Part shown: positions 1 through 64,000 of the stretch, in pieces | Layout: every line of letters starts with the position of its first letter | How positions within the stretch are numbered: position 1 is the stretch's first letter | NCBI RefSeq assembly: GCF_039645585.1 | Contig: NZ_CP147915.1 | Location: forward strand, 992,001 to 1,056,000 | Direction: 5' to 3' | Source: Sulfurimonas sp. HSL-1656 | GTDB taxonomy: Bacteria; Campylobacterota; Campylobacteria; Campylobacterales; Sulfurimonadaceae | DNA length: 64,000 bases | Program-made: the position numbers and the translations under genes | The notes under the pieces: generated by a model | What the model was told of the DNA's origin: nothing | Databases searched by the model: none | Seen by the model: the letters and a program-made list of their open reading frames with translations, nothing else

Positions 1-1010
1 TGATCAACGAACCGCATGATGTTTCGTCGCTCAAATCGCTCATCGACGCACGCATCATGAAACCGCTGAACCTGCAGCGTATCTACGACCTGATCGTCGA
101 CCTTTTCGAAGACAGTATCAAAGAGGTCGATACCGAGAACGTGACGCCGCGGCACACGTCGCCGAAGGCGTTTACGGAACCGCAGCATTACGAGGATGTC
201 CCGGAAACACCGAACATCACGAAACAGAGTTTCGGCGTCTTCGCCGGGGCGTCCGTCCTGATCGTTGAAGACAACCTGATCAACCAGAAGGTCCTGCTGA
301 GCCTCTTCAACGGCAGCGGCATCAAGGTGACCGTCGCCGGTGACGGCGTGGAAGCGCTCGAAGCGGTGCAGAATCCGAAGAACCGTTTCGACCTGGTCCT
401 CATGGATATCAACATGCCGGTCATGGACGGCTACGAGGCGACGCGCCATATCCGTGCCGACGCACAATACGATGATATGCCGATCGTCTCGCTGACCGGT
501 CTCGGGCTGCCCGAAGAGATCGCGAAGATGTACGCGATCGGCATGAACGCCCACCTGACCAAACCGGTGCAGGTCGGACGGCTCTACACGGTGTTCAGCC
601 GCTTTATCAAGTCGGTTGCGCCGACCGTCAAGAAGGCACAGTCGCCGCTCAAGGAGACGCCGTTCGTCAACACGGAAGTCCTGGCGGCGAAGGACGGTCT
701 GATGCGTGCCAGCGGGGATGCGGAGCTTTACGGCGAAATCCTCGAAGAGTACGTCAAGCTCTACGCCAGTGCCGACCAGACGCTGGAGATCTTCATGAAG
801 ACCGGGAATACGGACGCCGCCAAAAAACTGGCGCACGATATCAAAGGGGTCAGCGCGAACATCGGTGCGAACCACATGGTACAGGTGTGCGAGGCCCTGA
901 ACGTCGGTCTGTCACGGAACTTGGAGAACAGCAAGCTGCAGGCGTTGAAGCATGAATTCGACCGCCATCTGCATGATGTCCTGAAAGAGGCGAGAAAGTA
1001 TCTGCCGTAA
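1..1010 (+). CDS. Hybrid sensor kinase C-terminus (receiver-receiver-Hpt), cut by the left edge
   Basis: The frame is open from base 3 to the stop at 1008-1010, so the gene enters from the left and the first methionine at base 57 is internal. Visible in order are the tail of one receiver domain (conserved Lys-Pro near base 60), an acidic linker, a complete second receiver (about 250-615, with the VLIVEDN acidic pocket, the phosphoacceptor Asp in LMDINMPVMDG near base 405 and the Lys in HLTKP), and an Hpt domain with its phosphoacceptor His in AHDIKG near base 834. Tandem receivers followed by Hpt are typical of BarA-like hybrid histidine kinases, so the kinase core probably lies just outside the window. 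The signal sensed cannot be told from this piece. Confidence 0.85.
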   Translation, partial: INEPHDVSSLKSLIDARIMKPLNLQRIYDLIVDLFEDSIKEVDTENVTPRHTSPKAFTEPQHYEDVPETPNITKQSFGVFAGASVLIVEDNLINQKVLLSLFNGSGIKVTVAGDGVEALEAVQNPKNRFDLVLMDINMPVMDGYEATRHIRADAQYDDMPIVSLTGLGLPEEIAKMYAIGMNAHLTKPVQVGRLYTVFSRFIKSVAPTVKKAQSPLKETPFVNTEVLAAKDGLMRASGDAELYGEILEEYVKLYASADQTLEIFMKTGNTDAAKKLAHDIKGVSANIGANHMVQVCEALNVGLSRNLENSKLQALKHEFDRHLHDVLKEARKYLP

Positions 1011-1045
1011 CGGCGGATTTAGTAATCATTCCCTACAATTACCGC

Positions 1046-1294
1046 ATGAGAATAGACAAATTTCTGAATGCGGTCAATATCACGAAGCGCCGCACCGTGG
1101 CGCAGGACATGCTCGCCAACGGGGTCGTCAGCATCAACGGCCAGAGCGTCAAGCCGAGCAAGAACGTCGCGGTGGGGGATGTCATCGCCATCGCCTACCT
1201 CAAGGGCGAGAAGCGCTACGAAGTGCTGCAGATCCCGACCACGAAATCCACGCCCAAATCGATGCAAAGCGAATACGTAAAGGAACTGAATTGA
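1046..1294 (+). CDS. S4-domain RNA-binding protein
   Basis: A protein of 82 residues that is almost entirely one S4 RNA-binding fold: it opens with MRIDKFLNAV and has the characteristic VSINGQSVKPSKNVAVGD turn. Relatives such as Hsp15 bind structured rRNA or stalled 50S subunits, and short stand-alone S4 proteins of this kind are common in Campylobacterota. The stop overlaps the TTG start of trpD (TTGA, 1291-1294), so the two are likely translated together. The exact RNA target cannot be inferred. Confidence 0.85.
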   Translation: MRIDKFLNAVNITKRRTVAQDMLANGVVSINGQSVKPSKNVAVGDVIAIAYLKGEKRYEVLQIPTTKSTPKSMQSEYVKELN

Positions 1295-2277
1295 CCTACA
1301 GCGAAGCCAAGGCCGCCTTTGAACGCCTTTTCCGGCATGAGATGAACGATGCGCAGATGCGCGATTTCCTGCTCTCCATGAAACTGGACGAGACGATGCC
1401 GGTCGAGGTGCTGGCCGCTGCGGCGTCCGTCATGCGCGCCAACGCCATCGCCCTGCCGGTGGACGAAACGCTGCGCCCGGAGCTGATCGATATCGTCGGC
1501 ACCGGCGGGGACAAGATCGGCAGTTTCAATATCTCTTCGACGGTGGCGCTGCTCTGCGCCTCGATGGGCTCCTACGTCGCCAAGCACGGCAGCCGTTCCG
1601 TCACCTCCAAATCCGGTAGCGCCGATATGTTCGAAGCGCTGGGCGTGCGCCTGGACCTGAGCATCGAACAGAGCGCGCGCCTGCTCGAGGAGACGGGCTT
1701 TACTTTCATGTTCGCCCAGAACCACCACCCGGCCATGAAGTTCATTATGCCGGTGCGCAAAAGCATCCCCGAAAAGACGATCTTCAATGTCCTTGGCCCG
1801 TTGACGAACCCCGCCGGCGTCGGGAAGATCATGCTCGGCGTCTTCGATAAAAGTTTCGTGCCGAAGATCGCGGAGGCGCTGATGATCAACGAGGTGAAGT
1901 CGGCGATCGTCGTCAGTTCGAAAGAGCGGATGGACGAGATCAGTATCTCCGATATCACCTACGCGGCCCGCGTCGATGCCGGCGGCATGACGGAGTACGA
2001 GATTGATCCGGCCGGTTACGGCATCGCACGCCAGCCGCTCGAAGCGATCGTCGGCGGCGACGGGGAAGCGAACGCCGCGATCCTGCGGAACATCTTCGAC
2101 AACCGTGCCAGCGACGCGCAGCGCGATATTGTCCGTATCAACGCGGCCAACGCTTTTATCGTCGACGGGAAGGCTCGGGATATCCAGGAGGGGCTTGAGA
2201 TGGCTGACGAGGGGCTGCGAAGCGGCCGGGCGAAGGCCAAGCTGGCGCAGATCATCGAGGTCTCTTCGAAACTGTGA
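1291..2277 (+). CDS. trpD: Anthranilate phosphoribosyltransferase
   Basis: TrpD joins anthranilate to phosphoribosyl pyrophosphate, the second step of tryptophan synthesis from chorismate, in the cytoplasm. The 328-residue length is normal. The family signature is complete: the PRPP loop IVGTGGDKIGSFNISS near residue 70, then KHGSRSVTSKSGSADMFEALG, and the GPLTNPAG segment. The start is TTG at 1291, overlapping the stop of the S4 gene, and its own stop overlaps the GTG of tsaE. It stands away from other trp genes, grouped with tsaE and lptB instead. Confidence 0.96.
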   Translation: MTYSEAKAAFERLFRHEMNDAQMRDFLLSMKLDETMPVEVLAAAASVMRANAIALPVDETLRPELIDIVGTGGDKIGSFNISSTVALLCASMGSYVAKHGSRSVTSKSGSADMFEALGVRLDLSIEQSARLLEETGFTFMFAQNHHPAMKFIMPVRKSIPEKTIFNVLGPLTNPAGVGKIMLGVFDKSFVPKIAEALMINEVKSAIVVSSKERMDEISISDITYAARVDAGGMTEYEIDPAGYGIARQPLEAIVGGDGEANAAILRNIFDNRASDAQRDIVRINAANAFIVDGKARDIQEGLEMADEGLRSGRAKAKLAQIIEVSSKL

Positions 2278-2690
2278 GACAGCTCAAATGCGGCCGGGAG
2301 GATCTGGACCGGGTGGTCGGCGCCATGATGGACGCGCTGCCGCGGGGCGGGGTCGTCATCCTGCAGGGCGACCTCGCCAGCGGCAAGACGACGCTGACCC
2401 AGGCTGCGGCACGCCACCTTAACATCGACGAACCGGTGACGTCGCCGACCTTTTCGCTGCAGCAGTGCTACGGCGACCAGATGTTCCACTACGACATCTA
2501 CAACCACGGCATCGAGCACTTCCTGGCCCTGGGCCTTCTTGAAGAGCTGGAGAAACCGGGCTACCATTTCATCGAATGGGGAGATGAGACCCTCATCGAG
2601 ATGCTGAAAATGGCGGAGATCCCCGCCATTGTGATTGAAATCGAAAAATGTGCGCCCGACGCACGCTGTTACAAGGTATACCATGCATAA
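2274..2690 (+). CDS. tsaE: tRNA threonylcarbamoyladenosine biosynthesis ATPase TsaE
   Basis: TsaE is the small ATPase that works with TsaB and TsaD to place the t6A modification at position 37 of ANN-decoding tRNAs. At 138 residues the length is normal. The P-loop is GDLASGKTTLTQ, followed by the switch-like region VTSPTFSLQQCY, a HYDIYN motif and the conserved FIEWGDE near residue 100. The start is GTG at 2274 inside the trpD stop (GTGA). The end overlaps the true start of lptB by 8 bases. Confidence 0.95.
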   Translation: MRQLKCGREDLDRVVGAMMDALPRGGVVILQGDLASGKTTLTQAAARHLNIDEPVTSPTFSLQQCYGDQMFHYDIYNHGIEHFLALGLLEELEKPGYHFIEWGDETLIEMLKMAEIPAIVIEIEKCAPDARCYKVYHA

Positions 2691-3405
2691 ACTGAGTGCC
2701 CAGGAGTTGGTCAAAACGATCAAACAGACCGAAATCGTCCGCGGGGTCTCCCTGGAGGTCAATACCGGGGAGGTCGTCGGCCTGCTCGGCCCCAACGGCG
2801 CCGGAAAAACGACGACGTTCTACATGATCTGCGGGCTTGTCGAAGCGACGGGGGGCGAGGTTTTCATCGACGAGAAGAATATCTCCGGCTACCCGATGCA
2901 TGCCCGCGCCCGGTCGGGGATAGGGTACCTGCCGCAGGAAGCCTCCATCTTCAAGGACCTCACCGTCGAAGAGAACCTTATGGTCGCGGCGCAGGCGGTC
3001 ATCAGCAACAAAAAAGAGCAGCTCGACCGTATCGAGGAGATGCTCGATATCTTCAACATCGAACCGATCCGCTACCGCAAGGGGATCAGCCTCTCGGGCG
3101 GGGAGCGGCGCCGCGCCGAGATCGCCCGTGCCCTGGTAGCCCGTCCGCGCTTTTTGTTGCTGGACGAACCTTTTGCGGGGGTCGACCCGCTCGCCGTCCT
3201 CGATATCCAGAAAGTCGTCGAACAGCTGGTCAAGCACGACATCGGCGTGCTGATCACCGACCACAACGTCCGCGAGACCCTCGATGTCTGCGACCGCGCC
3301 TACGTCATCAAGAGCGGCACGCTGCTCGCGTCGGGTACGAGCGCCGAGATCATGGTCAACGAGGACGTCCGGCGGCACTACCTTGGCGAGTCCTTTAAAT
3401 TTTAA
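2683..3405 (+). CDS. lptB: LPS export ABC transporter ATP-binding protein LptB
   Basis: LptB is the cytoplasmic ATPase that powers lipopolysaccharide extraction by LptFG. The start is ATG 2683 (MHKLSAQELV), giving 240 residues as usual; an upstream methionine at 2635 lies inside tsaE and would add a non-homologous extension. Walker A is GPNGAGKTTTFYMI, the Q-loop region LPQEASIFKDLT follows, then the signature LSGGERRRAEIARAL, Walker B FLLLDEPFAGVDP and the H-loop ITDHNVRETL. It overlaps tsaE by 8 bases. The rpoN gene that often follows lptB is not found next to it here. Confidence 0.95.
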   Translation: MHKLSAQELVKTIKQTEIVRGVSLEVNTGEVVGLLGPNGAGKTTTFYMICGLVEATGGEVFIDEKNISGYPMHARARSGIGYLPQEASIFKDLTVEENLMVAAQAVISNKKEQLDRIEEMLDIFNIEPIRYRKGISLSGGERRRAEIARALVARPRFLLLDEPFAGVDPLAVLDIQKVVEQLVKHDIGVLITDHNVRETLDVCDRAYVIKSGTLLASGTSAEIMVNEDVRRHYLGESFKF

Positions 3406-3412
3406 CGCCATT

Positions 3413-3426
3413 GGAGCAAAAGCTCC
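3413..3426 (+). terminator. Small hairpin after lptB
   Basis: GGAGC-AAAA-GCTCC, a five-pair stem eight bases after the lptB stop. No U-tract follows, so a role in ending transcription is only possible. Confidence 0.3.
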
Positions 3427-3500
3427 CATGCCTACGTTAACACTAGGTTTGCTTCAGCAGCAGGCTCACGCGCAGGTAAACCGCGCTTTTTTCTTTTCCA

Positions 3501-4253
3501 ATGAACGAGTATGATCTAAAAACACTTTTGGATACGGAGATGCGGCAGCGCAACCATGCGCTGGAGATCTCCTACGAGCGGCCCGACCCCATCCTTGTCG
3601 CACAGCGTTATAAAGAACCCTACAGTGCACTCGTATGCGCGCTTTTCGCCTACGGACGCGCCGACCTGATCGTCCGTTTCCTCGACCGCCTCGAGTTTGC
3701 CCTGCTCGACGCCGAAGAAGCCGTGATCCGGAGCGCATTCGAGGGGTATTACTACCGTTTCCAGAACCGCGCCGATATCACCGAGTTCTTTATCACCCTG
3801 CGGCGTCTGAAGCTCGAAACGGACATGGAAGCGCTCTTTACGGATGCATATGGGCGGAACCGTTCCGTCATTGACGGTCTGAATGCCCTGATTTCCGCCA
3901 TGCGGGGGCTGAACGATTATGAGAGCCGCGGCTACCGGTTCCTTGTCGGCAGCGAAGTGACGAAGTACAGGGGCGGCGCGCCGATGAAACGGTGGCTGAT
4001 GTTCCTGCGCTGGATGGTGCGCAGCGACGCCATAGACTTCGGGCTCTGGGAAGGCGTCGACACGGCCGACCTGCTGATGCCCCTCGATACCCACACTTTC
4101 AGCGTTTCCCGCCGCCTGGGGCTTCTGCAGCGGAAAACCTACGACCTCCAATCCGTCGTGGAGCTGACGCAAACCCTTAAAACCTTCGACCCCGCCGACC
4201 CGGTCAAGTACGATTTCGCCCTCTACCGGCTCGGCCAGGAAAAAGTACTCTGA
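3501..4253 (+). CDS. TIGR02757 (DUF2400) family protein
   Basis: A 250-residue protein of the TIGR02757/DUF2400 family. Recognisable segments are the N-terminal YERPDPILVAQRY, the LFAYGRADLI stretch, the MFLRWMVRSDAIDFGLW core and the C-terminal FDPADPVKYDFALYRLGQ ending. The family is widespread in Campylobacterota and Bacteroidetes and has no established biochemical role; the helical core resembles helix-hairpin-helix DNA glycosylase-type folds, which is inference only. The upstream gap of about 95 bases holds no strong ribosome-binding site, so the start at 3501 is only the best in-frame choice. Confidence 0.85.
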   Translation: MNEYDLKTLLDTEMRQRNHALEISYERPDPILVAQRYKEPYSALVCALFAYGRADLIVRFLDRLEFALLDAEEAVIRSAFEGYYYRFQNRADITEFFITLRRLKLETDMEALFTDAYGRNRSVIDGLNALISAMRGLNDYESRGYRFLVGSEVTKYRGGAPMKRWLMFLRWMVRSDAIDFGLWEGVDTADLLMPLDTHTFSVSRRLGLLQRKTYDLQSVVELTQTLKTFDPADPVKYDFALYRLGQEKVL

Positions 4254-4343
4254 GGACGGGGTAGAGCCGGGTATCGGTACAAGAGTGCATCTGAAATAAA
4301 AAAACGCTACGATGCGACAATAGATCCCTCAACGGAGAGTCCA

Positions 4344-4637
4344 ATGTCAGAAAAACAGTATCTCTACGCCATCTCGGTGGTGGCGATGAAAAACCAGGCC
4401 GTCAACAATCAGCTGGTCAGCGGATTGGCGGACAAACGCCATATCCTCGGGGACGCCAATGCGATTGTCTGGCAGTTCGATGCCGCGTACAGCGATGCCG
4501 TCGTCTTGATCAGCTGTAATGTCAGTGATACGGGTCCCGGCGGAATGGGATATCAGTTTACGCTTAAATACACCCAGGGACGTCTGGAACAGTGTGTCGG
4601 CGATCTTGTGAACAAATTGGAAGAGCTATTGGGTTGA
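4344..4637 (+). CDS. Conserved hypothetical protein, 97 aa
   Basis: I do not recognise the family. The product is soluble, without signal peptide or membrane segment, and its alternating hydrophobic pattern suggests a small alpha/beta fold. The start at 4344 has a good GGAGAG ribosome-binding site seven bases upstream. It stands alone: 90 bases separate it from the gene before, and the histone-like gene after it reads toward it. Confidence 0.7.
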   Translation: MSEKQYLYAISVVAMKNQAVNNQLVSGLADKRHILGDANAIVWQFDAAYSDAVVLISCNVSDTGPGGMGYQFTLKYTQGRLEQCVGDLVNKLEELLG

Positions 4638-4667
4638 TACTGCCGCCGTGCCGCGGCAGAGGGAGTG

Positions 4668-4868
4668 TCAGGCCGCTTTTTTGACCGCTTTTTTCGCCGC
4701 TTTTTTCGCGACTTTGACCTTTGAAGGTTTCTCTTTCAGGACGATCTTTGTCACTTTCTTCGCCACTTTCTTTGCGGCTTTTTTCTTTAGAACGTTGTTC
4801 GCAACGGCCTTTTTTGTCGCCTTTTTCGCCACTTTTGCTACCGCTTTTTTCTTCAGGACTTTTGCCAT
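4668..4868 (-). CDS. Histone H1-like lysine/alanine-rich DNA-binding protein
   Basis: Starting at the ATG at 4868 the product has 66 residues made almost wholly of Lys, Ala and Val in KKA/AKK repeats, the composition of bacterial histone-H1-like nucleoid proteins. A GGGAGA site six bases upstream supports this start; a longer frame beginning at 4925 would add a hydrophobic, unrelated leader across an AT-rich promoter region. Such proteins bind DNA through charge and have no defined fold. It is divergent from a HTH gene across a 141-base AT-rich gap, so the two may share control. Confidence 0.75.
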   Translation of the reverse strand: MAKVLKKKAVAKVAKKATKKAVANNVLKKKAAKKVAKKVTKIVLKEKPSKVKVAKKAAKKAVKKAA

Positions 4869-4878
4869 TCTTTTCTCC

Positions 4879-4927
4879 CTATGGTGTGGTTTTATCACTA
4901 GTAAATAGTAATAAATTATTACCATAG
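4879..4927. promoter_or_regulatory. Divergent control region with nested palindromes
   Basis: The AT-rich gap between the histone-like gene and the HTH gene carries CTATGGT (4879-4885) matched by ACCATAG (4921-4927), and inside it a perfect 15-base palindrome GTAATAA-A-TTATTAC (4908-4922). Position and symmetry suggest an operator, perhaps for the adjacent HTH protein. This is inference. Confidence 0.45.
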
Positions 4928-5009
4928 TACATGTTAAATAGATTTATGTCAATAATATAAGGTGTAAAGAAATAAAATAATGCAAAATAAGGGACCGGGA
5001 GGGGGCGTC

Positions 5010-5297
5010 ATGACCTTTATCGAGTTCAAAAAACTCCTGCTGGATGCGGAGATTACGCTGCCGAAATTCAGCAAACTGATCAAAGTGAGCGAAAAGAACC
5101 TGCAGTCGTACAAGAAAAAGGGCGAAGTGCCCAATACGATTGCCGTCATCGCCGCCTGTTTTGCCGAGATGAAGAAAAACGGCATGGCGTACATACCCGT
5201 GGTGGAAACGCTGGCGCTGCAGGCCAAAACAAAAAAAGGGGCGGGGTTCGCCAAAAAGAAAAAGGGGGATGAACCTGCGTCGAAAACGACGGAGTGA
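5010..5297 (+). CDS. Small XRE-like helix-turn-helix protein with basic tail
   Basis: A product of 95 residues from ATG 5010, chosen because GGGAGGGGG lies six bases upstream; an earlier in-frame ATG at 4980 has no such site. Residues about 18-50 (LPKFSKLIKVSEKNLQSYKK and onward to a Pro-led helix) match the lambda-repressor/XRE helix-turn-helix pattern. The C-terminus is a disordered lysine-rich tail, echoing the neighbouring histone-like protein. Likely a DNA-binding regulator or nucleoid accessory; the target is unknown. The family assignment is by pattern only. Confidence 0.65.
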   Translation: MTFIEFKKLLLDAEITLPKFSKLIKVSEKNLQSYKKKGEVPNTIAVIAACFAEMKKNGMAYIPVVETLALQAKTKKGAGFAKKKKGDEPASKTTE

Positions 5298-5320
5298 CGC
5301 TGCGCTGCGGCAGGGGAGCA

Positions 5321-5337
5321 CCCCTTTACCGAAGGGG
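5321..5337 (+). terminator. Hairpin between the HTH gene and the CoA-binding gene
   Basis: CCCCTT-TACCG-AAGGGG, 24 bases after the HTH stop and just upstream of the next promoter. There is no U-run, so this is a weak terminator candidate. Confidence 0.35.
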
Positions 5338-5351
5338 GCGGGAGAAAGTGC

Positions 5352-5357
5352 TATAAT
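5352..5357 (+). promoter_or_regulatory. -10 box TATAAT for the CoA-binding protein/ilvA unit
   Basis: A perfect TATAAT 20 bases before the start codon of the CoA-binding protein gene, with an A-rich run and AAGGA ribosome-binding site between. No clear -35 box is seen. Confidence 0.5.
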
Positions 5358-5377
5358 TCCCGAAAAAAAGGAACGAT

Positions 5378-5809
5378 ATGGAGTGCGAATTTCCGACGGT
5401 CAATGCCAACAGCGATGAGATCAAGGCGATGTTTGAAGCGACGAAGACGATCGCCGTTCTGGGGCTCTCCCCGGACGAGAGCAAGGACAGCCACCGTGTA
5501 GCGAAATACCTCAAAGAGGCAGGCTTCAAGATCGTCCCGGTGTACCCGAAAGAGGATGAGATCCTCGGTGAAAAGGTTTACCGCTCCCTGGCCGAGATCC
5601 CCTTCCCGGTCGATATGGTCGATATCTTCCGCAAGCCGGCGGCCCTGGATGCCGTCGCGGATGCCTGCATCGCGCGCGGCGACGTGAAGTTTTTCTGGGC
5701 GCAAAAAGGGATCGTCAATAACGCTGCAGCCGAAAAAGCGGAGCAGGCGGGCATGAAAGTCGTCCAGAACCACTGTACGATGGTCGAACACCGCCACCTT
5801 CTGGGGTAA
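5378..5809 (+). CDS. CoA-binding domain protein (YccU family)
   Basis: A 143-residue single-domain protein with a Rossmann-type CoA-binding fold. Visible are TIAVLGLSPDESKDSHRVAKYL (the nucleotide loop), FKIVPVYPK, a conserved VDMVDIFRKP and the ending NHCTMVEHRH. These stand-alone CoA-binding proteins occur in most bacteria; their role is not settled. It is five bases upstream of ilvA and probably cotranscribed with it. Confidence 0.85.
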   Translation: MECEFPTVNANSDEIKAMFEATKTIAVLGLSPDESKDSHRVAKYLKEAGFKIVPVYPKEDEILGEKVYRSLAEIPFPVDMVDIFRKPAALDAVADACIARGDVKFFWAQKGIVNNAAAEKAEQAGMKVVQNHCTMVEHRHLLG

Positions 5810-5814
5810 CGCCG

Positions 5815-7026
5815 TTGTTCCCTTTCAGCAAGATCGAACAGGCTGCCGAACGCATCGGCGGCGTCGTGACGAAAACTCCCTACGCCTTTGCACCTTATCT
5901 CAGTGAAATGAGCGGCTGCGAGGTCTACCTCAAGAAGGAGAACCTCCAGATTACGGGTGCGTTTAAGATCCGCGGGGCTTACAACAAGATTGCGTCGCTG
6001 AGCGACGCGGAACGCGCGCGCGGCGTGGTCGCGGCGAGTGCAGGCAACCATGCCCAGGGGGTCGCCTACTCCGCGGCGCAGTTCGGGATCCGTGCCGTGA
6101 TCGTCATGCCCGAATCCACGCCGCTTACGAAGGTGGACGGTGTACGCTATTACGGGGCGGAAGTCATCCTGCACGGCAACAACTACGATGAAGCCTATGC
6201 CCATGCCGTCGCGTACGGTACGGAGCACGGACTGGAGTTCGTCCACCCCTTCGAAGATGATGAGGTCATTGCGGGGCAGGGGACGATAGGCATGGAGCTG
6301 CTCGCATCGGGTGAACGCCCCGATGCGGTGGTCGTTCCTGTCGGCGGCGGCGGGCTCATCAGCGGCGTTGCCGCCGCGATCAAGCATCTTGACCCCTCCA
6401 TTGAGGTGATCGGCGTGAGTGCGACCGGTGCCCCGGCCATGCGCCAGTCCTTTGAAGCAAAACGGCCCATCGATACGACCTCCGTGCGTACCATCGCCGA
6501 CGGAATCGCCGTACGCGACACGTCGCCGAAAACACTGGATTACATCCTGGAGAGCGTCGATCGCTTTATCGGTGTCGATGATGAGGAGATCGCCAATGCG
6601 ATCCTCTTCCTGCTGGAGAAACAGAAGCTCTCGGTCGAAGGGGCGGGAGCGGTCGGCGTTGCGGCGCTGCTGCATAAAAAACTGCCGCACCTCGTCGGAA
6701 AAAAAGTGGCCGTCGTGCTCTCCGGCGGGAACGTGGACGTTACGCTGCTCTCCGTTATTATCGAGAAGGGTCTGCTCAAATCCTTCCGGAAAATGAAGCT
6801 GACCGTCACGCTGGTTGACCGCCCGGGCTCTTTGATGCAGCTGACCGAGCTGCTCAAATCGCTCAATGCGAATATCGTTCACATTGCGTATGACCGCACC
6901 TCGACGGACCTTGATTACGGGGATGCCAACGTGACGATCCACCTGGAGACCAAAGGCGAGGCGCACCAGAACCAGATCCGCGACCTCTTGCACCGTCACG
7001 GTTACCTGAGTCAGGAAGGGCACTGA
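5815..7026 (+). CDS. ilvA: Threonine ammonia-lyase (threonine dehydratase)
   Basis: This PLP enzyme deaminates threonine to 2-oxobutanoate, the entry to isoleucine synthesis. It has 403 residues, the short form with one C-terminal ACT domain. The PLP lysine lies in TGAFKIRGAYNKI; SAGNHAQGVAYSA and the phosphate-binding VGGGGLISG follow, and the ACT domain covers about residues 325-400. The start is TTG at 5815. The ilvB-ilvH genes for the next step are 1 kb downstream, so branched-chain synthesis is partly grouped here. The ACT domain suggests feedback control by an amino acid. Confidence 0.95.
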   Translation: MFPFSKIEQAAERIGGVVTKTPYAFAPYLSEMSGCEVYLKKENLQITGAFKIRGAYNKIASLSDAERARGVVAASAGNHAQGVAYSAAQFGIRAVIVMPESTPLTKVDGVRYYGAEVILHGNNYDEAYAHAVAYGTEHGLEFVHPFEDDEVIAGQGTIGMELLASGERPDAVVVPVGGGGLISGVAAAIKHLDPSIEVIGVSATGAPAMRQSFEAKRPIDTTSVRTIADGIAVRDTSPKTLDYILESVDRFIGVDDEEIANAILFLLEKQKLSVEGAGAVGVAALLHKKLPHLVGKKVAVVLSGGNVDVTLLSVIIEKGLLKSFRKMKLTVTLVDRPGSLMQLTELLKSLNANIVHIAYDRTSTDLDYGDANVTIHLETKGEAHQNQIRDLLHRHGYLSQEGH

Positions 7027-7031
7027 CCTCT

Positions 7032-7952
7032 ATGGCCAACGTCGTTGCGATCGACCTGGGGTCGAATACCTGCCGCGCTATCGAGTATGACTGCGCGACG
7101 GGCACCTTCGGCCGCCAAAGCGAACGGATCGTCAAGACCGCCGACCGGATGCATGAGACGGGGCGGATCGACGACGGGGCAGTCGCACGGGTCATCGAGG
7201 CGCTCAAAGAAACGGATGCCCTGTTCGACCTGGAAAAGACACCTTACCGCGCCGTGACGACCGCAGCCATGCGTATGGCGCAGAACAGCGATGAAGTGCT
7301 TGAACGGATTGCGGATGAGACCGGGGTCCGGTTTGAGATTATCGACGGCGACCGGGAGGCTTTTTATGCGCTGAAGGCAGCCCGCGCTCGTCTGGCGCAG
7401 CTCGGCATCTCCTCGGAATCGCTCTGTATGATCGACATCGGCGGCGGCTCGACCGAGGTGATCTTCTACCAAAACGGGGAGACGGTTTCAAAGAGTTTCC
7501 CTATCGGTATCGTGACCGTGGCCCAGCAGTGCGAAGACCCCGAGGAGATCAGGACCTTTGTGCAGCTGCAGCTGCTGCGTGAAGTGTACATCTTCGTCGA
7601 TACCTACATCATCACCAAAGGGCGTCCTCTCACCTTCGTCATGACGGCTGGGACCCCGACGACGATTGCGGCGTTCCTGCAGGGAATGACCTACGACAGC
7701 TACGACCCGGCCAAGATCAACGGCTACAGACTCAGCAGGCCCGATTGCGAAAAGGCGCTGAAAGAGCTGCTGGCACTGGACGAGATGACGCGCACGCTGT
7801 ATGTCGGTGTGGGACGCGAAGCGCTGATCGTGGCGGGGATCGTCATCGTCGAACTTTTTTACGAAGTGCTCGACTACAATGACGCAGTCGTGATCGACGA
7901 CGGGGTCCGTGAAGGGGTCGCGATCGCCTTTTGCGAAGAGGCACGCGGCTAA
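7032..7952 (+). CDS. Ppx/GppA family phosphatase
   Basis: A 306-residue member of the ASKHA-fold exopolyphosphatase/guanosine pentaphosphatase family, which cleaves terminal phosphates from polyphosphate or pppGpp. The first phosphate-binding loop is AIDLGSNTCR at the N-terminus and the second is MIDIGGGSTEVIF near residue 140; TAGTPTTIAAF follows. The length corresponds to the catalytic core alone, without the C-terminal HD-like domain of E. coli Ppx. It is five bases after ilvA. Which substrate dominates cannot be told. Confidence 0.9.
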   Translation: MANVVAIDLGSNTCRAIEYDCATGTFGRQSERIVKTADRMHETGRIDDGAVARVIEALKETDALFDLEKTPYRAVTTAAMRMAQNSDEVLERIADETGVRFEIIDGDREAFYALKAARARLAQLGISSESLCMIDIGGGSTEVIFYQNGETVSKSFPIGIVTVAQQCEDPEEIRTFVQLQLLREVYIFVDTYIITKGRPLTFVMTAGTPTTIAAFLQGMTYDSYDPAKINGYRLSRPDCEKALKELLALDEMTRTLYVGVGREALIVAGIVIVELFYEVLDYNDAVVIDDGVREGVAIAFCEEARG

Positions 7953-8010
7953 ATCCCCCATTCCCCTGTCTTTCAGCGAAAAACTTACCCCTGTTTAACG
8001 ATTAATCGAC

Positions 8011-8016
8011 TATAAT
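8011..8016 (+). promoter_or_regulatory. -10 box TATAAT for ilvBH
   Basis: A perfect TATAAT 59 bases after the Ppx/GppA stop. It predicts a transcript starting near 8023 and an untranslated leader of about 80 bases before ilvB. A convincing -35 box is not visible. Confidence 0.55.
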
Positions 8017-8036
8017 TACCCCATTTTTATCTGATT

Positions 8037-8088
8037 TAGATAGAGTCTCGGAACCGATAGAACACTGTGCTATCTACGAGACGTTTTT
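8037..8088 (+). promoter_or_regulatory. Attenuator-like leader of ilvBH with two mutually exclusive hairpins
   Basis: GTCTCG (8045-8050) pairs with CGAGAC (8077-8082) around an inner stem GATAG (8056-8060)/CTATC (8070-8074), and is followed by G-TTTTT (8084-8088): a terminator-like hairpin. Just upstream, TAGATAG (8037-8043) is perfectly complementary to CTATCTA (8070-8076), the 3' side of that hairpin, so forming one structure breaks the other. No leader peptide with an ATG is seen. The pairing is seen in the sequence; control of ilvBH by it is inference. Confidence 0.5.
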
Positions 8089-8102
8089 ACGAGGAGAAAG
8101 CC

Positions 8103-9797
8103 ATGCAGATGAGTGGCGCACAGATGGTCATTGAGGCACTGAAACACGAAGGGGTCGATACCGTATTCGGTTACCCCGGCGGTGCCATTATGAACGTCTA
8201 TGACGAGATATACAAACAAGATGATTTCCAACACATCCTGACCCGGCACGAGCAGGCGGCCGTGCATGCGGCAGAAGGGTATGCGAAGGTTACCGGCAAG
8301 GTCGGCGTGGCGATGGTCACTTCCGGTCCGGGCTTTACCAACGCCGTGACGGGAATCGCCGATGCGTATATGGACTCCATCCCCCTCGTCGTTATCAGCG
8401 GGCAGGTCCCGATGTCCCTGATCGGGACGGATGCCTTCCAGGAGATCGATTCCGTCGGGATCAGCCGCTCCTGTACGAAGCACAACTACCTGGTTACCGA
8501 CGCGGCAGACCTGCCGCGGGTCCTGAAAGAGGCGTTCTACCTCGCTGCGACGGGGCGTCCCGGCCCGGTCCACGTCGACATCCCCAAGGATGTCACGGCC
8601 CAGATCGCCGAGTTTGACTACAGCCGCCCGGTGGAGATGGAGACCTATAAGCCGACCACCAAGGGCAATGCCCGCCAGATCAAGAAGGCGATCGATGCGA
8701 TCGCCGCGGCCAAACGCCCGCTGCTTTACCTCGGCGGCGGTATCATCAGCGCTAATGCGGCGGAAGAAGTCCGTGCCTTCGCGAAACTGACGGGCATTCC
8801 GGCGGTTGAAACCTTCATGGCCCGCGGCACGATGGGCGCAGACAACCCGCTGGTGATCTCCATGCTGGGCATGCACGGCTCCTATGCCGCGAACATGGCA
8901 ATGAGCGAGACCGACCTGGTCATCGGCCTGGGCGCACGTTTCGATGACCGTGTTACCGGGAAACTGAGTGAGTTCGCGAAGAATGCCGACGTCATCCATG
9001 TCGACATCGACCCGGCGAGCATCTCCAAGCTGGTCAATGCGGAGTACCCGATCGTCGGTGACGTCAAGTACGTCGTCGAGGAGATGACCGCCCTGGCACA
9101 AGGGAAGATCGACGCGGAACGCTTCGCCCCCTGGCTGGAGACGATCGAGCACTTCAACAAACTGCATCCGCTGGGCTACGACGAGGAACCCGGTGTTATC
9201 AAGCCGCAGTGGGTCATCGAACGCATCGGTCAGCTGCTGGGTGAAAAGGCGAATATCAGTACCGATGTCGGCCAGCACCAGATGTGGACGGCCCAGTTCT
9301 ATCCCTTTTCGCGTCCGCGCCAGTTCATCAGTTCCGGCGGTCTGGGAACGATGGGCTTCGGTTTCCCGGCGGCGATGGGGGTCAAGCGCGGTGATATGGA
9401 GCGCGTCAGCATCAACGTCACGGGTGACGGTTCGATCCTGATGAATATCCAGGAGCTGATGACGTCGGTCGAATACAAACTGCCGGTCATAAACGTTATT
9501 CTGAACAACCACTTCCTGGGGATGGTCCGCCAGTGGCAGACACTGTTCTATGACAAGCGCTACTCTGAGACGGACCTCTCCATGCAGCCCAACTGGGTCG
9601 GGCTCGTCGAGAGCTTCGGCGGGGTCGGCTATAACGTCGAGACGAAAGAGGAGTTTGACGCCGCGCTCAAAGACGCCGTCGAGAAGAACGTCGTTGCCAT
9701 GATCAACGTCAACGTTTCACGTTTCGAGAACGTTCTGCCGATGGTCCCGGCCGGCGGTTCGCTGTTCAATATGATGTTGGAATACAAGGATAAATGA
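8103..9797 (+). CDS. ilvB: Acetolactate synthase large (catalytic) subunit
   Basis: This is the ThDP-dependent enzyme making acetolactate or acetohydroxybutyrate for valine, leucine and isoleucine. The start is ATG 8103 with GAGGAG a few bases upstream; an in-frame methionine at 8067 lies inside the leader hairpin. With 564 residues it is of usual length. Seen are the catalytic Glu in ILTRHEQAAVHAAEGYAK, the FAD-region GARFDDRVTGK and the ThDP/Mg motif starting at VTGDGSILMN. It overlaps the small subunit gene by four bases. Confidence 0.97.
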   Translation: MQMSGAQMVIEALKHEGVDTVFGYPGGAIMNVYDEIYKQDDFQHILTRHEQAAVHAAEGYAKVTGKVGVAMVTSGPGFTNAVTGIADAYMDSIPLVVISGQVPMSLIGTDAFQEIDSVGISRSCTKHNYLVTDAADLPRVLKEAFYLAATGRPGPVHVDIPKDVTAQIAEFDYSRPVEMETYKPTTKGNARQIKKAIDAIAAAKRPLLYLGGGIISANAAEEVRAFAKLTGIPAVETFMARGTMGADNPLVISMLGMHGSYAANMAMSETDLVIGLGARFDDRVTGKLSEFAKNADVIHVDIDPASISKLVNAEYPIVGDVKYVVEEMTALAQGKIDAERFAPWLETIEHFNKLHPLGYDEEPGVIKPQWVIERIGQLLGEKANISTDVGQHQMWTAQFYPFSRPRQFISSGGLGTMGFGFPAAMGVKRGDMERVSINVTGDGSILMNIQELMTSVEYKLPVINVILNNHFLGMVRQWQTLFYDKRYSETDLSMQPNWVGLVESFGGVGYNVETKEEFDAALKDAVEKNVVAMINVNVSRFENVLPMVPAGGSLFNMMLEYKDK

Positions 9798-10267
9798 TGG
9801 AGAATGAAAGAAGAGTCGTTTCGGTCATCTTACAGAACGAGGCGAGCGCGCTCTCGCGGATCACGGACCTCTTTTCGGCCCGTGGCTACAATATCGAGTC
9901 GCTGACCGTCGCACCGATCCCGGAATCGAAATATTCGCGCCTCACCATCGCGACCTCCGGCTCCGTCCGGGTGATCGAACAGATTACGAAGCAGCTGCAC
10001 AAGCTCATCCCGGTCCTGCGGGTCTATGAACATGCCGATCTCGTCGAGAAAGAGATGGCGATGGTCAAGTTCCCGATCACGGAGAACCTCTCCGACATCG
10101 AGACGCTGAGCAAGGCTTACAACGGCAAGATCGTCAACGTCGGCAACGACATGATCATCGCGATGGTCGCCGATGAGCCCAAGCGCGTTTCGCACTACCT
10201 CGAAGCCGTCAAGCGTTTCAACCCCAAAGAGATTGTCCGCAGCGGTACCGTGGCACTGGAGCGCTAG
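9794..10267 (+). CDS. ilvH: Acetolactate synthase small (regulatory) subunit
   Basis: A 157-residue regulatory partner of IlvB that confers valine feedback inhibition. The N-terminal ACT domain is clear (VILQNEASALSRITDLFSAR, then GYNIESLTVAP) and the C-terminal half has the usual ALS small-subunit domain. ATG 9794 overlaps the ilvB stop (ATGA); the next ATG at 9797 is an equal alternative. The gene is one base from the first lpxD. Confidence 0.96.
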   Translation: MMENERRVVSVILQNEASALSRITDLFSARGYNIESLTVAPIPESKYSRLTIATSGSVRVIEQITKQLHKLIPVLRVYEHADLVEKEMAMVKFPITENLSDIETLSKAYNGKIVNVGNDMIIAMVADEPKRVSHYLEAVKRFNPKEIVRSGTVALER

Positions 10268-11263
10268 GTGCGACTCTCTCTGATCGCGGAAGCACTCGGT
10301 ACGGCGCTGCCGGGTGAAGAGCGCGAGATCCGTGCTATGAATACGCTGGCGGATGCGTCGGCAGAAGAACTCTCCTACCTTTCAGACAACCGTTACATCA
10401 ACTCCCTGAAAATGACAAAGGCCGCAGCGGTGCTGGTCAAAGCGGATGCCGTCGATGCCGTTCCGGAGCACTGCGTCGCGCTTGTGTGCGAGGATGTCTC
10501 TCTTTGCATGGCGAAGGCGACATCCCTCTTTACTCCGCCGCTGATCGACCACGATGCCGCCGAACCGCTTATCGGAGCGGAGAGCTTTATCGACCCGCGT
10601 GCCAATCTCGAGAAGGGGGCCGTGATCGGCAGCGGTGTCACGGTGATGGCCGGTGCCTATGTCGGTTCGGGCGCCGTCATCGGTGATGATACGGTGATTT
10701 TCCCCAATGCGACGATCTACCGCGACTGCCGGATCGGGGCACGCTGCCGCATTCACGGCGGAACGACCATCGGTGCGGACGGCTTCGGTTATGCGCATAC
10801 GGCGCAGGGCGAACACGTCAAGATCTATCAAAACGGCAATGTCATCATCGAAGACGACGTCGAAATCGGCGCGAACTGTTCGATTGACCGGGCACTCTTC
10901 AACTCCACCGTCATCCGCCGCGGTGCGAAGATCGACAACAACGTGCACATCGGCCACAACTGTGATATCGGAGAGCACTGTATCTTCGTCGCGCAGGTCG
11001 GCGTCGGCGGTTCGACGCATCTGGGACGCAACTGTGTCGTCAGCGGCCAGACGGCATTCTCGGATCACCTGGAGATCGCCCCGTTTACAACGTTTACCGC
11101 GCGTTCCGGCGTGACGAAATCCATCAAGGAGAGCGGCAAGATCTTCAGTGGCTACCCGCTGATGGAACACCGCCTCTGGAGCCGGCTGCAAAGCCGGCTG
11201 TCAAAGCTGGCCAAAGAGGGGATCAGCACAAAAAAGCGAGTCAAAACCCATGAAGTTGAGTGA
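10268..11263 (+). CDS. lpxD: UDP-3-O-acylglucosamine N-acyltransferase, copy 1
   Basis: LpxD adds the second acyl chain in lipid A synthesis. The 331-residue protein has the N-terminal uridine-binding domain, then left-handed beta-helix hexapeptide repeats (about 100-300), including GADGFGYA and the active-site His in DNNVHIGHN, and a C-terminal helix. The start is GTG at 10268 directly after ilvH. It overlaps a second LpxD by 14 bases and aligns with it along its whole length, so this is a tandem duplication. Both copies keep the catalytic histidine. Confidence 0.9.
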
Positions 11264-12200
11264 AATCTGCGAAAAACTTGGCATTGCATACAACGGTGAG
11301 GAGCGGGAGATCGCGGGTCTCAATGCGCTGCAGGAGGCGGGGCAGGATGAAGTGAGCTTTCTGGAGAACCCGAAATACGCTTCACAGCTCTCCGCCACGA
11401 ATGCCGCGGCCGTACTGGTGACGGCGTCCATGGCGCAGCAGTTGCCGGCACACTCTATCCCCCTGATCGTCGACGAACCCTATATCGTACTGGCGAAAGC
11501 CTCTGCCTTTTTCGCACCCCAGCGCCTTGAACACGATCTGCCGGAGACCGCCGTCGGCGAAGGGACGGTGATCGAGGAGGGTGCCTTTGTTGCCAAGGGA
11601 AGCCGTATCGGAGCGAACTGCCATATCATGCCCGGTGTCTTTATCGGAAACAATGTCACCATCGGCGACAACACGATCCTTTACCCCAATGTCACGGTCT
11701 ACCGCGACTGTGTGATCGGCCGCGACTGCATTATCCATGCGGGGACGGTGATCGGCAGCGACGGCTTCGGCTTCGCGACGACCAAGCTGGGCGAGCACAT
11801 CAAGATCTATCAAAACGGGAACGTCGTCATCGAAGATGATGTCGAGATCGGCTCCAACACGACCATCGACCGTGCCGTCTTCAAGAGTACGGTGATCAAA
11901 AAAGGGGTACGGATCGACAACCTGGTGCAGGTCGGGCACAACTGTGTCATCGGCGAATTCAGCGTCCTGGTCTCGCAGGTGGGGCTTGCCGGCTCCTCCC
12001 GCCTGGGACGCAACGTCGTCATGGGCGGCCAGAGCGCAACGGCCGGCCACCTCTCCATTGCACCGTTTACGACGATCGCCGCGCGCGGCGGCGTGACGAA
12101 GAACGTCGACAAAGGCGGTGTCTACGGCGGGTTCCCGCTGATGGAACACAAGCTCTGGCTGAAACTCCAGGGCAAACTCGCACGTCTGCTCAAAGCGTAA
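11250..12200 (+). CDS. lpxD: UDP-3-O-acylglucosamine N-acyltransferase, copy 2
   Basis: The second LpxD, with 316 residues, is closer to the family's usual form: [20 protein letters not shown] start, hexapeptide repeats, GSDGFGFA, the catalytic His in [10 protein letters not shown] and a C-terminal helix ending [15 protein letters not shown] 11250 lies inside the 3' end of copy 1. The copies share architecture but differ in many positions, so the duplication is old; they may differ in acyl chain preference, which is inference. Confidence 0.93.
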
Positions 12201-12215
12201 CTAAACGCCGCTTTT

Positions 12216-12254
12216 CTGCACGGCGGTGCAGCACAATCTCTTTTTCTTTTTTTG
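12216..12254 (+). terminator. Terminator after lpxD copy 2
   Basis: CTGCAC-GGCG-GTGCAG (12216-12231), then a T-rich tail with runs of five and seven T up to 12254. It lies 15 bases after the stop and faces the convergent aminotransferase gene. Confidence 0.65.
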
Positions 12255-12282
12255 TAAATTTTCGGAGTGGAATAGATGAGGG

Positions 12283-12308
12283 CGGGGCGGCGCAAAGCGC
12301 CATCCCCG
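12283..12308 (-). terminator. Hairpin after the aminotransferase gene
   Basis: Read on the minus strand, CGGGG-AT-GGCGC-TTT-GCGCC-G-CCCCG forms a two-part GC stem seven bases after the stop. The following bases are only moderately U-rich. Confidence 0.45.
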
Positions 12309-12314
12309 TAAGCA

Positions 12315-13481
12315 TCAGTAGGCTTTGACGAAGTCGGCGATCCGCGCGATGCCTTCGCGGATGTTTTCGATGTCGGTGGCAAAACTGAAGCGGAAGTAGC
12401 CGTCCATGCCGAAGCCAAGTCCCGGTACGACCGCGACCTCTTTCTCTGCGAGCAGGCGTTTGCAGAAGGTCATGGAGTCTTCAGTGATCTCTTTGATGTT
12501 GACGAAGAGGTAAAAGGCACCGTCCGGCGAGAGTACGGAGAGGCCGTCGATGGCGTTGAAGCGTTCGACCGCTTCGTCGCGGCGTGCCATGAAAGCCTGG
12601 CGCATCATCTCGATCTCATCATCCGCAGAGCCGTCGAGGCCCTTGATGGCGGCGTACTGGGTGATGGAATTGATGTTGGATGTACTCTGGCTCTGCAGGT
12701 CTTTGGTCGCTTTGATCATTTTGGCATCTGCGGAAGCCATGTAGCCGAAACGCCACCCCGTCATCGCAACGGATTTGCTCAGCCCGTTGATGGTAACGGT
12801 ACGCTTGAACATGTCGTCGCTGATAGACGCGGCGGAGGTGAACTCCCCTTTGTAGACGAGTTTTTCGTACATCTCATCGCTGGCGACGATGATGCCGGTG
12901 CCTTTGAGGACTTCTGCCAGTGCTTCGAGCTCCGCTTTGGAGTAGACGGCGCCCGTCGGGTTCGACGGCGTGGTGAGGATCAGCATCTTTGTTTTCGGTG
13001 TGATGGCATCTTGGAGCTGCTGCGGCGTGATCTTGAAGCCGCTGGCATCGTCGGTCAGGATCTCGACCGGGGTACCGCCGCAGTACTTGACCAGTTCCGG
13101 GTAGGTGACCCAGTAAGGTGCGGGGATGATGACCTCGTCACCCTCCTGTACCGTGGCCGAAAAGAGGTTGAAGAGTGAATGCTTGGCACCGTTGTTGACG
13201 ATGACCTGGTTCATCTCGTAGTGCAGGCCGTTGTCGCGTTTCAGCTTCTCGATGACCGCCTTTTTAAGTTCCGGGATGCCGTCAACGGCCGTATAGCGGG
13301 TTTTGTCGCTTTCGATGGCGGCGATTGCGGCATCTTTGATGACACGGGGCGTACCGAAGTCCGGTTCGCCGGCGGAGAAACTCAGCACGTCTTTACCCTG
13401 CGCGCGCAGTTCCTGCGCGAGTGCGGTGACGGCGATCGTGATCGATTCGGAGAGAACGTTTACTCTATCGGTCAGTTGCAT
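12315..13481 (-). CDS. aspC: Class I aminotransferase, probable aspartate aminotransferase
   Basis: A PLP enzyme transferring the amino group between aspartate and 2-oxoglutarate. At 388 residues it is a class I-gamma (AspB-type) form. Seen are FSAGEPDFGTP near residue 36, TPSNPTGAVY, the PLP lysine in NGLSKSVAMTGWRFGY and the carboxylate-binding Arg in YFRFSFA near the C-terminus. An AAAAGG site precedes the start by six bases. It stands alone between its own promoter and terminator. Prephenate or other acceptors cannot be excluded. Confidence 0.92.
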   Translation of the reverse strand: MQLTDRVNVLSESITIAVTALAQELRAQGKDVLSFSAGEPDFGTPRVIKDAAIAAIESDKTRYTAVDGIPELKKAVIEKLKRDNGLHYEMNQVIVNNGAKHSLFNLFSATVQEGDEVIIPAPYWVTYPELVKYCGGTPVEILTDDASGFKITPQQLQDAITPKTKMLILTTPSNPTGAVYSKAELEALAEVLKGTGIIVASDEMYEKLVYKGEFTSAASISDDMFKRTVTINGLSKSVAMTGWRFGYMASADAKMIKATKDLQSQSTSNINSITQYAAIKGLDGSADDEIEMMRQAFMARRDEAVERFNAIDGLSVLSPDGAFYLFVNIKEITEDSMTFCKRLLAEKEVAVVPGLGFGMDGYFRFSFATDIENIREGIARIADFVKAY

Positions 13482-13525
13482 TCTAGGCCTTTTGGCGGGA
13501 AATATCCCTAGTGTTAAATCCTGAA

Positions 13526-13531
13526 ATTATA
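13526..13531 (-). promoter_or_regulatory. -10 box TATAAT for the aminotransferase
   Basis: Read on the minus strand, TATAAT sits about 45 bases upstream of the aminotransferase start. No clear -35 element is seen. Confidence 0.45.
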
Positions 13532-13579
13532 CCACTATAAGGATTAGGGCAGTGTTGAAAAGGAATGTCAGGCGGAAAT

Positions 13580-13927
13580 TTAGGCGCAGCGTGTTCTGAA
13601 ACGGCAGGCAATGCGGTGAAGCAGCACCGCGGCGGCTACGGCAGCCGCATCGACGGCAAGATCCGAAAGCGATGCGTAACGGTTCGGCAGGAAGGCCTGG
13701 ACGATTTCGATGAGGAGCCCATAGGCGAGCAGGACGGCGCTGCGAAGACGCCAGGAGAGCGCGGGGTAGGAAAAAAGGTGGAGCATATAGAGGGTGAAAA
13801 AGGCGGCAAAGTGGTTGAGAATATCACTGAAAGAAGCGAGTTTCGGCAGCGGGTCGTAGCTGGGGATAAAGGCGAGGATCGAAATGGCGAGGAGTGCGGC
13901 GGCGAAGAGAAGCTTCGCGGCGGTCAT
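13580..13927 (-). CDS. VanZ-like membrane protein
   Basis: A 115-residue protein with about four membrane segments, matching the short VanZ-like family: SDILNHFAAFFTLYMLH, AVLLAYGLLIEIVQAFLPNR and the SLSDLAVDAAA region are the conserved parts. The family is membrane-bound and mostly of unknown role; VanZ itself gives low-level teicoplanin resistance. Its start overlaps the cysE stop (ATGA), which makes it the last gene of the ubiX-to-vanZ operon. Confidence 0.8.
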   Translation of the reverse strand: MTAAKLLFAAALLAISILAFIPSYDPLPKLASFSDILNHFAAFFTLYMLHLFSYPALSWRLRSAVLLAYGLLIEIVQAFLPNRYASLSDLAVDAAAVAAAVLLHRIACRFRTRCA

Positions 13928-14622
13928 TTCATCGCTTTGAGGAAGGAGTCGTAGATATTCTCCAGTTCGAGATCCTGCTCGAGGATTTCGGCATTGTCCT
14001 GCATCAGGATGTGCTCGAGGACGGCCACACGCTTGAGCAGGTACTCGAAGAGTTCCTTGTCGATGTCGGGAAGCTTGTTGTGGCTGAGCGGGTCCTTGTC
14101 GCGCCCCTTTTCGATGATCCGCGCCGGGATACCGACGGCGGTGGAGTTGTCCGGGACCGGTTTGACGACGACCGAGTTGGAACCGATCTTGGCATTTTCA
14201 CCGATAATGATGTCGCCGAGCACCTTGGCACCTGCGCCGATAACGGCATGGCTTCTGATCGTCGGGTGGCGTTTGCCGGGGGTGAGGCTCACCCCGCCGA
14301 GCGTCACGCCCTGGTAGACGAGGACATCGTCTTCGATAATACAGGTCTCGCCGATGACGACGCCGATGCCGTGGTCGATAAAGAAGCGGCGCCCGATCGT
14401 GGCCCCCGGGTGGATGTCGATGTTGGTCAGAACCTGGTTGATCGCCATGATGAAGCGTGCGGTGCGGCGGAAACCGTTTCGGTAGAAGCGGTTGGCGATC
14501 CGGTACCAGGTGACCGCCCAGATACCGGGGTAGTTGAAAAAGAGTTCGAAGCGGCTTCGGATGGCAGGGTCGTTATGGTAGACGTTGACAAAATCTTCTT
14601 TGATTTCAGCAAATAGGCCCAC
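13924..14622 (-). CDS. cysE: Serine O-acetyltransferase
   Basis: CysE makes O-acetylserine for cysteine synthesis. The 232-residue protein is the short EpsC-like type. The hexapeptide beta-helix runs from about residue 70; the catalytic His is in FFIDHGIGVVIGET, followed by VYQGVTLGGVSLTPGKRHP and the KIGSNSVVVKPVPDNSTAVG turn. Beyond residue 180 it has an acidic helical tail that the shortest forms lack. It is 11 bases downstream of speA in the same operon. Confidence 0.94.
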   Translation of the reverse strand: MGLFAEIKEDFVNVYHNDPAIRSRFELFFNYPGIWAVTWYRIANRFYRNGFRRTARFIMAINQVLTNIDIHPGATIGRRFFIDHGIGVVIGETCIIEDDVLVYQGVTLGGVSLTPGKRHPTIRSHAVIGAGAKVLGDIIIGENAKIGSNSVVVKPVPDNSTAVGIPARIIEKGRDKDPLSHNKLPDIDKELFEYLLKRVAVLEHILMQDNAEILEQDLELENIYDSFLKAMK

Positions 14623-14633
14623 CGGTAACCCCT

Positions 14634-16466
14634 CTATTTTGTCGTACGCAAATAGCCGTTTTGCGCCAGGAAGTGTTTGAGTGTGGAAAGTGTATCACGG
14701 TTTCCTTCCTTTGTCCTAAATTCGGATTCGGCAATCCGCGTTTCAAGTTGTTTTAATACGGTGGCCGGGTCGTACTCGAGGTTGTCGAGGATCTCAAGGA
14801 TGTCCTCGGCCTCGTCGAGGTTGGTGAAGCGGTAGCCGTCGTCGTCGATCAGGACCGTTGCCTCGCTGGGGTGGCTGAAAAGGTTGTGATGCATGCCGAG
14901 GGTCTCCTGGTAGGCACCGACGTTGAAAAAGCCCAGGAAGTACTCTTCGACGTCGAGGTCCACGTCGTGCAGGTAGAGCGGCGCTTTGGGGTCAAAACCG
15001 ATCTCCCCGTCGCTGTCGCAGGTGATATCCCACAGGGATGCCGCCCGGATGGCCGGCTGTTCCAGGCGGTCCAGCGGCATCACGGGGAAGTGCTGTTTGA
15101 GGCCCCAGTAGTCCGGCATGCTCTGGAAAAAGGAGCTGTTGACGAGGTAGCGTTCCTGCAGCCGCTCCTGCAGCCGTTCGATCTCGGGGAGCTGGTTGCT
15201 CTGTTTGAGGTAGAGGGCCTTCTTGATAATGAGGTGCACCAGGGTCTCCGCGTTGGAGCGGTCCTGCAGGTCGATGTAGCCCAGCTCGAACAGCTTGAGC
15301 AGGGATTCGAGGTGGTCGAGGGCGTCGTGGAGGTACTCGATACTGTTGCCGGAGGTGAGCATGTTGTTGAGTTCGAGCAGCTCCTCGATCAGGGGCGGGT
15401 TGACCTCTTTGAGCTTGAGGGAGCGCTCCTGGTAGTCGTGGGAGAAGAGCTCAAGGACCGGCGTGACGAGGACGGCGTGCGACGCGGTAATGAAGCGGCC
15501 CGATTCGGTTACGATGTTGGGGTGTTCGACCCCCTTGTCATTCATGATCCCGCCGAGCAGGAAGACGACGTCGTTGGCGAACTCTTTGAGGCTGTAGTTG
15601 CGGACCCGCTGTGACGGGTGCTGGGCATACTCGACGGAGAGGCCGCCGCCGATGTTGATGGCGCGCAGGGCATCGGCCCCCATCCGTTTGAGTTCGGCGT
15701 AGATATTCCCCGCTTCGCGCAGGGCGCGTTTGAGCGGGGCGATCTCATCCATCTGCGAGCCGATATGGAAGTGCAGCATCGTGAAGCGGTCGAGCAGGTT
15801 ATGGCGTGTGAGCAGCTCAAAGGCTTCAAGCAGTTCCGTGGAGGTGAGGCCGAACTTGGCCTGCATCCCGCCGCTTTTCGCCCAGATACCGCTGCCGCCG
15901 CTGTGCAGGCGGATACGGATGCCGATGTTCGGGACGCGGAAGGAGGTGTTCTCGGCGACTTCGATGATCGATTCGAGTTCGCCGATCCCTTCGATGGTCA
16001 GGGTGATGTTGTGGCCCATCTGCGCCGCCAGGAAGCCCATGGTGATCATCTCGACATCTTTGAAGCCGTTGACGGTAATCGGCGAGCCTGTCGGGGTGTT
16101 GGCCATGGCCAGGATCAGTTCCGCCTTGGAACCGGCCTCGAGACCGTACTGGTGATCCCGGCCCGCTTCCACGATGGACTTGACGACCTCCGGGTACTGG
16201 TTGACCTTCAGCGGATAGACGGCTTTGAAGCGCCCATGGTAGTGGTTTTCCTCGATGGCGCGGTTGAAGTGGCCGTAGAGGGCATCGATCTGCTTGGAAA
16301 TAAGGTGGGGGAACCGGAGAATCACGGGTCCGGTAATCTCTTCCGAACGGATTTGCTTGATAATATCGATCAGCGCGGGTGAGCTCTTGTAGTTGATGTG
16401 GGCTCTGCCGTCGCGGATAATGAAGTTGTGGTCACCCCAGATATCGAGTCCGTAGGGCTGTTGCAT
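14634..16466 (-). CDS. speA: Biosynthetic arginine decarboxylase
   Basis: SpeA decarboxylates arginine to agmatine, opening polyamine synthesis. With 610 residues it fits the alanine-racemase-fold family. The PLP lysine is in AVYPLKVNQYPEVV near residue 85; GLEAGSKAELILAMA, the INIGGGLSVEY loop and SLWDITCDSDGEI follow in the expected order. In Campylobacterota this path can lead to carboxyspermidine-based polyamines; only the first step is visible here. It is 16 bases after hisS. Confidence 0.95.
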   Translation of the reverse strand: MQQPYGLDIWGDHNFIIRDGRAHINYKSSPALIDIIKQIRSEEITGPVILRFPHLISKQIDALYGHFNRAIEENHYHGRFKAVYPLKVNQYPEVVKSIVEAGRDHQYGLEAGSKAELILAMANTPTGSPITVNGFKDVEMITMGFLAAQMGHNITLTIEGIGELESIIEVAENTSFRVPNIGIRIRLHSGGSGIWAKSGGMQAKFGLTSTELLEAFELLTRHNLLDRFTMLHFHIGSQMDEIAPLKRALREAGNIYAELKRMGADALRAINIGGGLSVEYAQHPSQRVRNYSLKEFANDVVFLLGGIMNDKGVEHPNIVTESGRFITASHAVLVTPVLELFSHDYQERSLKLKEVNPPLIEELLELNNMLTSGNSIEYLHDALDHLESLLKLFELGYIDLQDRSNAETLVHLIIKKALYLKQSNQLPEIERLQERLQERYLVNSSFFQSMPDYWGLKQHFPVMPLDRLEQPAIRAASLWDITCDSDGEIGFDPKAPLYLHDVDLDVEEYFLGFFNVGAYQETLGMHHNLFSHPSEATVLIDDDGYRFTNLDEAEDILEILDNLEYDPATVLKQLETRIAESEFRTKEGNRDTLSTLKHFLAQNGYLRTTK

Positions 16467-16482
16467 GTTTGTGCTTCCTGAA

Positions 16483-17694
16483 TTAGAGTTGATCGGCCGC
16501 TATTACCGATTCGGTTTTGGTGTCGAGGTCTTTGATCCAGACGTTCCCCGCCGCACGTTCGTTCTCGCCGATAACGACACAGTAGCGAGCATTGATACGG
16601 TCGGCCCCCTTGAGGTGGGCCTTGAGGCTTTTGGGCGCGTATTCGACGACGACAGTGTTGTCAGCGCGTTTCACCCGGGCGAGTTGCATGATCGGGGAGA
16701 GGGACTCCGCATCCATTGCCCCCATGTAATAGCCGTCGCGGACCGTTTCGGGCATTTTGATCAGTTCGAGCAGACGTTCGATCCCGATGGCGAAGCCGAC
16801 GGCCGGGGTCGCGCGGCCGTCGAGGAACTCGACGAGGCGGTCGTAGCGCCCCCCGCCGGCCACGGCGCTCTGCGCGCCGATCTCGTCGCTGACGAATTCG
16901 AAGGCGGTCTTGGAGTAGTAGTCCAGGCCGCGTACCAGGTGGGTGTCGACTTCATAGGCGATCCCGCCTTCGTCGAGCAGCTGTTTCAGCGTCGCAAAGT
17001 CGCTGTCGCACGCTTCGCAGAGGTTGTCCATCAGCTTCGGGGCGTCCTTGTAGAGGATCTGGCAGCTTTCATTCTTGCAGTCGAGCACGCGGATGGGGTT
17101 GGTCGCCTTGCGGCGGGCGCAATCCTCGCAGATATGCTCCTCGTGCTTGTCGAGAAAACCGACGAGCTTTTCACGGTACTGCGGCATACAGTGCTGGTCG
17201 CCGAGGGAGTTGATCTTCAACCGGAAAGCGATGCCCAGCGCGGCGAGGATGTCCGCGACCATCGTAATGATCGTGACGTCTTCGTAAACCGAATCGACGC
17301 CGAAGCTTTCGCACCCGAACTGGTGGAATTCACGCAGGCGCCCTTTCTGGGGGCGTTCGTACCGGAACATCGGCCCGTGGTAGAAGAAACGCTGGATCCC
17401 CCCGGCACGGTCGAGCTTGTTCTGCACAAAAGCGCGGACCACCCCGGCGGTTCCTTCGGGACGGAGGCAGACGTCGTTGTCGCCCTTGTCGACGAACTGG
17501 TACATCTCCTTGCCGACGATATCGCTGGACTCGCCGACGGAGCGTTTGAAGAGCGCCGTCTCCTCGAGCAGCGGCGTTTCGACATAGCTGAAGCCGTAGC
17601 GCCGGGCGATGGCCGTCGCTGTTTGTAAAAAGTATTCAAACCGCACGTTGTCCGGCGGCAGAATGTCATTCATACCACGCAGGGAACGAATCAT
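16483..17694 (-). CDS. hisS: Histidyl-tRNA synthetase
   Basis: A class II aminoacyl-tRNA synthetase charging tRNA-His. The 403-residue protein has motif 1 around SYVETPLLEE, motif 2 RPEGTAGVVRAF followed by the FRYERPQKGRLREFHQ region, the histidine-specific LVRGLDYYSKTAFEF, and motif 3 AVGFAIGIERLLEL. A zinc-like cysteine set (HICEDCARRK, CKNESC, CEAC) lies in the insertion domain at about 180-225. Its start overlaps the tmk stop by four bases. Confidence 0.97.
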   Translation of the reverse strand: MIRSLRGMNDILPPDNVRFEYFLQTATAIARRYGFSYVETPLLEETALFKRSVGESSDIVGKEMYQFVDKGDNDVCLRPEGTAGVVRAFVQNKLDRAGGIQRFFYHGPMFRYERPQKGRLREFHQFGCESFGVDSVYEDVTIITMVADILAALGIAFRLKINSLGDQHCMPQYREKLVGFLDKHEEHICEDCARRKATNPIRVLDCKNESCQILYKDAPKLMDNLCEACDSDFATLKQLLDEGGIAYEVDTHLVRGLDYYSKTAFEFVSDEIGAQSAVAGGGRYDRLVEFLDGRATPAVGFAIGIERLLELIKMPETVRDGYYMGAMDAESLSPIMQLARVKRADNTVVVEYAPKSLKAHLKGADRINARYCVVIGENERAAGNVWIKDLDTKTESVIAADQL

Positions 17695-18278
17695 GACTCT
17701 CCTTTGGTGATGATAATTTCTTGAATCTGTTCGGTGATCGTATCGACGTCCAGCCCGGCATCGATGACGAGGGTCGGGATGCCCAGCAGCCGGGCGGCGC
17801 GCTCCAGTTCATCCTGAATGGCCAGCAGGTACTCGGTGCCCCGGGACTCGATGGTGTCGTGGGCCTTGCCGGCAAGGCGGCGCATCAGCTCCGTCTCCTC
17901 CAGTTTCAGGATCACGGCGAAGTCGGGCAGGACTCCGCCCGTGGCGAAGCGGTTCAGGCGCAGCAGCTCGTCGGGCTCGAAGGCCTGCTTGACCATGGCG
18001 TAGGCCATCCCCGAAACGACGGAACGGTCCGAGATGATCAGTTCGGAGCGGTGCGGGAGGATGACTTCCTCGATATGCTCGCTGCGGTCGGCCAGGAAGA
18101 GCAGCATCTCCGCGCGTTCGGAGCGTACGCCCGTCTCCAGGATCAGCTCCCTGATCCGCTCCCCGGCAGCGGTGCCGCCGGGCTCCTTGGTAAAGCAGGC
18201 CTCGGGGAAAAGTGCCCGCAGGGCCTCCATCTGGGTGGACTTCCCGGCGGTGTCAATCCCCTCTAGGACAAGGTACAT
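17691..18278 (-). CDS. tmk: Thymidylate kinase
   Basis: Tmk phosphorylates dTMP to dTDP. The 195-residue protein has the P-loop LEGIDTAGKSTQMEAL at the N-terminus, the DRS motif in IISDRSVVSGMAYA, and the lid region near residues 130-150. It overlaps coaD upstream by 16 bases and hisS downstream by four, so expression is tightly coupled with both. Confidence 0.95.
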   Translation of the reverse strand: MYLVLEGIDTAGKSTQMEALRALFPEACFTKEPGGTAAGERIRELILETGVRSERAEMLLFLADRSEHIEEVILPHRSELIISDRSVVSGMAYAMVKQAFEPDELLRLNRFATGGVLPDFAVILKLEETELMRRLAGKAHDTIESRGTEYLLAIQDELERAARLLGIPTLVIDAGLDVDTITEQIQEIIITKGES

Positions 18279-18754
18279 GAGTCCATCCCCCGGATGATGG
18301 CTTCGACCTCCGCGGGCAGCAGGTGCTCCGTCTTGCCGTTGAAGGTGAGCAGGTTGCGCACGATGGAAGAGCTGACGAAGGCGTTGCGCAGGCTCGGCAT
18401 CAGGTAGACCGTTTCGACGTTCGCGTCAAGCGAATGGTTCAGGTAGCCCAGCTGCAATTCGTATTCGAAATCGCTCACGGCACGCAGGCCGCGGATGAGG
18501 ATGTCGGCACCGTATTCGCGGGCCAGGTCGATGGTGAGGTTGTCAAAACCGATCACCTCCACGTGCTGCAGCCCTCCTACGGCGGCATTGGCCATGCTGA
18601 CGCGCTCGTCGAGGGTAAACATCGGCTTTTTGGTGTGCGACTCGGCCACGGCGACGATGACCCGGTCGAAAAGTTTGAGCGCCCGTGCGATGATGTCGTA
18701 GTGCCCGTTGGTGATGGGGTCGAAGGTCCCCGGATAGAGTGCTGTTTTAATCAT
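18263..18754 (-). CDS. coaD: Phosphopantetheine adenylyltransferase
   Basis: CoaD makes dephospho-CoA from phosphopantetheine and ATP. Starting at ATG 18754 it has 163 residues with the nucleotidyltransferase motif GTFDPITNGHYDII and the C-terminal SSSIVRNLL signature. The start is set by a GGGGGAG ribosome-binding site; a frame beginning at 18787 would add residues from inside ubiX. It overlaps ubiX by eight bases and tmk by 16. Confidence 0.95.
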   Translation of the reverse strand: MIKTALYPGTFDPITNGHYDIIARALKLFDRVIVAVAESHTKKPMFTLDERVSMANAAVGGLQHVEVIGFDNLTIDLAREYGADILIRGLRAVSDFEYELQLGYLNHSLDANVETVYLMPSLRNAFVSSSIVRNLLTFNGKTEHLLPAEVEAIIRGMDSCTLS

Positions 18755-19274
18755 CGCTCCCCCAGCGCTTGTAAAGATTGTTCTCAATCCCGATCAGGTC
18801 GAACCATTTGCCGATCATGAAATCTTCCATGGCATCGAGGCTCTCCTGCTGCGAATAATACGCCAGGACCGGCGGGGCGATAAAGACGCCCAGGGTGGCC
18901 AGTTTGTGCATGTTCTCCAGGGCAATGGCCGAGAAGGGCATCTCCCGCGGGGCGAGCAGCAGGGTCTTGTGCTCTTTGATCATGACCGCAGCCGCCCGCG
19001 TGGTGAGGTTGTCCGCAATGCCGACGGCCACCTTGGCCAGGGTGTTCATGCTGCAGGGGATGATCATCATCGCGTCCGCGCCGAAGGAGCCGGAGGCCAG
19101 CGGCGCGGCGATGTCATCCGCATCGTGGAGCGTGACATCCTGCTCGTGGCGGAACACCGTTCTGGCGTTTTCGGAGACGATAAGGTGCTTCTGGACATGG
19201 TCCGGAAGGGCACGGAGGGTTTTGAGTCCCAGGGAGGCCCCGCTTGCACCGCTGATGGCTATGATGATCTTCAT
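18747..19274 (-). CDS. ubiX: Flavin prenyltransferase UbiX
   Basis: UbiX makes the prenylated FMN cofactor used by UbiD-type decarboxylases. The 175-residue flavoprotein starts MKIIIAISGASGASLGLK (the FMN-binding loop) and shows the family motifs IPCSMNTLAKVAVGIADNL and LLAPREMPFSAIALENM. In a menaquinone organism without ubiquinone the likely partner is a UbiD homologue in the futalosine pathway or aromatic metabolism; that is inference. It is the first gene of the ubiX-coaD-tmk-hisS-speA-cysE-vanZ operon. Confidence 0.94.
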   Translation of the reverse strand: MKIIIAISGASGASLGLKTLRALPDHVQKHLIVSENARTVFRHEQDVTLHDADDIAAPLASGSFGADAMMIIPCSMNTLAKVAVGIADNLTTRAAAVMIKEHKTLLLAPREMPFSAIALENMHKLATLGVFIAPPVLAYYSQQESLDAMEDFMIGKWFDLIGIENNLYKRWGSDD

Positions 19275-19574
19275 GCACGCTCGCAAATTAAAATGGGTGC
19301 TATTTTACCACGTGGGGACTTAGGTTGCATAGGGTGCCGGAAATATGGGGAAGAAAGAGGGAAGAAGGACCGAAGTCTCCTTCCGTCTCTGAACGAAACT
19401 TGAACATGCGGACCGGCGCGGTCCGCAACGTGGTTGAAACCAAGGTAAAACATTTACCCTGCCTCCACTCTAGCAGAGCAAACTTGGTGTTATCCTTAAA
19501 GTGCCCGCAATACAGGGGCAGAAAGGCGAAAGTGCTCCGCAGCGTTGCGATAACGTTTGTTAGCGAAGCGGCGC
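19275..19574. other. 300-base gap with inverted repeats upstream of ubiX
   Basis: No gene is assigned. A strong palindrome GCGGACC-GGCGC-GGTCCGC lies at 19408-19426. Weaker matched pairs (ACCAAG with CTTGGT, GTTATC with GATAAC) lie farther right. On the minus strand a 60-codon frame, 19453 to 19271, has a GGAGG site eight bases upstream and ends in an ATGA overlap with ubiX, but uses codons rare in the neighbours (AGA, AGG, ATA, TTA). A structured leader RNA, a small coupled ORF, or neither are all possible. Confidence 0.3.
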
Positions 19575-19991
19575 CTACTTCTCTTTGGCGATCAGGTCGT
19601 GGTACTGCTTGATGACGGTTTTGAGCTTGTCGCGGTCCGGCATCTTGCGCGAAGCGATGTAACCGATGATATTGCCCGCCTCATCTTTTTTCGGCACGAT
19701 CGTTACGACGACCCAGTAGTACTTTCCGTCTTTGCGGAGGTTTTTGACATACCCTTCCCAGGTCTTGCCCTCTTTGATCAGTTTCCACATCCCCTCGAAC
19801 GCCGCTTTGGGCATATCGGGATGGCGCAGAAGGCTGTGGGGCTGCCCCACGGCCTCCTCTTTGGAATAGCCTGTCATCTCTACAAATTTACGGTTGACGA
19901 AGGTGATGACTCCTTTGAGATCGGTCTCGGAGATCAGGCTTCTGCCGTCGAAAAGTACTTCTTCATCGATAGGTTTCGGTCGTTTGATCAT
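19575..19991 (-). CDS. PAS-domain protein (Aer-type N-terminal fold)
   Basis: A 138-residue protein consisting of one PAS domain. It shows LISETDLKGVITFVNRKFVE, the Aer-like segment GQPHSLLRHPDMP, then the PAC-like strands KYYWVVVTIVP and IIGYIASRK. There is no output domain, so it either signals by protein contact or is a stand-alone redox/ligand sensor. The LLRHPDMP stretch is typical of FAD- or haem-binding Aer-like PAS modules. It is monocistronic. Confidence 0.87.
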   Translation of the reverse strand: MIKRPKPIDEEVLFDGRSLISETDLKGVITFVNRKFVEMTGYSKEEAVGQPHSLLRHPDMPKAAFEGMWKLIKEGKTWEGYVKNLRKDGKYYWVVVTIVPKKDEAGNIIGYIASRKMPDRDKLKTVIKQYHDLIAKEK

Positions 19992-20054
19992 ATAGTGTCT
20001 CTTTTGAATGATGGCGCAGTCCGTCCATCAGTTTTTCACATTATAGCGTGCTCT

Positions 20055-20924
20055 TTATTTGAGAACCATATGCGGGAAATAAAGTTGCAGCATGCTCATT
20101 CCCTCCGCCCCGAGGGTACGGAAAAAACGCTCCATTTCACTCTCCGCATTCCAGACGGGCTCGGTGACGCCGGTGCGGTTTTCGAGCAGCCGCTGCGCAT
20201 CATATTCGACGCCGACGCTGTCAATGAGACCGACGGCCTCGGCCTGTCGTGCCGTGAAGATGTGGGCATCGGCGAATTCGGCGCTTTTGGCGGGGTCCAG
20301 GCCGCGCGCTTCGGCGACATCACGGACGAACATCGCATAGGTGTCCTGGATGACTTTGTCGATTTCGGCCCGCTCGTAGGGCGTCCACCGGCGGTCCGGC
20401 GTGCCGGCCTGCTTGTACTTGCCCGCTTTGACGACCTGGGTCCCGATGCCGATCTTCTCCATCAGCCCCTCCAGGTTTGCACCCTGCATGATTACACCGA
20501 TGGAACCGACCATGGCGCCGGGATTGGCGATGATCTCGTCCGCCCAGATCGAGGCGTAGTAGCTGCCGCTGGCGAGAACGCCCTTGGCGTAGACGACAAC
20601 GGGCTTGGCGTCATGCAGGCGCTTGAGCGCATAAGCGACTTCGACGGAGGGTGCCACCGCACCGCCGGGGGAGTCGGCGACGAGCAGGACCCCTTTGATC
20701 TGCGGGTTGGCACAGGCTTCATCCAGTTCGCGTACGACATCGGTCGTGTCAAAGATCGGACCGTTCAGCTCGATCCGCTGGAGGTTGACCGTTTCAAACC
20801 CGTCGTCGGGCATCGGGAAAAAGATGATGAAGAGCAGCAGCAAAAACAGCAGCGCTTTGAAATGGTTCTGGATGTAGTCGATCAATGCGCCCAGGGGAGC
20901 GAACAGCGTTTTAAGAAAATGCAT
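20055..20924 (-). CDS. sppA: Signal peptide peptidase SppA, S49 family
   Basis: A membrane-anchored serine protease that degrades cleaved signal peptides. The 289-residue short form has one N-terminal membrane segment (about 20-40), the oxyanion region LLVADSPGGAVAPS, and the catalytic-site stretch KGVLASGSYYASIWADEIIA near residues 145-165. It ends two bases after the mqnX stop and is probably cotranscribed with it. Confidence 0.92.
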   Translation of the reverse strand: MHFLKTLFAPLGALIDYIQNHFKALLFLLLLFIIFFPMPDDGFETVNLQRIELNGPIFDTTDVVRELDEACANPQIKGVLLVADSPGGAVAPSVEVAYALKRLHDAKPVVVYAKGVLASGSYYASIWADEIIANPGAMVGSIGVIMQGANLEGLMEKIGIGTQVVKAGKYKQAGTPDRRWTPYERAEIDKVIQDTYAMFVRDVAEARGLDPAKSAEFADAHIFTARQAEAVGLIDSVGVEYDAQRLLENRTGVTEPVWNAESEMERFFRTLGAEGMSMLQLYFPHMVLK

Positions 20925-20926
20925 GG

Positions 20927-22144
20927 TCAGCCTTTGCGTGAGATACCGTCGATGAAGATCTGGCGGAGCGGGTAGCGCTGCAGCAGCAGGTGCAGCGGCG
21001 TATCGTCGCTGGGGGTGTGATCCAGCTCAACCCAGAGCATGTCGGCGGCCTTGCCCTCGGCGATTTCGCCGCAGTTGAGGCGCAGTGCCCTGGCCGCGTC
21101 GACGGTAACGCTGTTGAGCAGGCGGCGGGCCAGGGGAAGCAGCGGGGTCTCCGAATGCATGAAGAGTGCGATTTTCATCTCCTCGAAAAGGTCGAGGGCG
21201 TAGTTCGAACTGAGCCCGTCGGTGCCCGTCAGCCAGGGGAGTTCATGTGCTTCGAGGGCGTCAAGGTCAATGGCCCCGTTGCCGAGCAGCCGGTTGGAAA
21301 CGGGGCAGTGGATAACGGTATGACCCGCCTGTGAGAGGGCTTCGAGCTCCTGGGGCTGCGCCTGGACGACATGCGTCATCAGCGTCGGCGTATCGGCAAA
21401 GAGCTCGAGGAACCCAGCGGCGTTATTGACGGCGTACTCCTGCTTGAGCAGCTCGTGAAAGAAGGGCTTGAACTCCCCTTCGTTGCGGTCGAGCCATTCC
21501 CGTTCGGCCGGGCTTTCGAGGTAGTGGGCCGTCGTGACCAGATTCTCGTCCCGGGCGACGCGCAGGGCGCGCTTGATGAGGGCGGGATGGACGGAGTAGG
21601 GAGAGTGGATGGCGACGGCGGGGAAGAAACCGGGGCGTTCGACGGCTTTGGCGTTATCGAGGCGCTGCAGGAAGTCCGTGTACAGCGCGTCGGCCATCGC
21701 CGCCTGCGAGCCGATCACTTCGTTGAAGAAGACGACTTTCTGCGGGGCCGCGGCAGCGGCTTCGAGGTCCAGGCCGTGGGAACTGATGGCCCCGAAGGCC
21801 GTAATGCCGTTGTCAAGCATCATGGCGATGGTGCGCTCTAAACACTCCCGGCCACAGGCATTGATGAGGGTATCGCGCTCCTCGATCACGCTGTAGAGCC
21901 AGGTGAGGAAGTTACCGTATTTCAGGGTGGTTTTGTTGGCGCTGAACTCCAGGTGGACGTGGGCATTGACCAGTCCCGGCATCAGGAGCGTCGGCGTTTC
22001 CGCTTCGAGGATTTCGGCGTCCGGGAAACGCGTTTTGAGCTCATCGGCGGGCGCGACGGCGATAATGGTCTCTTCGAAGGCGACGGCGTGTTCGGTCGTG
22101 ATGCCGGTCGGTGTGAGGATTGCGGAGGGAATGAGGATCGTCAT
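20927..22144 (-). CDS. mqnX: Aminofutalosine deaminase-type hydrolase
   Basis: An amidohydrolase-superfamily enzyme of 405 residues. Metal ligands are visible in NAHVHLEFSA near residue 60, an HYLESP motif near 227, HCPVSNRLLGNG and the Asp in LTGTDGLSSN. In the futalosine menaquinone pathway MqnX deaminates aminofutalosine, and aminofutalosine hydrolases of this sequence type are usual in Campylobacterota. Related enzymes act on guanine, chlorohydrolase substrates or S-adenosylhomocysteine, so the substrate is inferred from motif layout and organism. Confidence 0.83.
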   Translation of the reverse strand: MTILIPSAILTPTGITTEHAVAFEETIIAVAPADELKTRFPDAEILEAETPTLLMPGLVNAHVHLEFSANKTTLKYGNFLTWLYSVIEERDTLINACGRECLERTIAMMLDNGITAFGAISSHGLDLEAAAAAPQKVVFFNEVIGSQAAMADALYTDFLQRLDNAKAVERPGFFPAVAIHSPYSVHPALIKRALRVARDENLVTTAHYLESPAEREWLDRNEGEFKPFFHELLKQEYAVNNAAGFLELFADTPTLMTHVVQAQPQELEALSQAGHTVIHCPVSNRLLGNGAIDLDALEAHELPWLTGTDGLSSNYALDLFEEMKIALFMHSETPLLPLARRLLNSVTVDAARALRLNCGEIAEGKAADMLWVELDHTPSDDTPLHLLLQRYPLRQIFIDGISRKG

Positions 22145-22182
22145 CGGCTGCCCCTAGAAGTACGCTTTAATATAGTCAGGCG

Positions 22183-22188
22183 TATAAT
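22183..22188 (+). promoter_or_regulatory. -10 box TATAAT for the aroQ unit
   Basis: TATAAT 35 bases upstream of the aroQ start, in the divergent gap with mqnX; AAGGAAG lies just before the ATG. Confidence 0.5.
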
Positions 22189-22223
22189 ACCCACTCGATT
22201 TTAAAACGAGATAAGGAAGATTA

Positions 22224-22703
22224 ATGAAAATTGCAGTCATTCAGGGACCGAACCTCAATATGCTCGGCGTTCGTGAACAGCAGATTTACGGGCCGATGAA
22301 ACTTGAACAGATCCACCAGCAGATGAAAGAGTTCGCAGAGCAGAACGGTGTGGAAGTCGAGTTTTTCCAGAGCAACCTCGAGGGCGAGATCGTTGACCGC
22401 ATTCAGGAGTGTTACGGCGACGCGAACGGTATCATCCTCAATGCCGCGGCCTACACCCATACTTCCATCGCGATCCGCGATGCCATCTCCGCCGTCAGCC
22501 TGCCGACGATCGAAGTGCATATCAGCAACATCGCACGCCGTGAAGAGTTCAGACAGCAGAATATGATCGCACCGGTATGTACCTCCTCCATCGTCGGCTT
22601 CGGACCGTTCGGTTACCACCTCGCGATGGTCGGCATGCTGCAGATCTTCAACGAAATCCGTGTGGCACAACAGGCGGCGCAGCAGGCGGCGCAGCAGGCC
22701 TAA
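22224..22703 (+). CDS. aroQ: Type II 3-dehydroquinate dehydratase
   Basis: AroQ dehydrates 3-dehydroquinate in the shikimate pathway. The 159-residue protein has the family motifs [19 protein letters not shown] (with the catalytic Tyr), [32 protein letters not shown] and VEVHISN-type [14 protein letters not shown]. The C-terminus is a short repetitive tail of Gln and Ala encoded by a 12-base tandem repeat (22671-22700), which lies beyond the conserved fold. Confidence 0.96.
22671..22700 (+). repeat. 12-base tandem repeat at the end of aroQ
   Basis: Two and a half copies of CAGGCGGCGCAG encode the QAAQ tail of AroQ. The unit is in frame, so slippage would change only the tail length. Confidence 0.8.
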
Positions 22704-22707
22704 GCCA

Positions 22708-23199
22708 ATGGTCGAGCGGCGGCTCCCCTCGGGCCTGGCCCTGATCCGTACAGGGAACTTTCCCGGGCTTTTCCCCATGCGCGGGCTGCCGCACAGGGCG
22801 GTGATCGGGATCGGCGGCAACGTGGGAGACGTCGTCAGGCGCTTCGAACGGCTGCTCGTCTCCCTTCGCCGCGACCCCTTTATCAATGTACTTTCCGCAT
22901 CGCCGCTGCTTCAGAACCCCCCGTTCGGTTATACGGAGCAGCCCGATTTTATCAACGGGGTGCTCCTCGTCGAGACGACGCTGCCGCCGCGTGCACTGAT
23001 GCGGCACCTTCTGCGTATCGAACGCCGTTTCCGGCGGGTACGCACCTTTTCCAACGCCCCGCGGACCCTGGACCTCGACATACTTTTCTATGACCGCAGA
23101 ACGCTCGATTATCCCGATCTGACCGTGCCCCATCCGCACTGGCGGGAGCGTGACAGCGTCGTCATACCGCTCTCCCTGCTGCCCGGGAGGACGCGTTGA
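22708..23199 (+). CDS. folK: 2-amino-4-hydroxy-6-hydroxymethyldihydropteridine pyrophosphokinase
   Basis: FolK activates the pterin for folate synthesis. From ATG 22708 it has 163 residues. The fold begins at AVIGIGGNVGDV near residue 32; the first 30 residues are an N-terminal extension. NPPFGYTEQPDFINGV, the substrate/ATP region RVRTFSNAPRTLDLDILFYD and VPHPHWRERDSVVIPL are the conserved motifs. It is four bases after aroQ and overlaps flhG. The order aroQ-folK-flhG recalls the conserved Campylobacterota string in which flhF separates folK from flhG. Confidence 0.94.
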   Translation: MVERRLPSGLALIRTGNFPGLFPMRGLPHRAVIGIGGNVGDVVRRFERLLVSLRRDPFINVLSASPLLQNPPFGYTEQPDFINGVLLVETTLPPRALMRHLLRIERRFRRVRTFSNAPRTLDLDILFYDRRTLDYPDLTVPHPHWRERDSVVIPLSLLPGRTR

Positions 23200-24023
23200 T
23201 GCGCCAGGCCAAGCGGACCCGCTTCATCGCCGTGACCAGCGGCAAAGGGGGCGTCGGTAAAAGTACGATCACCTCCAACCTGGCGCTGCTGCTCTCCATC
23301 AGCGGCCTGAAGGTGGCGGTCTTCGACGCCGATATCGGACTGGCGAACCTGGATGTCATGTTCAACGTGACGGCCGGGCACAATATCCTGCATGTGCTCA
23401 AGGGGGAGGCGGCGCTGCGCGACGTCGTCATCCCCGTCAGGGAGAACCTGCTGCTGATTCCCGGCGAAAGCGGGGAGGAGATCTTCCGATATTGCGATGC
23501 GGGGATGTTTGAACGGCTTATCGGCGAGACGGGCGTGCTCGACGACATCGACATCATGCTCATCGACACCGGGGCGGGCATCGGCGAACACACCCAGCTC
23601 TTTTTGCAGTCGGCCGATGACGTCATCGTCGTAACGGTCCCCGATCCCGCCGCCATTACGGATGCCTATGCCACGATCAAGGTGACGGCCCGCGGCCGCA
23701 AGGATATCAAGATGATCCTCAACCAGGTGCACAGTCCCAAAGAGGCTCACAATATCTTTGCGAAGATCAGCACGGTCGCCAAAACGCATATCGGGCCGGA
23801 CCTCCGCCTCGAACTGCTCGGGGAGATGACCCGGGATGACAAGGTCGCCTATGCCGTCAAACGGCGTTCGAGCTTTGTCCGCGAATTCCCGACCGCCCGG
23901 CCGACCCGGGAGTTGCAGGCGATTGCGCAGAACATCATGGCCGACATCGACCGCAGCGTCACGGTGCAGGCGAGCGAAAGCGGTATTGCCGGGCTCTTCA
24001 AACGCCTGCTGGAGCAGTTCTGA
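23196..24023 (+). CDS. flhG: MinD/ParA-family ATPase, FlhG type
   Basis: A 275-residue deviant Walker A ATPase. The P-loop is TSGKGGVGKSTITSNLAL; switch-like DADIGLANLDVMFNV and LIDTGAGIGEHTQLF follow, and the PDPAAITDAYATIK segment is typical of FlhG/YlxH rather than cell-division MinD. FlhG normally works with the GTPase FlhF to set flagellar number and place. Here it overlaps folK directly, so flhF is missing from its usual position, and a shortened FliM-like gene follows. It may be a survivor of a reduced flagellar cluster or have another role. Confidence 0.83.
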   Translation: MMRQAKRTRFIAVTSGKGGVGKSTITSNLALLLSISGLKVAVFDADIGLANLDVMFNVTAGHNILHVLKGEAALRDVVIPVRENLLLIPGESGEEIFRYCDAGMFERLIGETGVLDDIDIMLIDTGAGIGEHTQLFLQSADDVIVVTVPDPAAITDAYATIKVTARGRKDIKMILNQVHSPKEAHNIFAKISTVAKTHIGPDLRLELLGEMTRDDKVAYAVKRRSSFVREFPTARPTRELQAIAQNIMADIDRSVTVQASESGIAGLFKRLLEQF

Positions 24024-24571
24024 TGGCCGGAGGTGTCCTGAACCAGGCCGAGGTCGATGCGCTGATGGAGCTTTTCGGAACGGCGCCGAAGAGCACACAG
24101 CCTCCCAAACGCACCGAGAGGGCGGCACCGGAAATCAATGCACTCCGCAGCGAGCTGGAGGCAACGGCCAGGCAATGGGCAGAGGCGCTCCGGTCACTGA
24201 CGGGTGATGCGGCGACGGTGACGCTGCAGAGCATCGTCCGGCGCGGCCGTGCGACGGAGGAGTGCGGAAACGTAGTGCTGCAGTATGCGGAAGAACCCCG
24301 TTATCTGATCGTCCCCGAGCCGCTTGTCAACCTGGTCAATGAAAAGAGCCTGGGCGCGCTGGAGATCGATCCGTTTTTGGAGCATCCACTCAGTACGATC
24401 GACAGGGAACTTTTTGCATCGACGGGGATGCTTTTCTCCGGGGGCAGCCGTATGGTGCAGACCGCGCAGATCCCGGAAGGCATACACCTCCTCGAAGCAC
24501 GGTTCGACATCGCCGTCGGATCGCTGCTGCAGACGACGATGCGCATGGTGCTGCATGACGAATCTCTATGA
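24023..24571 (+). CDS. Short FliM-like protein
   Basis: A 182-residue protein beginning MAGGVLNQAEVDALMELFG, which resembles the N-terminal CheY-binding peptide of FliM (consensus around LSQDEIDALL). The middle part (about 35-140) may match the start of the FliM CheC-like domain, but the usual full length of about 330-360 and the C-terminal SpoA domain are missing. The start overlaps the flhG stop (TGATG), and flhG-(fliA)-fliM is a known order in this phylum. Similarity is by eye, so a different family remains possible. Confidence 0.5.
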   Translation: MAGGVLNQAEVDALMELFGTAPKSTQPPKRTERAAPEINALRSELEATARQWAEALRSLTGDAATVTLQSIVRRGRATEECGNVVLQYAEEPRYLIVPEPLVNLVNEKSLGALEIDPFLEHPLSTIDRELFASTGMLFSGGSRMVQTAQIPEGIHLLEARFDIAVGSLLQTTMRMVLHDESL

Positions 24572-24869
24572 GTTCACCCTCCCGGAGGAGGGCGAAGAGC
24601 GGCTGGATGTCCTGCTGCGTAATGAAGCGGTCCGGATCGAACGGATCGCCTCGAACCTGGCGCGGACGGAATGGTATGACCAGGATGAGGATGAGTGGGT
24701 CGTGCTGCTCGAGGGCAGGGCGGAGCTGGCGATCGGCGCGCGCCGTGTGACGCTACGGCGCGGCGATACGCTGCACCTGCCGGCACATTGCCGCCACCGG
24801 GTGCTCTCGACCTCGGATGACGCCCTCTGGCTGGCGGTTTTTATCAAAGATATATCAGCGGTTAGTTAG
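24555..24869 (+). CDS. Cupin-domain protein
   Basis: From ATG 24555 the product has 104 residues with a single small beta-barrel. The motif pair is visible: EWVVLLEGRAELAI with G-x-G-like turns, then LRRGDTLHLPAHCRHRVL, which supplies histidines for a metal site. The YDQDEDEWVVLL opening matches small cupins found across Proteobacteria. It overlaps the FliM-like gene by 17 bases. Ligand and role are unknown. Confidence 0.82.
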   Translation: MTNLYEFTLPEEGEERLDVLLRNEAVRIERIASNLARTEWYDQDEDEWVVLLEGRAELAIGARRVTLRRGDTLHLPAHCRHRVLSTSDDALWLAVFIKDISAVS

Positions 24870-24889
24870 GATAACCGGAAGGAACAAAG

Positions 24890-25405
24890 ATGGCAAAGAA
24901 CATTATTTTGATCGGATTCATGGGCGTCGGCAAGGGCAGTATCGCCCGCGAGATCGTCAAACAGCACCCCATGGTGGCCCTGGACACGGACGATGTGATC
25001 GAGAGTATGGAGAACCGGAAGATCAAGAAGATCTTTGAAGAGGAGGGTGAAGCATATTTCCGTGCCATTGAACAGCGGGTCGCCAATTGGCTCGAGTCGG
25101 ATGTACGGCATACGCTCATCTCAACGGGCGGCGGCTTCTTCAAGGTCAAGAACCTGCATAAAATCGGCACCATCGTCCTGCTGCACACGGATTTCGATAC
25201 GATCCACCGCCGGATACTCGCCCACCCCAATGCGGAAAAGAAGCTGAAAAAACGTCCCCTTTTCCAGGATGAGCTCCGCGCCCGTTCCCTCTACGACGAG
25301 CGGGAGAAACACTATATGAAAGCGGCCGACATCGTCATCGATGTCGCCGGCAAAAGTCCCGAGAAGATCGCCAAAGAGATCATCAAGAAGGTGATCAAAA
25401 AATGA
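24890..25405 (+). CDS. aroK: Shikimate kinase
   Basis: AroK phosphorylates shikimate. At 171 residues the length is usual. The N-terminus NIILIGFMGVGKGSIARE is the P-loop, the DTDDVIE motif binds Mg and shikimate, and STGGGFF is the third family motif. The residue after the P-loop lysine is Gly rather than the usual Ser or Thr, with Ser one place later; the other motifs are intact, so it is probably active. It overlaps the thioredoxin-like gene by four bases. Confidence 0.92.
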   Translation: MAKNIILIGFMGVGKGSIAREIVKQHPMVALDTDDVIESMENRKIKKIFEEEGEAYFRAIEQRVANWLESDVRHTLISTGGGFFKVKNLHKIGTIVLLHTDFDTIHRRILAHPNAEKKLKKRPLFQDELRARSLYDEREKHYMKAADIVIDVAGKSPEKIAKEIIKKVIKK

Positions 25406-25821
25406 AAAGGTTCTTTTTCCTGCTGGCGCTGACGGCCGCACTTTTGTCCGGAGCGGAAATCCGGTGGGAAAAGGATTTTGAAGCCGCCCTCGCCAAAGCG
25501 AAGACACTGGACAGACCGCTCTTTTTCGTCTTCTCCCGCCACAGCTGCAAATGGTGCCGCCACCTGGAGGCGACGACCTTTAAAAACGCCGAGGTGATTG
25601 AACGCCTCAACGGGAAGTTCGTCAATGTGATCGCCTATACGGACGACGGCGATAACGTTCCACGGGAGCTCTGGAGCCCCGGAACGCCGGCGCTCTGGTT
25701 CCTTGAGGGCAGCGGCGAAGTGATGTTCCCGGCAATCCCGGGGGCTGTCGGTGCCGCCGATTTTCTGAAGGCCACGGGTATTGTCCTGGAGGCATACGAA
25801 GAACGCCGTATGCAGAGGTAA
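25402..25821 (+). CDS. Periplasmic thioredoxin-fold protein
   Basis: A 139-residue protein with an N-terminal signal peptide (MKRFFFLLALTAALLSGA) and one thioredoxin fold. The redox motif is CKWC in FSRHSCKWCRHLEATT, and the cis-proline region is SPGTPALWFL. The layout matches DUF255/thioredoxin_7-like proteins that act as periplasmic disulfide reductants or chaperones. It overlaps aroK and precedes the NADH dehydrogenase by 18 bases. Confidence 0.85.
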   Translation: MKRFFFLLALTAALLSGAEIRWEKDFEAALAKAKTLDRPLFFVFSRHSCKWCRHLEATTFKNAEVIERLNGKFVNVIAYTDDGDNVPRELWSPGTPALWFLEGSGEVMFPAIPGAVGAADFLKATGIVLEAYEERRMQR

Positions 25822-25839
25822 GCATAAGAAGGATCAGTC

Positions 25840-27039
25840 ATGACTAAACGCGTCATCATCGTCGGCGGGGGATATGCCGGTGTCCGGGCGATGCAGCACC
25901 TGAGCGCACGCCCCTACATCCAGGTGACCCTGATCGACAAAAACCCGTTTCACTATCTTCAGACCGAAGCCTACGCGCTCATTGCCCAGCAGGCGACGCT
26001 GGTCGACGTGACCGTCGATCTTCCCGCTCTCTGCGAAAGCTATGCGTACGCCACCTTTGTCAAAGCCGAAGTGACCGGCATCGATTTCGAGGCGAAGAAG
26101 GTCGTGACGGCAGCGCGTGACTACTATTATGACTACATCATCCTGGCAATGGGGGCACGGACCTTCTTTCCCGAATCGATCCCGGGGCTGCATGACTACG
26201 CCCATGGCGTCAAAAGTCTCAAAAACGCTTTCCGCTTCCGGCAGCAGTTCGAACAGCAGCTCTTTGCGCGCATGAGCAGCGAAGGGGACGAAGAGTGCCG
26301 CCGTTTTAACATCGTCGTTGCCGGCGCGGGGCTCAGCGGCGTCGAGATCGCCGCCGAACTGGCGGACTATACCGCCTGGTTCATGCGGGAAAACCGGATG
26401 CTCTGCGACAGCATCGACGTCCACCTGATCGCCTCGCGCGACGAGGTGCTGTCGGGCATGCACCCCTACCTGCAGTCCAAGGCGAAAGCACGCCTGCAGA
26501 AACTCGGGGTCAACATCATTTTCGGCAGCCGCGTCGCCGCGGTGGAGCCGCACGAGGCGATCCTCGACAGCGGCAGGAGGGTCGCTTTCGATTTCATGAT
26601 CTACGCGGGGGGGATCATTGCACCGAAACTGGTGCATACGCTGGATGTCGAACGCAACCAAAAAGGGCAGATCGCCGTGCATCCTACGTTGGCGATCGTC
26701 GGGAAAAAGGATGCCTTCGCGATCGGCGACGTGGCGGACATCCGCGCCGAAGACGGTCGCCCGCTGCCGGCGACGGCAAACGGCGCGGAAAAGAGCGCCG
26801 CACTGGCCGTGCTGAACCTGCTCCGCTGCAACCGCAGTGAACCGATGGTGGAACGGCCGATCCGCCTGGAAGGGTATATGGTCGCCCTGGGGCGCTTCAA
26901 CGCCGCCGTTGTCATCTTCGGGCGCATCAAGTTCTCAGGCCTCCCGGGCTTCGTGATGAAGCGGCTTATCACCGACCGCTACAAGTTCCTGCTCGACAGT
27001 ACGGCCTACAAAGCATTCCGCCGCCGTCCCAAAGGCTGA
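25840..27039 (+). CDS. Type II NADH dehydrogenase-like FAD oxidoreductase
   Basis: A 399-residue two-dinucleotide-binding flavoprotein. The FAD site is VIIVGGGYAGVRAMQHL at the N-terminus, the NAD site VVAGAGLSGVEIAAELADY is near residue 160, and the second FAD motif FAIGDVADIRAEDG is near 290. This is the layout of NDH-2, which passes electrons from NADH to quinone at the membrane without proton pumping. Sulfide:quinone reductase shares the fold but normally has redox cysteines not seen here. The hydrophobic C-terminus could anchor it. Confidence 0.87.
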   Translation: MTKRVIIVGGGYAGVRAMQHLSARPYIQVTLIDKNPFHYLQTEAYALIAQQATLVDVTVDLPALCESYAYATFVKAEVTGIDFEAKKVVTAARDYYYDYIILAMGARTFFPESIPGLHDYAHGVKSLKNAFRFRQQFEQQLFARMSSEGDEECRRFNIVVAGAGLSGVEIAAELADYTAWFMRENRMLCDSIDVHLIASRDEVLSGMHPYLQSKAKARLQKLGVNIIFGSRVAAVEPHEAILDSGRRVAFDFMIYAGGIIAPKLVHTLDVERNQKGQIAVHPTLAIVGKKDAFAIGDVADIRAEDGRPLPATANGAEKSAALAVLNLLRCNRSEPMVERPIRLEGYMVALGRFNAAVVIFGRIKFSGLPGFVMKRLITDRYKFLLDSTAYKAFRRRPKG

Positions 27040-27066
27040 TCCGGGGGCGTATCCTTCCCGTACGTA

Positions 27067-27086
27067 CCCGGCGGGAGCCCGCCGGG
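27067..27086 (+). terminator. Strong GC hairpin between the NADH dehydrogenase gene and hisD
   Basis: CCCGGCGG-GAGC-CCGCCGGG, a perfect eight-pair stem 27 bases after the preceding stop and just before the hisD -10 box. It lacks a U-tract, so it may be a pause or processing site rather than an intrinsic terminator. Confidence 0.45.
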
Positions 27087-27109
27087 TGACATTCCGGAAG
27101 CAAACAGGC

Positions 27110-27115
27110 TATAAT
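27110..27115 (+). promoter_or_regulatory. -10 box TATAAT for hisD
   Basis: A perfect TATAAT 32 bases upstream of the hisD start codon. Confidence 0.5.
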
Positions 27116-27147
27116 TGCGCCAAAGAAGTATAGAAAAGAGACATATT

Positions 27148-28446
27148 ATGGTATTTACATCGACGACCGCCGCCGACTTCGACACGATTTTCTCGAACCT
27201 GCTTGAACGCGGGAAAATGGATATCGAGCATGTCACCGCTATCGTCGGCGGGATCATCAAGGAGATCCGCAGCGAGCAGAATACGGCCCTGAAACGCCAC
27301 ATCGCGAAATTCGACCAGTGGACGCCTGAAAAAGACGAAGAGCTGAAGATTAATGCAGATGCGATGGCGCAGGCCTACGCCCAGCTGGAGCCTGAACTGA
27401 AATCGGCACTGCACCTCGCCTACGACCGCATCAAGGCCTACCATGAGAAGCAGCTGCCCAAATCGTGGTTCGACACCGAAAGCAACGGGACGATCCTGGG
27501 GCAGAAGGTGACGCCGGTCGACCGCGCGGGCCTCTACATTCCCGGCGGCAAAGCGGCCTATCCCAGTTCGCTGCTGATGAACGTCATCCCGGCCCAGGTC
27601 GCGGGCGTCGAGGAGATCGTCGTCTGTACGCCGACGCCGGAGAACGAACCCAACGCCCTGCTGCTGGCGGCCTGCCACCTCTGCGGGGTGACGGAGGTCT
27701 ACAAGGTCGGCGGCGCCTCCGCGATCGCGGCGATGGCCTACGGCACCGAGACAATCCCGAAGGTGGACGTCATCACGGGCCCCGGCAACATCTTCGTCGC
27801 CACGGCGAAGAAGCTCGTTTTCGGCGACGTCAACATCGATATGATCGCCGGTCCCAGCGAGATCGGTGTTTTGGCGGATGCGAGCGCGAACGCCAACCAC
27901 ATCGCGATCGACCTGCTGTCGCAGGCGGAGCATGACGAGATGGCGAGTTCCATCCTCATCACCCCGTCCGCCGAACTGGCAGAGCAGGTCAACCTTGAGA
28001 TCGAAGCCTGGCTGCAAAAACTGCCGCGCGAACAGATCGCCCGCAAGTCCATTGTCGAGCGGGGAGCGATTATCGTTGCACGCGATATGGACGAGGCGGT
28101 CGCACTGATGAACGAGGTCGCACCGGAGCACCTCGAGGTGGCGACGGACAACCCCTTCGAACTGCTCGCCTCCATCAAACACGCCGGCGCCATCTTCCTG
28201 GGCCACTACACGCCCGAGGCGATCGGGGATTACGTCGCCGGTCCGAACCATACGCTTCCGACCGGCGGCACGGCCCGTTTCTACTCGCCGCTGGGCGTCG
28301 AGAACTTCATGAAAAAGTCCTCCGTCATCGCATTCTCGCGCGGTGCCATCAACGAAATCGGCGAGGCGTGCGCCCTGATCGCGCACACGGAAGGGCTGAC
28401 GGCACACGAACAGTCCGTCCGCGTCCGCATGGGAAACGCCGAGTAA
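27148..28446 (+). CDS. hisD: Histidinol dehydrogenase
   Basis: HisD oxidises histidinol to histidine in the last two steps of the pathway, using zinc and NAD. From ATG 27148 it has 432 residues, the usual length. The conserved motifs are PVDRAGLYIPGGKAAYPSS, the VITGPGNIFVATAKK stretch, DMIAGPSEIGVLAD, SQAEHDEMA (zinc ligands) and GPNHTLPTGG near the C-terminus. It is monocistronic with its own promoter and terminator. Confidence 0.97.
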   Translation: MVFTSTTAADFDTIFSNLLERGKMDIEHVTAIVGGIIKEIRSEQNTALKRHIAKFDQWTPEKDEELKINADAMAQAYAQLEPELKSALHLAYDRIKAYHEKQLPKSWFDTESNGTILGQKVTPVDRAGLYIPGGKAAYPSSLLMNVIPAQVAGVEEIVVCTPTPENEPNALLLAACHLCGVTEVYKVGGASAIAAMAYGTETIPKVDVITGPGNIFVATAKKLVFGDVNIDMIAGPSEIGVLADASANANHIAIDLLSQAEHDEMASSILITPSAELAEQVNLEIEAWLQKLPREQIARKSIVERGAIIVARDMDEAVALMNEVAPEHLEVATDNPFELLASIKHAGAIFLGHYTPEAIGDYVAGPNHTLPTGGTARFYSPLGVENFMKKSSVIAFSRGAINEIGEACALIAHTEGLTAHEQSVRVRMGNAE

Positions 28447-28467
28447 GATAACTCCTGCTTATCCAGC

Positions 28468-28496
28468 GAAGATGTTCAATTTGCCTGAACATCTTC
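28468..28496 (+). terminator. Terminator of hisD
   Basis: GAAGATGTTCA (28468-28478) pairs perfectly with TGAACATCTTC (28486-28496) over a seven-base loop, 21 bases after the hisD stop, followed by a T-rich stretch. Confidence 0.75.
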
Positions 28497-28633
28497 TTCA
28501 ATTCATTTTTATATTATTAAAAATAATTTTACCAACTCCGCATTTTTTACACATATCAGTCCATTTTTGATAAGTGTGTGCCACAAATTTAGTTTCAGTT
28601 AAAGTTAAATCCGATAGCATCCATGTAGCGTAA

Positions 28634-28682
28634 ATGCCTTGTAATCCCCCTATTTGCGGGGGTTTTAAATATTATAAGGCAT
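28634..28682 (+). promoter_or_regulatory. Nested inverted repeat upstream of the molybdoenzyme operon
   Basis: ATGCCTT (28634-28640) is matched by AAGGCAT (28676-28682); inside lies CCCCC-TATTTGC-GGGGG (28646-28662) followed by TTTT. The inner hairpin with its T-run looks like a small terminator or attenuator. The AT-rich stretch TATTATAAGG and GATAAT (28683-28688) just after could hold a -10 box, so whether the element is transcribed is uncertain. Confidence 0.45.
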
Positions 28683-28694
28683 GATAATCGTACT

Positions 28695-28740
28695 GACGCT
28701 TTTGCATTTTCCGTTCCGAAACGGAGGATACAAAAGCGTC
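28695..28740 (+). promoter_or_regulatory. Long hairpin in the leader of the molybdoenzyme operon
   Basis: GACGCTTTTG (28695-28704) pairs perfectly with CAAAAGCGTC (28731-28740); inside, after a small internal loop, TCCGTT (28710-28715) pairs with AACGGA (28720-28725) over a CCGA tetraloop. There are 16 pairs in total, ending 32 bases before the first start codon. This is much stronger than chance would give in 46 bases and suggests a structured mRNA leader or cleavage site. It matches no riboswitch that I recognise. Confidence 0.55.
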
Positions 28741-28772
28741 TGTGCCGCTTAAAACTGGTGTAAGGAGAACAC

Positions 28773-29414
28773 ATGCAATTAGGCTTCCTGGTTGATCTGC
28801 ATCTGTGTATGGGATGTAAGGGTTGTGAGATCGCCTGTAAAGTGGAAAACCAAGTTCCGCTTTCGACATGGCGTCTTCGTGTTAAATATGTGGACGTAGG
28901 GACGTTCCCGGAGACAAAACGGACGTTTACCCCGCTGCGCTGTAACCACTGTCACAATGCGCCGTGTGAGCGCATCTGTCCGGTCAGCGCGCTGCACTAC
29001 ATCGACAACGGTATCGTGAACATTGACAAAGAGCGCTGTATCGGTTGTGCGGGCTGTGTCATGGCATGTCCGTACGGTGCGATCTACATCGATCCGGAAA
29101 CACAGACGGCGGACAAATGTACGTACTGTGCCCACCGTATCGCTTCCAGCCTTATGCCGGCGTGTGTTGTTGCCTGTCCGGTCGAAGCGAACATCTTCGG
29201 CGACCTGGACGATCCGACGTCCAACATCAGCAAGTACATCCAGAACCATCAGGGTGATGTACAGGTCCGCAAACCGGAAAAAGGTACGGATCCGCACCAC
29301 TACTATGTCGGCGGCGGCAACGTCACCCTCAATCCTCTGGCGTCGTTCAGAGTCGAAGGTCACCAGCTCTTCAACAAGCTGACGACACACATGCCGGTAG
29401 GAGGACACCACTAA
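28773..29414 (+). CDS. PsrB/PhsB-type four-cluster ferredoxin subunit
   Basis: A 213-residue electron-transfer subunit. Four [4Fe-4S] motifs are visible, the first at Cys12, 15, 18 and 22, then CNHCHNAPCERICP, CIGCAGCVMACP and the CTYCAHR region with CVVACP. It has no signal peptide and would cross the membrane bound to the Tat-exported catalytic subunit, as in the DMSO-reductase family. It passes electrons between the NrfD membrane subunit and the molybdenum enzyme. The B-C-A gene order is distinctive. Confidence 0.9.
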   Translation: MQLGFLVDLHLCMGCKGCEIACKVENQVPLSTWRLRVKYVDVGTFPETKRTFTPLRCNHCHNAPCERICPVSALHYIDNGIVNIDKERCIGCAGCVMACPYGAIYIDPETQTADKCTYCAHRIASSLMPACVVACPVEANIFGDLDDPTSNISKYIQNHQGDVQVRKPEKGTDPHHYYVGGGNVTLNPLASFRVEGHQLFNKLTTHMPVGGHH

Positions 29415-30313
29415 TGGTACATGAAGCTGTAGCTGCGACAAACGCCGTCGTCACACTCGACGCCGGACTCCCGGGTATCGTCTGGGGATGGATCATTACA
29501 ATGAACATGTGGGCGAAAAGCATCGGTACCGGTGTTATTTTCATGCTCTTCTACCTGTTGAAGCGCTACCCGGAAGCGGCTGGAAGCCTGCGCTTCCCGG
29601 TGACGGTGGTCTCCATCGTCTTCATCCATATTTTCCTGTTCTTTACGGTCATCGACTTGCACCAGATGTTCCGCTTCTGGCACATCTTCTTCCACCCGCA
29701 CTGGACGTCGGCGATTACCGTCGGTGCCTGGATCGTTACGATCCTCGTCCTCGTGCTGTTCGGTATGGCGTTTGCGACCTTCATCAAAAAGGACAACGCG
29801 CTTTTTGACAAGCTCCTGGTATGGGCGGTCATCCTGGCAGTCCCTGTCACGCTTTACACCGCGGCTATCATGGCAGAAGCGACGGCACGCGAACTGTGGC
29901 AGATGCCGACGGAAGCGGCACAGATGATCCTGGCGGCGACCCTGACGGGTTCCGCGACGCTCCTGCTGATGGGCGGCAACCTGCCGTACGAAGCGAAGCG
30001 CGACCTCGCGGTCGTTCTCGGACTCTCCGCGCTGGCGGCATTCATCCTCTATATGTCCGAGCTGGTTTTCGGTCCGATCAAAGCAGAAGAGGTTGCGGCA
30101 ACACTTGAAGCGGTCAAAGGCCACGGCGAGTATACGACGATGTTCTGGGTCGGTCAGGTCCTGGCCTTCATTGCACCGTTCGTCCTTGTCATCCTGAGCG
30201 TAACAAACCGCTCTGCAGGCCTGCTGAAAGTTGCAGCACTCTCTGCGATCGTGGGACTCTGGATCGTCAAGCACGTCTGGCTTGTCATTCCGCAACTCCT
30301 GCCAATGAGCTAA
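29414..30313 (+). CDS. NrfD/PsrC-type quinone-interacting membrane subunit
   Basis: A 299-residue integral membrane protein with about eight helices, of the NrfD/PsrC family, which exchanges electrons with menaquinone. Recognisable are WGWIITMNMWAKSIGTGVIF (helix 1), the HIFLFFTVIDLHQMFRFWH region, FHPHWTSAITVGAWIV and a C-terminal helix ending LVIPQLLPMS. It shares one base with the ferredoxin stop and is 16 bases from the catalytic subunit gene. Confidence 0.92.
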   Translation: MVHEAVAATNAVVTLDAGLPGIVWGWIITMNMWAKSIGTGVIFMLFYLLKRYPEAAGSLRFPVTVVSIVFIHIFLFFTVIDLHQMFRFWHIFFHPHWTSAITVGAWIVTILVLVLFGMAFATFIKKDNALFDKLLVWAVILAVPVTLYTAAIMAEATARELWQMPTEAAQMILAATLTGSATLLLMGGNLPYEAKRDLAVVLGLSALAAFILYMSELVFGPIKAEEVAATLEAVKGHGEYTTMFWVGQVLAFIAPFVLVILSVTNRSAGLLKVAALSAIVGLWIVKHVWLVIPQLLPMS

Positions 30314-30329
30314 ACGAAGGAATCGAAGA

Positions 30330-33300
30330 ATGTATAAAGAAAGCAGAAGAACATTTCTCAAAGGCGCGGCATTTACGGTTGCCGGCGCCGCTGTAGCCAA
30401 AGGGGTTTTCACGACGGACGCCATCGCGGATTCCGTTGAAGAAAGCAAATTCACCAACACACCGGACTCACTCTCCTTCTACCCGCCGCTCGAGCAGTGG
30501 GATGATTTCAAAGAGCTCGACGGCGACGACTGGAAGCGCGGCGGTATCGCCCGCAAAGGCGTCCAGAGCGCAGAGAACCCGGACGGTATCTATGTCAATG
30601 ATTTCGCGATCGTCCCGACAGCATGTTCCAACTGTGAGGCCTCCTGTGGTCTGACGGCGTGGATCGACAAGAAGTCCTTCACGGTCAAAAAATACATGGG
30701 TAACCCGCTGCACCCGGGCTCCCGCGGCCGTAACTGTGCCAAAGGTTACGCGACACAGTCACAGATGTACGATCCGGACCGCCTGGCGTTCCCGATCAAG
30801 CGTGCACCGGGCTCCAAGCGCGGTGAAGGTAAATGGATCCGTACGACCTGGGACGAGGCGATGAGCACCATCGGTAAAAAGATGAACGATACGCTCAAAA
30901 CAGGCGACGAGCTCTCCCGCAAGTCCCTGATGTTCCACGTCGGCCGTCCGAACGAGAACGGCTTCACGGGTCAGGTCTGGACGACGTTCAAGCAGGACGC
31001 CTTCAACTCCCACACCAACATCTGTTCCTCCGGCGGTCGTACACCGACGATCCAGTGGGCGAACGATGACCGTACGAGTCCGGACTGGGCGAACGCAAAG
31101 CTCGTCTTCCTGAACTCCTCGCACGCAGCGGATGCCGGCCACTACTTCCAGCAGTCCGCCGGTTTCATCGCCGACGCACGTAAAAAAGGCGCACGCCTGG
31201 TCGTTATGGACCCGCGTATGTCAAACTCCGCCGGTATGGCGGACCTCTGGATCGCGGCATGGCCGGGAACAGAGCCGGTTGTCTACCTCTACCTTGCCAA
31301 CCGTATCCTCCAGGAAGGGCAGGTTGACAAGAAATTCGTCAAGAAGTGGTTCAACTGGGAAACCCTGATGAAGAACCGCAACTACCTGCAGTTCATGGTT
31401 GAGAAGGGCTATATCTCCAAAATGCCTGCGGACAAGAGCTTCGAAAGCTTCCTGGAAGTCATGAAAGAGATGTATGCGCCGTATACACTCGAATATGCCG
31501 TCAAAGAGACGCATGTTCCGGCGTACAAACTCGAGAAACTCTACGAGATGTTCATCTGGGCCGGCGATGCGATCAGCTCCTACTTCTGGCGTGCGGCTGC
31601 TTCCGGCAACCGCGGCGGCTGGATGTCCGGCCGTACGGGTTACCTTGCCATCGCACTGCGCGGTGCGATCGGTACCGTCGGCGGTACCTTCTTCCACCAC
31701 TGGCACGTTATTTCCGTCGCCGGTAAAGGCGGTTCCGCGACTGTCGGCCAGGGCCGCAGCGGTTCAAACGTCCCGAAAGTCGACGTCTGGAACGAACTGA
31801 CGTGGCCGCCGGAGTGGCCGCTCTCCACATACGAGATGTCCTACCTCCTGCCGCACCTCCTCAGCGACGTCGAGTGGCAGGAAAAATGGAAGAAACGCGG
31901 CCTGAACGTTCCGCAGAAACTCTCTGTCTGGATCCCGCGTATGTACAACCCGGTCTGGATCAACCCGGACGGTTTCCGCTGGCTGGAAGTCCTCAAAGAC
32001 GAAAGCAAGATGGAACTGACGTTCAACCTGTCACCGACATGGTCCGAGACAAACTGGCACGTCGACTACGTCCTGCCGGTCGGTCTGGCGGGCGAACGCC
32101 ACGACCAGCACTCCGAAGCGACGATGCCGGCGCGCTGGACCTCTTTCCGCCAGCCGGTCATGCGTGTTGCGCTTGAAAAAGCGGGCTGGAAACCGAAGAA
32201 CCCGAACCGTGCAACGCTCGAAGCGCACATCAAAGCGGGTCTGGGCGAAGTCTGGGAAGAGAACGAATTCTGGTTCGAAATGGGCTTCAAATACGTTGAC
32301 CCTGACGGAAGCCTCGGCATCAAGAAGATGTGGGAATCCAAGCGCAACCCGGGCCAGGCGGTTACGATCGCCGAGTGGTACGACGCGGCGTTCGGCGACA
32401 ACCTGCCGAACCTGTACAAGACGGCCACGACCGACCCGCGCTACAAAGACAGCGAATACCCGGTCTACAACTTCATGCGTGACCACGGTGCATGGCTCGA
32501 AGAGAGCAACATCTACCACGCGCAGGAACGCGAGATAAAAGAAGAGGGCGACAACCTGATCGCCCACGGTCACAAGTTCAACAAGCACCACGTCGAGAAA
32601 GACGACGAGACGGGTGTACTCTACGCGGAAGCCCACGGCGACGCCTGGAAGTACAAAGACGGCAAACAGCCGATCGGTATCGAAATCGACGGCAAGAAGA
32701 TGGACGGTTTCGCGACACTCGACAAGAAACTCGACTTCTTCTCCGAGTGGCTTGCAGACGAGTGGAAATGGCCGGAGTACGCGGTACCGTTCTACCCGCG
32801 TAACGACGAAGAGAAAGCAGCGATGCCGCACATCGTGTCTCATGTCAACCACATGTACATGAAAGCGGACAACGAATTTGCGCTCAACACGGTCTTCCGT
32901 CTGCCGTACAACATCCACACGCGTTCTGCGAACTCCAAGCACCTGATGGAGATCTCCCAGAACCACGACCCGATCTGGATCAACACGCAGGATGCGAAGC
33001 GCATGGGCTTCAAGCGCGGTGACGCGATCCGTGTCCGCATTACGGATACGGTCTCCGGCCTCGACAGCGGTTACTTCGTCGCAATGGCGGTACCGACCGA
33101 AGGTCAGATGCCGGGCGTCCTCGCCTGTTCACACCACGGCGGCCGCTGGAAGCTGAAAAACTCCGTCACGATCCCGAACGGTGTTTCCGACGGTAAAGTC
33201 GAAGACATCACCGTCGGTTCCGGCGACATGACTGATCCGGCATTCCTGCAGGCCTCACCGGAAGGTGCGGGTACGGCTGACGGTGCGATCAAAGTCGCTG

Positions 33301-33749
33301 ATTATGACGGTACGGCCGGCATGAACAGCTTCGGTGTTCCGACGGCAGAGATGCAGATGGACGGTAAAACGGGTAAACTCAAATACGTTGAGGGTATCCA
33401 TCCGTTCCACACCAAGCGTTTCGCAGCGTACAACAAAGACAGCGACAACATCTGGTGGGACGGCCTTTCCGGCTCCTGGCAGAATGCCGTCGCTCCGACG
33501 CACCCGGACCCGATCTCCGGTATGCACTGCTGGCACCAGAAAGTTATCCTGGAGCCTGCGCAGCCGGGTGACAAAATCGGTGATATCGTTGTCAACTACG
33601 AGAACAACTTTAAAACCTATCAGGCATGGCGTGATGAACTCACGCGCGGTCTGGACGCCAATTCCGAGTTCCGCCGCCCGCCGCACATCAAGCGTCCGTG
33701 GGTACCGCTCAACGAAAAAGCGTACCGCGTCGATATCAAAGACGTTTGA
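30330..33749 (+). CDS. Tat-exported molybdopterin oxidoreductase, PsrA-like, 1139 aa
   Basis: The catalytic subunit of a periplasmic complex iron-sulfur molybdoenzyme. The Tat signal is SRRTFLKGAAF at the N-terminus. The [4Fe-4S] site is Cys99, 102, 106 and 136; the probable molybdenum ligand is Cys232 in HTNICSSGGRTP, as in PsrA, PhsA and periplasmic nitrate reductase. A C-terminal molybdopterin dinucleotide-binding domain begins near 850 (IHTRSANSKHLME). It is much longer than classical PsrA (about 760), with inserts at about 600-830 and 920-1050. Polysulfide, sulfur, tetrathionate or arsenic oxyanions are candidate substrates; sequence alone does not decide. Confidence 0.88.
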   Translation: MYKESRRTFLKGAAFTVAGAAVAKGVFTTDAIADSVEESKFTNTPDSLSFYPPLEQWDDFKELDGDDWKRGGIARKGVQSAENPDGIYVNDFAIVPTACSNCEASCGLTAWIDKKSFTVKKYMGNPLHPGSRGRNCAKGYATQSQMYDPDRLAFPIKRAPGSKRGEGKWIRTTWDEAMSTIGKKMNDTLKTGDELSRKSLMFHVGRPNENGFTGQVWTTFKQDAFNSHTNICSSGGRTPTIQWANDDRTSPDWANAKLVFLNSSHAADAGHYFQQSAGFIADARKKGARLVVMDPRMSNSAGMADLWIAAWPGTEPVVYLYLANRILQEGQVDKKFVKKWFNWETLMKNRNYLQFMVEKGYISKMPADKSFESFLEVMKEMYAPYTLEYAVKETHVPAYKLEKLYEMFIWAGDAISSYFWRAAASGNRGGWMSGRTGYLAIALRGAIGTVGGTFFHHWHVISVAGKGGSATVGQGRSGSNVPKVDVWNELTWPPEWPLSTYEMSYLLPHLLSDVEWQEKWKKRGLNVPQKLSVWIPRMYNPVWINPDGFRWLEVLKDESKMELTFNLSPTWSETNWHVDYVLPVGLAGERHDQHSEATMPARWTSFRQPVMRVALEKAGWKPKNPNRATLEAHIKAGLGEVWEENEFWFEMGFKYVDPDGSLGIKKMWESKRNPGQAVTIAEWYDAAFGDNLPNLYKTATTDPRYKDSEYPVYNFMRDHGAWLEESNIYHAQEREIKEEGDNLIAHGHKFNKHHVEKDDETGVLYAEAHGDAWKYKDGKQPIGIEIDGKKMDGFATLDKKLDFFSEWLADEWKWPEYAVPFYPRNDEEKAAMPHIVSHVNHMYMKADNEFALNTVFRLPYNIHTRSANSKHLMEISQNHDPIWINTQDAKRMGFKRGDAIRVRITDTVSGLDSGYFVAMAVPTEGQMPGVLACSHHGGRWKLKNSVTIPNGVSDGKVEDITVGSGDMTDPAFLQASPEGAGTADGAIKVADYDGTAGMNSFGVPTAEMQMDGKTGKLKYVEGIHPFHTKRFAAYNKDSDNIWWDGLSGSWQNAVAPTHPDPISGMHCWHQKVILEPAQPGDKIGDIVVNYENNFKTYQAWRDELTRGLDANSEFRRPPHIKRPWVPLNEKAYRVDIKDV

Positions 33750-33768
33750 GTTTAATTCTTCCCACCAA

Positions 33769-33785
33769 GCAGGCCTTCAGCCTGC
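33769..33785 (+). terminator. Hairpin after the molybdoenzyme gene
   Basis: GCAGGC-CTTCA-GCCTGC, 20 bases after the stop and six bases before a -10-like box. There is no U-tract. It could reduce read-through or protect the upstream mRNA end. Confidence 0.4.
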
Positions 33786-33790
33786 GCGGT

Positions 33791-33796
33791 TACAAT
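33791..33796 (+). promoter_or_regulatory. -10-like box TACAAT for the chaperone unit
   Basis: TACAAT 30 bases upstream of the TorD-like gene, after the hairpin. It suggests that the four accessory genes can be transcribed separately from the structural genes. Confidence 0.4.
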
Positions 33797-33826
33797 CTCA
33801 CCACATTTTCTACAGTTAGGTAATTA

Positions 33827-34444
33827 ATGGAACAGACACAAGCACGCAGCAATATCTACGCACTTCTTTCAAGAGTGTTGATGCAGGAAGCCGATACGGA
33901 ACTTATAGACATTATCAACAACGATGACGCCATTTTGGAGATGATGCCGAACTACAAGATCTGGGAAGCACGCATGACTCTTCAAAGCAGTGAACTGATC
34001 GAGAAGCATCTGAACCCCGATTTCACCAACGTCTCCCTGCTTCACCTGATCCCCTACGAGACCTTCTATACCCGCGAGGACCAGATGATCGAGACGGGGG
34101 GTGCCAACCCGGTGACCGACATCTATTCGGCGTACGACTTCATGGTCGATTTCGAAGCGGCGCGGGTCGTTTCGGCCGACCATATCGGGGTCGAACTGGA
34201 GTTCATGCACCATCTTTGCGAAGCACAGATCAAGGCGATGAACGACAATGACGGCGAAGCGGTGGATGAACTGATGGAGGTGCAACGCACCTTCCTCGAG
34301 AAGCACCTTGTGCGCTGGGCGCCGATGTACCTGCTCAATATGAAGCACGAGTCCCGTACACCGCTCTACTATGATGCGGCGGACATGACGCTGGAGTTCC
34401 TCCTCAGCGACTACCAGTACCTCAGCGAGACAGCGGGAGCCTGA
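33827..34444 (+). CDS. TorD/DmsD-type molybdoenzyme chaperone
   Basis: A 205-residue all-helical protein of the TorD family, which binds the Tat signal and holds the catalytic subunit until cofactor is inserted. Family features are the N-terminal RSNIYALLSRVLMQ, PYETFYTRED and the IGVELEFMHHLCEAQ core near residue 125, with FLEKHLVRWAPMYLLNM after it. It is encoded downstream of the molybdoenzyme and overlaps the next gene (TGATG). Confidence 0.87.
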   Translation: MEQTQARSNIYALLSRVLMQEADTELIDIINNDDAILEMMPNYKIWEARMTLQSSELIEKHLNPDFTNVSLLHLIPYETFYTREDQMIETGGANPVTDIYSAYDFMVDFEAARVVSADHIGVELEFMHHLCEAQIKAMNDNDGEAVDELMEVQRTFLEKHLVRWAPMYLLNMKHESRTPLYYDAADMTLEFLLSDYQYLSETAGA

Positions 34445-35547
34445 TGGCCGGCATTACCCTCAACCCGGGCCGCTGTGTTCGCCAGCTGAGCACCTTCAGC
34501 ACCTGTAACAGCTGTATCACGGCGTGCCCGACCGATGCACTGGTAGCGACGGAGAATGTCCCCGCCGTCAACCAGGCGGCCTGTGTGGGCTGCGGCGGCT
34601 GTGCGGGTGCCTGCCCGACCGAAGCGATCCGTGTCGACGATTTCAGCGCGACGGAGTTCTTCTTTGCGTTCGTCGGTGACGGAGACAACCTCGTCTCCTG
34701 CCGCAAAAACGTTCCCTGCATCGCCGCACTGAGCGTCGACCACCTCTTTTCGCTCGCGTCGCTCAAAGGGGGCATCCGCCTCGACACCGGCCACTGCGAG
34801 GGGTGCGAGATCGCCTCAACCTGCCGCCCGCAGTTCGAGGCGCGCGCCGAAGAGGCCTCCTACCTGCTCGAGGCGATGATGAGCAGTGCGGAGATCGTGT
34901 TCGAAGATGCCGCCTATGCAGCGGAAACACCCGGGGAAGAGGGCGACCGCCGCGGTTTCCTGCGGGCGTTCAACCTCAAAACACTGGCCGAGGGTAAAGC
35001 AAAGTTCGAGCGCGAGGTGGAGACGGCAACGGATGAACTGATCCGCCACCAGCTCGATTCAACGGCGATCGCCCAGCTGCGGACCAAGACGCTGCCGGAC
35101 AAGCGCAAACTGCTCTTTACCGCGATGAAACGGGCTGAAAAGCCCTCAGAGTACCACGTCGTCGATGCTTCCGAACTGACGCTGGCGTCCCAGAAGCTGA
35201 TGGACGGCGACAAATGTACGGCGTGCCAGATGTGTTACCGTATCTGCCCGACGGGGGCGCTCACCAGCGACATCAAGGGTGCCAAGATCGATTTCGACGC
35301 AATGATGTGCGTACGCTGCCACCTCTGCCATGACGTCTGCGAACCGGATGCCCTGACGCTGTCGCCGTCGTTCAATATGAAAGAGCTCTTCGAACCGACG
35401 CAGCAGCGCCTCGTGACTTTTTCCGTGCGTAACTGCGACGAATGCGGGAACCCCTTTACCTCCCTCGCCGGGGAGCGGGTCTGCCACCGCTGCCGGATCG
35501 AGGAGGAGGAAGCGCGCACCCTCTGGGGCATAGGAGATGATGAGTGA
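34444..35547 (+). CDS. Multi-[4Fe-4S] protein of the molybdoenzyme accessory unit
   Basis: A 367-residue cytoplasmic protein with two ferredoxin halves. The N-terminal half has STCNSCITACP and CVGCGGCAGACP, then CRKNVPC and CEGCEIASTC; the C-terminal half has CTACQMCYRICP and CVRCHLCHDVC, and ends with a zinc-ribbon-like CDEC...CHRC. A helical, cysteine-free linker (about 140-255) joins them. No signal peptide is seen, so it probably acts during assembly or electron supply in the cytoplasm. It overlaps both neighbours, so it belongs to this system; its exact role is unknown. Confidence 0.82.
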   Translation: MAGITLNPGRCVRQLSTFSTCNSCITACPTDALVATENVPAVNQAACVGCGGCAGACPTEAIRVDDFSATEFFFAFVGDGDNLVSCRKNVPCIAALSVDHLFSLASLKGGIRLDTGHCEGCEIASTCRPQFEARAEEASYLLEAMMSSAEIVFEDAAYAAETPGEEGDRRGFLRAFNLKTLAEGKAKFEREVETATDELIRHQLDSTAIAQLRTKTLPDKRKLLFTAMKRAEKPSEYHVVDASELTLASQKLMDGDKCTACQMCYRICPTGALTSDIKGAKIDFDAMMCVRCHLCHDVCEPDALTLSPSFNMKELFEPTQQRLVTFSVRNCDECGNPFTSLAGERVCHRCRIEEEEARTLWGIGDDE

Positions 35548-36305
35548 ACGAAGCGAACCAGATAACGAACACGACGCGGCTCTTCGGGTTCATTGCCGAA
35601 GAGGCGCAGCAGAACCGTTTTGCAGTGACCCTGAACAAACGGTTCAAGGCGAGCGGGGACGACGCGATGATGATCCCGATGAACATCCGTCCCGACGATT
35701 TCTACTTTACGCTTTCAAACATGAAGCAGTCGCACGTCAACGGGGCGGTGATCGCAACGGAGTACCAGGACCAGGTGCTCGAAATCGTCGATACCGCTTC
35801 GGCACTGTGCGAACGCACGGGGATTTGCGATACCGTCGTCGTTGAGAACGGGCAGATGCGCGGCGAGCTTCTCCTGCCGATTGCCCTGAAACAGATGGCG
35901 GAAAAAAGCGGTGCGGAGCGTGTGGCCCTCATTGGGGCTACCCCGCTGGCCGGGGCTTTAGCCCTGACACTCGAAGGGAAAACGGTTGCGATGTTCGACC
36001 CGTGGATCGAGGACCTGATGGCGCTGCAGCAGCGCCTCGGCGCAGACTTGGACATTAACCGGCTTGCTGAGGGCATGGCCGTCGATCTCTCCGGGTATGA
36101 CATGGTAATCGACCTGTCGGCACTGGGCGACCTTTCGATGGTCAGTGCCCTGCCGGCGCTCAATGTCGACCTCAAACAGCCCCGCCAGCCGTCGGCACTG
36201 CGCCAGCGCTGCGTCGAACTGGACCGCGCCTATAGCGGCTATGAGAGTCTGCTGGACATCATGACCGAGACCGTTTATAATTATTTGACAAAGGAAAACA
36301 GATGA
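35544..36305 (+). CDS. Shikimate dehydrogenase-like protein lacking catalytic residues
   Basis: A 253-residue protein that follows the AroE plan by eye: LFGFIAEEAQQNRFAVTLNK replaces the substrate loop, GAVIATEYQDQVLEIVD replaces the conserved NVTxPxK strand, and DTVVVENGQMRGELLLPI replaces the NTDxxG segment. Then comes a Rossmann-like half (RVALIGATPLAGALAL, KTVAMFDP). The catalytic Lys and Asp of AroE are absent, so it is probably not a shikimate dehydrogenase. The GTG start overlaps the FeS gene and its end overlaps the next gene, so it may serve as a folding or binding factor for the molybdoenzyme. Confidence 0.5.
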   Translation: MNEANQITNTTRLFGFIAEEAQQNRFAVTLNKRFKASGDDAMMIPMNIRPDDFYFTLSNMKQSHVNGAVIATEYQDQVLEIVDTASALCERTGICDTVVVENGQMRGELLLPIALKQMAEKSGAERVALIGATPLAGALALTLEGKTVAMFDPWIEDLMALQQRLGADLDINRLAEGMAVDLSGYDMVIDLSALGDLSMVSALPALNVDLKQPRQPSALRQRCVELDRAYSGYESLLDIMTETVYNYLTKENR

Positions 36306-36811
36306 ACCCACATGATCTCGACGATCTCAAAGCGGAGTTCGACAAGTTCGTCCGCGAAAAATGTTCGACCGATGAAAGCGGCAACCCCGTCGAAAACGAG
36401 CGCGATGCCGGTGATGCCGTCGACGACGAGCCCGTTCCGGCTTTTGTCGATGAACTGGAAAACAAGCTGTTGGCACCGGCACTCAGCGGCGTCTATCTCT
36501 CGCGTATCGATATCAAACGCATCTCCCAGGCCCTGGACGAATCGCTGCCGATCAAAGAGCGCAAAAAGATGGTCAAGGCGCTGTTCCGCCATACGAACTC
36601 CAAAGCATGGCTGCGCGGTGCCTTCGACGAGATCAACAACCACATCAACGGGCGTATCCTGATCTACCGTGAGCTCTCAGAGACCTTCCCGGCGACGGCG
36701 CCGATTTTCAGCGAGCACATTGCCAAAGCGGAGAAGACGAAAAAGATGTTCGACCAGATCGTTGATGACTTCGAGGAGATCGAACCGACCGACGAACCGA
36801 TGATGGTGTGA
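36302..36811 (+). CDS. Hypothetical protein, last gene of the molybdoenzyme accessory unit
   Basis: I do not recognise this 169-residue protein. It is acidic in the first 60 residues and helical after that, with no signal peptide, membrane segment or cysteines. ATG 36302 overlaps the stop of the AroE-like gene (ATGA), so it is translated with the molybdoenzyme accessory set. A role in maturation or regulation is plausible only from this coupling. Confidence 0.65.
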   Translation: MNPHDLDDLKAEFDKFVREKCSTDESGNPVENERDAGDAVDDEPVPAFVDELENKLLAPALSGVYLSRIDIKRISQALDESLPIKERKKMVKALFRHTNSKAWLRGAFDEINNHINGRILIYRELSETFPATAPIFSEHIAKAEKTKKMFDQIVDDFEEIEPTDEPMMV

Positions 36812-36896
36812 CGGCACGCGTCCGCAGTTTGAGTTACTATAAGGTTATGGTATAGTATATGCCCATAAACGGTGCCGTGCACCGGAAGGAGTATTT

Positions 36897-37208
36897 ATGA
36901 TCAATAAAGGTATTCTTGCCCTTGCATGTATCGGAGCACTCTGTGTCTTCCCGGTCCAGGCGAAAAACGACAAACACGGCGATCTTCCCCCGGGGCTGCA
37001 GAAAAAAGCCCGCAGCGGCAAGCCGCTGCCTCCGGGCTGGCAGAAAAAGCTCCAAAGAGGGCAGCGGATCGACCGTACCGTGTTTGAACAGGAAGCCGTG
37101 ATTATTGCTCCCCGTGACCGTGACGGTCTCCTGACCGTCCGTATCGATGGCAAAGTGGCCCGGGTCGCTGAAAAAACGCTGGAAATCGTCGATATTATCC
37201 AGCGGTAA
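36897..37208 (+). CDS. Small exported RcnB-like protein
   Basis: A 103-residue protein with a signal peptide (MINKGILALACIGALCVFPVQA). Two short repeats, LPPGLQKKARSGKPLPPGWQ then KKLQRGQRID, are typical of RcnB-related and DUF1236-like periplasmic proteins. RcnB itself affects nickel/cobalt homeostasis in E. coli; only the short signature is shared here, so the function is open. A GGAAGGAG site precedes the start by six bases and TATAGT-like -10 sequence lies in the gap before it. Confidence 0.68.
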   Translation: MINKGILALACIGALCVFPVQAKNDKHGDLPPGLQKKARSGKPLPPGWQKKLQRGQRIDRTVFEQEAVIIAPRDRDGLLTVRIDGKVARVAEKTLEIVDIIQR

Positions 37209-37287
37209 CGATGCGCGGCCTTCGCTTTGCCGTGCCGCTCCCGGCGTGTCGGACGGCGCCGATCCCCTTCCCCCGTCCGAGTAACCC

Positions 37288-38181
37288 ATGAGTTTTGAAT
37301 TTCCCTGGCTGTTTTTGCTGTTGCCGCCGTTGTGGCACTGCCTCTACCGCTGCCGTGAACGCCTGAGCCCGCGCTATTTCGTCCATCTCGAACTCTTTGC
37401 CGTACGGCGGGGATGGTTCAAATGGCTCTGGCTGCTGCGCTACGTTGCGGTGCTGCTGCTGGTCACAGCAATCGCCTCTCCCGTCACGATCGATCAGGAT
37501 GACCCGCTCAACCGCCAGGGGGTCGATGTCGTGCTGGCGCTCGATGCCAGCGGGTCGATGGGGGCATCGGGTTTTGACCCCAAAAGCCGGGAGAGTCGTT
37601 TCGATATCGCCAGAAGGATCGCCAAACACTTTATTGTGGATCGTATAGGCGATAACGCCGGGGTCGTCCTCTTCGGCGACTTCGCCTTTATCGCTTCGCC
37701 CGTGACCTATGAAAAAACCGTTGTCGCGGAGATGATGGATTACCTCGTTTACGGCATGGCGGGACAGAACACGGCCATCGGCGAGGGGATCGCCATGGGC
37801 GTCAGGGCACTTGAAGATTCCAAGGCGCTCTCCAAGGTCCTTGTCCTGCTGACCGACGGAGAACACAACAGCGGGCGGGTGTCGCCCAAAGCGGCGACGG
37901 AGCTGGCCGTCAAACACGGCATCCGCATCTATACGGTCGGGATGGGACAGAAGGGAGAGTTCGACGAAGCAATGCTTCGCCGGATCGCCGACGAGAGCGG
38001 AGGTGCTTTCTTTGCCGCCTATGACCCGGAAGCCCTGGCCGCGGTTTATGAAGCGATCGATGCCCTGGAGCGTTCCAGAATCAAGTCGGAACGGATCCTG
38101 CGTAAAGAGTACTATTACACCTGGCCGCTGGCAATGGGCGTGTTGCTGCTCTTCTACCTCTGGCGCAGGGAGGCCCTGTGA
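37288..38181 (+). CDS. batA: BatA-type VWA-domain membrane protein
   Basis: A 297-residue protein with N-terminal membrane segments (about 5-20 and 45-65), a VWA domain with the metal site DASGS at 86-90 and LTDGEHNSG near 190, and a C-terminal helix. Bat proteins form membrane complexes with a MoxR ATPase and occur with aerotolerance or envelope stress functions. It overlaps the next VWA gene by four bases. No MoxR or DUF58 gene is adjacent upstream, where they usually are. Confidence 0.87.
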   Translation: MSFEFPWLFLLLPPLWHCLYRCRERLSPRYFVHLELFAVRRGWFKWLWLLRYVAVLLLVTAIASPVTIDQDDPLNRQGVDVVLALDASGSMGASGFDPKSRESRFDIARRIAKHFIVDRIGDNAGVVLFGDFAFIASPVTYEKTVVAEMMDYLVYGMAGQNTAIGEGIAMGVRALEDSKALSKVLVLLTDGEHNSGRVSPKAATELAVKHGIRIYTVGMGQKGEFDEAMLRRIADESGGAFFAAYDPEALAAVYEAIDALERSRIKSERILRKEYYYTWPLAMGVLLLFYLWRREAL

Positions 38182-39086
38182 TGACGTTTATGGCCCCGCT
38201 TTGGCTCTGGCTGCTGCTCTTCTTCGGACTCTATCTCGTCTACCGCCGTCAGCGGGGCGGCGGTCTCGTCTGGAGCGTACGGAGTATCTTTCTAATGTCG
38301 TCGATCGTCTTCGCTATTCTCGCACTGGCCCGCCCGGTGGCGATGCAGGAGCCGGTGTCGATCGAGCAGCGCGGCAGCGACGTCATCTTTGCCATCGACA
38401 TCTCCCGCTCCATGCAGGCGACCGATATCGCCCCGAGCCGCCTGGAGGCGGCGAAGCAACTGCTCTCGTCGGTGGTGGAAGCCGACGATACGAACCGCTT
38501 CGGCGTCCTGGCGTTTACGACGAATCCGGTGATCCTGTCGCCGCTGACCCGCGACGACGAACTGCTGCTGCACCTCTTTTCGGGTCTGGACACGTCGATG
38601 GTCATGACCCGGGGGACGGAAATAGGCGGTGCGTTGGAGCTGGCGCGCAAACTGTCGCGTTCCGAGCATCCCATCGTCGTTCTCCTGACGGACGGCGGCG
38701 ATAGTCTGGGGTACTCCCAGGAGGCGGCGAAGGCGCGCGCAGCCGGGCTGATCGTCAACGTCGTCATGCTGGCGACGTCGTCGGGGGGCACGCTGAAAGC
38801 CGAAGACGGGAAACTGCTGCGCAACGAGGAGGGCGGCATCGTCGTGACGGCACGCAACAGTGCGATCGATGCGATCGCCGACGCGACCGGCGGCGTCGTG
38901 ATCGACGGGGCGGATGCGGGGGCGCTGGCGGCAGCCATCAAAGCCCAGGGGATGGCGGATATCCGCGAAAGACGGAAGATTATCCTCTTCCGGGAGTATT
39001 TTTACGTTCCACTTGCACTGGCACTGCTGTTCGCCATGCTGGGTATGACGGATGTCATTTCACGGATCGGAGGGCGTCGTGCGTAA
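38178..39086 (+). CDS. batB: BatB-type VWA-domain membrane protein
   Basis: A 302-residue paralogue of the preceding protein with the same plan: two N-terminal membrane helices, a VWA domain with metal site DISRS at 74-78, TRGTEIGGAL and LLTDGGDSLGY, and a C-terminal helix. A pair of VWA proteins followed by a TPR protein and a Bat D-like protein is the usual operon order. It overlaps batA and the TPR gene at both ends. Confidence 0.87.
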   Translation: MMTFMAPLWLWLLLFFGLYLVYRRQRGGGLVWSVRSIFLMSSIVFAILALARPVAMQEPVSIEQRGSDVIFAIDISRSMQATDIAPSRLEAAKQLLSSVVEADDTNRFGVLAFTTNPVILSPLTRDDELLLHLFSGLDTSMVMTRGTEIGGALELARKLSRSEHPIVVLLTDGGDSLGYSQEAAKARAAGLIVNVVMLATSSGGTLKAEDGKLLRNEEGGIVVTARNSAIDAIADATGGVVIDGADAGALAAAIKAQGMADIRERRKIILFREYFYVPLALALLFAMLGMTDVISRIGGRRA

Positions 39087-39846
39087 CCGTCTGGGCCATA
39101 TTACCTCTCTACCCGCCGTCACTGCATCCCTCCTGGTGCAGGGATGGCGCGTGATCTGCGCCAGCAAAGGGCACCGGGCGCTGCTCCCGCTCCTGATCGG
39201 TTTCTTTGCGGCGCTGTTGTCGGTACTGCTGCTGCTACTGTGGAACGCGACGCTGCCGTACCGGGCGGCAGAGGCCTATGAAGCGGCCGACTTCAACCGC
39301 AGTGCCGCGCTCTATGCGCAGATGGAGGGGGCGGCGGCACTGTATGATGCGGGCAATGCCTGGTACCGTACAGGCGAGTATGAACGCGCACTGCAGTACT
39401 ACAGCGCGCTGGAGCAGCATGACGGCAGCTTCGGCGCGTCGGTATGGTTCAACCGGGGCAATGCGCTTGTCCGTCTCAAGGAGTTCGCGAAAGCGCGCGA
39501 GGCCTTTGCCCGTTCCCTGGCGCTGCACTACGATGCGGAAGCGCTCGCGAACATGATGCACATCCTGGGAGCCGAGGAACAGGACCATATGCTCACCGGA
39601 CGGCAGGAGGGCAAGAAGCGCGCCCAGGACCAGGAGACCGAACGCAGCGAAGGCGCTCCCAAGAAAGAGGGCGGAGGCAGCAACCAGCAAAGCAGTGCCG
39701 AACGCCGCTCCGGGGCCGGAAGCCAGGGAAAAAAGGTGGAGCGCGAGGAGCAGCTGGAGTTCTCGAACAAAGGCAACAGCCGCCTGAGCTCAAAACAGTA
39801 TGAACTGATCAATCAAAGGAGCGTACATGAAACGAACCCCTGGTAG
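39079..39846 (+). CDS. batC: BatC-like TPR membrane protein
   Basis: From GTG 39079, supported by GGAGGG four bases upstream, the product has 255 residues. One membrane helix lies near 40-60, then two or three TPR repeats (AAALYDAGNAWYRTGEYERA, SVWFNRGNALVRLKEF), and a charged, low-complexity tail rich in Glu, Lys, Ser and Gln. TPR proteins in this operon position are scaffolds for the Bat complex. It overlaps batB and batD. Confidence 0.8.
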   Translation: MRNRLGHITSLPAVTASLLVQGWRVICASKGHRALLPLLIGFFAALLSVLLLLLWNATLPYRAAEAYEAADFNRSAALYAQMEGAAALYDAGNAWYRTGEYERALQYYSALEQHDGSFGASVWFNRGNALVRLKEFAKAREAFARSLALHYDAEALANMMHILGAEEQDHMLTGRQEGKKRAQDQETERSEGAPKKEGGGSNQQSSAERRSGAGSQGKKVEREEQLEFSNKGNSRLSSKQYELINQRSVHETNPW

Positions 39847-40945
39847 AGGGCTGCTCTGGACACTGCTGCTTCTGCCGCTGCTCTCATGGGCCGTGGAAAC
39901 AACCTACACCTGGAGTGCCGCGGCGACGAAAACGCGTGTAGCGCAGCACGAAGCCTTTGCCGTCGAGTATACCTGCCGCTTTGATTCGGAAGCCTATGCC
40001 TACATCATCGCTTTCGATCCGGTGAAGGAGACGGAGGCGTACCGCATCGAACCGCAGAACAGCGAGGAGCAGATCGTCGACGGGCATCGGGTCAACCGTT
40101 ACCGCTTTACCGTTTTCCCGAAAACAGCCGGGCCCCTCTCGCTGGCGTTTCATGCTACGATGGAGCATACGACGAAGGCCTCCATCGAAAACGCGGTGAT
40201 GGGGCGGGACAACGTCGAAAAGCTTGACTACACGGCCCGTACCGTCTCGCTGCCCGTGATCGACGTCGTAGTGGCACCGCAGCAGACGCCTTATGCCGGG
40301 CATTTGACCCTCTCGCTCAAGGTTGACCGCGAAACGGTCGATGCCTTTACGCCGATACAGGTGGCTGTAAGCCTGGAGGGCTACGGAAACCTCGATACGA
40401 TGGCGCCCTTTGCACTGAATATCCCGGGTGCCCGGCAGTTTACCGACGGAGACGAAAAAACGCTTCGTCTCGGCGATAACGGCTACGAAGGGAGTATCGG
40501 CCAGCAGTTCGCTATCGTCTCAGACCGCAATTTCACGGTACCGGCCCTGCAGCTCTCCTATTACGACACGGAGCAGCAACGGACGGTGACACTGACCACC
40601 GAACCCCATACCGTAGCCGTCCGTTCCGCCGCTGCCGCCATTGCAGATAAAGAGAAGGCTGCACCGTCCGGCGAAGCGTCAATGCAGTGGAACGCGTCGT
40701 GGCTGCACCTGCTGCTGGCACTGCTGGCGGGTGTCGTTATCGGGCGCTTCCTGCTGCCCGTACGGGTGGAGTCGGAAGCCGCCTCACTTCCGGAGAAACT
40801 CAGACGCTGCAGTGATCCGAAACGCTTTGCCGCCTACCTGGCCATGGCGGATGCCGAGGGGTACCGGGAGATGATCGATGCGATCGAGGCGAAGCTGAAG
40901 GCGGGGGAGAAGGTCGACCTCTCCACGTACAAACGGCAGCTCTGA
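39827..40945 (+). CDS. batD: BatD-like exported membrane protein
   Basis: A 372-residue protein with a signal peptide, two beta-rich regions (about 30-270) and one C-terminal membrane helix (about 293-312) with a short cytoplasmic tail. This is the layout of BatD-family proteins, although sequence conservation is low. It overlaps batC by 20 bases and closes the operon. Confidence 0.78.
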   Translation: MKRTPGRGLLWTLLLLPLLSWAVETTYTWSAAATKTRVAQHEAFAVEYTCRFDSEAYAYIIAFDPVKETEAYRIEPQNSEEQIVDGHRVNRYRFTVFPKTAGPLSLAFHATMEHTTKASIENAVMGRDNVEKLDYTARTVSLPVIDVVVAPQQTPYAGHLTLSLKVDRETVDAFTPIQVAVSLEGYGNLDTMAPFALNIPGARQFTDGDEKTLRLGDNGYEGSIGQQFAIVSDRNFTVPALQLSYYDTEQQRTVTLTTEPHTVAVRSAAAAIADKEKAAPSGEASMQWNASWLHLLLALLAGVVIGRFLLPVRVESEAASLPEKLRRCSDPKRFAAYLAMADAEGYREMIDAIEAKLKAGEKVDLSTYKRQL

Positions 40946-40996
40946 GCCCCTCTGTTTTATAGAACGACGGTTGCATTCAGTGGGGAAAAACAGAGA

Positions 40997-41245
40997 GTGC
41001 ATTTGACAAAGATACTCCGTTTCAAAACTGCGGCGGGCGTGTTCCATGTTGCCCGCGACGGCGGCGGACGTTACCATGTCCTTTTCAACGACGAAAGCAT
41101 GGGCGACTACAGTGACATGATCGACGCGATCGAGGGGTTCGTCCACGAGAGCGGTTTCTACATCATCCACCCCGAGATGGCCTATCCCCTCGATACCTTC
41201 GACCTCGGCATTCCCGACGACATCAGCGGCTGGGAGCCCTGCTGA
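40997..41245 (+). CDS. Hypothetical protein, 82 aa
   Basis: A small soluble protein with no recognised domain. The pattern LRFKTAAGVFHVARDGGGRYHVLFN looks like a three-stranded sheet, followed by a helix (YSDMIDAIEGFVHE). The start is GTG 40997 or TTG 41003; neither has a strong ribosome-binding site. It converges with the CHAD gene, one base away. Confidence 0.55.
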   Translation: MHLTKILRFKTAAGVFHVARDGGGRYHVLFNDESMGDYSDMIDAIEGFVHESGFYIIHPEMAYPLDTFDLGIPDDISGWEPC

Positions 41246-41246
41246 G

Positions 41247-41990
41247 CTAGAGCTCAAAAGCCTTTTTCAGATCACGGAGTGCCTGTTTGCGTGTATCGTA
41301 AAGCGTATGGCACTCGTCCGAAGGGTGCTTTTCGCAGAAGCGGTGGAGCCAGTCGAGCTGGTTGGCCGCATCCTGGATGGCGCCGAAATGTTCCAGGTGC
41401 TTTTTGGCATTCCTGATCTTGCGTTTGGCCTCGATAAGTCCTGCTTCATGGAGGAACTCCAGAACGTACCGTGCCTGTTTGTATAGCAGGCGGATCTCAT
41501 GGATCTCTTTCTCTTTGGAATCCTTACTGAGGGCCTTCCGTGCGCTTTTGGCCTTTTCATACAGGGCTTCGCCCCGCACGACGAGCCGCTTTTTCCGCTG
41601 GTCGAGTTTCAGGGCTTCGACATCGGCGACCAGCAGGTCGATCGTCTGGCCGAAACGGGCCGCCGTTTCGGGCGGCCACCGTTTTTTGTACTGTTTGGTC
41701 CGGTAGCGCGTCAGTGCACCGTGCAGTTGCGGGTAGCTTTCAAGCGAGAGGGCGTCGAGAAAGACGTCGGTTTCGCGCAGCGGGTTGGTGACTTTGAGCA
41801 TCGACTTGGCGATGGTGTCGGGGGCGTAGAGATGCCTGCTGTATGCCGCCAGGACGGAACGGAACCGCCGGAGGGCGACCCGGAAGCGGTGCAGGGCTTC
41901 GATATCGGCGTCCGGCCCGATAAGCGGGAGCTGCTGCTTGGCCGTTTCGAGCTGTTGTACCAGGTAGGATTTCAAAAGCGCGCTTTCCAT
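41247..41990 (-). CDS. CHAD-domain protein
   Basis: A 247-residue, mostly helical protein with two four-helix CHAD repeats: DIEALHRFRVALRRFRSVL near residue 30 and KEKEIHEIRLLYKQARYVLEF near 165 carry the conserved His and Arg residues. CHAD domains bind inorganic polyphosphate and are often fused to CYTH triphosphatases. Here a separate CYTH gene lies 4.3 kb away and a Ppx/GppA gene 34 kb away. A link to polyphosphate granules is reasonable inference. Confidence 0.87.
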   Translation of the reverse strand: MESALLKSYLVQQLETAKQQLPLIGPDADIEALHRFRVALRRFRSVLAAYSRHLYAPDTIAKSMLKVTNPLRETDVFLDALSLESYPQLHGALTRYRTKQYKKRWPPETAARFGQTIDLLVADVEALKLDQRKKRLVVRGEALYEKAKSARKALSKDSKEKEIHEIRLLYKQARYVLEFLHEAGLIEAKRKIRNAKKHLEHFGAIQDAANQLDWLHRFCEKHPSDECHTLYDTRKQALRDLKKAFEL

Positions 41991-42023
41991 GATGGAACAT
42001 TATAGTGCAGCTTTGTTACATCC

Positions 42024-43034
42024 TCACTTCAAGGTGAAATCGGCGTAGATCGGGAGGTGGTCGGAGTAGCCCTTCCCGGTATGGTGCTTGGGATAGGTAC
42101 GGCTGCGCTGCCATCGGTAGGGAGCCCCCTTTTTGGTCAGGAGGTAGTCGGGACGGAAGCGTGTAAAACTTCCCTTAACGTATTCGTTCCCTTTCCCGTC
42201 GGCCAGTGCGGGGGAGATGATAATGTGGTCGAGGGCCTCTTGCTGCCCGTAGAAGCTGTGGCTCCAGCGCTGCAGACCGGGCAGGTCGTACCAGAGGTCA
42301 TAGGCACACTTCGGGCAGCGGTGCAGATCGTCGAGGGTGACGCCTTTTTCACCGCGCATCGTCAACAGCACGTCGTTGATCCCCGTGATGCCGTCGGTGT
42401 CGTTGTGCTTGCGTTTGCGCATGAAGAGGTGCTTTTCGTCGTAGTCCGAATTGAAATCCCCCAGCAGGACATACGATACGCTTCCCAGCGCATCCAGGCG
42501 GCTTTTGAGCGCTTTGGCCGAGAGTATGCGCAAACTCTCCGGTCCCGATTTGCTTTTCCAATGGTTGACGAAGACGTAGAACGGTTCACCGCCGGTGTCG
42601 AGGCGGGCTTCGAGGATGTTGCGGATACGGTTGCCGTTGGCGACGGCGATCTCACGCTTGACCTTGACGGGAAAGCGCGAGAGCAGGGCCGTTTTGACGA
42701 CACTCGGTTTGGCGTCGGCAATAGCGCGGTGGGGGAGGTAGAGGCCGGCGCGCTTGATCTCCACCTGCAGGTCGCGCAGGGCTTGGTCCGACTCGACTTC
42801 CTGCAATCCGATGACGTCGGGTTTTATCTCGGCGATGACGCGGGCGATATTCCTCAGTTTTTTGCGGTAGGTCTTTTCGTTCCACTGCCAGGGGGTGTTC
42901 GGGATGTACTCGGCGTACTCATGGCCGCTGCGTTCGAGATCGAAGAGGTTTTCAACGTTATAGGTTGCGATGCGCACGGTTTCTCCTGCAAACAGCACCA
43001 GCGGCAGCAGTAGCGCCGCGAGGAGTCTGATCAC
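42024..43034 (-). CDS. Exported endonuclease/exonuclease/phosphatase-family protein
   Basis: A 336-residue protein with a signal peptide and the DNase-I-like fold. Motifs are RIATYNVENLFDLE, DVIGLQEVES (catalytic Glu), VFVNHWKSK, LLGDFNSDYDE (Asp/Asn pair) and the final SDHLPIYADF (Asp-His). Such proteins may be extracellular nucleases, sphingomyelinases or phosphatases. The start is GTG 43034, overlapping the M3 peptidase stop. Confidence 0.85.
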   Translation of the reverse strand: MIRLLAALLLPLVLFAGETVRIATYNVENLFDLERSGHEYAEYIPNTPWQWNEKTYRKKLRNIARVIAEIKPDVIGLQEVESDQALRDLQVEIKRAGLYLPHRAIADAKPSVVKTALLSRFPVKVKREIAVANGNRIRNILEARLDTGGEPFYVFVNHWKSKSGPESLRILSAKALKSRLDALGSVSYVLLGDFNSDYDEKHLFMRKRKHNDTDGITGINDVLLTMRGEKGVTLDDLHRCPKCAYDLWYDLPGLQRWSHSFYGQQEALDHIIISPALADGKGNEYVKGSFTRFRPDYLLTKKGAPYRWQRSRTYPKHHTGKGYSDHLPIYADFTLK

Positions 43035-44992
43035 GCCTCAATGCCGCTCAGGCGCAGCAGGCTCTGCGTTTCGGGCTCGCGGTCCATCAGCTTGTAGAAG
43101 AGGACGCGCATGCTCTCCGAGCCGCCGCGCCCCAGGACGATGTCAAGGTAGCTGCGGCCCAGGGCGGTATCGAAGACCCCCTGGTCGACGATGGCGAAGA
43201 AGGCGTCGGCGCTGAGGACCTCGGCCCATTTGTAGCTGTAGTAGCCCGCCGCGTACCCGCCGGCGAAGATGTGCGAGAAGCCGTTCTGGAATTTGTTGTA
43301 CGACGGGGGCGTGAGCAGGGCGGTACGTTCGCGCACGGCGTCGAGGACCGCCTGGACGTCCGGTGTCTCCTCCATATGGAGGGTGAAGTCGAAAATGGCG
43401 AACTCGAGTTGGCGGAGCATGCCCATCGCCGACTGGAAGTTCTTGGCGCGGACCAGTTTGTCGATCATGAGGTCGCTGATGACTTCGCCGCTCTCATGGT
43501 GCTTGGCGAAGAGCTTCAGTACCTGCGGCTCGTAGGCGAAGTTCTCCAGGAACTGCGACGGGAACTCCACGGCGTCCCATTCGACCCCGTTGACCCCGCT
43601 GACCCCGTTTTCGTTGACGGTACTGAGCAGGTGGTGGATGGCATGGCCCGTCTCATGGAAGAGGGTGACGACGTCGTCGTGGCGGAGCAGGGACGGGGTC
43701 GTGGCGCTTGATGGCGGGAAGTTGCAGACGATAAAGGCGCTTGCCAGCTGCTCCTCCCCGTGTTCGTCGAGGCAGTGGCTCTGCCAGTTGTGCATCCAGG
43801 CCCCGCCGCGTTTGCTCGGGCGCGCTTCGAGGTCGAGGTAGAGACGGGCGCGCAGCTGGTCGTCGACATAGAGGTCATGGGCCGTTGCCGTGTCGTGCCA
43901 GAGTTCGACCCCTTCTGCCGGACGGATGCTGACGCCGAAGAGGCGGTGCAGGAACTCGAAAAGCCCCTCGACGACGGAGTTCTGCTCGAAGTAGGGGCGG
44001 TACTCCTCCTCGTCGATGTCGTAGCGCGCTTTTTTGAGCTGTTCGCCGAAGAAGGCGCTGTCATAGCTCTGCAGCTCTGCCGCACCCGCAAACTCCCGCA
44101 GTTCGGCCAGTTCGCGCTGTCCCTGGGCCATGGAGGCGTCGGCCAGCTCGTTGAGGAAGGCCAGTACGGTGTCGGGGTCTTTGGCCATCTTCGTGGCGAG
44201 GGAGCGTTCGGCGTAGGTCTCGAAGCCGATCAGGCGGGAGGCCTCTTTGCGCAGGGCGAGGGTCTCTTCGATGATCTCGGCATTCTCGGGGGCGCGGGTC
44301 GTGTAGCCCTTGTAGAGCGCCTCGCGGATCTCGCGGTTGGGGCCGTAGGTCATGTAGGCGATATAGGAGGGCATCTGCAGGGTGAACTTCCAGGCGGTGG
44401 TTCCCTCCTCGGTTTCAAACGCCGCGCTCTCGATGTCGCTTTTGGGCATCCCCTCCACGTCGGCGGGATCGGTAACGATGTACTCGAAGGCGTTCGTCGC
44501 GTCCAGAAGGTTCTGGGAGAAACGGTTCGAAAGCTCGCTGCGGCGGAGGCTGATCTCCGCGAGGCGCTTTTTGCTGGCCTCGTCGAGATGGGCGCCGCTC
44601 AGTTCGAACCCCTGGATGTTGAGATCGATGACGCGCTGCTGTTCGGGGGTGAGGAGATCATACTCACTGGCCTTGATGGTTTTGAACGCCGTATAGATAT
44701 CGAGGTTCTGCCCGACTTCGGTGCCGTACTCGGTGAGCAGGGGGAGGGCGGCGGTATAGACCTCCTGGGTCTCGTCGCTGTTGTTGACGGCGTGCAGGTG
44801 CGACATCGGTGTAAAGAAGTGGTCAAGCCGTTCATCAAGCATCTCGAAGGGCTTGACGAAGTTTGCATAGGTCTTCGCTTCGATGGCAAGGAGGGCCTGG
44901 ATCTGGGCGCGCCCGTCGTCCAGGGTACGCTTGAGATCGTCGATAAACGTCTCGAGGTTGACTTCAAAGGGTAGAAAAGGTGCTTTGCTCAT
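43031..44992 (-). CDS. prlC: M3-family oligopeptidase
   Basis: A cytoplasmic zinc metallopeptidase of 653 residues that trims short peptides. The zinc site is HETGH in VVTLFHETGHAIHHLL near residue 445, followed by the third ligand region EFPSQFLENFAYEP. The N-terminal helical domain and C-terminal FSHIFAGGYAAGYYSYKWAEVL match oligopeptidase A. It overlaps the nuclease-fold gene and is divergent from yceI. Confidence 0.93.
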   Translation of the reverse strand: MSKAPFLPFEVNLETFIDDLKRTLDDGRAQIQALLAIEAKTYANFVKPFEMLDERLDHFFTPMSHLHAVNNSDETQEVYTAALPLLTEYGTEVGQNLDIYTAFKTIKASEYDLLTPEQQRVIDLNIQGFELSGAHLDEASKKRLAEISLRRSELSNRFSQNLLDATNAFEYIVTDPADVEGMPKSDIESAAFETEEGTTAWKFTLQMPSYIAYMTYGPNREIREALYKGYTTRAPENAEIIEETLALRKEASRLIGFETYAERSLATKMAKDPDTVLAFLNELADASMAQGQRELAELREFAGAAELQSYDSAFFGEQLKKARYDIDEEEYRPYFEQNSVVEGLFEFLHRLFGVSIRPAEGVELWHDTATAHDLYVDDQLRARLYLDLEARPSKRGGAWMHNWQSHCLDEHGEEQLASAFIVCNFPPSSATTPSLLRHDDVVTLFHETGHAIHHLLSTVNENGVSGVNGVEWDAVEFPSQFLENFAYEPQVLKLFAKHHESGEVISDLMIDKLVRAKNFQSAMGMLRQLEFAIFDFTLHMEETPDVQAVLDAVRERTALLTPPSYNKFQNGFSHIFAGGYAAGYYSYKWAEVLSADAFFAIVDQGVFDTALGRSYLDIVLGRGGSESMRVLFYKLMDREPETQSLLRLSGIEA

Positions 44993-45058
44993 ACGGGTCC
45001 TTGTTGCTTTGCTGAAATATTACCTCAAGATGCTGATACGTGATTAAACAATGGCAGT

Positions 45059-45064
45059 TATAAT
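45059..45064 (+). promoter_or_regulatory. -10 box TATAAT for the YceI gene
   Basis: TATAAT 31 bases upstream of the yceI-like start, in the gap divergent from the M3 peptidase gene. Confidence 0.5.
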
Positions 45065-45095
45065 AGCCGCAAAACTTTGGTTCACCAGGAGAGTA

Positions 45096-45665
45096 ATGAT
45101 GAAAAAGATTGCATTATCGGTTCTTGTTGCCGCCGCCGTCGCCATGGCAGACTGCAGCTACGTGAAAGAGGGCGACGTCAGCGTCAACTGGACGGCGTTC
45201 AAAACACCGATGAAGGCAGGGGTCAACGGGACATTCCGCTCCGTCGTCTACAAAGGGGCGGCCAAAGCGGCGTCGCTGACGGAACTGCTCAAGGGTGCCA
45301 AGGTGATGATCCAGACGAACAACGTCGAGTCGGGCAATGCCGGGCGCGACGCGAAGCTGGTGCAGTTTTTCTTCAACCAGATGGACGGACAGATGCTCGA
45401 AGCACAGATCCTCGCCGTGGACGAAGCGGCCAAGATCGTACTGGTCGAGGTGATCATGAACGGCAAAGGGCTCAACGTCCCGATGGCCTACAGCTTTGAA
45501 AAGGGTGTGTTCAGCGCAAAGGGCGTGATCGACCTCGGTGACTTCAAAGCCCTTGATGCGCTTACGTCCATCAACCGCGCCTGCTACGATCTGCATGCCG
45601 GCAAAACCTGGCAGGATGTCAATATCGGCTTTGCCATGAAGGTCGAGGAGAGCTGTACGAAATGA
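45096..45665 (+). CDS. YceI-family exported protein
   Basis: From ATG 45096, after an AGGAGAG site, the product has 189 residues with a cleavable signal peptide ending near AMADC. The rest is one lipocalin-like beta-barrel of the YceI family (VNWTAFKTPMKAGVNGTF, then VMIQTNNVESGNAGRD and FSAKGVIDLGDFKALDAL). Family members bind isoprenoid lipids such as quinones in the periplasm. It overlaps the DUF502 gene (ATGA). Confidence 0.88.
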   Translation: MMKKIALSVLVAAAVAMADCSYVKEGDVSVNWTAFKTPMKAGVNGTFRSVVYKGAAKAASLTELLKGAKVMIQTNNVESGNAGRDAKLVQFFFNQMDGQMLEAQILAVDEAAKIVLVEVIMNGKGLNVPMAYSFEKGVFSAKGVIDLGDFKALDALTSINRACYDLHAGKTWQDVNIGFAMKVEESCTK

Positions 45666-46282
45666 TCGCCGCCGCCGTCAAGAAGATGATCCGCTTCCTC
45701 TTTGTGGGAGCGCTCTCCTTTTTTCCGCTGGTAGTGGTCCTTCTTGTAGTCAATTTTCTCAAGAACATCGGCCTCAGCGCCTATCTGCGGCTCAACACCC
45801 TGACCGATTCGGCCGATACGACGGTGCTGCTGATGTTCGGGGTGCTGGGAGCGCTGATCCTGCTGGGATGGACCATCGAACGCTACGGCCGCTCGGTCCT
45901 GCTCTCGGCGATCGACCGGATGTTCGAGAAGATCCCCGCGGTCAACACGATCTACTCCGTGTCGCGCAAGATCTCCAATATGCTGACCGGCAAGGATGAT
46001 TCGGGCAAGAAAGAGGTAGTGCTCGTCGAATACCCCAAAGACGGCGTCTGGGTCCCGGCCTATGTCCTCAACCGCCACAACGGCATCTGCGTCCTCTTCG
46101 TCCCGACGTCGCCGAACCCTACCAGCGGCTACACGGTCCTGGTCAAGGATGAGCTCACCGTCCCGGTATCGCTTACGCTGGAGGAGGCCTCCTCATTCAT
46201 TATCAGTATGGGGGCGGATTTCACCAAGCGCGACGAGGTGACGGAGAAGATCCACGGCGCGGGCGTTACGCCTCGTCCTTGA
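45662..46282 (+). CDS. DUF502 membrane protein
   Basis: A 206-residue protein with two membrane helices at about 10-35 and 55-75, followed by the conserved DUF502 core: RMFEKIPAVNTIYSVSRKIS, VVLVEYPKDGVWVPAYV and LFVPTSPNPTSGYTVLV. The family is widespread in Gram-negatives and plants; its role is poorly known. Its last 17 bases overlap the convergent CYTH gene. Confidence 0.88.
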   Translation: MIAAAVKKMIRFLFVGALSFFPLVVVLLVVNFLKNIGLSAYLRLNTLTDSADTTVLLMFGVLGALILLGWTIERYGRSVLLSAIDRMFEKIPAVNTIYSVSRKISNMLTGKDDSGKKEVVLVEYPKDGVWVPAYVLNRHNGICVLFVPTSPNPTSGYTVLVKDELTVPVSLTLEEASSFIISMGADFTKRDEVTEKIHGAGVTPRP

Positions 46283-46739
46283 AATGGGCGTAGGGCAGGG
46301 TGCGCAGGTTGGAGTTGTAGTAGCGTTTGTCTTCGGTGACCTCGCGGGTCACCCAGGGCGGAAGCGCGAACGTTTCCTCGGGACTCTGCAGCTCGATTTC
46401 GGCAAGGAAGAGCCCCGCATTCTCGCCCTCAAAGATATCCACCTCCCATAGATGCCCCTTATACATGATCTCATAGCGCTTTTTTTCGATCAGCGGCGGT
46501 GCGCAGAGCTCTTCGAGCATGGAGAGGGCATCTTCGTAGGGAATAGGGTATTCGAATTCGCTGCGCACGAGCTCATGCCTTTTGCCTTTGAGGGTCAGAT
46601 AGGCTTTGCCGTTTGTCGTACGGATACGGACCGTGACACCTTCGGACGGAATGTAGCCCTGCTTGATGACCAGCGGTGCGGGCAGCTCCGGAAGCCGGGC
46701 GGGGTCGATAAGAAATTTGCGTTCGATTTCGATTGCCAT
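46266..46739 (-). CDS. CYTH-domain protein (inorganic triphosphatase type)
   Basis: A 157-residue CYTH protein, opening with EIERKFLIDP, the typical ExExK motif. VTVRIRTTNGKAYLTLKGK and EFEYPIPYEDALSML follow, and LWEVDIFEGENAGLFLAEIEL is the second acidic-basic strand set. These tunnel-fold enzymes hydrolyse inorganic triphosphate or make cyclic nucleotides. It ends inside DUF502 on the other strand. Confidence 0.92.
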   Translation of the reverse strand: MAIEIERKFLIDPARLPELPAPLVIKQGYIPSEGVTVRIRTTNGKAYLTLKGKRHELVRSEFEYPIPYEDALSMLEELCAPPLIEKKRYEIMYKGHLWEVDIFEGENAGLFLAEIELQSPEETFALPPWVTREVTEDKRYYNSNLRTLPYAHFKDEA

Positions 46740-46772
46740 GGGGTATTGTAGCGCAGAAAAAAGGGGAAAAAG

Positions 46773-46789
46773 GCCGGGAGACTCCCGGC
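46773..46789 (-). terminator. Intrinsic terminator of the microprotein gene
   Basis: On the minus strand GCCGGGA-GTC-TCCCGGC begins 10 bases after the stop and runs into CTTTTTCCCCTTTTTT. Stem and U-tract are textbook. It also lies upstream of the CYTH gene and isolates that gene. Confidence 0.8.
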
Positions 46790-46799
46790 AGAAAAGTTC

Positions 46800-46892
46800 T
46801 TAGTGCTTGCGGTCGCCGGTGTTGTGGTAAAAATACATACCGTAGCCGATTACAGCGACGCTCGGGTAGAAAATGCCAAGCAGTTCGATCAT
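46800..46892 (-). CDS. 30-residue membrane microprotein
   Basis: A short gene that size filters would miss. ATG 46892 has GGAGTG seven bases upstream; the frame encodes MIELLGIFYPSVAVIGYGMY followed by FYHNTGDRKH and stops at TAA 46802-46800. The product is one hydrophobic helix with a charged C-terminus. Ten bases later comes a strong intrinsic terminator, so ribosome site, frame and terminator agree. It resembles small oxidase or transporter accessory peptides in size only; no partner is nearby and the function is unknown. Confidence 0.65.
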   Translation of the reverse strand: MIELLGIFYPSVAVIGYGMYFYHNTGDRKH

Positions 46893-47011
46893 TGTTCACT
46901 CCTTCGAAAATAAAGGGGTGTATGCTAGCGAAAAAAGTGGCTCTTTTTCCATTCAAATGAATTGAACAAAAAGATCAGTTTTTTTTCACGACTCCCTGCA
47001 GCCCCGTTTGC

Positions 47012-47560
47012 TCAGGGTTCCAGTCCCCTCGCGGGAAAGGCGTCGAGGCTCTCGGCAACCACCTTGTTGATGTACGCCGTCCGCTCCTGGGGCGTATCGA
47101 AGTGTTTCAGCCGGTCGGTCGCGACCGCGCGCCAGAAGATCTTGTTCCCGACAGGGTTGAGCATGTCGATGATGATCTTGGCCTCGTCGTAATCGTATTC
47201 ACGCTGTACCGGTACCGTCATGGCGGCGCCGTACCCGTACCCGTAGTAGGGGAAGAAGCCGACCATCTGGAAATCGGTCGTCACCTGTTTTCTGGTGGTG
47301 ACGTCGGTATGGAAGACGATGACGAAATCGGCACGCTCTTTGTCGACGGACAGATACCCCTTCTTGGTCATATCGGCGGTAATCGCGTTGGCGATCCGGC
47401 TCTGCGTCAGGGTCTCGACACCGTCTTTGAGGGGATAGACGACGGCGAAACGTTCAAGGGGTTTGAAATCGAATTCCGGATCGTAGTCGCGCTGCACCTG
47501 CATGCCGGAACAGCCGGCAAGCAGTAACAGAAGCCCTACGGAAAACAGCCGTGTAAGCAT
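47012..47560 (-). CDS. DUF4136 lipoprotein
   Basis: From ATG 47560, after AAAGGAG, the product has 182 residues with a lipoprotein signal: LLLLLAGC with Cys17. The mature part matches DUF4136 (DYDPEFDFKPLERFAVVYPL, YDEAKIIIDMLNP, WRAVATDRL). The family is probably outer-membrane anchored and of unknown role. It is divergent from the cis/trans isomerase gene across 70 bases containing GCATTG-N8-CAATGC (47584-47603). Confidence 0.87.
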   Translation of the reverse strand: MLTRLFSVGLLLLLAGCSGMQVQRDYDPEFDFKPLERFAVVYPLKDGVETLTQSRIANAITADMTKKGYLSVDKERADFVIVFHTDVTTRKQVTTDFQMVGFFPYYGYGYGAAMTVPVQREYDYDEAKIIIDMLNPVGNKIFWRAVATDRLKHFDTPQERTAYINKVVAESLDAFPARGLEP

Positions 47561-47630
47561 GGTGACTCCTTTCGTGCTTTTTAGCATTGTAGCAGGGCAA
47601 TGCAAACGGGTTACGGTACACTTACACCCA

Positions 47631-50027
47631 ATGAAACCGTTACTTTATGCCTTGACCATCCTCTTGCTCATGTTGGCCGGCTGTGCCCCGAAACCCTTCC
47701 CCCCTGTCGCCGTCGCCGTGTCCGAGCGCGCCATCGACTACACCAAAGAGGTCCGCCCCATTCTCGACCGCCGCTGTGTGGTCTGCCATTCGTGCTACAA
47801 CGCCCCCTGCCAGCTGAAACTGAGTGCCTACGAGGGGCTGGAACGCGGCGCGTCGAAAATGGCGGTCTATGACGCCGAACGGCTCAGTGCCGCCCACCCG
47901 ACCCGCCTCTTTGTCGATGCGGATTCCGCCGAAAAGTGGCATGAAGATTACGGATTCTTTTCCGTCACGGCCAGCAGTGCCTCGGGCCGTTTCAATGATT
48001 CGACGCTGATCAGCCTGCTCGAGGCCAAGCGCCGGCTGCCCCACATGGCCGGCGAATACCGGCCGGAGAACGACGAACTGACCTGCCCGGAGGACCATGA
48101 CGAACTCGAAGAGTACCTGGACGAGTATCCGGACCGCGGGATGCCCTACGGGTTCCCGCCGTTGACAACCGCCGAGTATACGACACTGTCGCAGTGGATA
48201 CAGCAGGGTGCATCAGGCCCGGGCAGTGAAGAACAGGCGGCGATGGAACGTCCGGCCGAACCGGACACGGCACTCCTGGAGGCGTGGGAGCGTTTTTTGA
48301 ACCTGCCCGATGCCAAGCATGCCCTCACGGCGCGTTATCTTTACGAGCATCTTTACTTGGCCCACATCCGGTTCGGCACGCCTGAGGGCGCCTTTTACGA
48401 ACTGGTCCGTTCCAAAACGGCCGCGCCTGCTCCGGTCGAGATTATCCCGACACTCAGACCCTACGACGATCCGGGCAAGGCGCCGTTTTATTACCGCTTC
48501 CGCCGGATCACCTCGACGCTGGTGCACAAGACGCATATGGTCTTTACCCTCGACGAACATCAGTTGGCGAAGGTCATAAGGAGCTTCATCGACACGCCGT
48601 GGCTGGAGACCCCGCATGTGATGGGGTACGGCGAGAAGGCATCGGCCAACCCCTTTGTGACTTATGCACAGATCCCCGCTTCGGTACGCTACGGCTTCTT
48701 GCTGGACAACAGCGAATATATCGTGCGGACGTTTATCCGCGGTCCGGTCTGCAAGGGGCAGGTGGCGCTGAACGTCATCAACGATCACTTCTGGGTCATG
48801 TTCCTCGACCCCAAATATGATCTGAGCCTTCAGTATCCGAACCTGCTGCGTTTCAACGAGAAGCAGCTCTCCGTGCCGGACGAACGGGGCAGCAATTTCC
48901 CGGCCTACCGCTTCTTCAGCGACCGGTACATCGAGCGGGCCGTCGATTACTACAAAGCGCGGGCGGATTTTTATTCGCTCATCTATACGGACGGGCTGGG
49001 GTATGACGCCATCTGGAAGGGTGTCGAGGCCGATGATGCGCCGCTGCTGACGGTCTACCGCCACTTTGACAGCGCCTCGGTGCACAAGGGTGTGCTCGGG
49101 GACCTGCCCAAAACCCTCTGGGTCATCGACTACCCGCTCTTCGAACGCATCTATTATGCACTGGTGGCCGGATTTGACGTCTTCGGCAACGTCGGGCACC
49201 AGACCAACGTCCGCCGCTATATGGACCGGCTCCGGGTGGAAGGGGAGAGCAACTACATCGACTTTATGCCGGCAGCTGTCCGCGGGAAGCTCTTCGATGC
49301 CTGGAACAAAAACCTCAATATCCTGGTGGAGGAAAAGCTGTTCTACCGCCCGGCGCGCATGCCGGCAGCCATCGCCTACCAGACCGATGACCCCAAACGG
49401 GAGTTCATCGAACACCTTGTCGATCACGAACTGCCCGCAACGACGGGGATCGGGTTCGACGCACTGAACTATTTCCGGGCGGGCGAAGCCCATCCGGACC
49501 TGCCGGAGCACTATCGGACCCGTGCAGATTACATCCAGGCCTTCCGCGCCGTCGAAAAACCCGGCACGGCGTTTATCCGTACGGTCAACGGGCAGCAGTC
49601 GAATCTGGCCTATGTCCGTGTCCGTATGCCCGAAGGGGAGGAAGATATGGTCTTCTCGGTCATTATCAACCGCTGGCACGATAACGTTGCTTTTCTGTTC
49701 GACGAACAGAGCCAGCTCGATCCTTCCAAAGACCAGGCGAACTTTATTTTCGACTTCGTCGGGTCCTATCCGAACATGCTGCTGGAGCTGGACGTCGACG
49801 AGGCGCCGGCTTTCTTCGATATGCTGCAGCATTACGAGGATACGCCGGAATACCGCCGCCGCTTTTTCCATTTCGGGATCACGCGGGACAACCCCCGTTT
49901 CTGGGAAGCGTACGACTGGTTCCAGAAACGTTTCGAGGCGATGCACCCCGTCGACGCGGGCCTGTTTGACTTGAACCGCTACTACTACCTCTCTTTGCCG
50001 CATGGTGCAGCGGCGGCCGGAGAGTAG
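47631..50027 (+). CDS. cti: Fatty acid cis/trans isomerase
   Basis: A 798-residue protein of the Cti family, which converts cis- to trans-unsaturated fatty acids in membrane phospholipids under solvent or heat stress, using a c-type haem in the periplasm. The signal ends in the lipobox-like LLMLAGC (Cys18). The haem motif is CVVCH at 49-53, in the context CVVCHSCYNAPCQLKLS, followed by EGLERGASK and PTRLFVDADS. VCKGQVALNVINDHFWVMF is another family hallmark. The start is ATG 47631; the ribosome-binding site is weak. Cti is best known from Pseudomonas and Vibrio. Confidence 0.9.
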   Translation: MKPLLYALTILLLMLAGCAPKPFPPVAVAVSERAIDYTKEVRPILDRRCVVCHSCYNAPCQLKLSAYEGLERGASKMAVYDAERLSAAHPTRLFVDADSAEKWHEDYGFFSVTASSASGRFNDSTLISLLEAKRRLPHMAGEYRPENDELTCPEDHDELEEYLDEYPDRGMPYGFPPLTTAEYTTLSQWIQQGASGPGSEEQAAMERPAEPDTALLEAWERFLNLPDAKHALTARYLYEHLYLAHIRFGTPEGAFYELVRSKTAAPAPVEIIPTLRPYDDPGKAPFYYRFRRITSTLVHKTHMVFTLDEHQLAKVIRSFIDTPWLETPHVMGYGEKASANPFVTYAQIPASVRYGFLLDNSEYIVRTFIRGPVCKGQVALNVINDHFWVMFLDPKYDLSLQYPNLLRFNEKQLSVPDERGSNFPAYRFFSDRYIERAVDYYKARADFYSLIYTDGLGYDAIWKGVEADDAPLLTVYRHFDSASVHKGVLGDLPKTLWVIDYPLFERIYYALVAGFDVFGNVGHQTNVRRYMDRLRVEGESNYIDFMPAAVRGKLFDAWNKNLNILVEEKLFYRPARMPAAIAYQTDDPKREFIEHLVDHELPATTGIGFDALNYFRAGEAHPDLPEHYRTRADYIQAFRAVEKPGTAFIRTVNGQQSNLAYVRVRMPEGEEDMVFSVIINRWHDNVAFLFDEQSQLDPSKDQANFIFDFVGSYPNMLLELDVDEAPAFFDMLQHYEDTPEYRRRFFHFGITRDNPRFWEAYDWFQKRFEAMHPVDAGLFDLNRYYYLSLPHGAAAAGE

Positions 50028-50042
50028 AAAGGGCTCTCCGGC
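50016..50042 (+). terminator. Hairpin overlapping the cti stop
   Basis: GCCGGAGAG pairs perfectly with CTCTCCGGC over a nine-base loop that contains the stop codon. No U-tract follows. Confidence 0.4.
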
Positions 50043-50094
50043 ACTGAAATGTGTTACAATGGTTTCAAGCCACTTCATATTTAAGGAGAATCGG

Positions 50095-50382
50095 ATGTCA
50101 AAATCGATGGTTGAACTCAAAACGCTGAAACTGGCGCATACGCAAAACGGTACGATCAGTATCGCGCACATCGAGGAGCCCTACGGCAAACATAGCAGTC
50201 CGGTGGTCAGCATTGCCATCGCGTTGGAAGGTGCATCCAGCGACTGGAAAGTCCATATTCCTTACGAAAACATCGATGAGGTGATCAAGGGACTCCAGGA
50301 AGCGAAAGCCTCCAACGAGGGGATGCCGCACCACGACAAACATACCGAAGACCTGAGTGCCGATACCGGCGGCGGCGCCTAG
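50095..50382 (+). CDS. Conserved hypothetical protein, 95 aa
   Basis: A small soluble protein that I do not recognise. From ATG 50095, with AAGGAG eight bases upstream, it encodes a likely beta-sheet domain (HTQNGTISIAHIEEPYGKHS, VVSIAIALEGASSDWKVHIP) ending in a disordered His/Asp/Gly tail. A TACAAT -10-like box lies about 40 bases upstream. Its end overlaps the convergent macro-domain gene by four bases. Confidence 0.65.
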   Translation: MSKSMVELKTLKLAHTQNGTISIAHIEEPYGKHSSPVVSIAIALEGASSDWKVHIPYENIDEVIKGLQEAKASNEGMPHHDKHTEDLSADTGGGA

Positions 50383-50930
50383 GCACGCTCCTCGCCGAAG
50401 ACGCGCTGCATTAGTATGCAGTCGGCTTCGGAATGTCCATACAAGAACACTTCACACTCAAAATCGACTTCCCTTCTGAAAAAACCGCGATAGATTTCCA
50501 GCACATGACGTTTGTCCAGTCCGCCAACGCCCGTTCCCATCAGCGGCAGGGTAAGGGTGACCGTTGCAGAGGATGCAGCTGCATTGTCAGCAAGGAATGG
50601 CTCTATGTTTACGAGTATCGTTCGGATGTCATCGAGGCTCGGCGCGGTTTCGGCCGCATCCGGGCGGTAATCCATGACCGCGGCGTGCAGCACATGACGG
50701 AACGCGGTACAGCCTCCCGCTCCGGTGAGGAGGACATCCCCTTTGGAGAGGGGAGCGCTGCGCTCTCTTTTCCGGTTCATCTCCTCCTGCAACGCGGGCC
50801 CGCAGGCCGCTGCAAATGCCCCCGACACCCCCGAGCCCAATGCCAGTACCGTATTGGAGGGGTTGACGATGAAGTCTGATGCCGGTGCGTTCAGAAGGTT
50901 TCCCTTTTTTATCGTGATACGGTATGCCAT
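50379..50930 (-). CDS. Macro-domain protein
   Basis: A 183-residue single macro domain, a fold that binds ADP-ribose and often removes it from proteins or nucleic acids. Visible are DFIVNPSNTVLALGSGVSGAF (adenine/ribose loop), SKGDVLLTGAGG, HAAVMDY and the phosphate loop LPLMGTGVGGL. The ATG at 50930 is used; GTG 50936 is an alternative. No partner ADP-ribosyltransferase is nearby. Confidence 0.85.
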   Translation of the reverse strand: MAYRITIKKGNLLNAPASDFIVNPSNTVLALGSGVSGAFAAACGPALQEEMNRKRERSAPLSKGDVLLTGAGGCTAFRHVLHAAVMDYRPDAAETAPSLDDIRTILVNIEPFLADNAAASSATVTLTLPLMGTGVGGLDKRHVLEIYRGFFRREVDFECEVFLYGHSEADCILMQRVFGEERA

Positions 50931-51032
50931 AAACACATTGTAGCATCATCGCGGCGGGGCAGGGGAGCGGTCCATTGTTGATATTGAAATAATAGGATAT
51001 GCAAGAGACGGTGGCTGGTCGTTTAGAGGATT

Positions 51033-51083
51033 TTGTAGTAACTTTAACAAATTACTACAATTTCCTTGACATGATCGTAGTAA
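51033..51083. promoter_or_regulatory. Repeated operator-like sites upstream of the EAL gene
   Basis: TTGTAGTAA (51033-51041) and TTACTACAA (51052-51060) form a perfect nine-base inverted repeat, and TCGTAGTAA (51075-51083) is a third half-site with one change. They surround a -35-like TTGACA (51066-51071); a -10-like TAGCAT lies near 51090. The layout suggests binding of a dimeric or multi-site DNA-binding protein at the promoter. Confidence 0.55.
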
Positions 51084-51111
51084 TTATGCTAGCATGAAAA
51101 ATTGTGTGAAA

Positions 51112-51157
51112 CCGTCGTCGCCGTGACGACGGTGCCAAAGCGGCCTACGGGGCCACC
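51112..51157 (+). promoter_or_regulatory. Structured leader of the EAL gene
   Basis: CCGTCGTC-GCCGT-GACGACGG (51112-51132) is a perfect eight-pair hairpin, followed by GGCC-TACGG-GGCC (51142-51154). The flanking AAACC before the hairpin and CAAAGC after it recall parts of the c-di-GMP-I riboswitch core, but the closing P1 helix and the GNRA loop are missing. A regulatory leader is likely; its ligand is open. Confidence 0.4.
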
Positions 51158-51184
51158 AAAAGGATGAACGACCGGACGGAGGGC

Positions 51185-52750
51185 ATGATGCCGATTCGGA
51201 CAATTCAGGACAAACACTACAAAGGGATCAGCGAACTCTACCGCAAGTCCGACGGTACCGTGACGGGTTACTACGTCACCTACCGCGACGAGGAGGGCAA
51301 GCCGGTCAAGCGGAGGGTCGCCGCCGATGACAAGGACGAGGCGCTTCGCAAACTGGTCGACATCAGAGATGAAGTCGACCGACTGAAACAGGAGAAGGCG
51401 ATGAGCGCGCTCCCCCACACTGCCGAACACCCGGTGAAGAAAAACTCTGCTGCAGGCCAAAGTACAGACGTATCGCATGAGGTCCACTCCATGCACGATT
51501 GTCAGAAGCGGATCTCGGCATACGGTGGCAAAGCCGTCGTTCTGCTGATCGACATTGTCGCCTTCGATGACATCCGCATCCTCTACGGGTACGAGAAAGC
51601 GGAGCAGATGGTGGCGGAGCTTGAAGCTCTGGTCGCTTCGGCGCTCGGCCGGCTCAAAAATGACGGGTATTTCCGCACCCTCGGTTTCGCGGCGTTCGAT
51701 TTCGAACTCTACCATCTTTATGCCGACCGGCTCTGCCTTTTTGTCAAAAATGACTTTTCGCACCGGCTGCTCGATTTTATTGCCGAAAAACTCCACGCCT
51801 CTGTGTCGGAGTACGCTTTCAGTGTCGTACCCGGGAACAGCATTCATATCAACGTTTCGATCGGTGCGAGCAAGGCGGACGGCGCGGTGAGCCTGATGTA
51901 CGCGGAAAAAGCCCTTCAGGAAGCCAAACGGCTGCACAACAGCTATATCTTCTATGACAGCGGCTCCGCCGAGCGCAATGCCCATTTTTCCAACAAAACC
52001 TATGAACTGCTTCAGGAGAACATAGAACGCAGGATGGTGACCCCCTATTTCCAGGGGATATTCCGCAACGATGCTTTGACGAAACCGGCGAAGTTTGAGA
52101 GCCTGATGCGGCTGGTGGACCGTCAGGGAAGAATCCTCTCGCCGGCGGCTTTCCTGGAAAAGTCCAAAGAGTACCGCCTCTATACTCAGCTGATGCTCCA
52201 GATGATCGACAAGGTTTTTGACGTTCTGGCGCACTATGACGTCTCGGTGACGCTCAACCTCTCCTATGTCGATATCAACAACGTGCTGCTGAGAGAGTCT
52301 CTGCTGGAGCGGCTTGCAAAAGAGGGCGTCGGCCGGAGGCTGACGGTTGAAATCCTCGAGAGCGACCAGATCCGGGACCTGGAGACCGTCAACGAGTTCA
52401 TTTTCAGGCTGAAAAAGAGCGGCGTTATGATTGCCATCGACGATTTCGGCAGCGGCTACTCCAATTATGACAACCTGCTGAATCTCGAGATCGACTATGT
52501 CAAGCTCGACGGATCGCTGATCTCGAAGATTCACGACCGCAAACACCGCATCATCCTCGGCAATATGGTCAATATCTGCCATGAGCTGGGAATCGAGACC
52601 GTGGCGGAGTATATCAGCGACACGGGGGTGCTGCGTATGGCGCAGAGCATCGGTGTCGACTATTTCCAGGGGCACCATCTGCACAAGCCCCAGCAGTGGG
52701 ACGATGCCCTGCAGACCTTCGGTTTTACGGAGGCGGCCTATGCATCATGA
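51185..52750 (+). CDS. Integrase arm-type domain fused to degenerate GGDEF and EAL domains
   Basis: About 521 residues. Residues 1-70 match the N-terminal arm-binding (AP2-like) domain of tyrosine recombinases: a KGISELYRKSDGTVTGYYVT strand, then YRDEEGKPVKRRVA and a charged helix. No recombinase catalytic domain follows. Next comes a GGDEF-like domain whose signature is degenerate (YADRLCLF), then an EAL domain keeping FESLMR, LNLSYVDI, EILES, AIDDFGSGYS, VKLDGS and ETVAEY, so c-di-GMP hydrolysis looks possible. GGAGGG precedes the paired ATGs at 51185/51188. It overlaps the next gene by 11 bases. Confidence 0.8.
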   Translation: MMPIRTIQDKHYKGISELYRKSDGTVTGYYVTYRDEEGKPVKRRVAADDKDEALRKLVDIRDEVDRLKQEKAMSALPHTAEHPVKKNSAAGQSTDVSHEVHSMHDCQKRISAYGGKAVVLLIDIVAFDDIRILYGYEKAEQMVAELEALVASALGRLKNDGYFRTLGFAAFDFELYHLYADRLCLFVKNDFSHRLLDFIAEKLHASVSEYAFSVVPGNSIHINVSIGASKADGAVSLMYAEKALQEAKRLHNSYIFYDSGSAERNAHFSNKTYELLQENIERRMVTPYFQGIFRNDALTKPAKFESLMRLVDRQGRILSPAAFLEKSKEYRLYTQLMLQMIDKVFDVLAHYDVSVTLNLSYVDINNVLLRESLLERLAKEGVGRRLTVEILESDQIRDLETVNEFIFRLKKSGVMIAIDDFGSGYSNYDNLLNLEIDYVKLDGSLISKIHDRKHRIILGNMVNICHELGIETVAEYISDTGVLRMAQSIGVDYFQGHHLHKPQQWDDALQTFGFTEAAYAS

Positions 52751-53417
52751 CGACAAGCGCCTCTCGGAGGTGACGGAACGGACGATGCGGCGGCTGATCA
52801 ACGAAGCGGTCGTCCTGCCTTCGAAATACCAAGAAACGTTTGCGGAAGAGGAACAAAGAAGCCTGAACATGGCTGCGGAAAAAGCGGATGGCGATACGCT
52901 GCACCGTGAGATCGATCTGCTGCGCACGCACCTCTTTTCCGACGATGTCACGCCGGCGAAAAACCGTCTCTGGCTCTACAAACAGAAGCTCAATGCACGG
53001 CAGGGGTTCAGCGATGAGGGCTACCTGGTCAGCCTCCGTATCCCGGATTACGGGACAATCGTTGCTGAATACGACAGCATCATCGGTAACCGGGTCCTGA
53101 TGCTGGTCTGCAGCTATGTGATCGAGTTCCTGAAAATGCAGCGGGTACATTTTGAAATTGCCCGCTATGCCGAAGGGGATTTCCTGCTCTTTATGCACCG
53201 GATCGATCAGGCTGAAGTTGAATCGCTTCTGCTCAATATGCAAAACGGCGCCGCCAACCATACGTTCAAGCACCGCAGCCGGATATTCGGTCTGACGTTC
53301 GATGCCGTTGCGATCCGCTACCTTGAAAATGAACCGTTTGCGACCGTCATGGACCAGCTTGAAGAAAAAAGGTTTGAAAAAAAAGTTGAAGAGGGTGGTA
53401 CCGCTGGCCGGACTTGA
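52740..53417 (+). CDS. Degenerate GGDEF-like protein
   Basis: From ATG 52740, with GGAGG upstream inside the EAL gene, the product has 225 residues. The first 90 are helical and charged. The rest follows a GGDEF fold by eye: SLRIPDYGTIVAEYDSIIGN replaces the ID-DFK-GH region, and ARYAEGDFLLFM replaces GGDEF. With AEGDF in place of the signature, cyclase activity is unlikely, and it may bind or regulate the EAL partner. The last 22 bases overlap the 3' end of tRNA-Leu on the other strand, so the C-terminus is read from tRNA sequence. Confidence 0.68.
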   Translation: MHHDDKRLSEVTERTMRRLINEAVVLPSKYQETFAEEEQRSLNMAAEKADGDTLHREIDLLRTHLFSDDVTPAKNRLWLYKQKLNARQGFSDEGYLVSLRIPDYGTIVAEYDSIIGNRVLMLVCSYVIEFLKMQRVHFEIARYAEGDFLLFMHRIDQAEVESLLLNMQNGAANHTFKHRSRIFGLTFDAVAIRYLENEPFATVMDQLEEKRFEKKVEEGGTAGRT

Positions 53418-53479
53418 ACCGGCACACCCGAAGGTAACGGATTTTGAATCCGTCGTGTCTACCATTCCACCACAGCGGC
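53396..53479 (-). tRNA. tRNA-Leu (CAA)
   Basis: On the minus strand an 84-base cloverleaf with acceptor GCCGCTG/CAGCGGT, anticodon stem ACGGA/TCCGT with loop TTCAAAA giving anticodon CAA (53444-53446), the long variable arm expected of leucine tRNA, a GGTTCAAGTCC T-arm and an encoded CCA end. It decodes UUG. Its 3' end faces the GGDEF/EAL pair and overlaps the last 22 bases of the GGDEF-like frame. Confidence 0.93.
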
Positions 53480-53561
53480 ATTTTGCAGAGCCGAATTGTA
53501 ATGGATGCATCCTTAAAATAGGCCCGGAGCCATCCCAATGGGCGGGCAAAGCAGTTTTTGT

Positions 53562-53567
53562 TATAAT
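53562..53567 (+). promoter_or_regulatory. Extended -10 promoter of ftsK
   Basis: TATAAT preceded by TG one base upstream (TGTTATAAT), an extended -10 element 30 bases before the ftsK start. Confidence 0.55.
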
Positions 53568-53597
53568 CCCTAACACTACTTGAAAAGAGGATTGTTT

Positions 53598-55838
53598 TTG
53601 CGGCAGGCATTTTTTATTACTGTTTTGGCCATTTTGGTATATGCGGGGATCTCGACGATCATCGCGGATGCGGCCGTCATCGGGACGATCGGGGAGATTA
53701 TCGCCAAGGCGAACCGGGCACTTTTCGGTTACGTGGCATTCGCCTACCTCTTCGTCCTGCTGTACCCGCTCTATCGTTATTACCGGAACAGTGAGATCGA
53801 TGTTGAACGTACCGAGAAGGTCCTGGCGGGGATTCTCCTCTTTTTCTCCCTGCTGATCCTGCAGGCCCTCGTGACCGAGGGGCCGCTGCGCGGTGCGCTC
53901 GGTGCCGGTTTCGTCGATTTTCTCGAGCCCTATATCGGGACGTTCGGGCTCTGGGTCTTCTGGCTGATGACGGTGACGATCGCCGCCGTGATCCTGATCG
54001 ATGCCGAAAAGTTCCCCTCGATGCCGAAACCGAAACTCCCTTTTTCGTTCCGCAAAGCGGAAGAGGATGATAATGACGAGGAGCCAGAATACTCCTCTTA
54101 CACCCCGGCAGCCGGGAAACGGACGGTCGCGGCCGAGCAGCCGGGCCTGTTCGACGACGACCCTTTCGATACCCCGGCCTATGAACGGATGAAAATGCCG
54201 CTGGATTCGGAAGAGGCTCCTATCCGGCTCGTCTCGAAAGGCCCCAAAGAAGCATTGCCCGATGAGGGGGATGATGAAGAGGACCTTCCGGTGAGCACGC
54301 CGGCAGCGAAAGCGGGGACGATTCTCGCGTTGGCTGAGGGGGTCCGGCAGAAAAAGAGCGCCGTGATCGTCGAGGAGCTCGATGAGAACAAGAAGCTGCT
54401 CGAACAGATCGAGAAGGGTAAGTCGGAAAAGCCCAAGAACTTCAAGCTGCCCTCCCTCGACTTTTTTCAAAAGCCGCCGAAGCAGGGTAACAGCATTGAT
54501 GAACGGGAGCTCGATGACAAGATCCGCGACCTGATCGAGAAACTGGCCCAGTTCAAGATCGACGGGGACGTTATCCGCACCTACGCGGGCCCGGTCGTTT
54601 CGACCTTTGAGTTCAAACCGGCTGCGCACATCAAGGTCTCGAAGATCATGAACCTTCAGGACGACCTTGCGATGGCCCTGCGTGCCGAGACGATCCGTAT
54701 CCAGGCGCCGATTCCCGGCAAGGACGTCGTCGGTATCGAGATTCCCAACCACACGGTCGAGACGATCTACCTGCGCGAAATCTTCGAGAGCAAACTGTTC
54801 CAGGAGGCCAAGTCCCCGCTGACGATCGCGCTGGGCAAGGATATCGTCGGCAAGCCCTTTATCACGGACCTGAAAAAGCTCCCGCACCTCCTCATCGCCG
54901 GAACGACGGGTTCGGGCAAGTCGGTGGGGATCAACGCGATGATCCTCAGCCTGCTGTACAAAAACTCCCCCGACCAGCTGCGGCTGCTGATGATCGACCC
55001 GAAGATGCTGGAGTTCTCCATCTATAACGACATCCCGCACCTGCTTACCCCGGTCATTACCAAGGCCAAGCAGGCGATCGCGGCACTCAACAACATGGTC
55101 GGGGAGATGGAGCGGCGCTACCAGCTGATGAGCGAATCGCGTACAAAGAACATCGAGAACTATAACGAGAAGATGAAGCGCGAAGGCGGGCAGCCTTTCC
55201 CCTACATCGTCGTCATTATCGACGAACTCGCCGACCTGATGATGACCTCGGGCAAGGACGTGGAGTACTCCATCGCCCGCCTGGCGCAGATGGCCCGGGC
55301 CTCGGGGATCCACCTGATCGTGGCGACCCAGCGCCCTTCGGTCGATGTCGTGACGGGCCTTATCAAGGCCAACCTGCCGTCGCGCATCAGTTACCGTGTC
55401 GGTCAGCGTGTCGACAGCAAGATCATTCTCGATGCACAGGGGGCGGAATCGCTGCTGGGACGGGGCGATATGCTCTTTACCCCTCCGGGTGCCACGGGGC
55501 TGATCCGTCTGCACGCGCCGTGGAGTACCGAGGAGGAGATCGATCACATCGTCGAGTTCCTCAAATCCCAGCGTGAACCGCAGTATGACGACTCCTTCCT
55601 GGCCGAAAGCGGCAGCAACGGCAGCGCCGGTTCGGACGAGGGGAGTATCGAGGATATGGACGAACTATACGAAGAGGCCAAGGAGATCGTTCTGGCCGAC
55701 CGTAAAACGTCCATCAGCTACCTGCAGCGCAAACTCCAGATCGGTTACAACCGTGCCGCCCGTATCATCGAGCAGATGGAACAGCGGGGTCTGCTGTCAC
55801 CTCCGAACGCAAAAGGAAACCGCGATATCCTCGCTTGA
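53598..55838 (+). CDS. ftsK: DNA translocase FtsK
   Basis: FtsK is a membrane-anchored motor that pumps the chromosome through the septum and aids dimer resolution. Starting at TTG 53598, with AGAGGA six bases upstream, it has 746 residues; TTG 53580 is an alternative. It has four N-terminal membrane helices, an acidic linker shorter than in E. coli, then the motor: [15 protein letters not shown] (Walker A), [19 protein letters not shown] (Walker B) and a C-terminal winged-helix gamma domain ([20 protein letters not shown]) that reads KOPS sites. Confidence 0.95.
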
Positions 55839-55870
55839 GGATGTCTGTCTATATCCACGCCAAGAAAAGT

Positions 55871-55917
55871 GTTTCGAAACTAAACACATTGGAAACAAAA
55901 TTTCAGAATTATGTTTC
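55871..55917. promoter_or_regulatory. Four GTTTC motifs upstream of acnB
   Basis: GTTTCGAAAC (55871-55880) is a 10-base palindrome; GAAAC recurs at 55892-55896 and GTTTC at 55913-55917. The cluster lies 40-90 bases upstream of the -10 box and could be an operator. Confidence 0.35.
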
Positions 55918-55957
55918 CTTTTGTAACATAAGAAATCTACTTGATTCTTTCCTTCGC

Positions 55958-55963
55958 TATAAT
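55958..55963 (+). promoter_or_regulatory. -10 box TATAAT for acnB
   Basis: A perfect TATAAT 30 bases upstream of the acnB start. The nearest -35-like TTGATT is too close (11 bases) to fit the normal spacing. Confidence 0.5.
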
Positions 55964-55993
55964 CTCTCGAAATCTTCTTTACAGGATATAACG

Positions 55994-58546
55994 ATGGCTT
56001 TTATGGACGAATACAAAGCGCATGTAGCAGAGCGTGAAGCTCTGGGCGTACCTCCACTTCCTCTGTCTGCAGCGCAGACGGCTGACCTGATCGAAATGAT
56101 CAAGGCCGGCGAAGGCGATATGGCCGAAAATATCGATCTTCTGAAAAACCGTGTTTCTCCGGGTGTTGACGATGCAGCGTATGTCAAAGCGGCATTCCTC
56201 AATGACGTAGCACAGGAAAAAGTTACCGTCTCCAGCATCGCACCGGCTGCTGCGGTCGAAATGCTCGGGATGATGCTCGGCGGTTACAATGTCAAGCCGA
56301 TCATTGATGCCCTTACATCTTCCAATGCCGCCGTTGTCGAAGCCGCCGTCAAAGCACTGAGCCATACCCTGCTCGTCTATGACGCGTTCAACGACGTCGA
56401 AGAGCTCCACAAAGCGGGCAACGCCGCCGCGACAAAGGTCCTTGAATCATGGGCAAACGCAGAGTGGTTCACGTCCAAAGCCGACCTTCCTGAAAAAATG
56501 ACCGTTACGGTCTTCAAGGTCCCGGGTGAAACGAACACGGACGACCTCTCCCCGGCATCCGAAGCGTTTACACGCTCCGACATCCCGCTGCACGCAAACT
56601 CCATGCTGACGGCAAAGATGGACGACCCGATCGGTACGATCAACGCCCTGAAAGAAAAAGGCCACCCGGTCGCTTACGTCGGTGACGTCGTCGGTACAGG
56701 ATCTTCGCGTAAATCCGGTATCAACTCCGTGCAGTGGCACATGGGTGAAGATATCCCGGGCGTTCCGAACAAGCGCACCGGCGGTGTCGTTATCGGCGGC
56801 ATCATCGCACCGATCTTCTTCGCGACTTCCGAAGACTCCGGTGCCCTTCCGCTCGAGATGGACGTCACGCAGATGGAAACAGGCGATGTCGTCGACATCT
56901 ACCCGTTCGAAGGCAAAGCAGAGAAGAACGGCGAGGTCATCGCGACTTTCAGCCTGCGCCCGAACACGATCACGGACGAGGTCCGCGCCGGCGGCCGTAT
57001 CCCGCTGATCATCGGCCGCGGTCTGACCAAGAAAGCGCGTGAAGTACTGGGACAGGGCGACATCGATCTCTTCCTCAAACCGGAACAGCCTGCCGACACG
57101 GGCAAAGGCTATACGCTGGCACAGAAGATGGTCGGTAAAGCCTGCGGCCTCGAAGGTGTCCGCCCGGGCATGTACGTCGAGCCGGTCATGACGACAGTCG
57201 GTTCCCAGGATACGACAGGTCCGATGACACGCGACGAGATCAAAGAGCTTGCAGCCCTCGGCTTCAACGCGGACTTCGTGCTGCAGTCTTTCTGTCACAC
57301 GGCGGCCTATCCGAAGCCTTCCGACATCAAGATGTACCACACGCTGCCGGACTTCATCTCCAACCGTTCCGGTGTCGCACTGCGCCCGGGCGACGGCGTT
57401 ATCCACTCCTGGCTCAACCGTATGTGTCTGCCGGACACGGTCGGTACGGGTGCGGACTCGCACACGCGTTTCCCGATCGGTATCTCCTTCCCGGGCGGTT
57501 CGGGTATCGTTGCGTTCGCGGGCGTTACCGGTTCCATGCCGCTGACGATGCCGGAATCCGTACTGGTCCGCTTCAAAGGCGAACTCCAGCCGGGCGTCAC
57601 GCTGCGTGACCTCGTCAACGTGATCCCGTATGTGGCGATCAAAGCGGGCGACTTGACGGTTGAGAAGAAAGGCAAGAAGAACATCTTCGCCGGCCGTATC
57701 CTCGAGATCGAAGGTCTGCCGGACCTGAAAGTCGAGCAGGCGTTCGAGCTCTCCGATGCATCTGCAGAGCGTTCTGCGGCGGCGTGTACGGTTCACCTGA
57801 ACAAAGAACCGGTCATCGAGTACATCAAATCCAACATCGTTCTGCTCCAGGGTATGATCGATGCGGGCTACCAGGATGCGCGCACCCTGGCACGCCGCAA
57901 AGCGAAGATGGAAGAGTGGCTCAAAAACCCGGAACTGATGGAAGCGGACAAAGACGCCGAGTACGCAGCGGTTTACGAGATCGACCTTAACGAGATCACG
58001 GAGCCTATCCTCGCGTGCCCGAACGACCCGGATGACGTTGCAACCCTCTCCGAGGTTCTTGCAGACGAAAACCGCCCGCACAACATCGACGAAGTCTTCG
58101 TCGGTTCTTGTATGACCAACATCGGTCACTACCGCGCCCTGGGCGAAGTCCTCAAGGGTGAAGGCCAGGTGCCGACGCGTCTGTGGGTTGTCCCGCCGAC
58201 CCGTATGGACGAAAAACAGCTCCAGGAAGAGGGCTACTACGCGATGTACGGTGCCGCCGGCGCACGTACGGAGATCCCGGGTTGTTCACTCTGTATGGGT
58301 AACCAGGCGCGTGTTGCGGACAACGCCATCGTCTTCTCTACCTCTACGCGTAACTTCGACAACCGTATGGGGAAAGGCGCGCAGGTCTATCTCGGTTCTG
58401 CGGAACTGGCAGCCGTCTGTGCGATGCTCGGACGCCTCCCGACAAAAGAGGAGTACCTCGAGATCGTACCGAAGAAGATCTCCGGCAAAGAAGCCGATAT
58501 CTACAAGTACCTCAACTTCAACCTGCTCGAAGAGTTCGCACTTTAA
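55994..58546 (+). CDS. acnB: Aconitate hydratase B (and 2-methylisocitrate dehydratase)
   Basis: AcnB interconverts citrate and isocitrate; in Campylobacterota it serves the reverse TCA cycle as well. From ATG 55994 it has 850 residues, the usual length, beginning with the HEAT-like AcnB-specific domain ([18 protein letters not shown]). The [4Fe-4S] ligands lie in [11 protein letters not shown] and [30 protein letters not shown] and [20 protein letters not shown] are other signatures. An AGGAT site precedes the start, and a strong terminator follows, so it is transcribed alone. Confidence 0.97.
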
Positions 58547-58551
58547 GCAGC

Positions 58552-58579
58552 ACTCCCCGTTTCGGGGAGTATCTTTTTT
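58552..58579 (+). terminator. Intrinsic terminator of acnB
   Basis: ACTCCCCG-TTT-CGGGGAGT (58552-58570), a perfect eight-pair stem, then ATC and seven bases of T-tract, six bases after the acnB stop. Confidence 0.85.
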
Positions 58580-58673
58580 CTCCTGATTTTTCTACCGCAT
58601 TTCTACTAACTCAAAACGCCCGTCCGCTGTTGCACTCTAAGCCGTGTGGATAGTCACGTGCCGTCAATAGGGG

Positions 58674-59708
58674 CTACGCTTCTTTCGCCGGCCACTGTTC
58701 CCACGGCTCGACGTCATAGTCCATTTCCAATACCCACGGATGATAGGCGCCCGGAGCGTTTTCGTGGCGTTGAAGCACGCTGGCGTGCACGACGGGTTTG
58801 CCGTGGGTGGATGCGTCCCAACGGCGGCGCTCGCGGCGGTAGAGGCTGGTCAGCCATGTGCCGCGGGAGTCGTGCATCACCCCCTTGGCATCTTCATGGG
58901 GGGTGACCGTGTGTTTCGGATAGATCAGAAGCCCGTGACCGATCGCCTGCCGGGTGAGCCAGACCATGGGGATGTCTGAGAGGTCCTGCTCTTTGTACCC
59001 TCCGCCGACGTCAGTATGCATCCCGCTGAACCACACCTGTTTGACGGTCTGCCACGCTTCGGTCTGCTTCTCCCACAGCACCGGGTGGAAGGTCTTGCGT
59101 TCATCGTCGATGGCCAGGGCATGATAGGCGTGTTTGATCGTTTCGCTGAGCCTGAAATTGTGGAAACGGTGGCGGAATCCCGGGATGCCGTCGAGCAGGA
59201 CGCTGAGGCCCTTGATGGGAAGCCCGAGGGCGGCGACGGTGTCGTAGCAGCCGATGAATTCCACCTTCGTCCACATGTTGTGATGGTCTTTGAGAAAGGC
59301 GGCGGCTTTTGCCTTGCGTTTGCGCTCGTCCTTGATCATATAGATGTCATAGGCCCTGGCGATCAGTTCCGGGCGCGATTTCGGCAGGATGCCGAAGTAG
59401 TGCAGAAACCCTGAAAGGCTCCGCACCGTCGCCGCGCCCCGGCTGAAGCCGAAGAGGAAGATCTTGTCGCCCGCCTCGTAATGCTCGAAAAGAAAACGGT
59501 AGCACTGCTGGATATTGCGGGAGATCCCGAAGCCCCCGACGTTGCCGGTCAGCCGGTGCAACCCTGTCCCCAGGCCGGGGTCGTAAAAGGCGATCTGCCG
59601 TGGTGTCCGGTCCTCGATCATGTTGAAAAGCTTGTAGATGTTGGTGTTGTGGCCCTTGCCGCCCTCCTGGCCGGTGCCGTCGGAGAAGATTACGATGTTT
59701 TTGGCCAT
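58674..59708 (-). CDS. DUF2235 alpha/beta-hydrolase-like protein
   Basis: From ATG 59708, after AAGGGA, the product has 344 residues. It opens NIVIFSDGTGQEGGKGHNTN, the DUF2235 start; the nucleophile elbow is FGFSRGAATVRSL with its Ser, and the WFSGMHTDVGGGY motif near residue 230 holds a conserved Asp. DUF2235 covers phospholipases such as the type VI effector Tle1 and non-secreted relatives. No immunity, VgrG or other secretion gene is next to it, so a housekeeping lipase-like role is as likely as a toxin. Confidence 0.83.
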   Translation of the reverse strand: MAKNIVIFSDGTGQEGGKGHNTNIYKLFNMIEDRTPRQIAFYDPGLGTGLHRLTGNVGGFGISRNIQQCYRFLFEHYEAGDKIFLFGFSRGAATVRSLSGFLHYFGILPKSRPELIARAYDIYMIKDERKRKAKAAAFLKDHHNMWTKVEFIGCYDTVAALGLPIKGLSVLLDGIPGFRHRFHNFRLSETIKHAYHALAIDDERKTFHPVLWEKQTEAWQTVKQVWFSGMHTDVGGGYKEQDLSDIPMVWLTRQAIGHGLLIYPKHTVTPHEDAKGVMHDSRGTWLTSLYRRERRRWDASTHGKPVVHASVLQRHENAPGAYHPWVLEMDYDVEPWEQWPAKEA

Positions 59709-59709
59709 A

Positions 59710-62181
59710 TTATCCCTTTTTGATTTGATCCCGCACAAAGTATTTGGCGACCAGTGCGCCGGCCGTCATGGGTCTGTCGAAATAGTAACCCTGGAAAATG
59801 TCGCACTGCATCTGATTGAGCAGCTCGACCTGCCGTGCGTTCTCCACGCCTTCGATCACGACTTTCATCCCCAGGGAGTGTCCCAGTGCCGTCATGGTTT
59901 TGACGATGACGGCCGTTTTCGGGTTGAACTCGATCTCGTCGATGAAGCTCTTGTCGATTTTAATGGTATCGACCTGAAAGGATTGAAGATAGGTAAATGT
60001 TGAATAGCCGGTTCCGAAGTCGTCAATCGCGATTTTGATCCCTGCATCGCACAGCGCCTTGATCTTCTGGATGTTGTCGGTGGAACTCTCGACGATGATC
60101 CGTTCGGTCAGTTCGAGCTCCAGCAGGTCGGGGGTGAGATCATATTCGGTAAAGAGATCCAGCAGGTCCCGGATGAAATAGGGGTCATTGATATCGACGG
60201 CGGTGACGTTGACGGCGGCATAGATCCCGTCCCATCCCATCCGCTGCCACTGCTTGAGCGCTTTGCAGGACTCTTCCAGCACCCAGCGGGTAATACGGAG
60301 AATCAGGCCGTTCTGCTCGGCGATGCCGATGAAGATGTCCGGCGTGAGAATACCGCGCTGGGGGTGGCGCCAGCGGATCAGGACTTCCACGCCGGAAAGC
60401 GTACCGTCCGTAGCGCTCACCTTCGGCTGAAAGAGGAGAAAAAACTCGTTCTTTTCCAGGGCTTCGAAGAGGTCGTTGTGGAGTTTGAGGCGTTCGAGGG
60501 CCATATTGTCCAGGACGGGGTTGAAAAAATAGAAGCGGTTCTTCCCGAGCTCTTTGGCCTTGTGCAGTGCCGAGTCGCTGTTCTTGATGAGGGTGTCGTA
60601 GTCCTCTCCGTCGTTGGGATAAAGGGCAATACCGACGCTGGCCGTAATATGCACGATCCGGTTGTCGAGGTTGAAGGGCTTGCGGATCTGGACAAGGATC
60701 TGCTCGGCGACATGCGTCAGCGTTTCCGTAGAATGGATGCGTTCGAGAATAATCAGGAATTCGTCCTGACCCATACGCAAAATGGTGTCGTAACGGCGAA
60801 TATGGGCTTTGAGCCTGGAGCTGAGCAGCATCAGCAGCTGGTCCCCGACCCGGTGTGTCATGGAGTCGTTGATGGTTTTGAAATCATCGATGTCGATCAG
60901 CAGCACGGCAAAGGGAAGTTTGTCTTTTTTGGCGTAGTGCATGGCGGAGGAAAAAATCCGCTGCATCGAGTGGCGGTTGCCCATCCCCGTCAGCTGATCG
61001 ATATAGAGCAGTGACTGCAGCTGGTCTCCCAGGGCGTAGGAGAGGACGACGATCTTGAGCAGGACGCCGATCTGCTGGGAGTGCAGGATGATCCAGGTGG
61101 AAGGGATCAGCCCGAATTTATGGAGTGCGAGCAGGGTGGAACCTGCAAAGAAGAGGCTCCAGGCACCGAGGTAGAAGCGGGCCCGTCTTTTGTTGAACTG
61201 CAGGACGACAAATGCGGCCGAGAGCAGGATGAGCGGCGTTACGGCTGCCAGGAGGGTCGTGAGTTTGACCGTGAGGTAGTAGAGGTCGAAAAAACTCATG
61301 CCCATCGGAAGCAGGTTGATCATGATGACGACGTTCAGTACCGAATGCAACCTGGGGGTATAGAGCGCCGTTTCCAGGAAGCGCTGGCCGAACAGTACGG
61401 CGGACCAGATGGTGAGGTTGACAAAGAACGGGACCCCCGCGTTATAGAACCACGGATAATCGGGCAGAAGCAGCACGGGTGTGAAACCGTCGAAAGAGAG
61501 CTGCATCATCGTATAGAAGACGATAAAACCGACATAGTAGAGGTAGATGATTTTTTTGAAAATCAGGAAAAAGATAAAGTTGTACAGTGACAGGATGATG
61601 AGGATCCCGTAAAAGATGCCGTAGAAGAGGTAGCTTCTGAGGTCGGCGTCCTGCATCGCCTCGGGGTCGTTGAGGGTGATGGGAAGGTCGATCGCCGATT
61701 CGGAACGGATTTTCCAGACCAGCGTAGTCGTCTTTCCCGGTACGAGGGTGATCGGAAAACGGAAGTCCAGGCTGGAGACAGGACGGGATGCGACAGGCCG
61801 TCTGTCGCCGCTGGGAAAGTAGGCAAGGATCTGGCCGTTTTCGATGACATAGAGGTCGACGTAATCGAGCAGCGGACTGGCCAGTTCCACCACCCAGGCA
61901 TTCTCTGTCACGGAAGTGTTTCTGATCATGGAACGCAGCCAGATGGTGTCGTCGGTATAACCGAAGGGCAGCTCTGTCTTGTCGACCGTATTGCAGATCG
62001 GCGGGACCCTGTTCTCGAGGAACATGTCGATGTTCAGTGTGTTGAGGTGATCCATACAGAGCAATACGGAGGAGGTGAGGTCGTATTTTTTCCCGCTGGA
62101 TGTGACATCGACTACCGTCTCGGCATAGAGAGGATGGAGAAAGATATAAAATAAAATAAAAATATGAAAAACTGTTTTCAT
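59710..62181 (-). CDS. 7TMR-DISM, GGDEF and EAL domain membrane protein
   Basis: From ATG 62181 it has 823 residues. A signal peptide is followed by a periplasmic DISM-extracellular-2 domain (about 30-165), seven membrane helices (about 175-365), a GGDEF domain whose motif is GQDEF in LRMGQDEFLIILE, and an EAL domain with EVLIRWRHP, IDDFGTGYSTF, IKIDKSF and VIEGVEN. The EAL site looks intact; the GGDEF site has one change and may be weak. It likely links periplasmic ligand binding to c-di-GMP turnover. It starts one base from the DUF2235 gene. Confidence 0.92.
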   Translation of the reverse strand: MKTVFHIFILFYIFLHPLYAETVVDVTSSGKKYDLTSSVLLCMDHLNTLNIDMFLENRVPPICNTVDKTELPFGYTDDTIWLRSMIRNTSVTENAWVVELASPLLDYVDLYVIENGQILAYFPSGDRRPVASRPVSSLDFRFPITLVPGKTTTLVWKIRSESAIDLPITLNDPEAMQDADLRSYLFYGIFYGILIILSLYNFIFFLIFKKIIYLYYVGFIVFYTMMQLSFDGFTPVLLLPDYPWFYNAGVPFFVNLTIWSAVLFGQRFLETALYTPRLHSVLNVVIMINLLPMGMSFFDLYYLTVKLTTLLAAVTPLILLSAAFVVLQFNKRRARFYLGAWSLFFAGSTLLALHKFGLIPSTWIILHSQQIGVLLKIVVLSYALGDQLQSLLYIDQLTGMGNRHSMQRIFSSAMHYAKKDKLPFAVLLIDIDDFKTINDSMTHRVGDQLLMLLSSRLKAHIRRYDTILRMGQDEFLIILERIHSTETLTHVAEQILVQIRKPFNLDNRIVHITASVGIALYPNDGEDYDTLIKNSDSALHKAKELGKNRFYFFNPVLDNMALERLKLHNDLFEALEKNEFFLLFQPKVSATDGTLSGVEVLIRWRHPQRGILTPDIFIGIAEQNGLILRITRWVLEESCKALKQWQRMGWDGIYAAVNVTAVDINDPYFIRDLLDLFTEYDLTPDLLELELTERIIVESSTDNIQKIKALCDAGIKIAIDDFGTGYSTFTYLQSFQVDTIKIDKSFIDEIEFNPKTAVIVKTMTALGHSLGMKVVIEGVENARQVELLNQMQCDIFQGYYFDRPMTAGALVAKYFVRDQIKKG

Positions 62182-62287
62182 GGGTTCATTATACAAGAAT
62201 GGTCTCTTATTTGTGTTAACCGAGTGAAATTATGATTTTGTGCTCGTTGCCTGAACTGGTACAATTAGCATTTTGAAAAGGATGAAA

Positions 62288-62629
62288 ATGGAACAATTGC
62301 CGAAATGCCCCCAGTGCGGCAGCGAATACACCTATGAGGACGGCGATCTTTACGTCTGCCCGGAGTGTGCCCATGAGTGGTCGAAAGATGCCGCTGCAGC
62401 ATCTGAAGAGGCGTTTGTCGTTCGCGATGCCAATGGCAACATTCTGCAAGACGGCGATACCGTCACGGTGATCAAAGACCTGAAGGTCAAAGGCGCTTCT
62501 TCCGACATCAAAGTCGGTACCAAGGTCAAGAACATCAAGCTGAACCCTGACAGTGACCATAACATCGACTGCAAGATCCCCGGTGTCGGCGCGATGGGGC
62601 TCAAATCCGAGTTCGTTAAAAAAGTCTGA
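62288..62629 (+). CDS. yjdM: YjdM/PhnA-family zinc ribbon protein
   Basis: From ATG 62288, with AAAAGGA seven bases upstream, the product has 113 residues. The N-terminal zinc ribbon [13 protein letters not shown]...CPECAHEW and the C-terminal [17 protein letters not shown] domain match E. coli YjdM, formerly called PhnA, in length and order. The phosphonate link in older annotations is not supported by gene context here. The function is unknown. Confidence 0.92.
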
Positions 62630-62642
62630 TCCCCCTCTTTAC

Positions 62643-62664
62643 GGCCGGCGTGCTTCTGCCGGCC
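62643..62664. terminator. Hairpin between yjdM and the transglutaminase-like gene
   Basis: GGCCGGC-N8-GCCGGCC lies between the two convergent genes, 13 bases after the yjdM stop and 25 bases after the other gene's stop. It could serve both directions. Confidence 0.5.
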
Positions 62665-62689
62665 AACCTTCCTATAATTTTACGTCGCC

Positions 62690-63529
62690 CTATCGTTCTT
62701 CAACCGGGCGGAAGCGCGCCGTTCTGATCCATTGGTCCCCAGTGTATGCCGTCGTCAGCGGCGAACCGTAGTTGTACCAGATGAAGCGGTCGTTGAACAT
62801 CCCTTTAGGGTGGTAGTTCGGAAGGGTGGCGGCGAGGGGAAAGCTGCGTTTGGGCCGCTTGTCCGTCGCCTCAAGCAGGTAGGTGCTCCCCGCTTCAAAG
62901 ACGACGACCCAGGCGTGCCCCTCGTTTTTGTACGTCCCGAAAACAACACGGGCATCATAACCCATACCGCTAAGCCAGTCGGCGAGCAAAATGGCATGGT
63001 CTTCGCAGTCGCCACGGCCGCTGAGGTAGGCCTCTTCGGAGCTGAGCCAGATTTCGGTGAAGCCCTTGAATTGCTGTTCGTCGCGCATGTAGCGCATATG
63101 CCTTGATACATGGTGCATCGCACTCCATTTCGAATCGACCGTGAACGGGACGAAGTGTGTGAAAAACCCGTTGGCATAGTAGGCTTTGAGATCGCGTCCG
63201 TAGGCGAAGTAGGCGACGGGCTTCTGGTCGATACTCTGGGAACCGGACCCTTTGCCGCGTGACTTGTTGGCCGGCCGGTCCAGCCATGCCGGGATCCGGG
63301 CGCTCTGTTTGACCGGAAGCGAGAGCAGCTGCATTTCACCCGCCCTGGGCCCCGGACGGTGGAGGGGAGGCGTCTCTTCCGGGGCGGTGACGGTTTTCGG
63401 CGCCGGCGGAACCGGCAGGGCTGCTTCGTCGTGCCGCTGTTTCAGCGCCGTGATGAAGAAGAGGGGGACATAGAGCAGGATAAGGACCCGAAGCAGGGTG
63501 AAAAAGGTCTGCCGGAATTTTTTGATCAT
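62690..63529 (-). CDS. Transglutaminase-like exported protein
   Basis: From ATG 63529 the product has 279 residues with one N-terminal membrane helix (FFTLLRVLILLYVPLFFITA) and a periplasmic C-terminal half. The transglutaminase-like catalytic Cys is in SGRGDCEDHAILLADWL and the His in NEGHAWVVV, in the order of the papain-like superfamily. It may act on peptides or cell-wall components. A longer frame to 63817 would run through the overlapping DUF350 gene, whose stop overlaps this start (ATGA). Confidence 0.83.
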   Translation of the reverse strand: MIKKFRQTFFTLLRVLILLYVPLFFITALKQRHDEAALPVPPAPKTVTAPEETPPLHRPGPRAGEMQLLSLPVKQSARIPAWLDRPANKSRGKGSGSQSIDQKPVAYFAYGRDLKAYYANGFFTHFVPFTVDSKWSAMHHVSRHMRYMRDEQQFKGFTEIWLSSEEAYLSGRGDCEDHAILLADWLSGMGYDARVVFGTYKNEGHAWVVVFEAGSTYLLEATDKRPKRSFPLAATLPNYHPKGMFNDRFIWYNYGSPLTTAYTGDQWIRTARFRPVEER

Positions 63530-63753
63530 GTCATCGAGGAAGCGACGATGATGGCGATGAAGATAAGAATGGTCGAGGCGAAGATGGCGGCGGCCACGTT
63601 GCCTTTTTTGATCTCCTCCTCGAGGGCGATGGATTTGAGCAGTTTGCTGTCGATGTATTTGAGGGCAATGACGGCGATGACGAGCACGGCCACCGTATAG
63701 ACGAGGTTGACGGAGAGGTTGATCAGGGTAGAGATGAAAAAGTCGCTTTCGGG
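63526..63753 (-). CDS. DUF350 membrane protein
   Basis: Starting at GTG 63753, with AAGGA seven bases upstream, it has 75 residues and two membrane helices: LINLSVNLVYTVAVLVIAVI and the conserved AAAIFASTILIFIAIIVAS. The ATG at 63813 would add 20 residues unlike the family. A possible promoter, TTGAAT-N17-GATACA on the minus strand, overlaps that upstream codon and supports the shorter form. It is coupled to the transglutaminase-like gene. Confidence 0.75.
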   Translation of the reverse strand, partial: PESDFFISTLINLSVNLVYTVAVLVIAVIALKYIDSKLLKSIALEEEIKKGNVAAAIFASTILIFIAIIVASSMT

Positions 63754-63910
63754 CACAGGTGCTTCCTTCGGTGGAAATAATGAGGTAGTGTATCGCACCT
63801 TTTCTTTTCCCATTCAACCAGGCGTTGTCACTGTTTTCTGCATTGATGACACAGCGGCACGGTGCAGTTGTGACGCATATTGTGAACGTTTTGTCGGAAA
63901 AGTTGAGTGC

Positions 63911-63931
63911 GGCGGGTCGTCGAAACCCGCC
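63911..63931 (-). terminator. Hairpin after the gene at the right edge
   Basis: GGCGGGT-N7-ACCCGCC, 10 bases beyond the stop of the partial minus-strand gene. Only a short T-run follows after some 10 bases. Confidence 0.4.
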
Positions 63932-63940
63932 CGAGAAGTG

Positions 63941-64000
63941 TTATTTAAACTCTTTGATGATGACGCTGTCGGATTGCCAGCAGCCGGGGTCATACTGGGT
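63941..64000 (-). CDS. C-terminal end of an unknown gene, cut by the right edge
   Basis: On the minus strand a frame enters from the right edge and ends at TAA 63943-63941; the visible residues are TQYDPGCWQSDSVIIKEFK. The hairpin just downstream supports a real gene end. Too little is visible for a family call. Confidence 0.5.
   Translation of the reverse strand, partial: TQYDPGCWQSDSVIIKEFK

Follow-up and report, generated by a model that had tools for sequence, protein, structure and literature searches.

An AroE-fold pseudoenzyme that accompanies a Tat-exported molybdoenzyme and its chaperone in Campylobacterota

What is a protein resembling shikimate dehydrogenase (AroE) doing among the chaperone genes of a molybdoenzyme operon? 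The question is raised by a gene, here called AROEL, in a 64,000-nt stretch of the Sulfurimonas sp. HSL-1656 genome, which in its entirety is referred to as the window. The G+C content of the window was 56–59%, and high-GC Sulfurimonadaceae have been described (PMC12029903). Below, the fold of AROEL, the state of its active site and the genes that accompany it across genomes are examined in turn, and the roles that it might have are weighed.

The gene module and the fold of AROEL

AROEL was found in a module with the gene order Fe–S subunit, NrfD subunit, MopA, TorD, Fd367, AROEL and p169 (Table 1), and this order confirmed the original prediction that the gene belongs to a TorD-chaperone unit of a molybdoenzyme operon. 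It starts with a GTG codon with the Shine–Dalgarno sequence AGGAG 7 nt upstream, and the overlaps that had been proposed on both sides were present, with 4 nt shared with the stop of Fd367 (GTGA) and 4 nt with the start of p169 (ATGA). The closest solved relative of MopA is the Thermus polysulfide/thiosulfate reductase (2vpw, E 2.4e-32). Every full-length MopA orthologue examined carried the Tat motif, and nearly all carried the cysteine in 'HTNICS[SA]'. In Fd367, the C-terminal motifs C258–268 and C289–299 were conserved in at least 93% of 96 sequences, and the N-terminal pair C11/C21–28 and C47–57 was conserved only in part. The last protein, p169, gave an AF2 model with a pLDDT of 87 and no match in the PDB at E ≤ 0.001 (best E 0.65 with Foldseek and 0.12 by profile), and residues P59, G63, Y65, R68, D70, K72, R87 and M90 were invariant in alignment A3.

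Table 1. Features of the module, with positions counted from the first nucleotide of the window
Feature	Position	Strand	Length (aa)	Evidence
DmsB/TtrB-like iron–sulfur subunit of molybdoenzyme	28773..29414	+	213	NCBIfam TtrB 205.7 bits (below cut-off), Fer4_11, conserved order
NrfD/PsrC-like membrane subunit	29414..30313	+	299	Pfam NrfD E 2e-10
MopA, Tat-exported catalytic molybdopterin subunit	30330..33749	+	1139	Pfam Molybdopterin; SRRTFLKG signal, Cys in HTNICSSGG
TorD/NarJ-family chaperone	33827..34444	+	205	Pfam Nitrate_red_del E 8e-17; NCBIfam TorD
Fd367, ferredoxin	34444..35547	+	367	Pfam Fer4 families; two pairs of 4Fe-4S motifs and C-terminal CxxC...CxxC
AROEL, AroE-fold pseudoenzyme	35544..36305	+	253	Profile matches, AF2 model, structural alignment, joint alignment with AroEs
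AROEL N-terminal (shikimate_dh_N-type) domain	35544..35873	+	residues 1–110	Retained by every homologue; contains N31, N47, E73, D96
AROEL Rossmann-like domain	35874..36230	+	residues 111–229	Dispensable in several lineages; glycine loop degenerate (G131, T133, P134)
AROEL C-terminal helix	36231..36302	+	residues 230–253	AF2 prediction, H233–249
p169 (final gene of the module), helical, unassigned to any family	36302..36811	+		No Pfam match; alignment A3; AF2

Downstream of the module, a small secreted-looking protein of 103 aa with a weak likeness to the CigR family (NCBIfam E 1e-6) is encoded at 36897–37208, followed at 37288–40945 by von Willebrand factor genes of BatA/BatB type, together with a TPR gene and one resembling BatD. 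In several further genera, too, the module adjoins similar Bat clusters, whose orientation varies, and a common role of the cluster and the module in protein assembly is possible.

In profile searches, AROEL matched the NCBIfam aroE family with an E-value of 1.2e-10 and 40.9 bits, which is below the curated cut-off of 252, and Pfam Shikimate_dh_N with an E-value of 1.1e-3 and a score of 19.7, again below the cut-off of 27. The match to M. jannaschii AroE (MjAroE, 1nvt) had an E-value of 5.8e-7. Judged by these matches, AROEL is a distant relative of AroE, with a homology that is significant though under the curated cut-offs. An AF2 model built from 56 relatives (pLDDT 95.2, pTM 0.90) showed a complete two-domain AroE fold, which aligned to 4omu/3o8q with a VIA Z of 24.1 over 237–238 residues and an rmsd of 2.8. 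The best structural matches were nearly all shikimate or quinate dehydrogenases, and the top Foldseek match was 5-ketofructose reductase. No different fold emerged from the structural comparison, so that the predicted structure upholds the AroE layout claimed earlier and settles the fold as far as prediction can do so. AROEL is alike in its two-domain fold to AroE, YdiB, Ael1 and 5-ketofructose reductase, with 10–19% identity over 229–250 aligned residues. The all-helical NarJ/TorD fold was absent from AROEL, for which the model gave the alpha/beta AroE fold, and the TorD of the module is a separate gene. We also considered whether AROEL might be the sole AroE of the genome, and this was rejected because a true AroE is encoded at another site (G000:C1:1377804–1378577). 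A separate true AroE was present in 59 of the 61 family genomes.

An active site lost and new residues fixed

The active site was compared in a joint alignment of 56 AROEL homologues and 25 true AroEs from the same bacterial family. Residue K65 of AroE corresponded to Q75 in AROEL, a position occupied mostly by Q, V, T or R among the 56 homologues and by K in only two, and D102 corresponded to L111, at a position that was unconserved across the homologues. The catalytic lysine and aspartate, both of which had been reported as missing from the sequence in the window, were thus not conserved in the family either. Most of the shikimate ligands were replaced as well. Ser14, Ser16, Thr61, Asn86 and Gln244 of AroE were N24, F26, A71, D96 and M240 in AROEL, and Ser16, Asn59, Thr61, Thr101 and Gln244 were replaced in nearly all 56 homologues; position 14 was still Ser in half of them. 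The Asn of the 'HN' motif (N31) was retained, as in the AroE-fold enzymes. The NADP loop GxGGxA had become GATPLA and was degenerate across the homologues, although G131 and A136 were conserved wherever the Rossmann domain was present. The Arg of the NRT motif, which contacts the NADP phosphate in AroE, corresponded to P153 in AROEL and to mostly acidic residues in the other homologues.

The losses were accompanied by new fixed residues. Pro63 of AroE was replaced by Glu (E73) in 54 of the 56 homologues and in 84 of the 87 sequences of a wider set, and Asn86 by Asp (D96) in 55 of the 56, with position 96 variable in the most diverged short forms (f18). N47 was found in 86 of the 87 sequences. 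Conservation was now concentrated in strand beta2 and helix alpha2 ('MMIPMNIRxDD') and no longer in the catalytic loops: strand beta2 (residues 41–48) was the most conserved stretch of AROEL, with an entropy of 0.31 compared to 0.65 in AroE, and the loops corresponding to NVTxPxK and GYNTD were among the least conserved (1.86 and 2.11 compared to 0.46 and 0.27 in AroE). The new fixed residues, E73, N47 and usually D96, map to the former pocket or its vicinity and to beta2–alpha2. Since the replacements were fixed and conservation had relocated to beta2 and alpha2, the alignment pattern suggests a change of function, not decay. AROEL was the fastest-evolving gene of the module, and a dN/dS of 0.11–0.135 over the whole gene, similar in both domains, indicated purifying selection.

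Association with MopA and deletion of the Rossmann domain

MopA was found in 85 of 397 Campylobacteria genomes, and AROEL was present in 80 of the 83 MopA genomes in which this could be judged. The two left out were G422, where only a piece of MopA is present at the end of a contig, and G042, in which the contig ends inside Fd367. AROEL was gone from three f6 genomes (G179, G286 and G287), in which Fd367 was directly followed by p169 and the other six genes were kept. Among the 397 genomes no AROEL was found without MopA, except in G421 and G236. These were rejected as cases of independence because both contigs end inside Fd367; no MopA was found elsewhere in either draft. In G002, G030 and G341, AROEL, TorD and MopA were missing together. 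A Fisher test on the counts (80/3/0/310) gave a p-value of about 1e-80, which shows only the strength of the pattern because the genomes are related. The expectation that the gene always accompanies this type of molybdoenzyme therefore held in one direction, as AROEL was never independent of MopA, and failed in the other, as the three f6 genomes have MopA without AROEL. With the two broken contigs set aside, the association was exclusive in that no independent homologue was found in the 397 genomes. In a one-motif scan of genome contigs, the taxon, where given, was Campylobacterota among the best 80 of 144 loci, and the relatives named there were Sulfurimonas, Sulfuricurvum and Helicobacteraceae/Campylobacterales MAGs; a distant homologue may exist in another phylum.

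The same seven-gene order was found in four family-level groups of Campylobacterota (f1, f4, f6 and f18), and f5 had a split form. In part of genus g2, in f5 and in two f6 genera, the operon was divided into [Fe–S, NrfD, MopA] and [TorD, Fd367, AROEL, p169], and the genomes with a split operon kept both halves, with MopA elsewhere in the genome. Because the operon splits in several lineages, the chaperone half can be recognized as a unit, as seen at loci L121, L120, L123 and L143–L145. The split operons retained TorD, Fd367, AROEL and p169 together, showing that AROEL goes with the chaperone set and not with the structural genes. That this separate operon still accompanies MopA argues for a functional link and places AROEL among the proteins that assist a Tat-exported enzyme in the cytoplasm. 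Occurring only with its molybdoenzyme and moving with its chaperone are what is expected of an accessory protein, and AROEL behaved in this way in 80 of the 83 judgeable genomes.

In 35 of 86 sequences AROEL was only 116–170 aa long and consisted of the N-terminal domain and a short tail, without a Rossmann domain. In most short loci p169 began within a few bases of the stop of the short gene, and thus the DNA for the Rossmann domain was deleted and had not merely gone out of frame; frameshifts and mis-assemblies were rejected as explanations on the same grounds. Exceptions were a few f18 short loci with gaps of about 170–230 nt. On a tree of TorD, Fd367 and p169, full and short states changed at least five times, and at least six Rossmann losses were needed if regain was forbidden, counts that serve as a guide because the tree was unrooted and came from a quick search. 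The short forms had a dN/dS of 0.07–0.16 and were still under purifying selection, which places the function shared by all forms in the N-terminal domain. AROEL at L045 and L073, in g6 genomes, was 230–238 aa long with the C-terminal part of the Rossmann domain shortened, and is a possible intermediate toward the half-size form. At L054 (G028:C95:14878–15612), in a draft genome, the AROEL reading frame was interrupted by a TAG codon and could not be recovered intact, owing either to recent pseudogenization or to a mistake in the assembly.

Possible roles of AROEL

The repeated deletion of the Rossmann domain bears directly on the suggestion that AROEL binds nucleotides. NAD(P)-dependent catalysis or nucleotide binding by this domain is disfavoured as the shared role, and that part of the original prediction did not stand as a conserved function. 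We regard it as unlikely that AROEL is a neofunctionalised oxidoreductase or a nucleotide (NAD(P)/GMP)-binding protein whose Rossmann domain holds a dinucleotide or the nucleotide of bis-MGD, like XdhC/PaoD or FdhD. A full Rossmann domain is present in most f1 and all f4 sequences, with a dN/dS of 0.12–0.16 in the genus of the window, the two loop residues G131 and A136 are conserved with it, the match to 5-ketofructose reductase illustrates that the fold can switch substrate, and known maturation factors with Rossmann-like domains bind Moco or GDP (PMC10609526). Yet the sequences without the domain keep both gene order and selection, and the glycine loop and the position of the NADP-phosphate Arg are degenerate. 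We are similarly doubtful that Fd367, AROEL and p169, instead of being a maturation unit, transfer electrons as a cytoplasmic complex, either feeding the respiratory enzyme or drawing from it. The several 4Fe-4S motifs of Fd367, conserved in 96 sequences, and an AroE fold that could bind NAD(P)H would fit such a complex, but MopA is Tat-exported and so out of direct reach of cytoplasmic proteins, TorD accompanies the set even where MopA does not, and the NAD(P) domain of AROEL is dispensable.

It is improbable that AROEL regulates the module by sensing a ligand. QutR-type repressors, which are fungal, multidomain transcriptional regulators, offer a precedent for reusing a shikimate-pathway fold without its catalysis, although they have no link to molybdoenzymes, and the pocket-bearing domain of AROEL has been kept with new conserved residues. 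AROEL itself has no DNA-binding or signalling domain, and its gene runs in the direction of the maturation genes and overlaps them, with no regulator adjoining. Very improbable is a passenger or decaying AroE paralogue without a role. The fast evolution of AROEL, its repeated shortening, its three losses and the in-frame stop in one draft genome (G028) would suit a passenger, but dN/dS was about 0.1 for full and short forms alike, the gene persisted across five family-level groups and through operon splits, and the Rossmann losses were mostly clean deletions that left the gene beside p169.

We therefore lean towards reading AROEL as a dead descendant of AroE that serves as a dedicated cytoplasmic, non-catalytic accessory protein, with a binding or scaffold function, for the Tat-exported MopA of the polysulfide/thiosulfate-reductase type. 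Unlike AroE-fold enzymes, it is linked to a molybdoenzyme and not to aromatic biosynthesis. A part in maturation is the best reading of its neighbours, TorD and a multi-cluster ferredoxin, together with the Tat signal of MopA; the chaperone and the ferredoxin point to maturation without proving it. The Tat pathway exports folded proteins. As MopA carries a Tat motif, its cofactor assembly must take place before export, with the Mo and Fe–S cofactors inserted in the cytoplasm. The N-terminal domain of AROEL, with a rebuilt pocket or face, could then bind either a small ligand or one of the proteins Fd367, TorD, p169 and apo-MopA, and hold the MopA precursor ready, while TorD would guard the Tat signal and Fd367 would supply or guard Fe–S clusters. 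Counting against an accessory role, G179, G286 and G287 keep MopA, TorD, Fd367 and p169 without AROEL, no other gene of the module evolves as fast, and position 96 varies in the most diverged f18 short forms. Since three genomes lost it, AROEL would be helpful rather than indispensable; p169 was retained even there.

The proposed arrangement would be much like that in which NapF and NapD serve NapA, as cytoplasmic proteins that act before Tat export of a molybdoenzyme (PMC10609526). NapF, a ferredoxin with four labile clusters, helps NapA (PMC10609526), and Fd367 is similar to it in its several 4Fe-4S motifs. Some species lack or can dispense with NapF and NapL, and the cofactor insertion step before Tat export is guarded by TorD-type chaperones (PMC10609526). 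The system described here differs in that NapD has a ferredoxin fold and AROEL an AroE fold, the enzyme is of the polysulfide/thiosulfate-reductase type, and TorD is also present. XdhC/PaoD and FdhD, which insert Moco, are likewise molybdoenzyme-specific accessory proteins with Rossmann-like domains (PMC10609526), but no sequence relation to AROEL was found and the Rossmann domain is the dispensable half of AROEL. Periplasmic polysulfide reductases have been described without a dedicated chaperone gene in the operon (PMC10609526). The PsrABC and psrA1B1CDE clusters of Campylobacterota share the Mo catalytic, Fe–S and NrfD subunits, and the part of that report available to us describes a periplasmic psr cluster with extra D and E genes in a Sulfurimonas isolate, which may be the operon studied here, and does not mention an AroE-like gene (PMC10045233). 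Among open-access papers, none was found that joins AroE-like proteins with molybdoenzyme maturation, in agreement with the novelty claimed at the outset. The recruitment of dead enzymes and molybdoenzyme-specific accessory proteins are both known; what is new is their combination and the repeated loss of the cofactor domain.

A more specific version, which we put forward tentatively, is that the substrate-binding domain of shikimate dehydrogenase was converted into a factor dedicated to molybdoenzyme maturation, with N31, N47, E73 and D96 in its remodelled pocket or interface, and works in a four-protein TorD–ferredoxin–AROEL–p169 assembly platform, the cofactor domain having been repeatedly shed. 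If this is true, AROEL represents a new class of system-specific accessory protein, and p169 a second new one. The operon offers a four-gene candidate maturation set for an enzyme related to polysulfide reductase that is widespread in sulfur-cycling Campylobacterota. AROEL also shows how an enzyme decays in a natural experiment, in which the catalytic dyad was lost everywhere and the cofactor domain was shed several times while selection continued to act on a remade substrate domain, and the existence of lineages with a full, a half or no AROEL makes its function directly testable.
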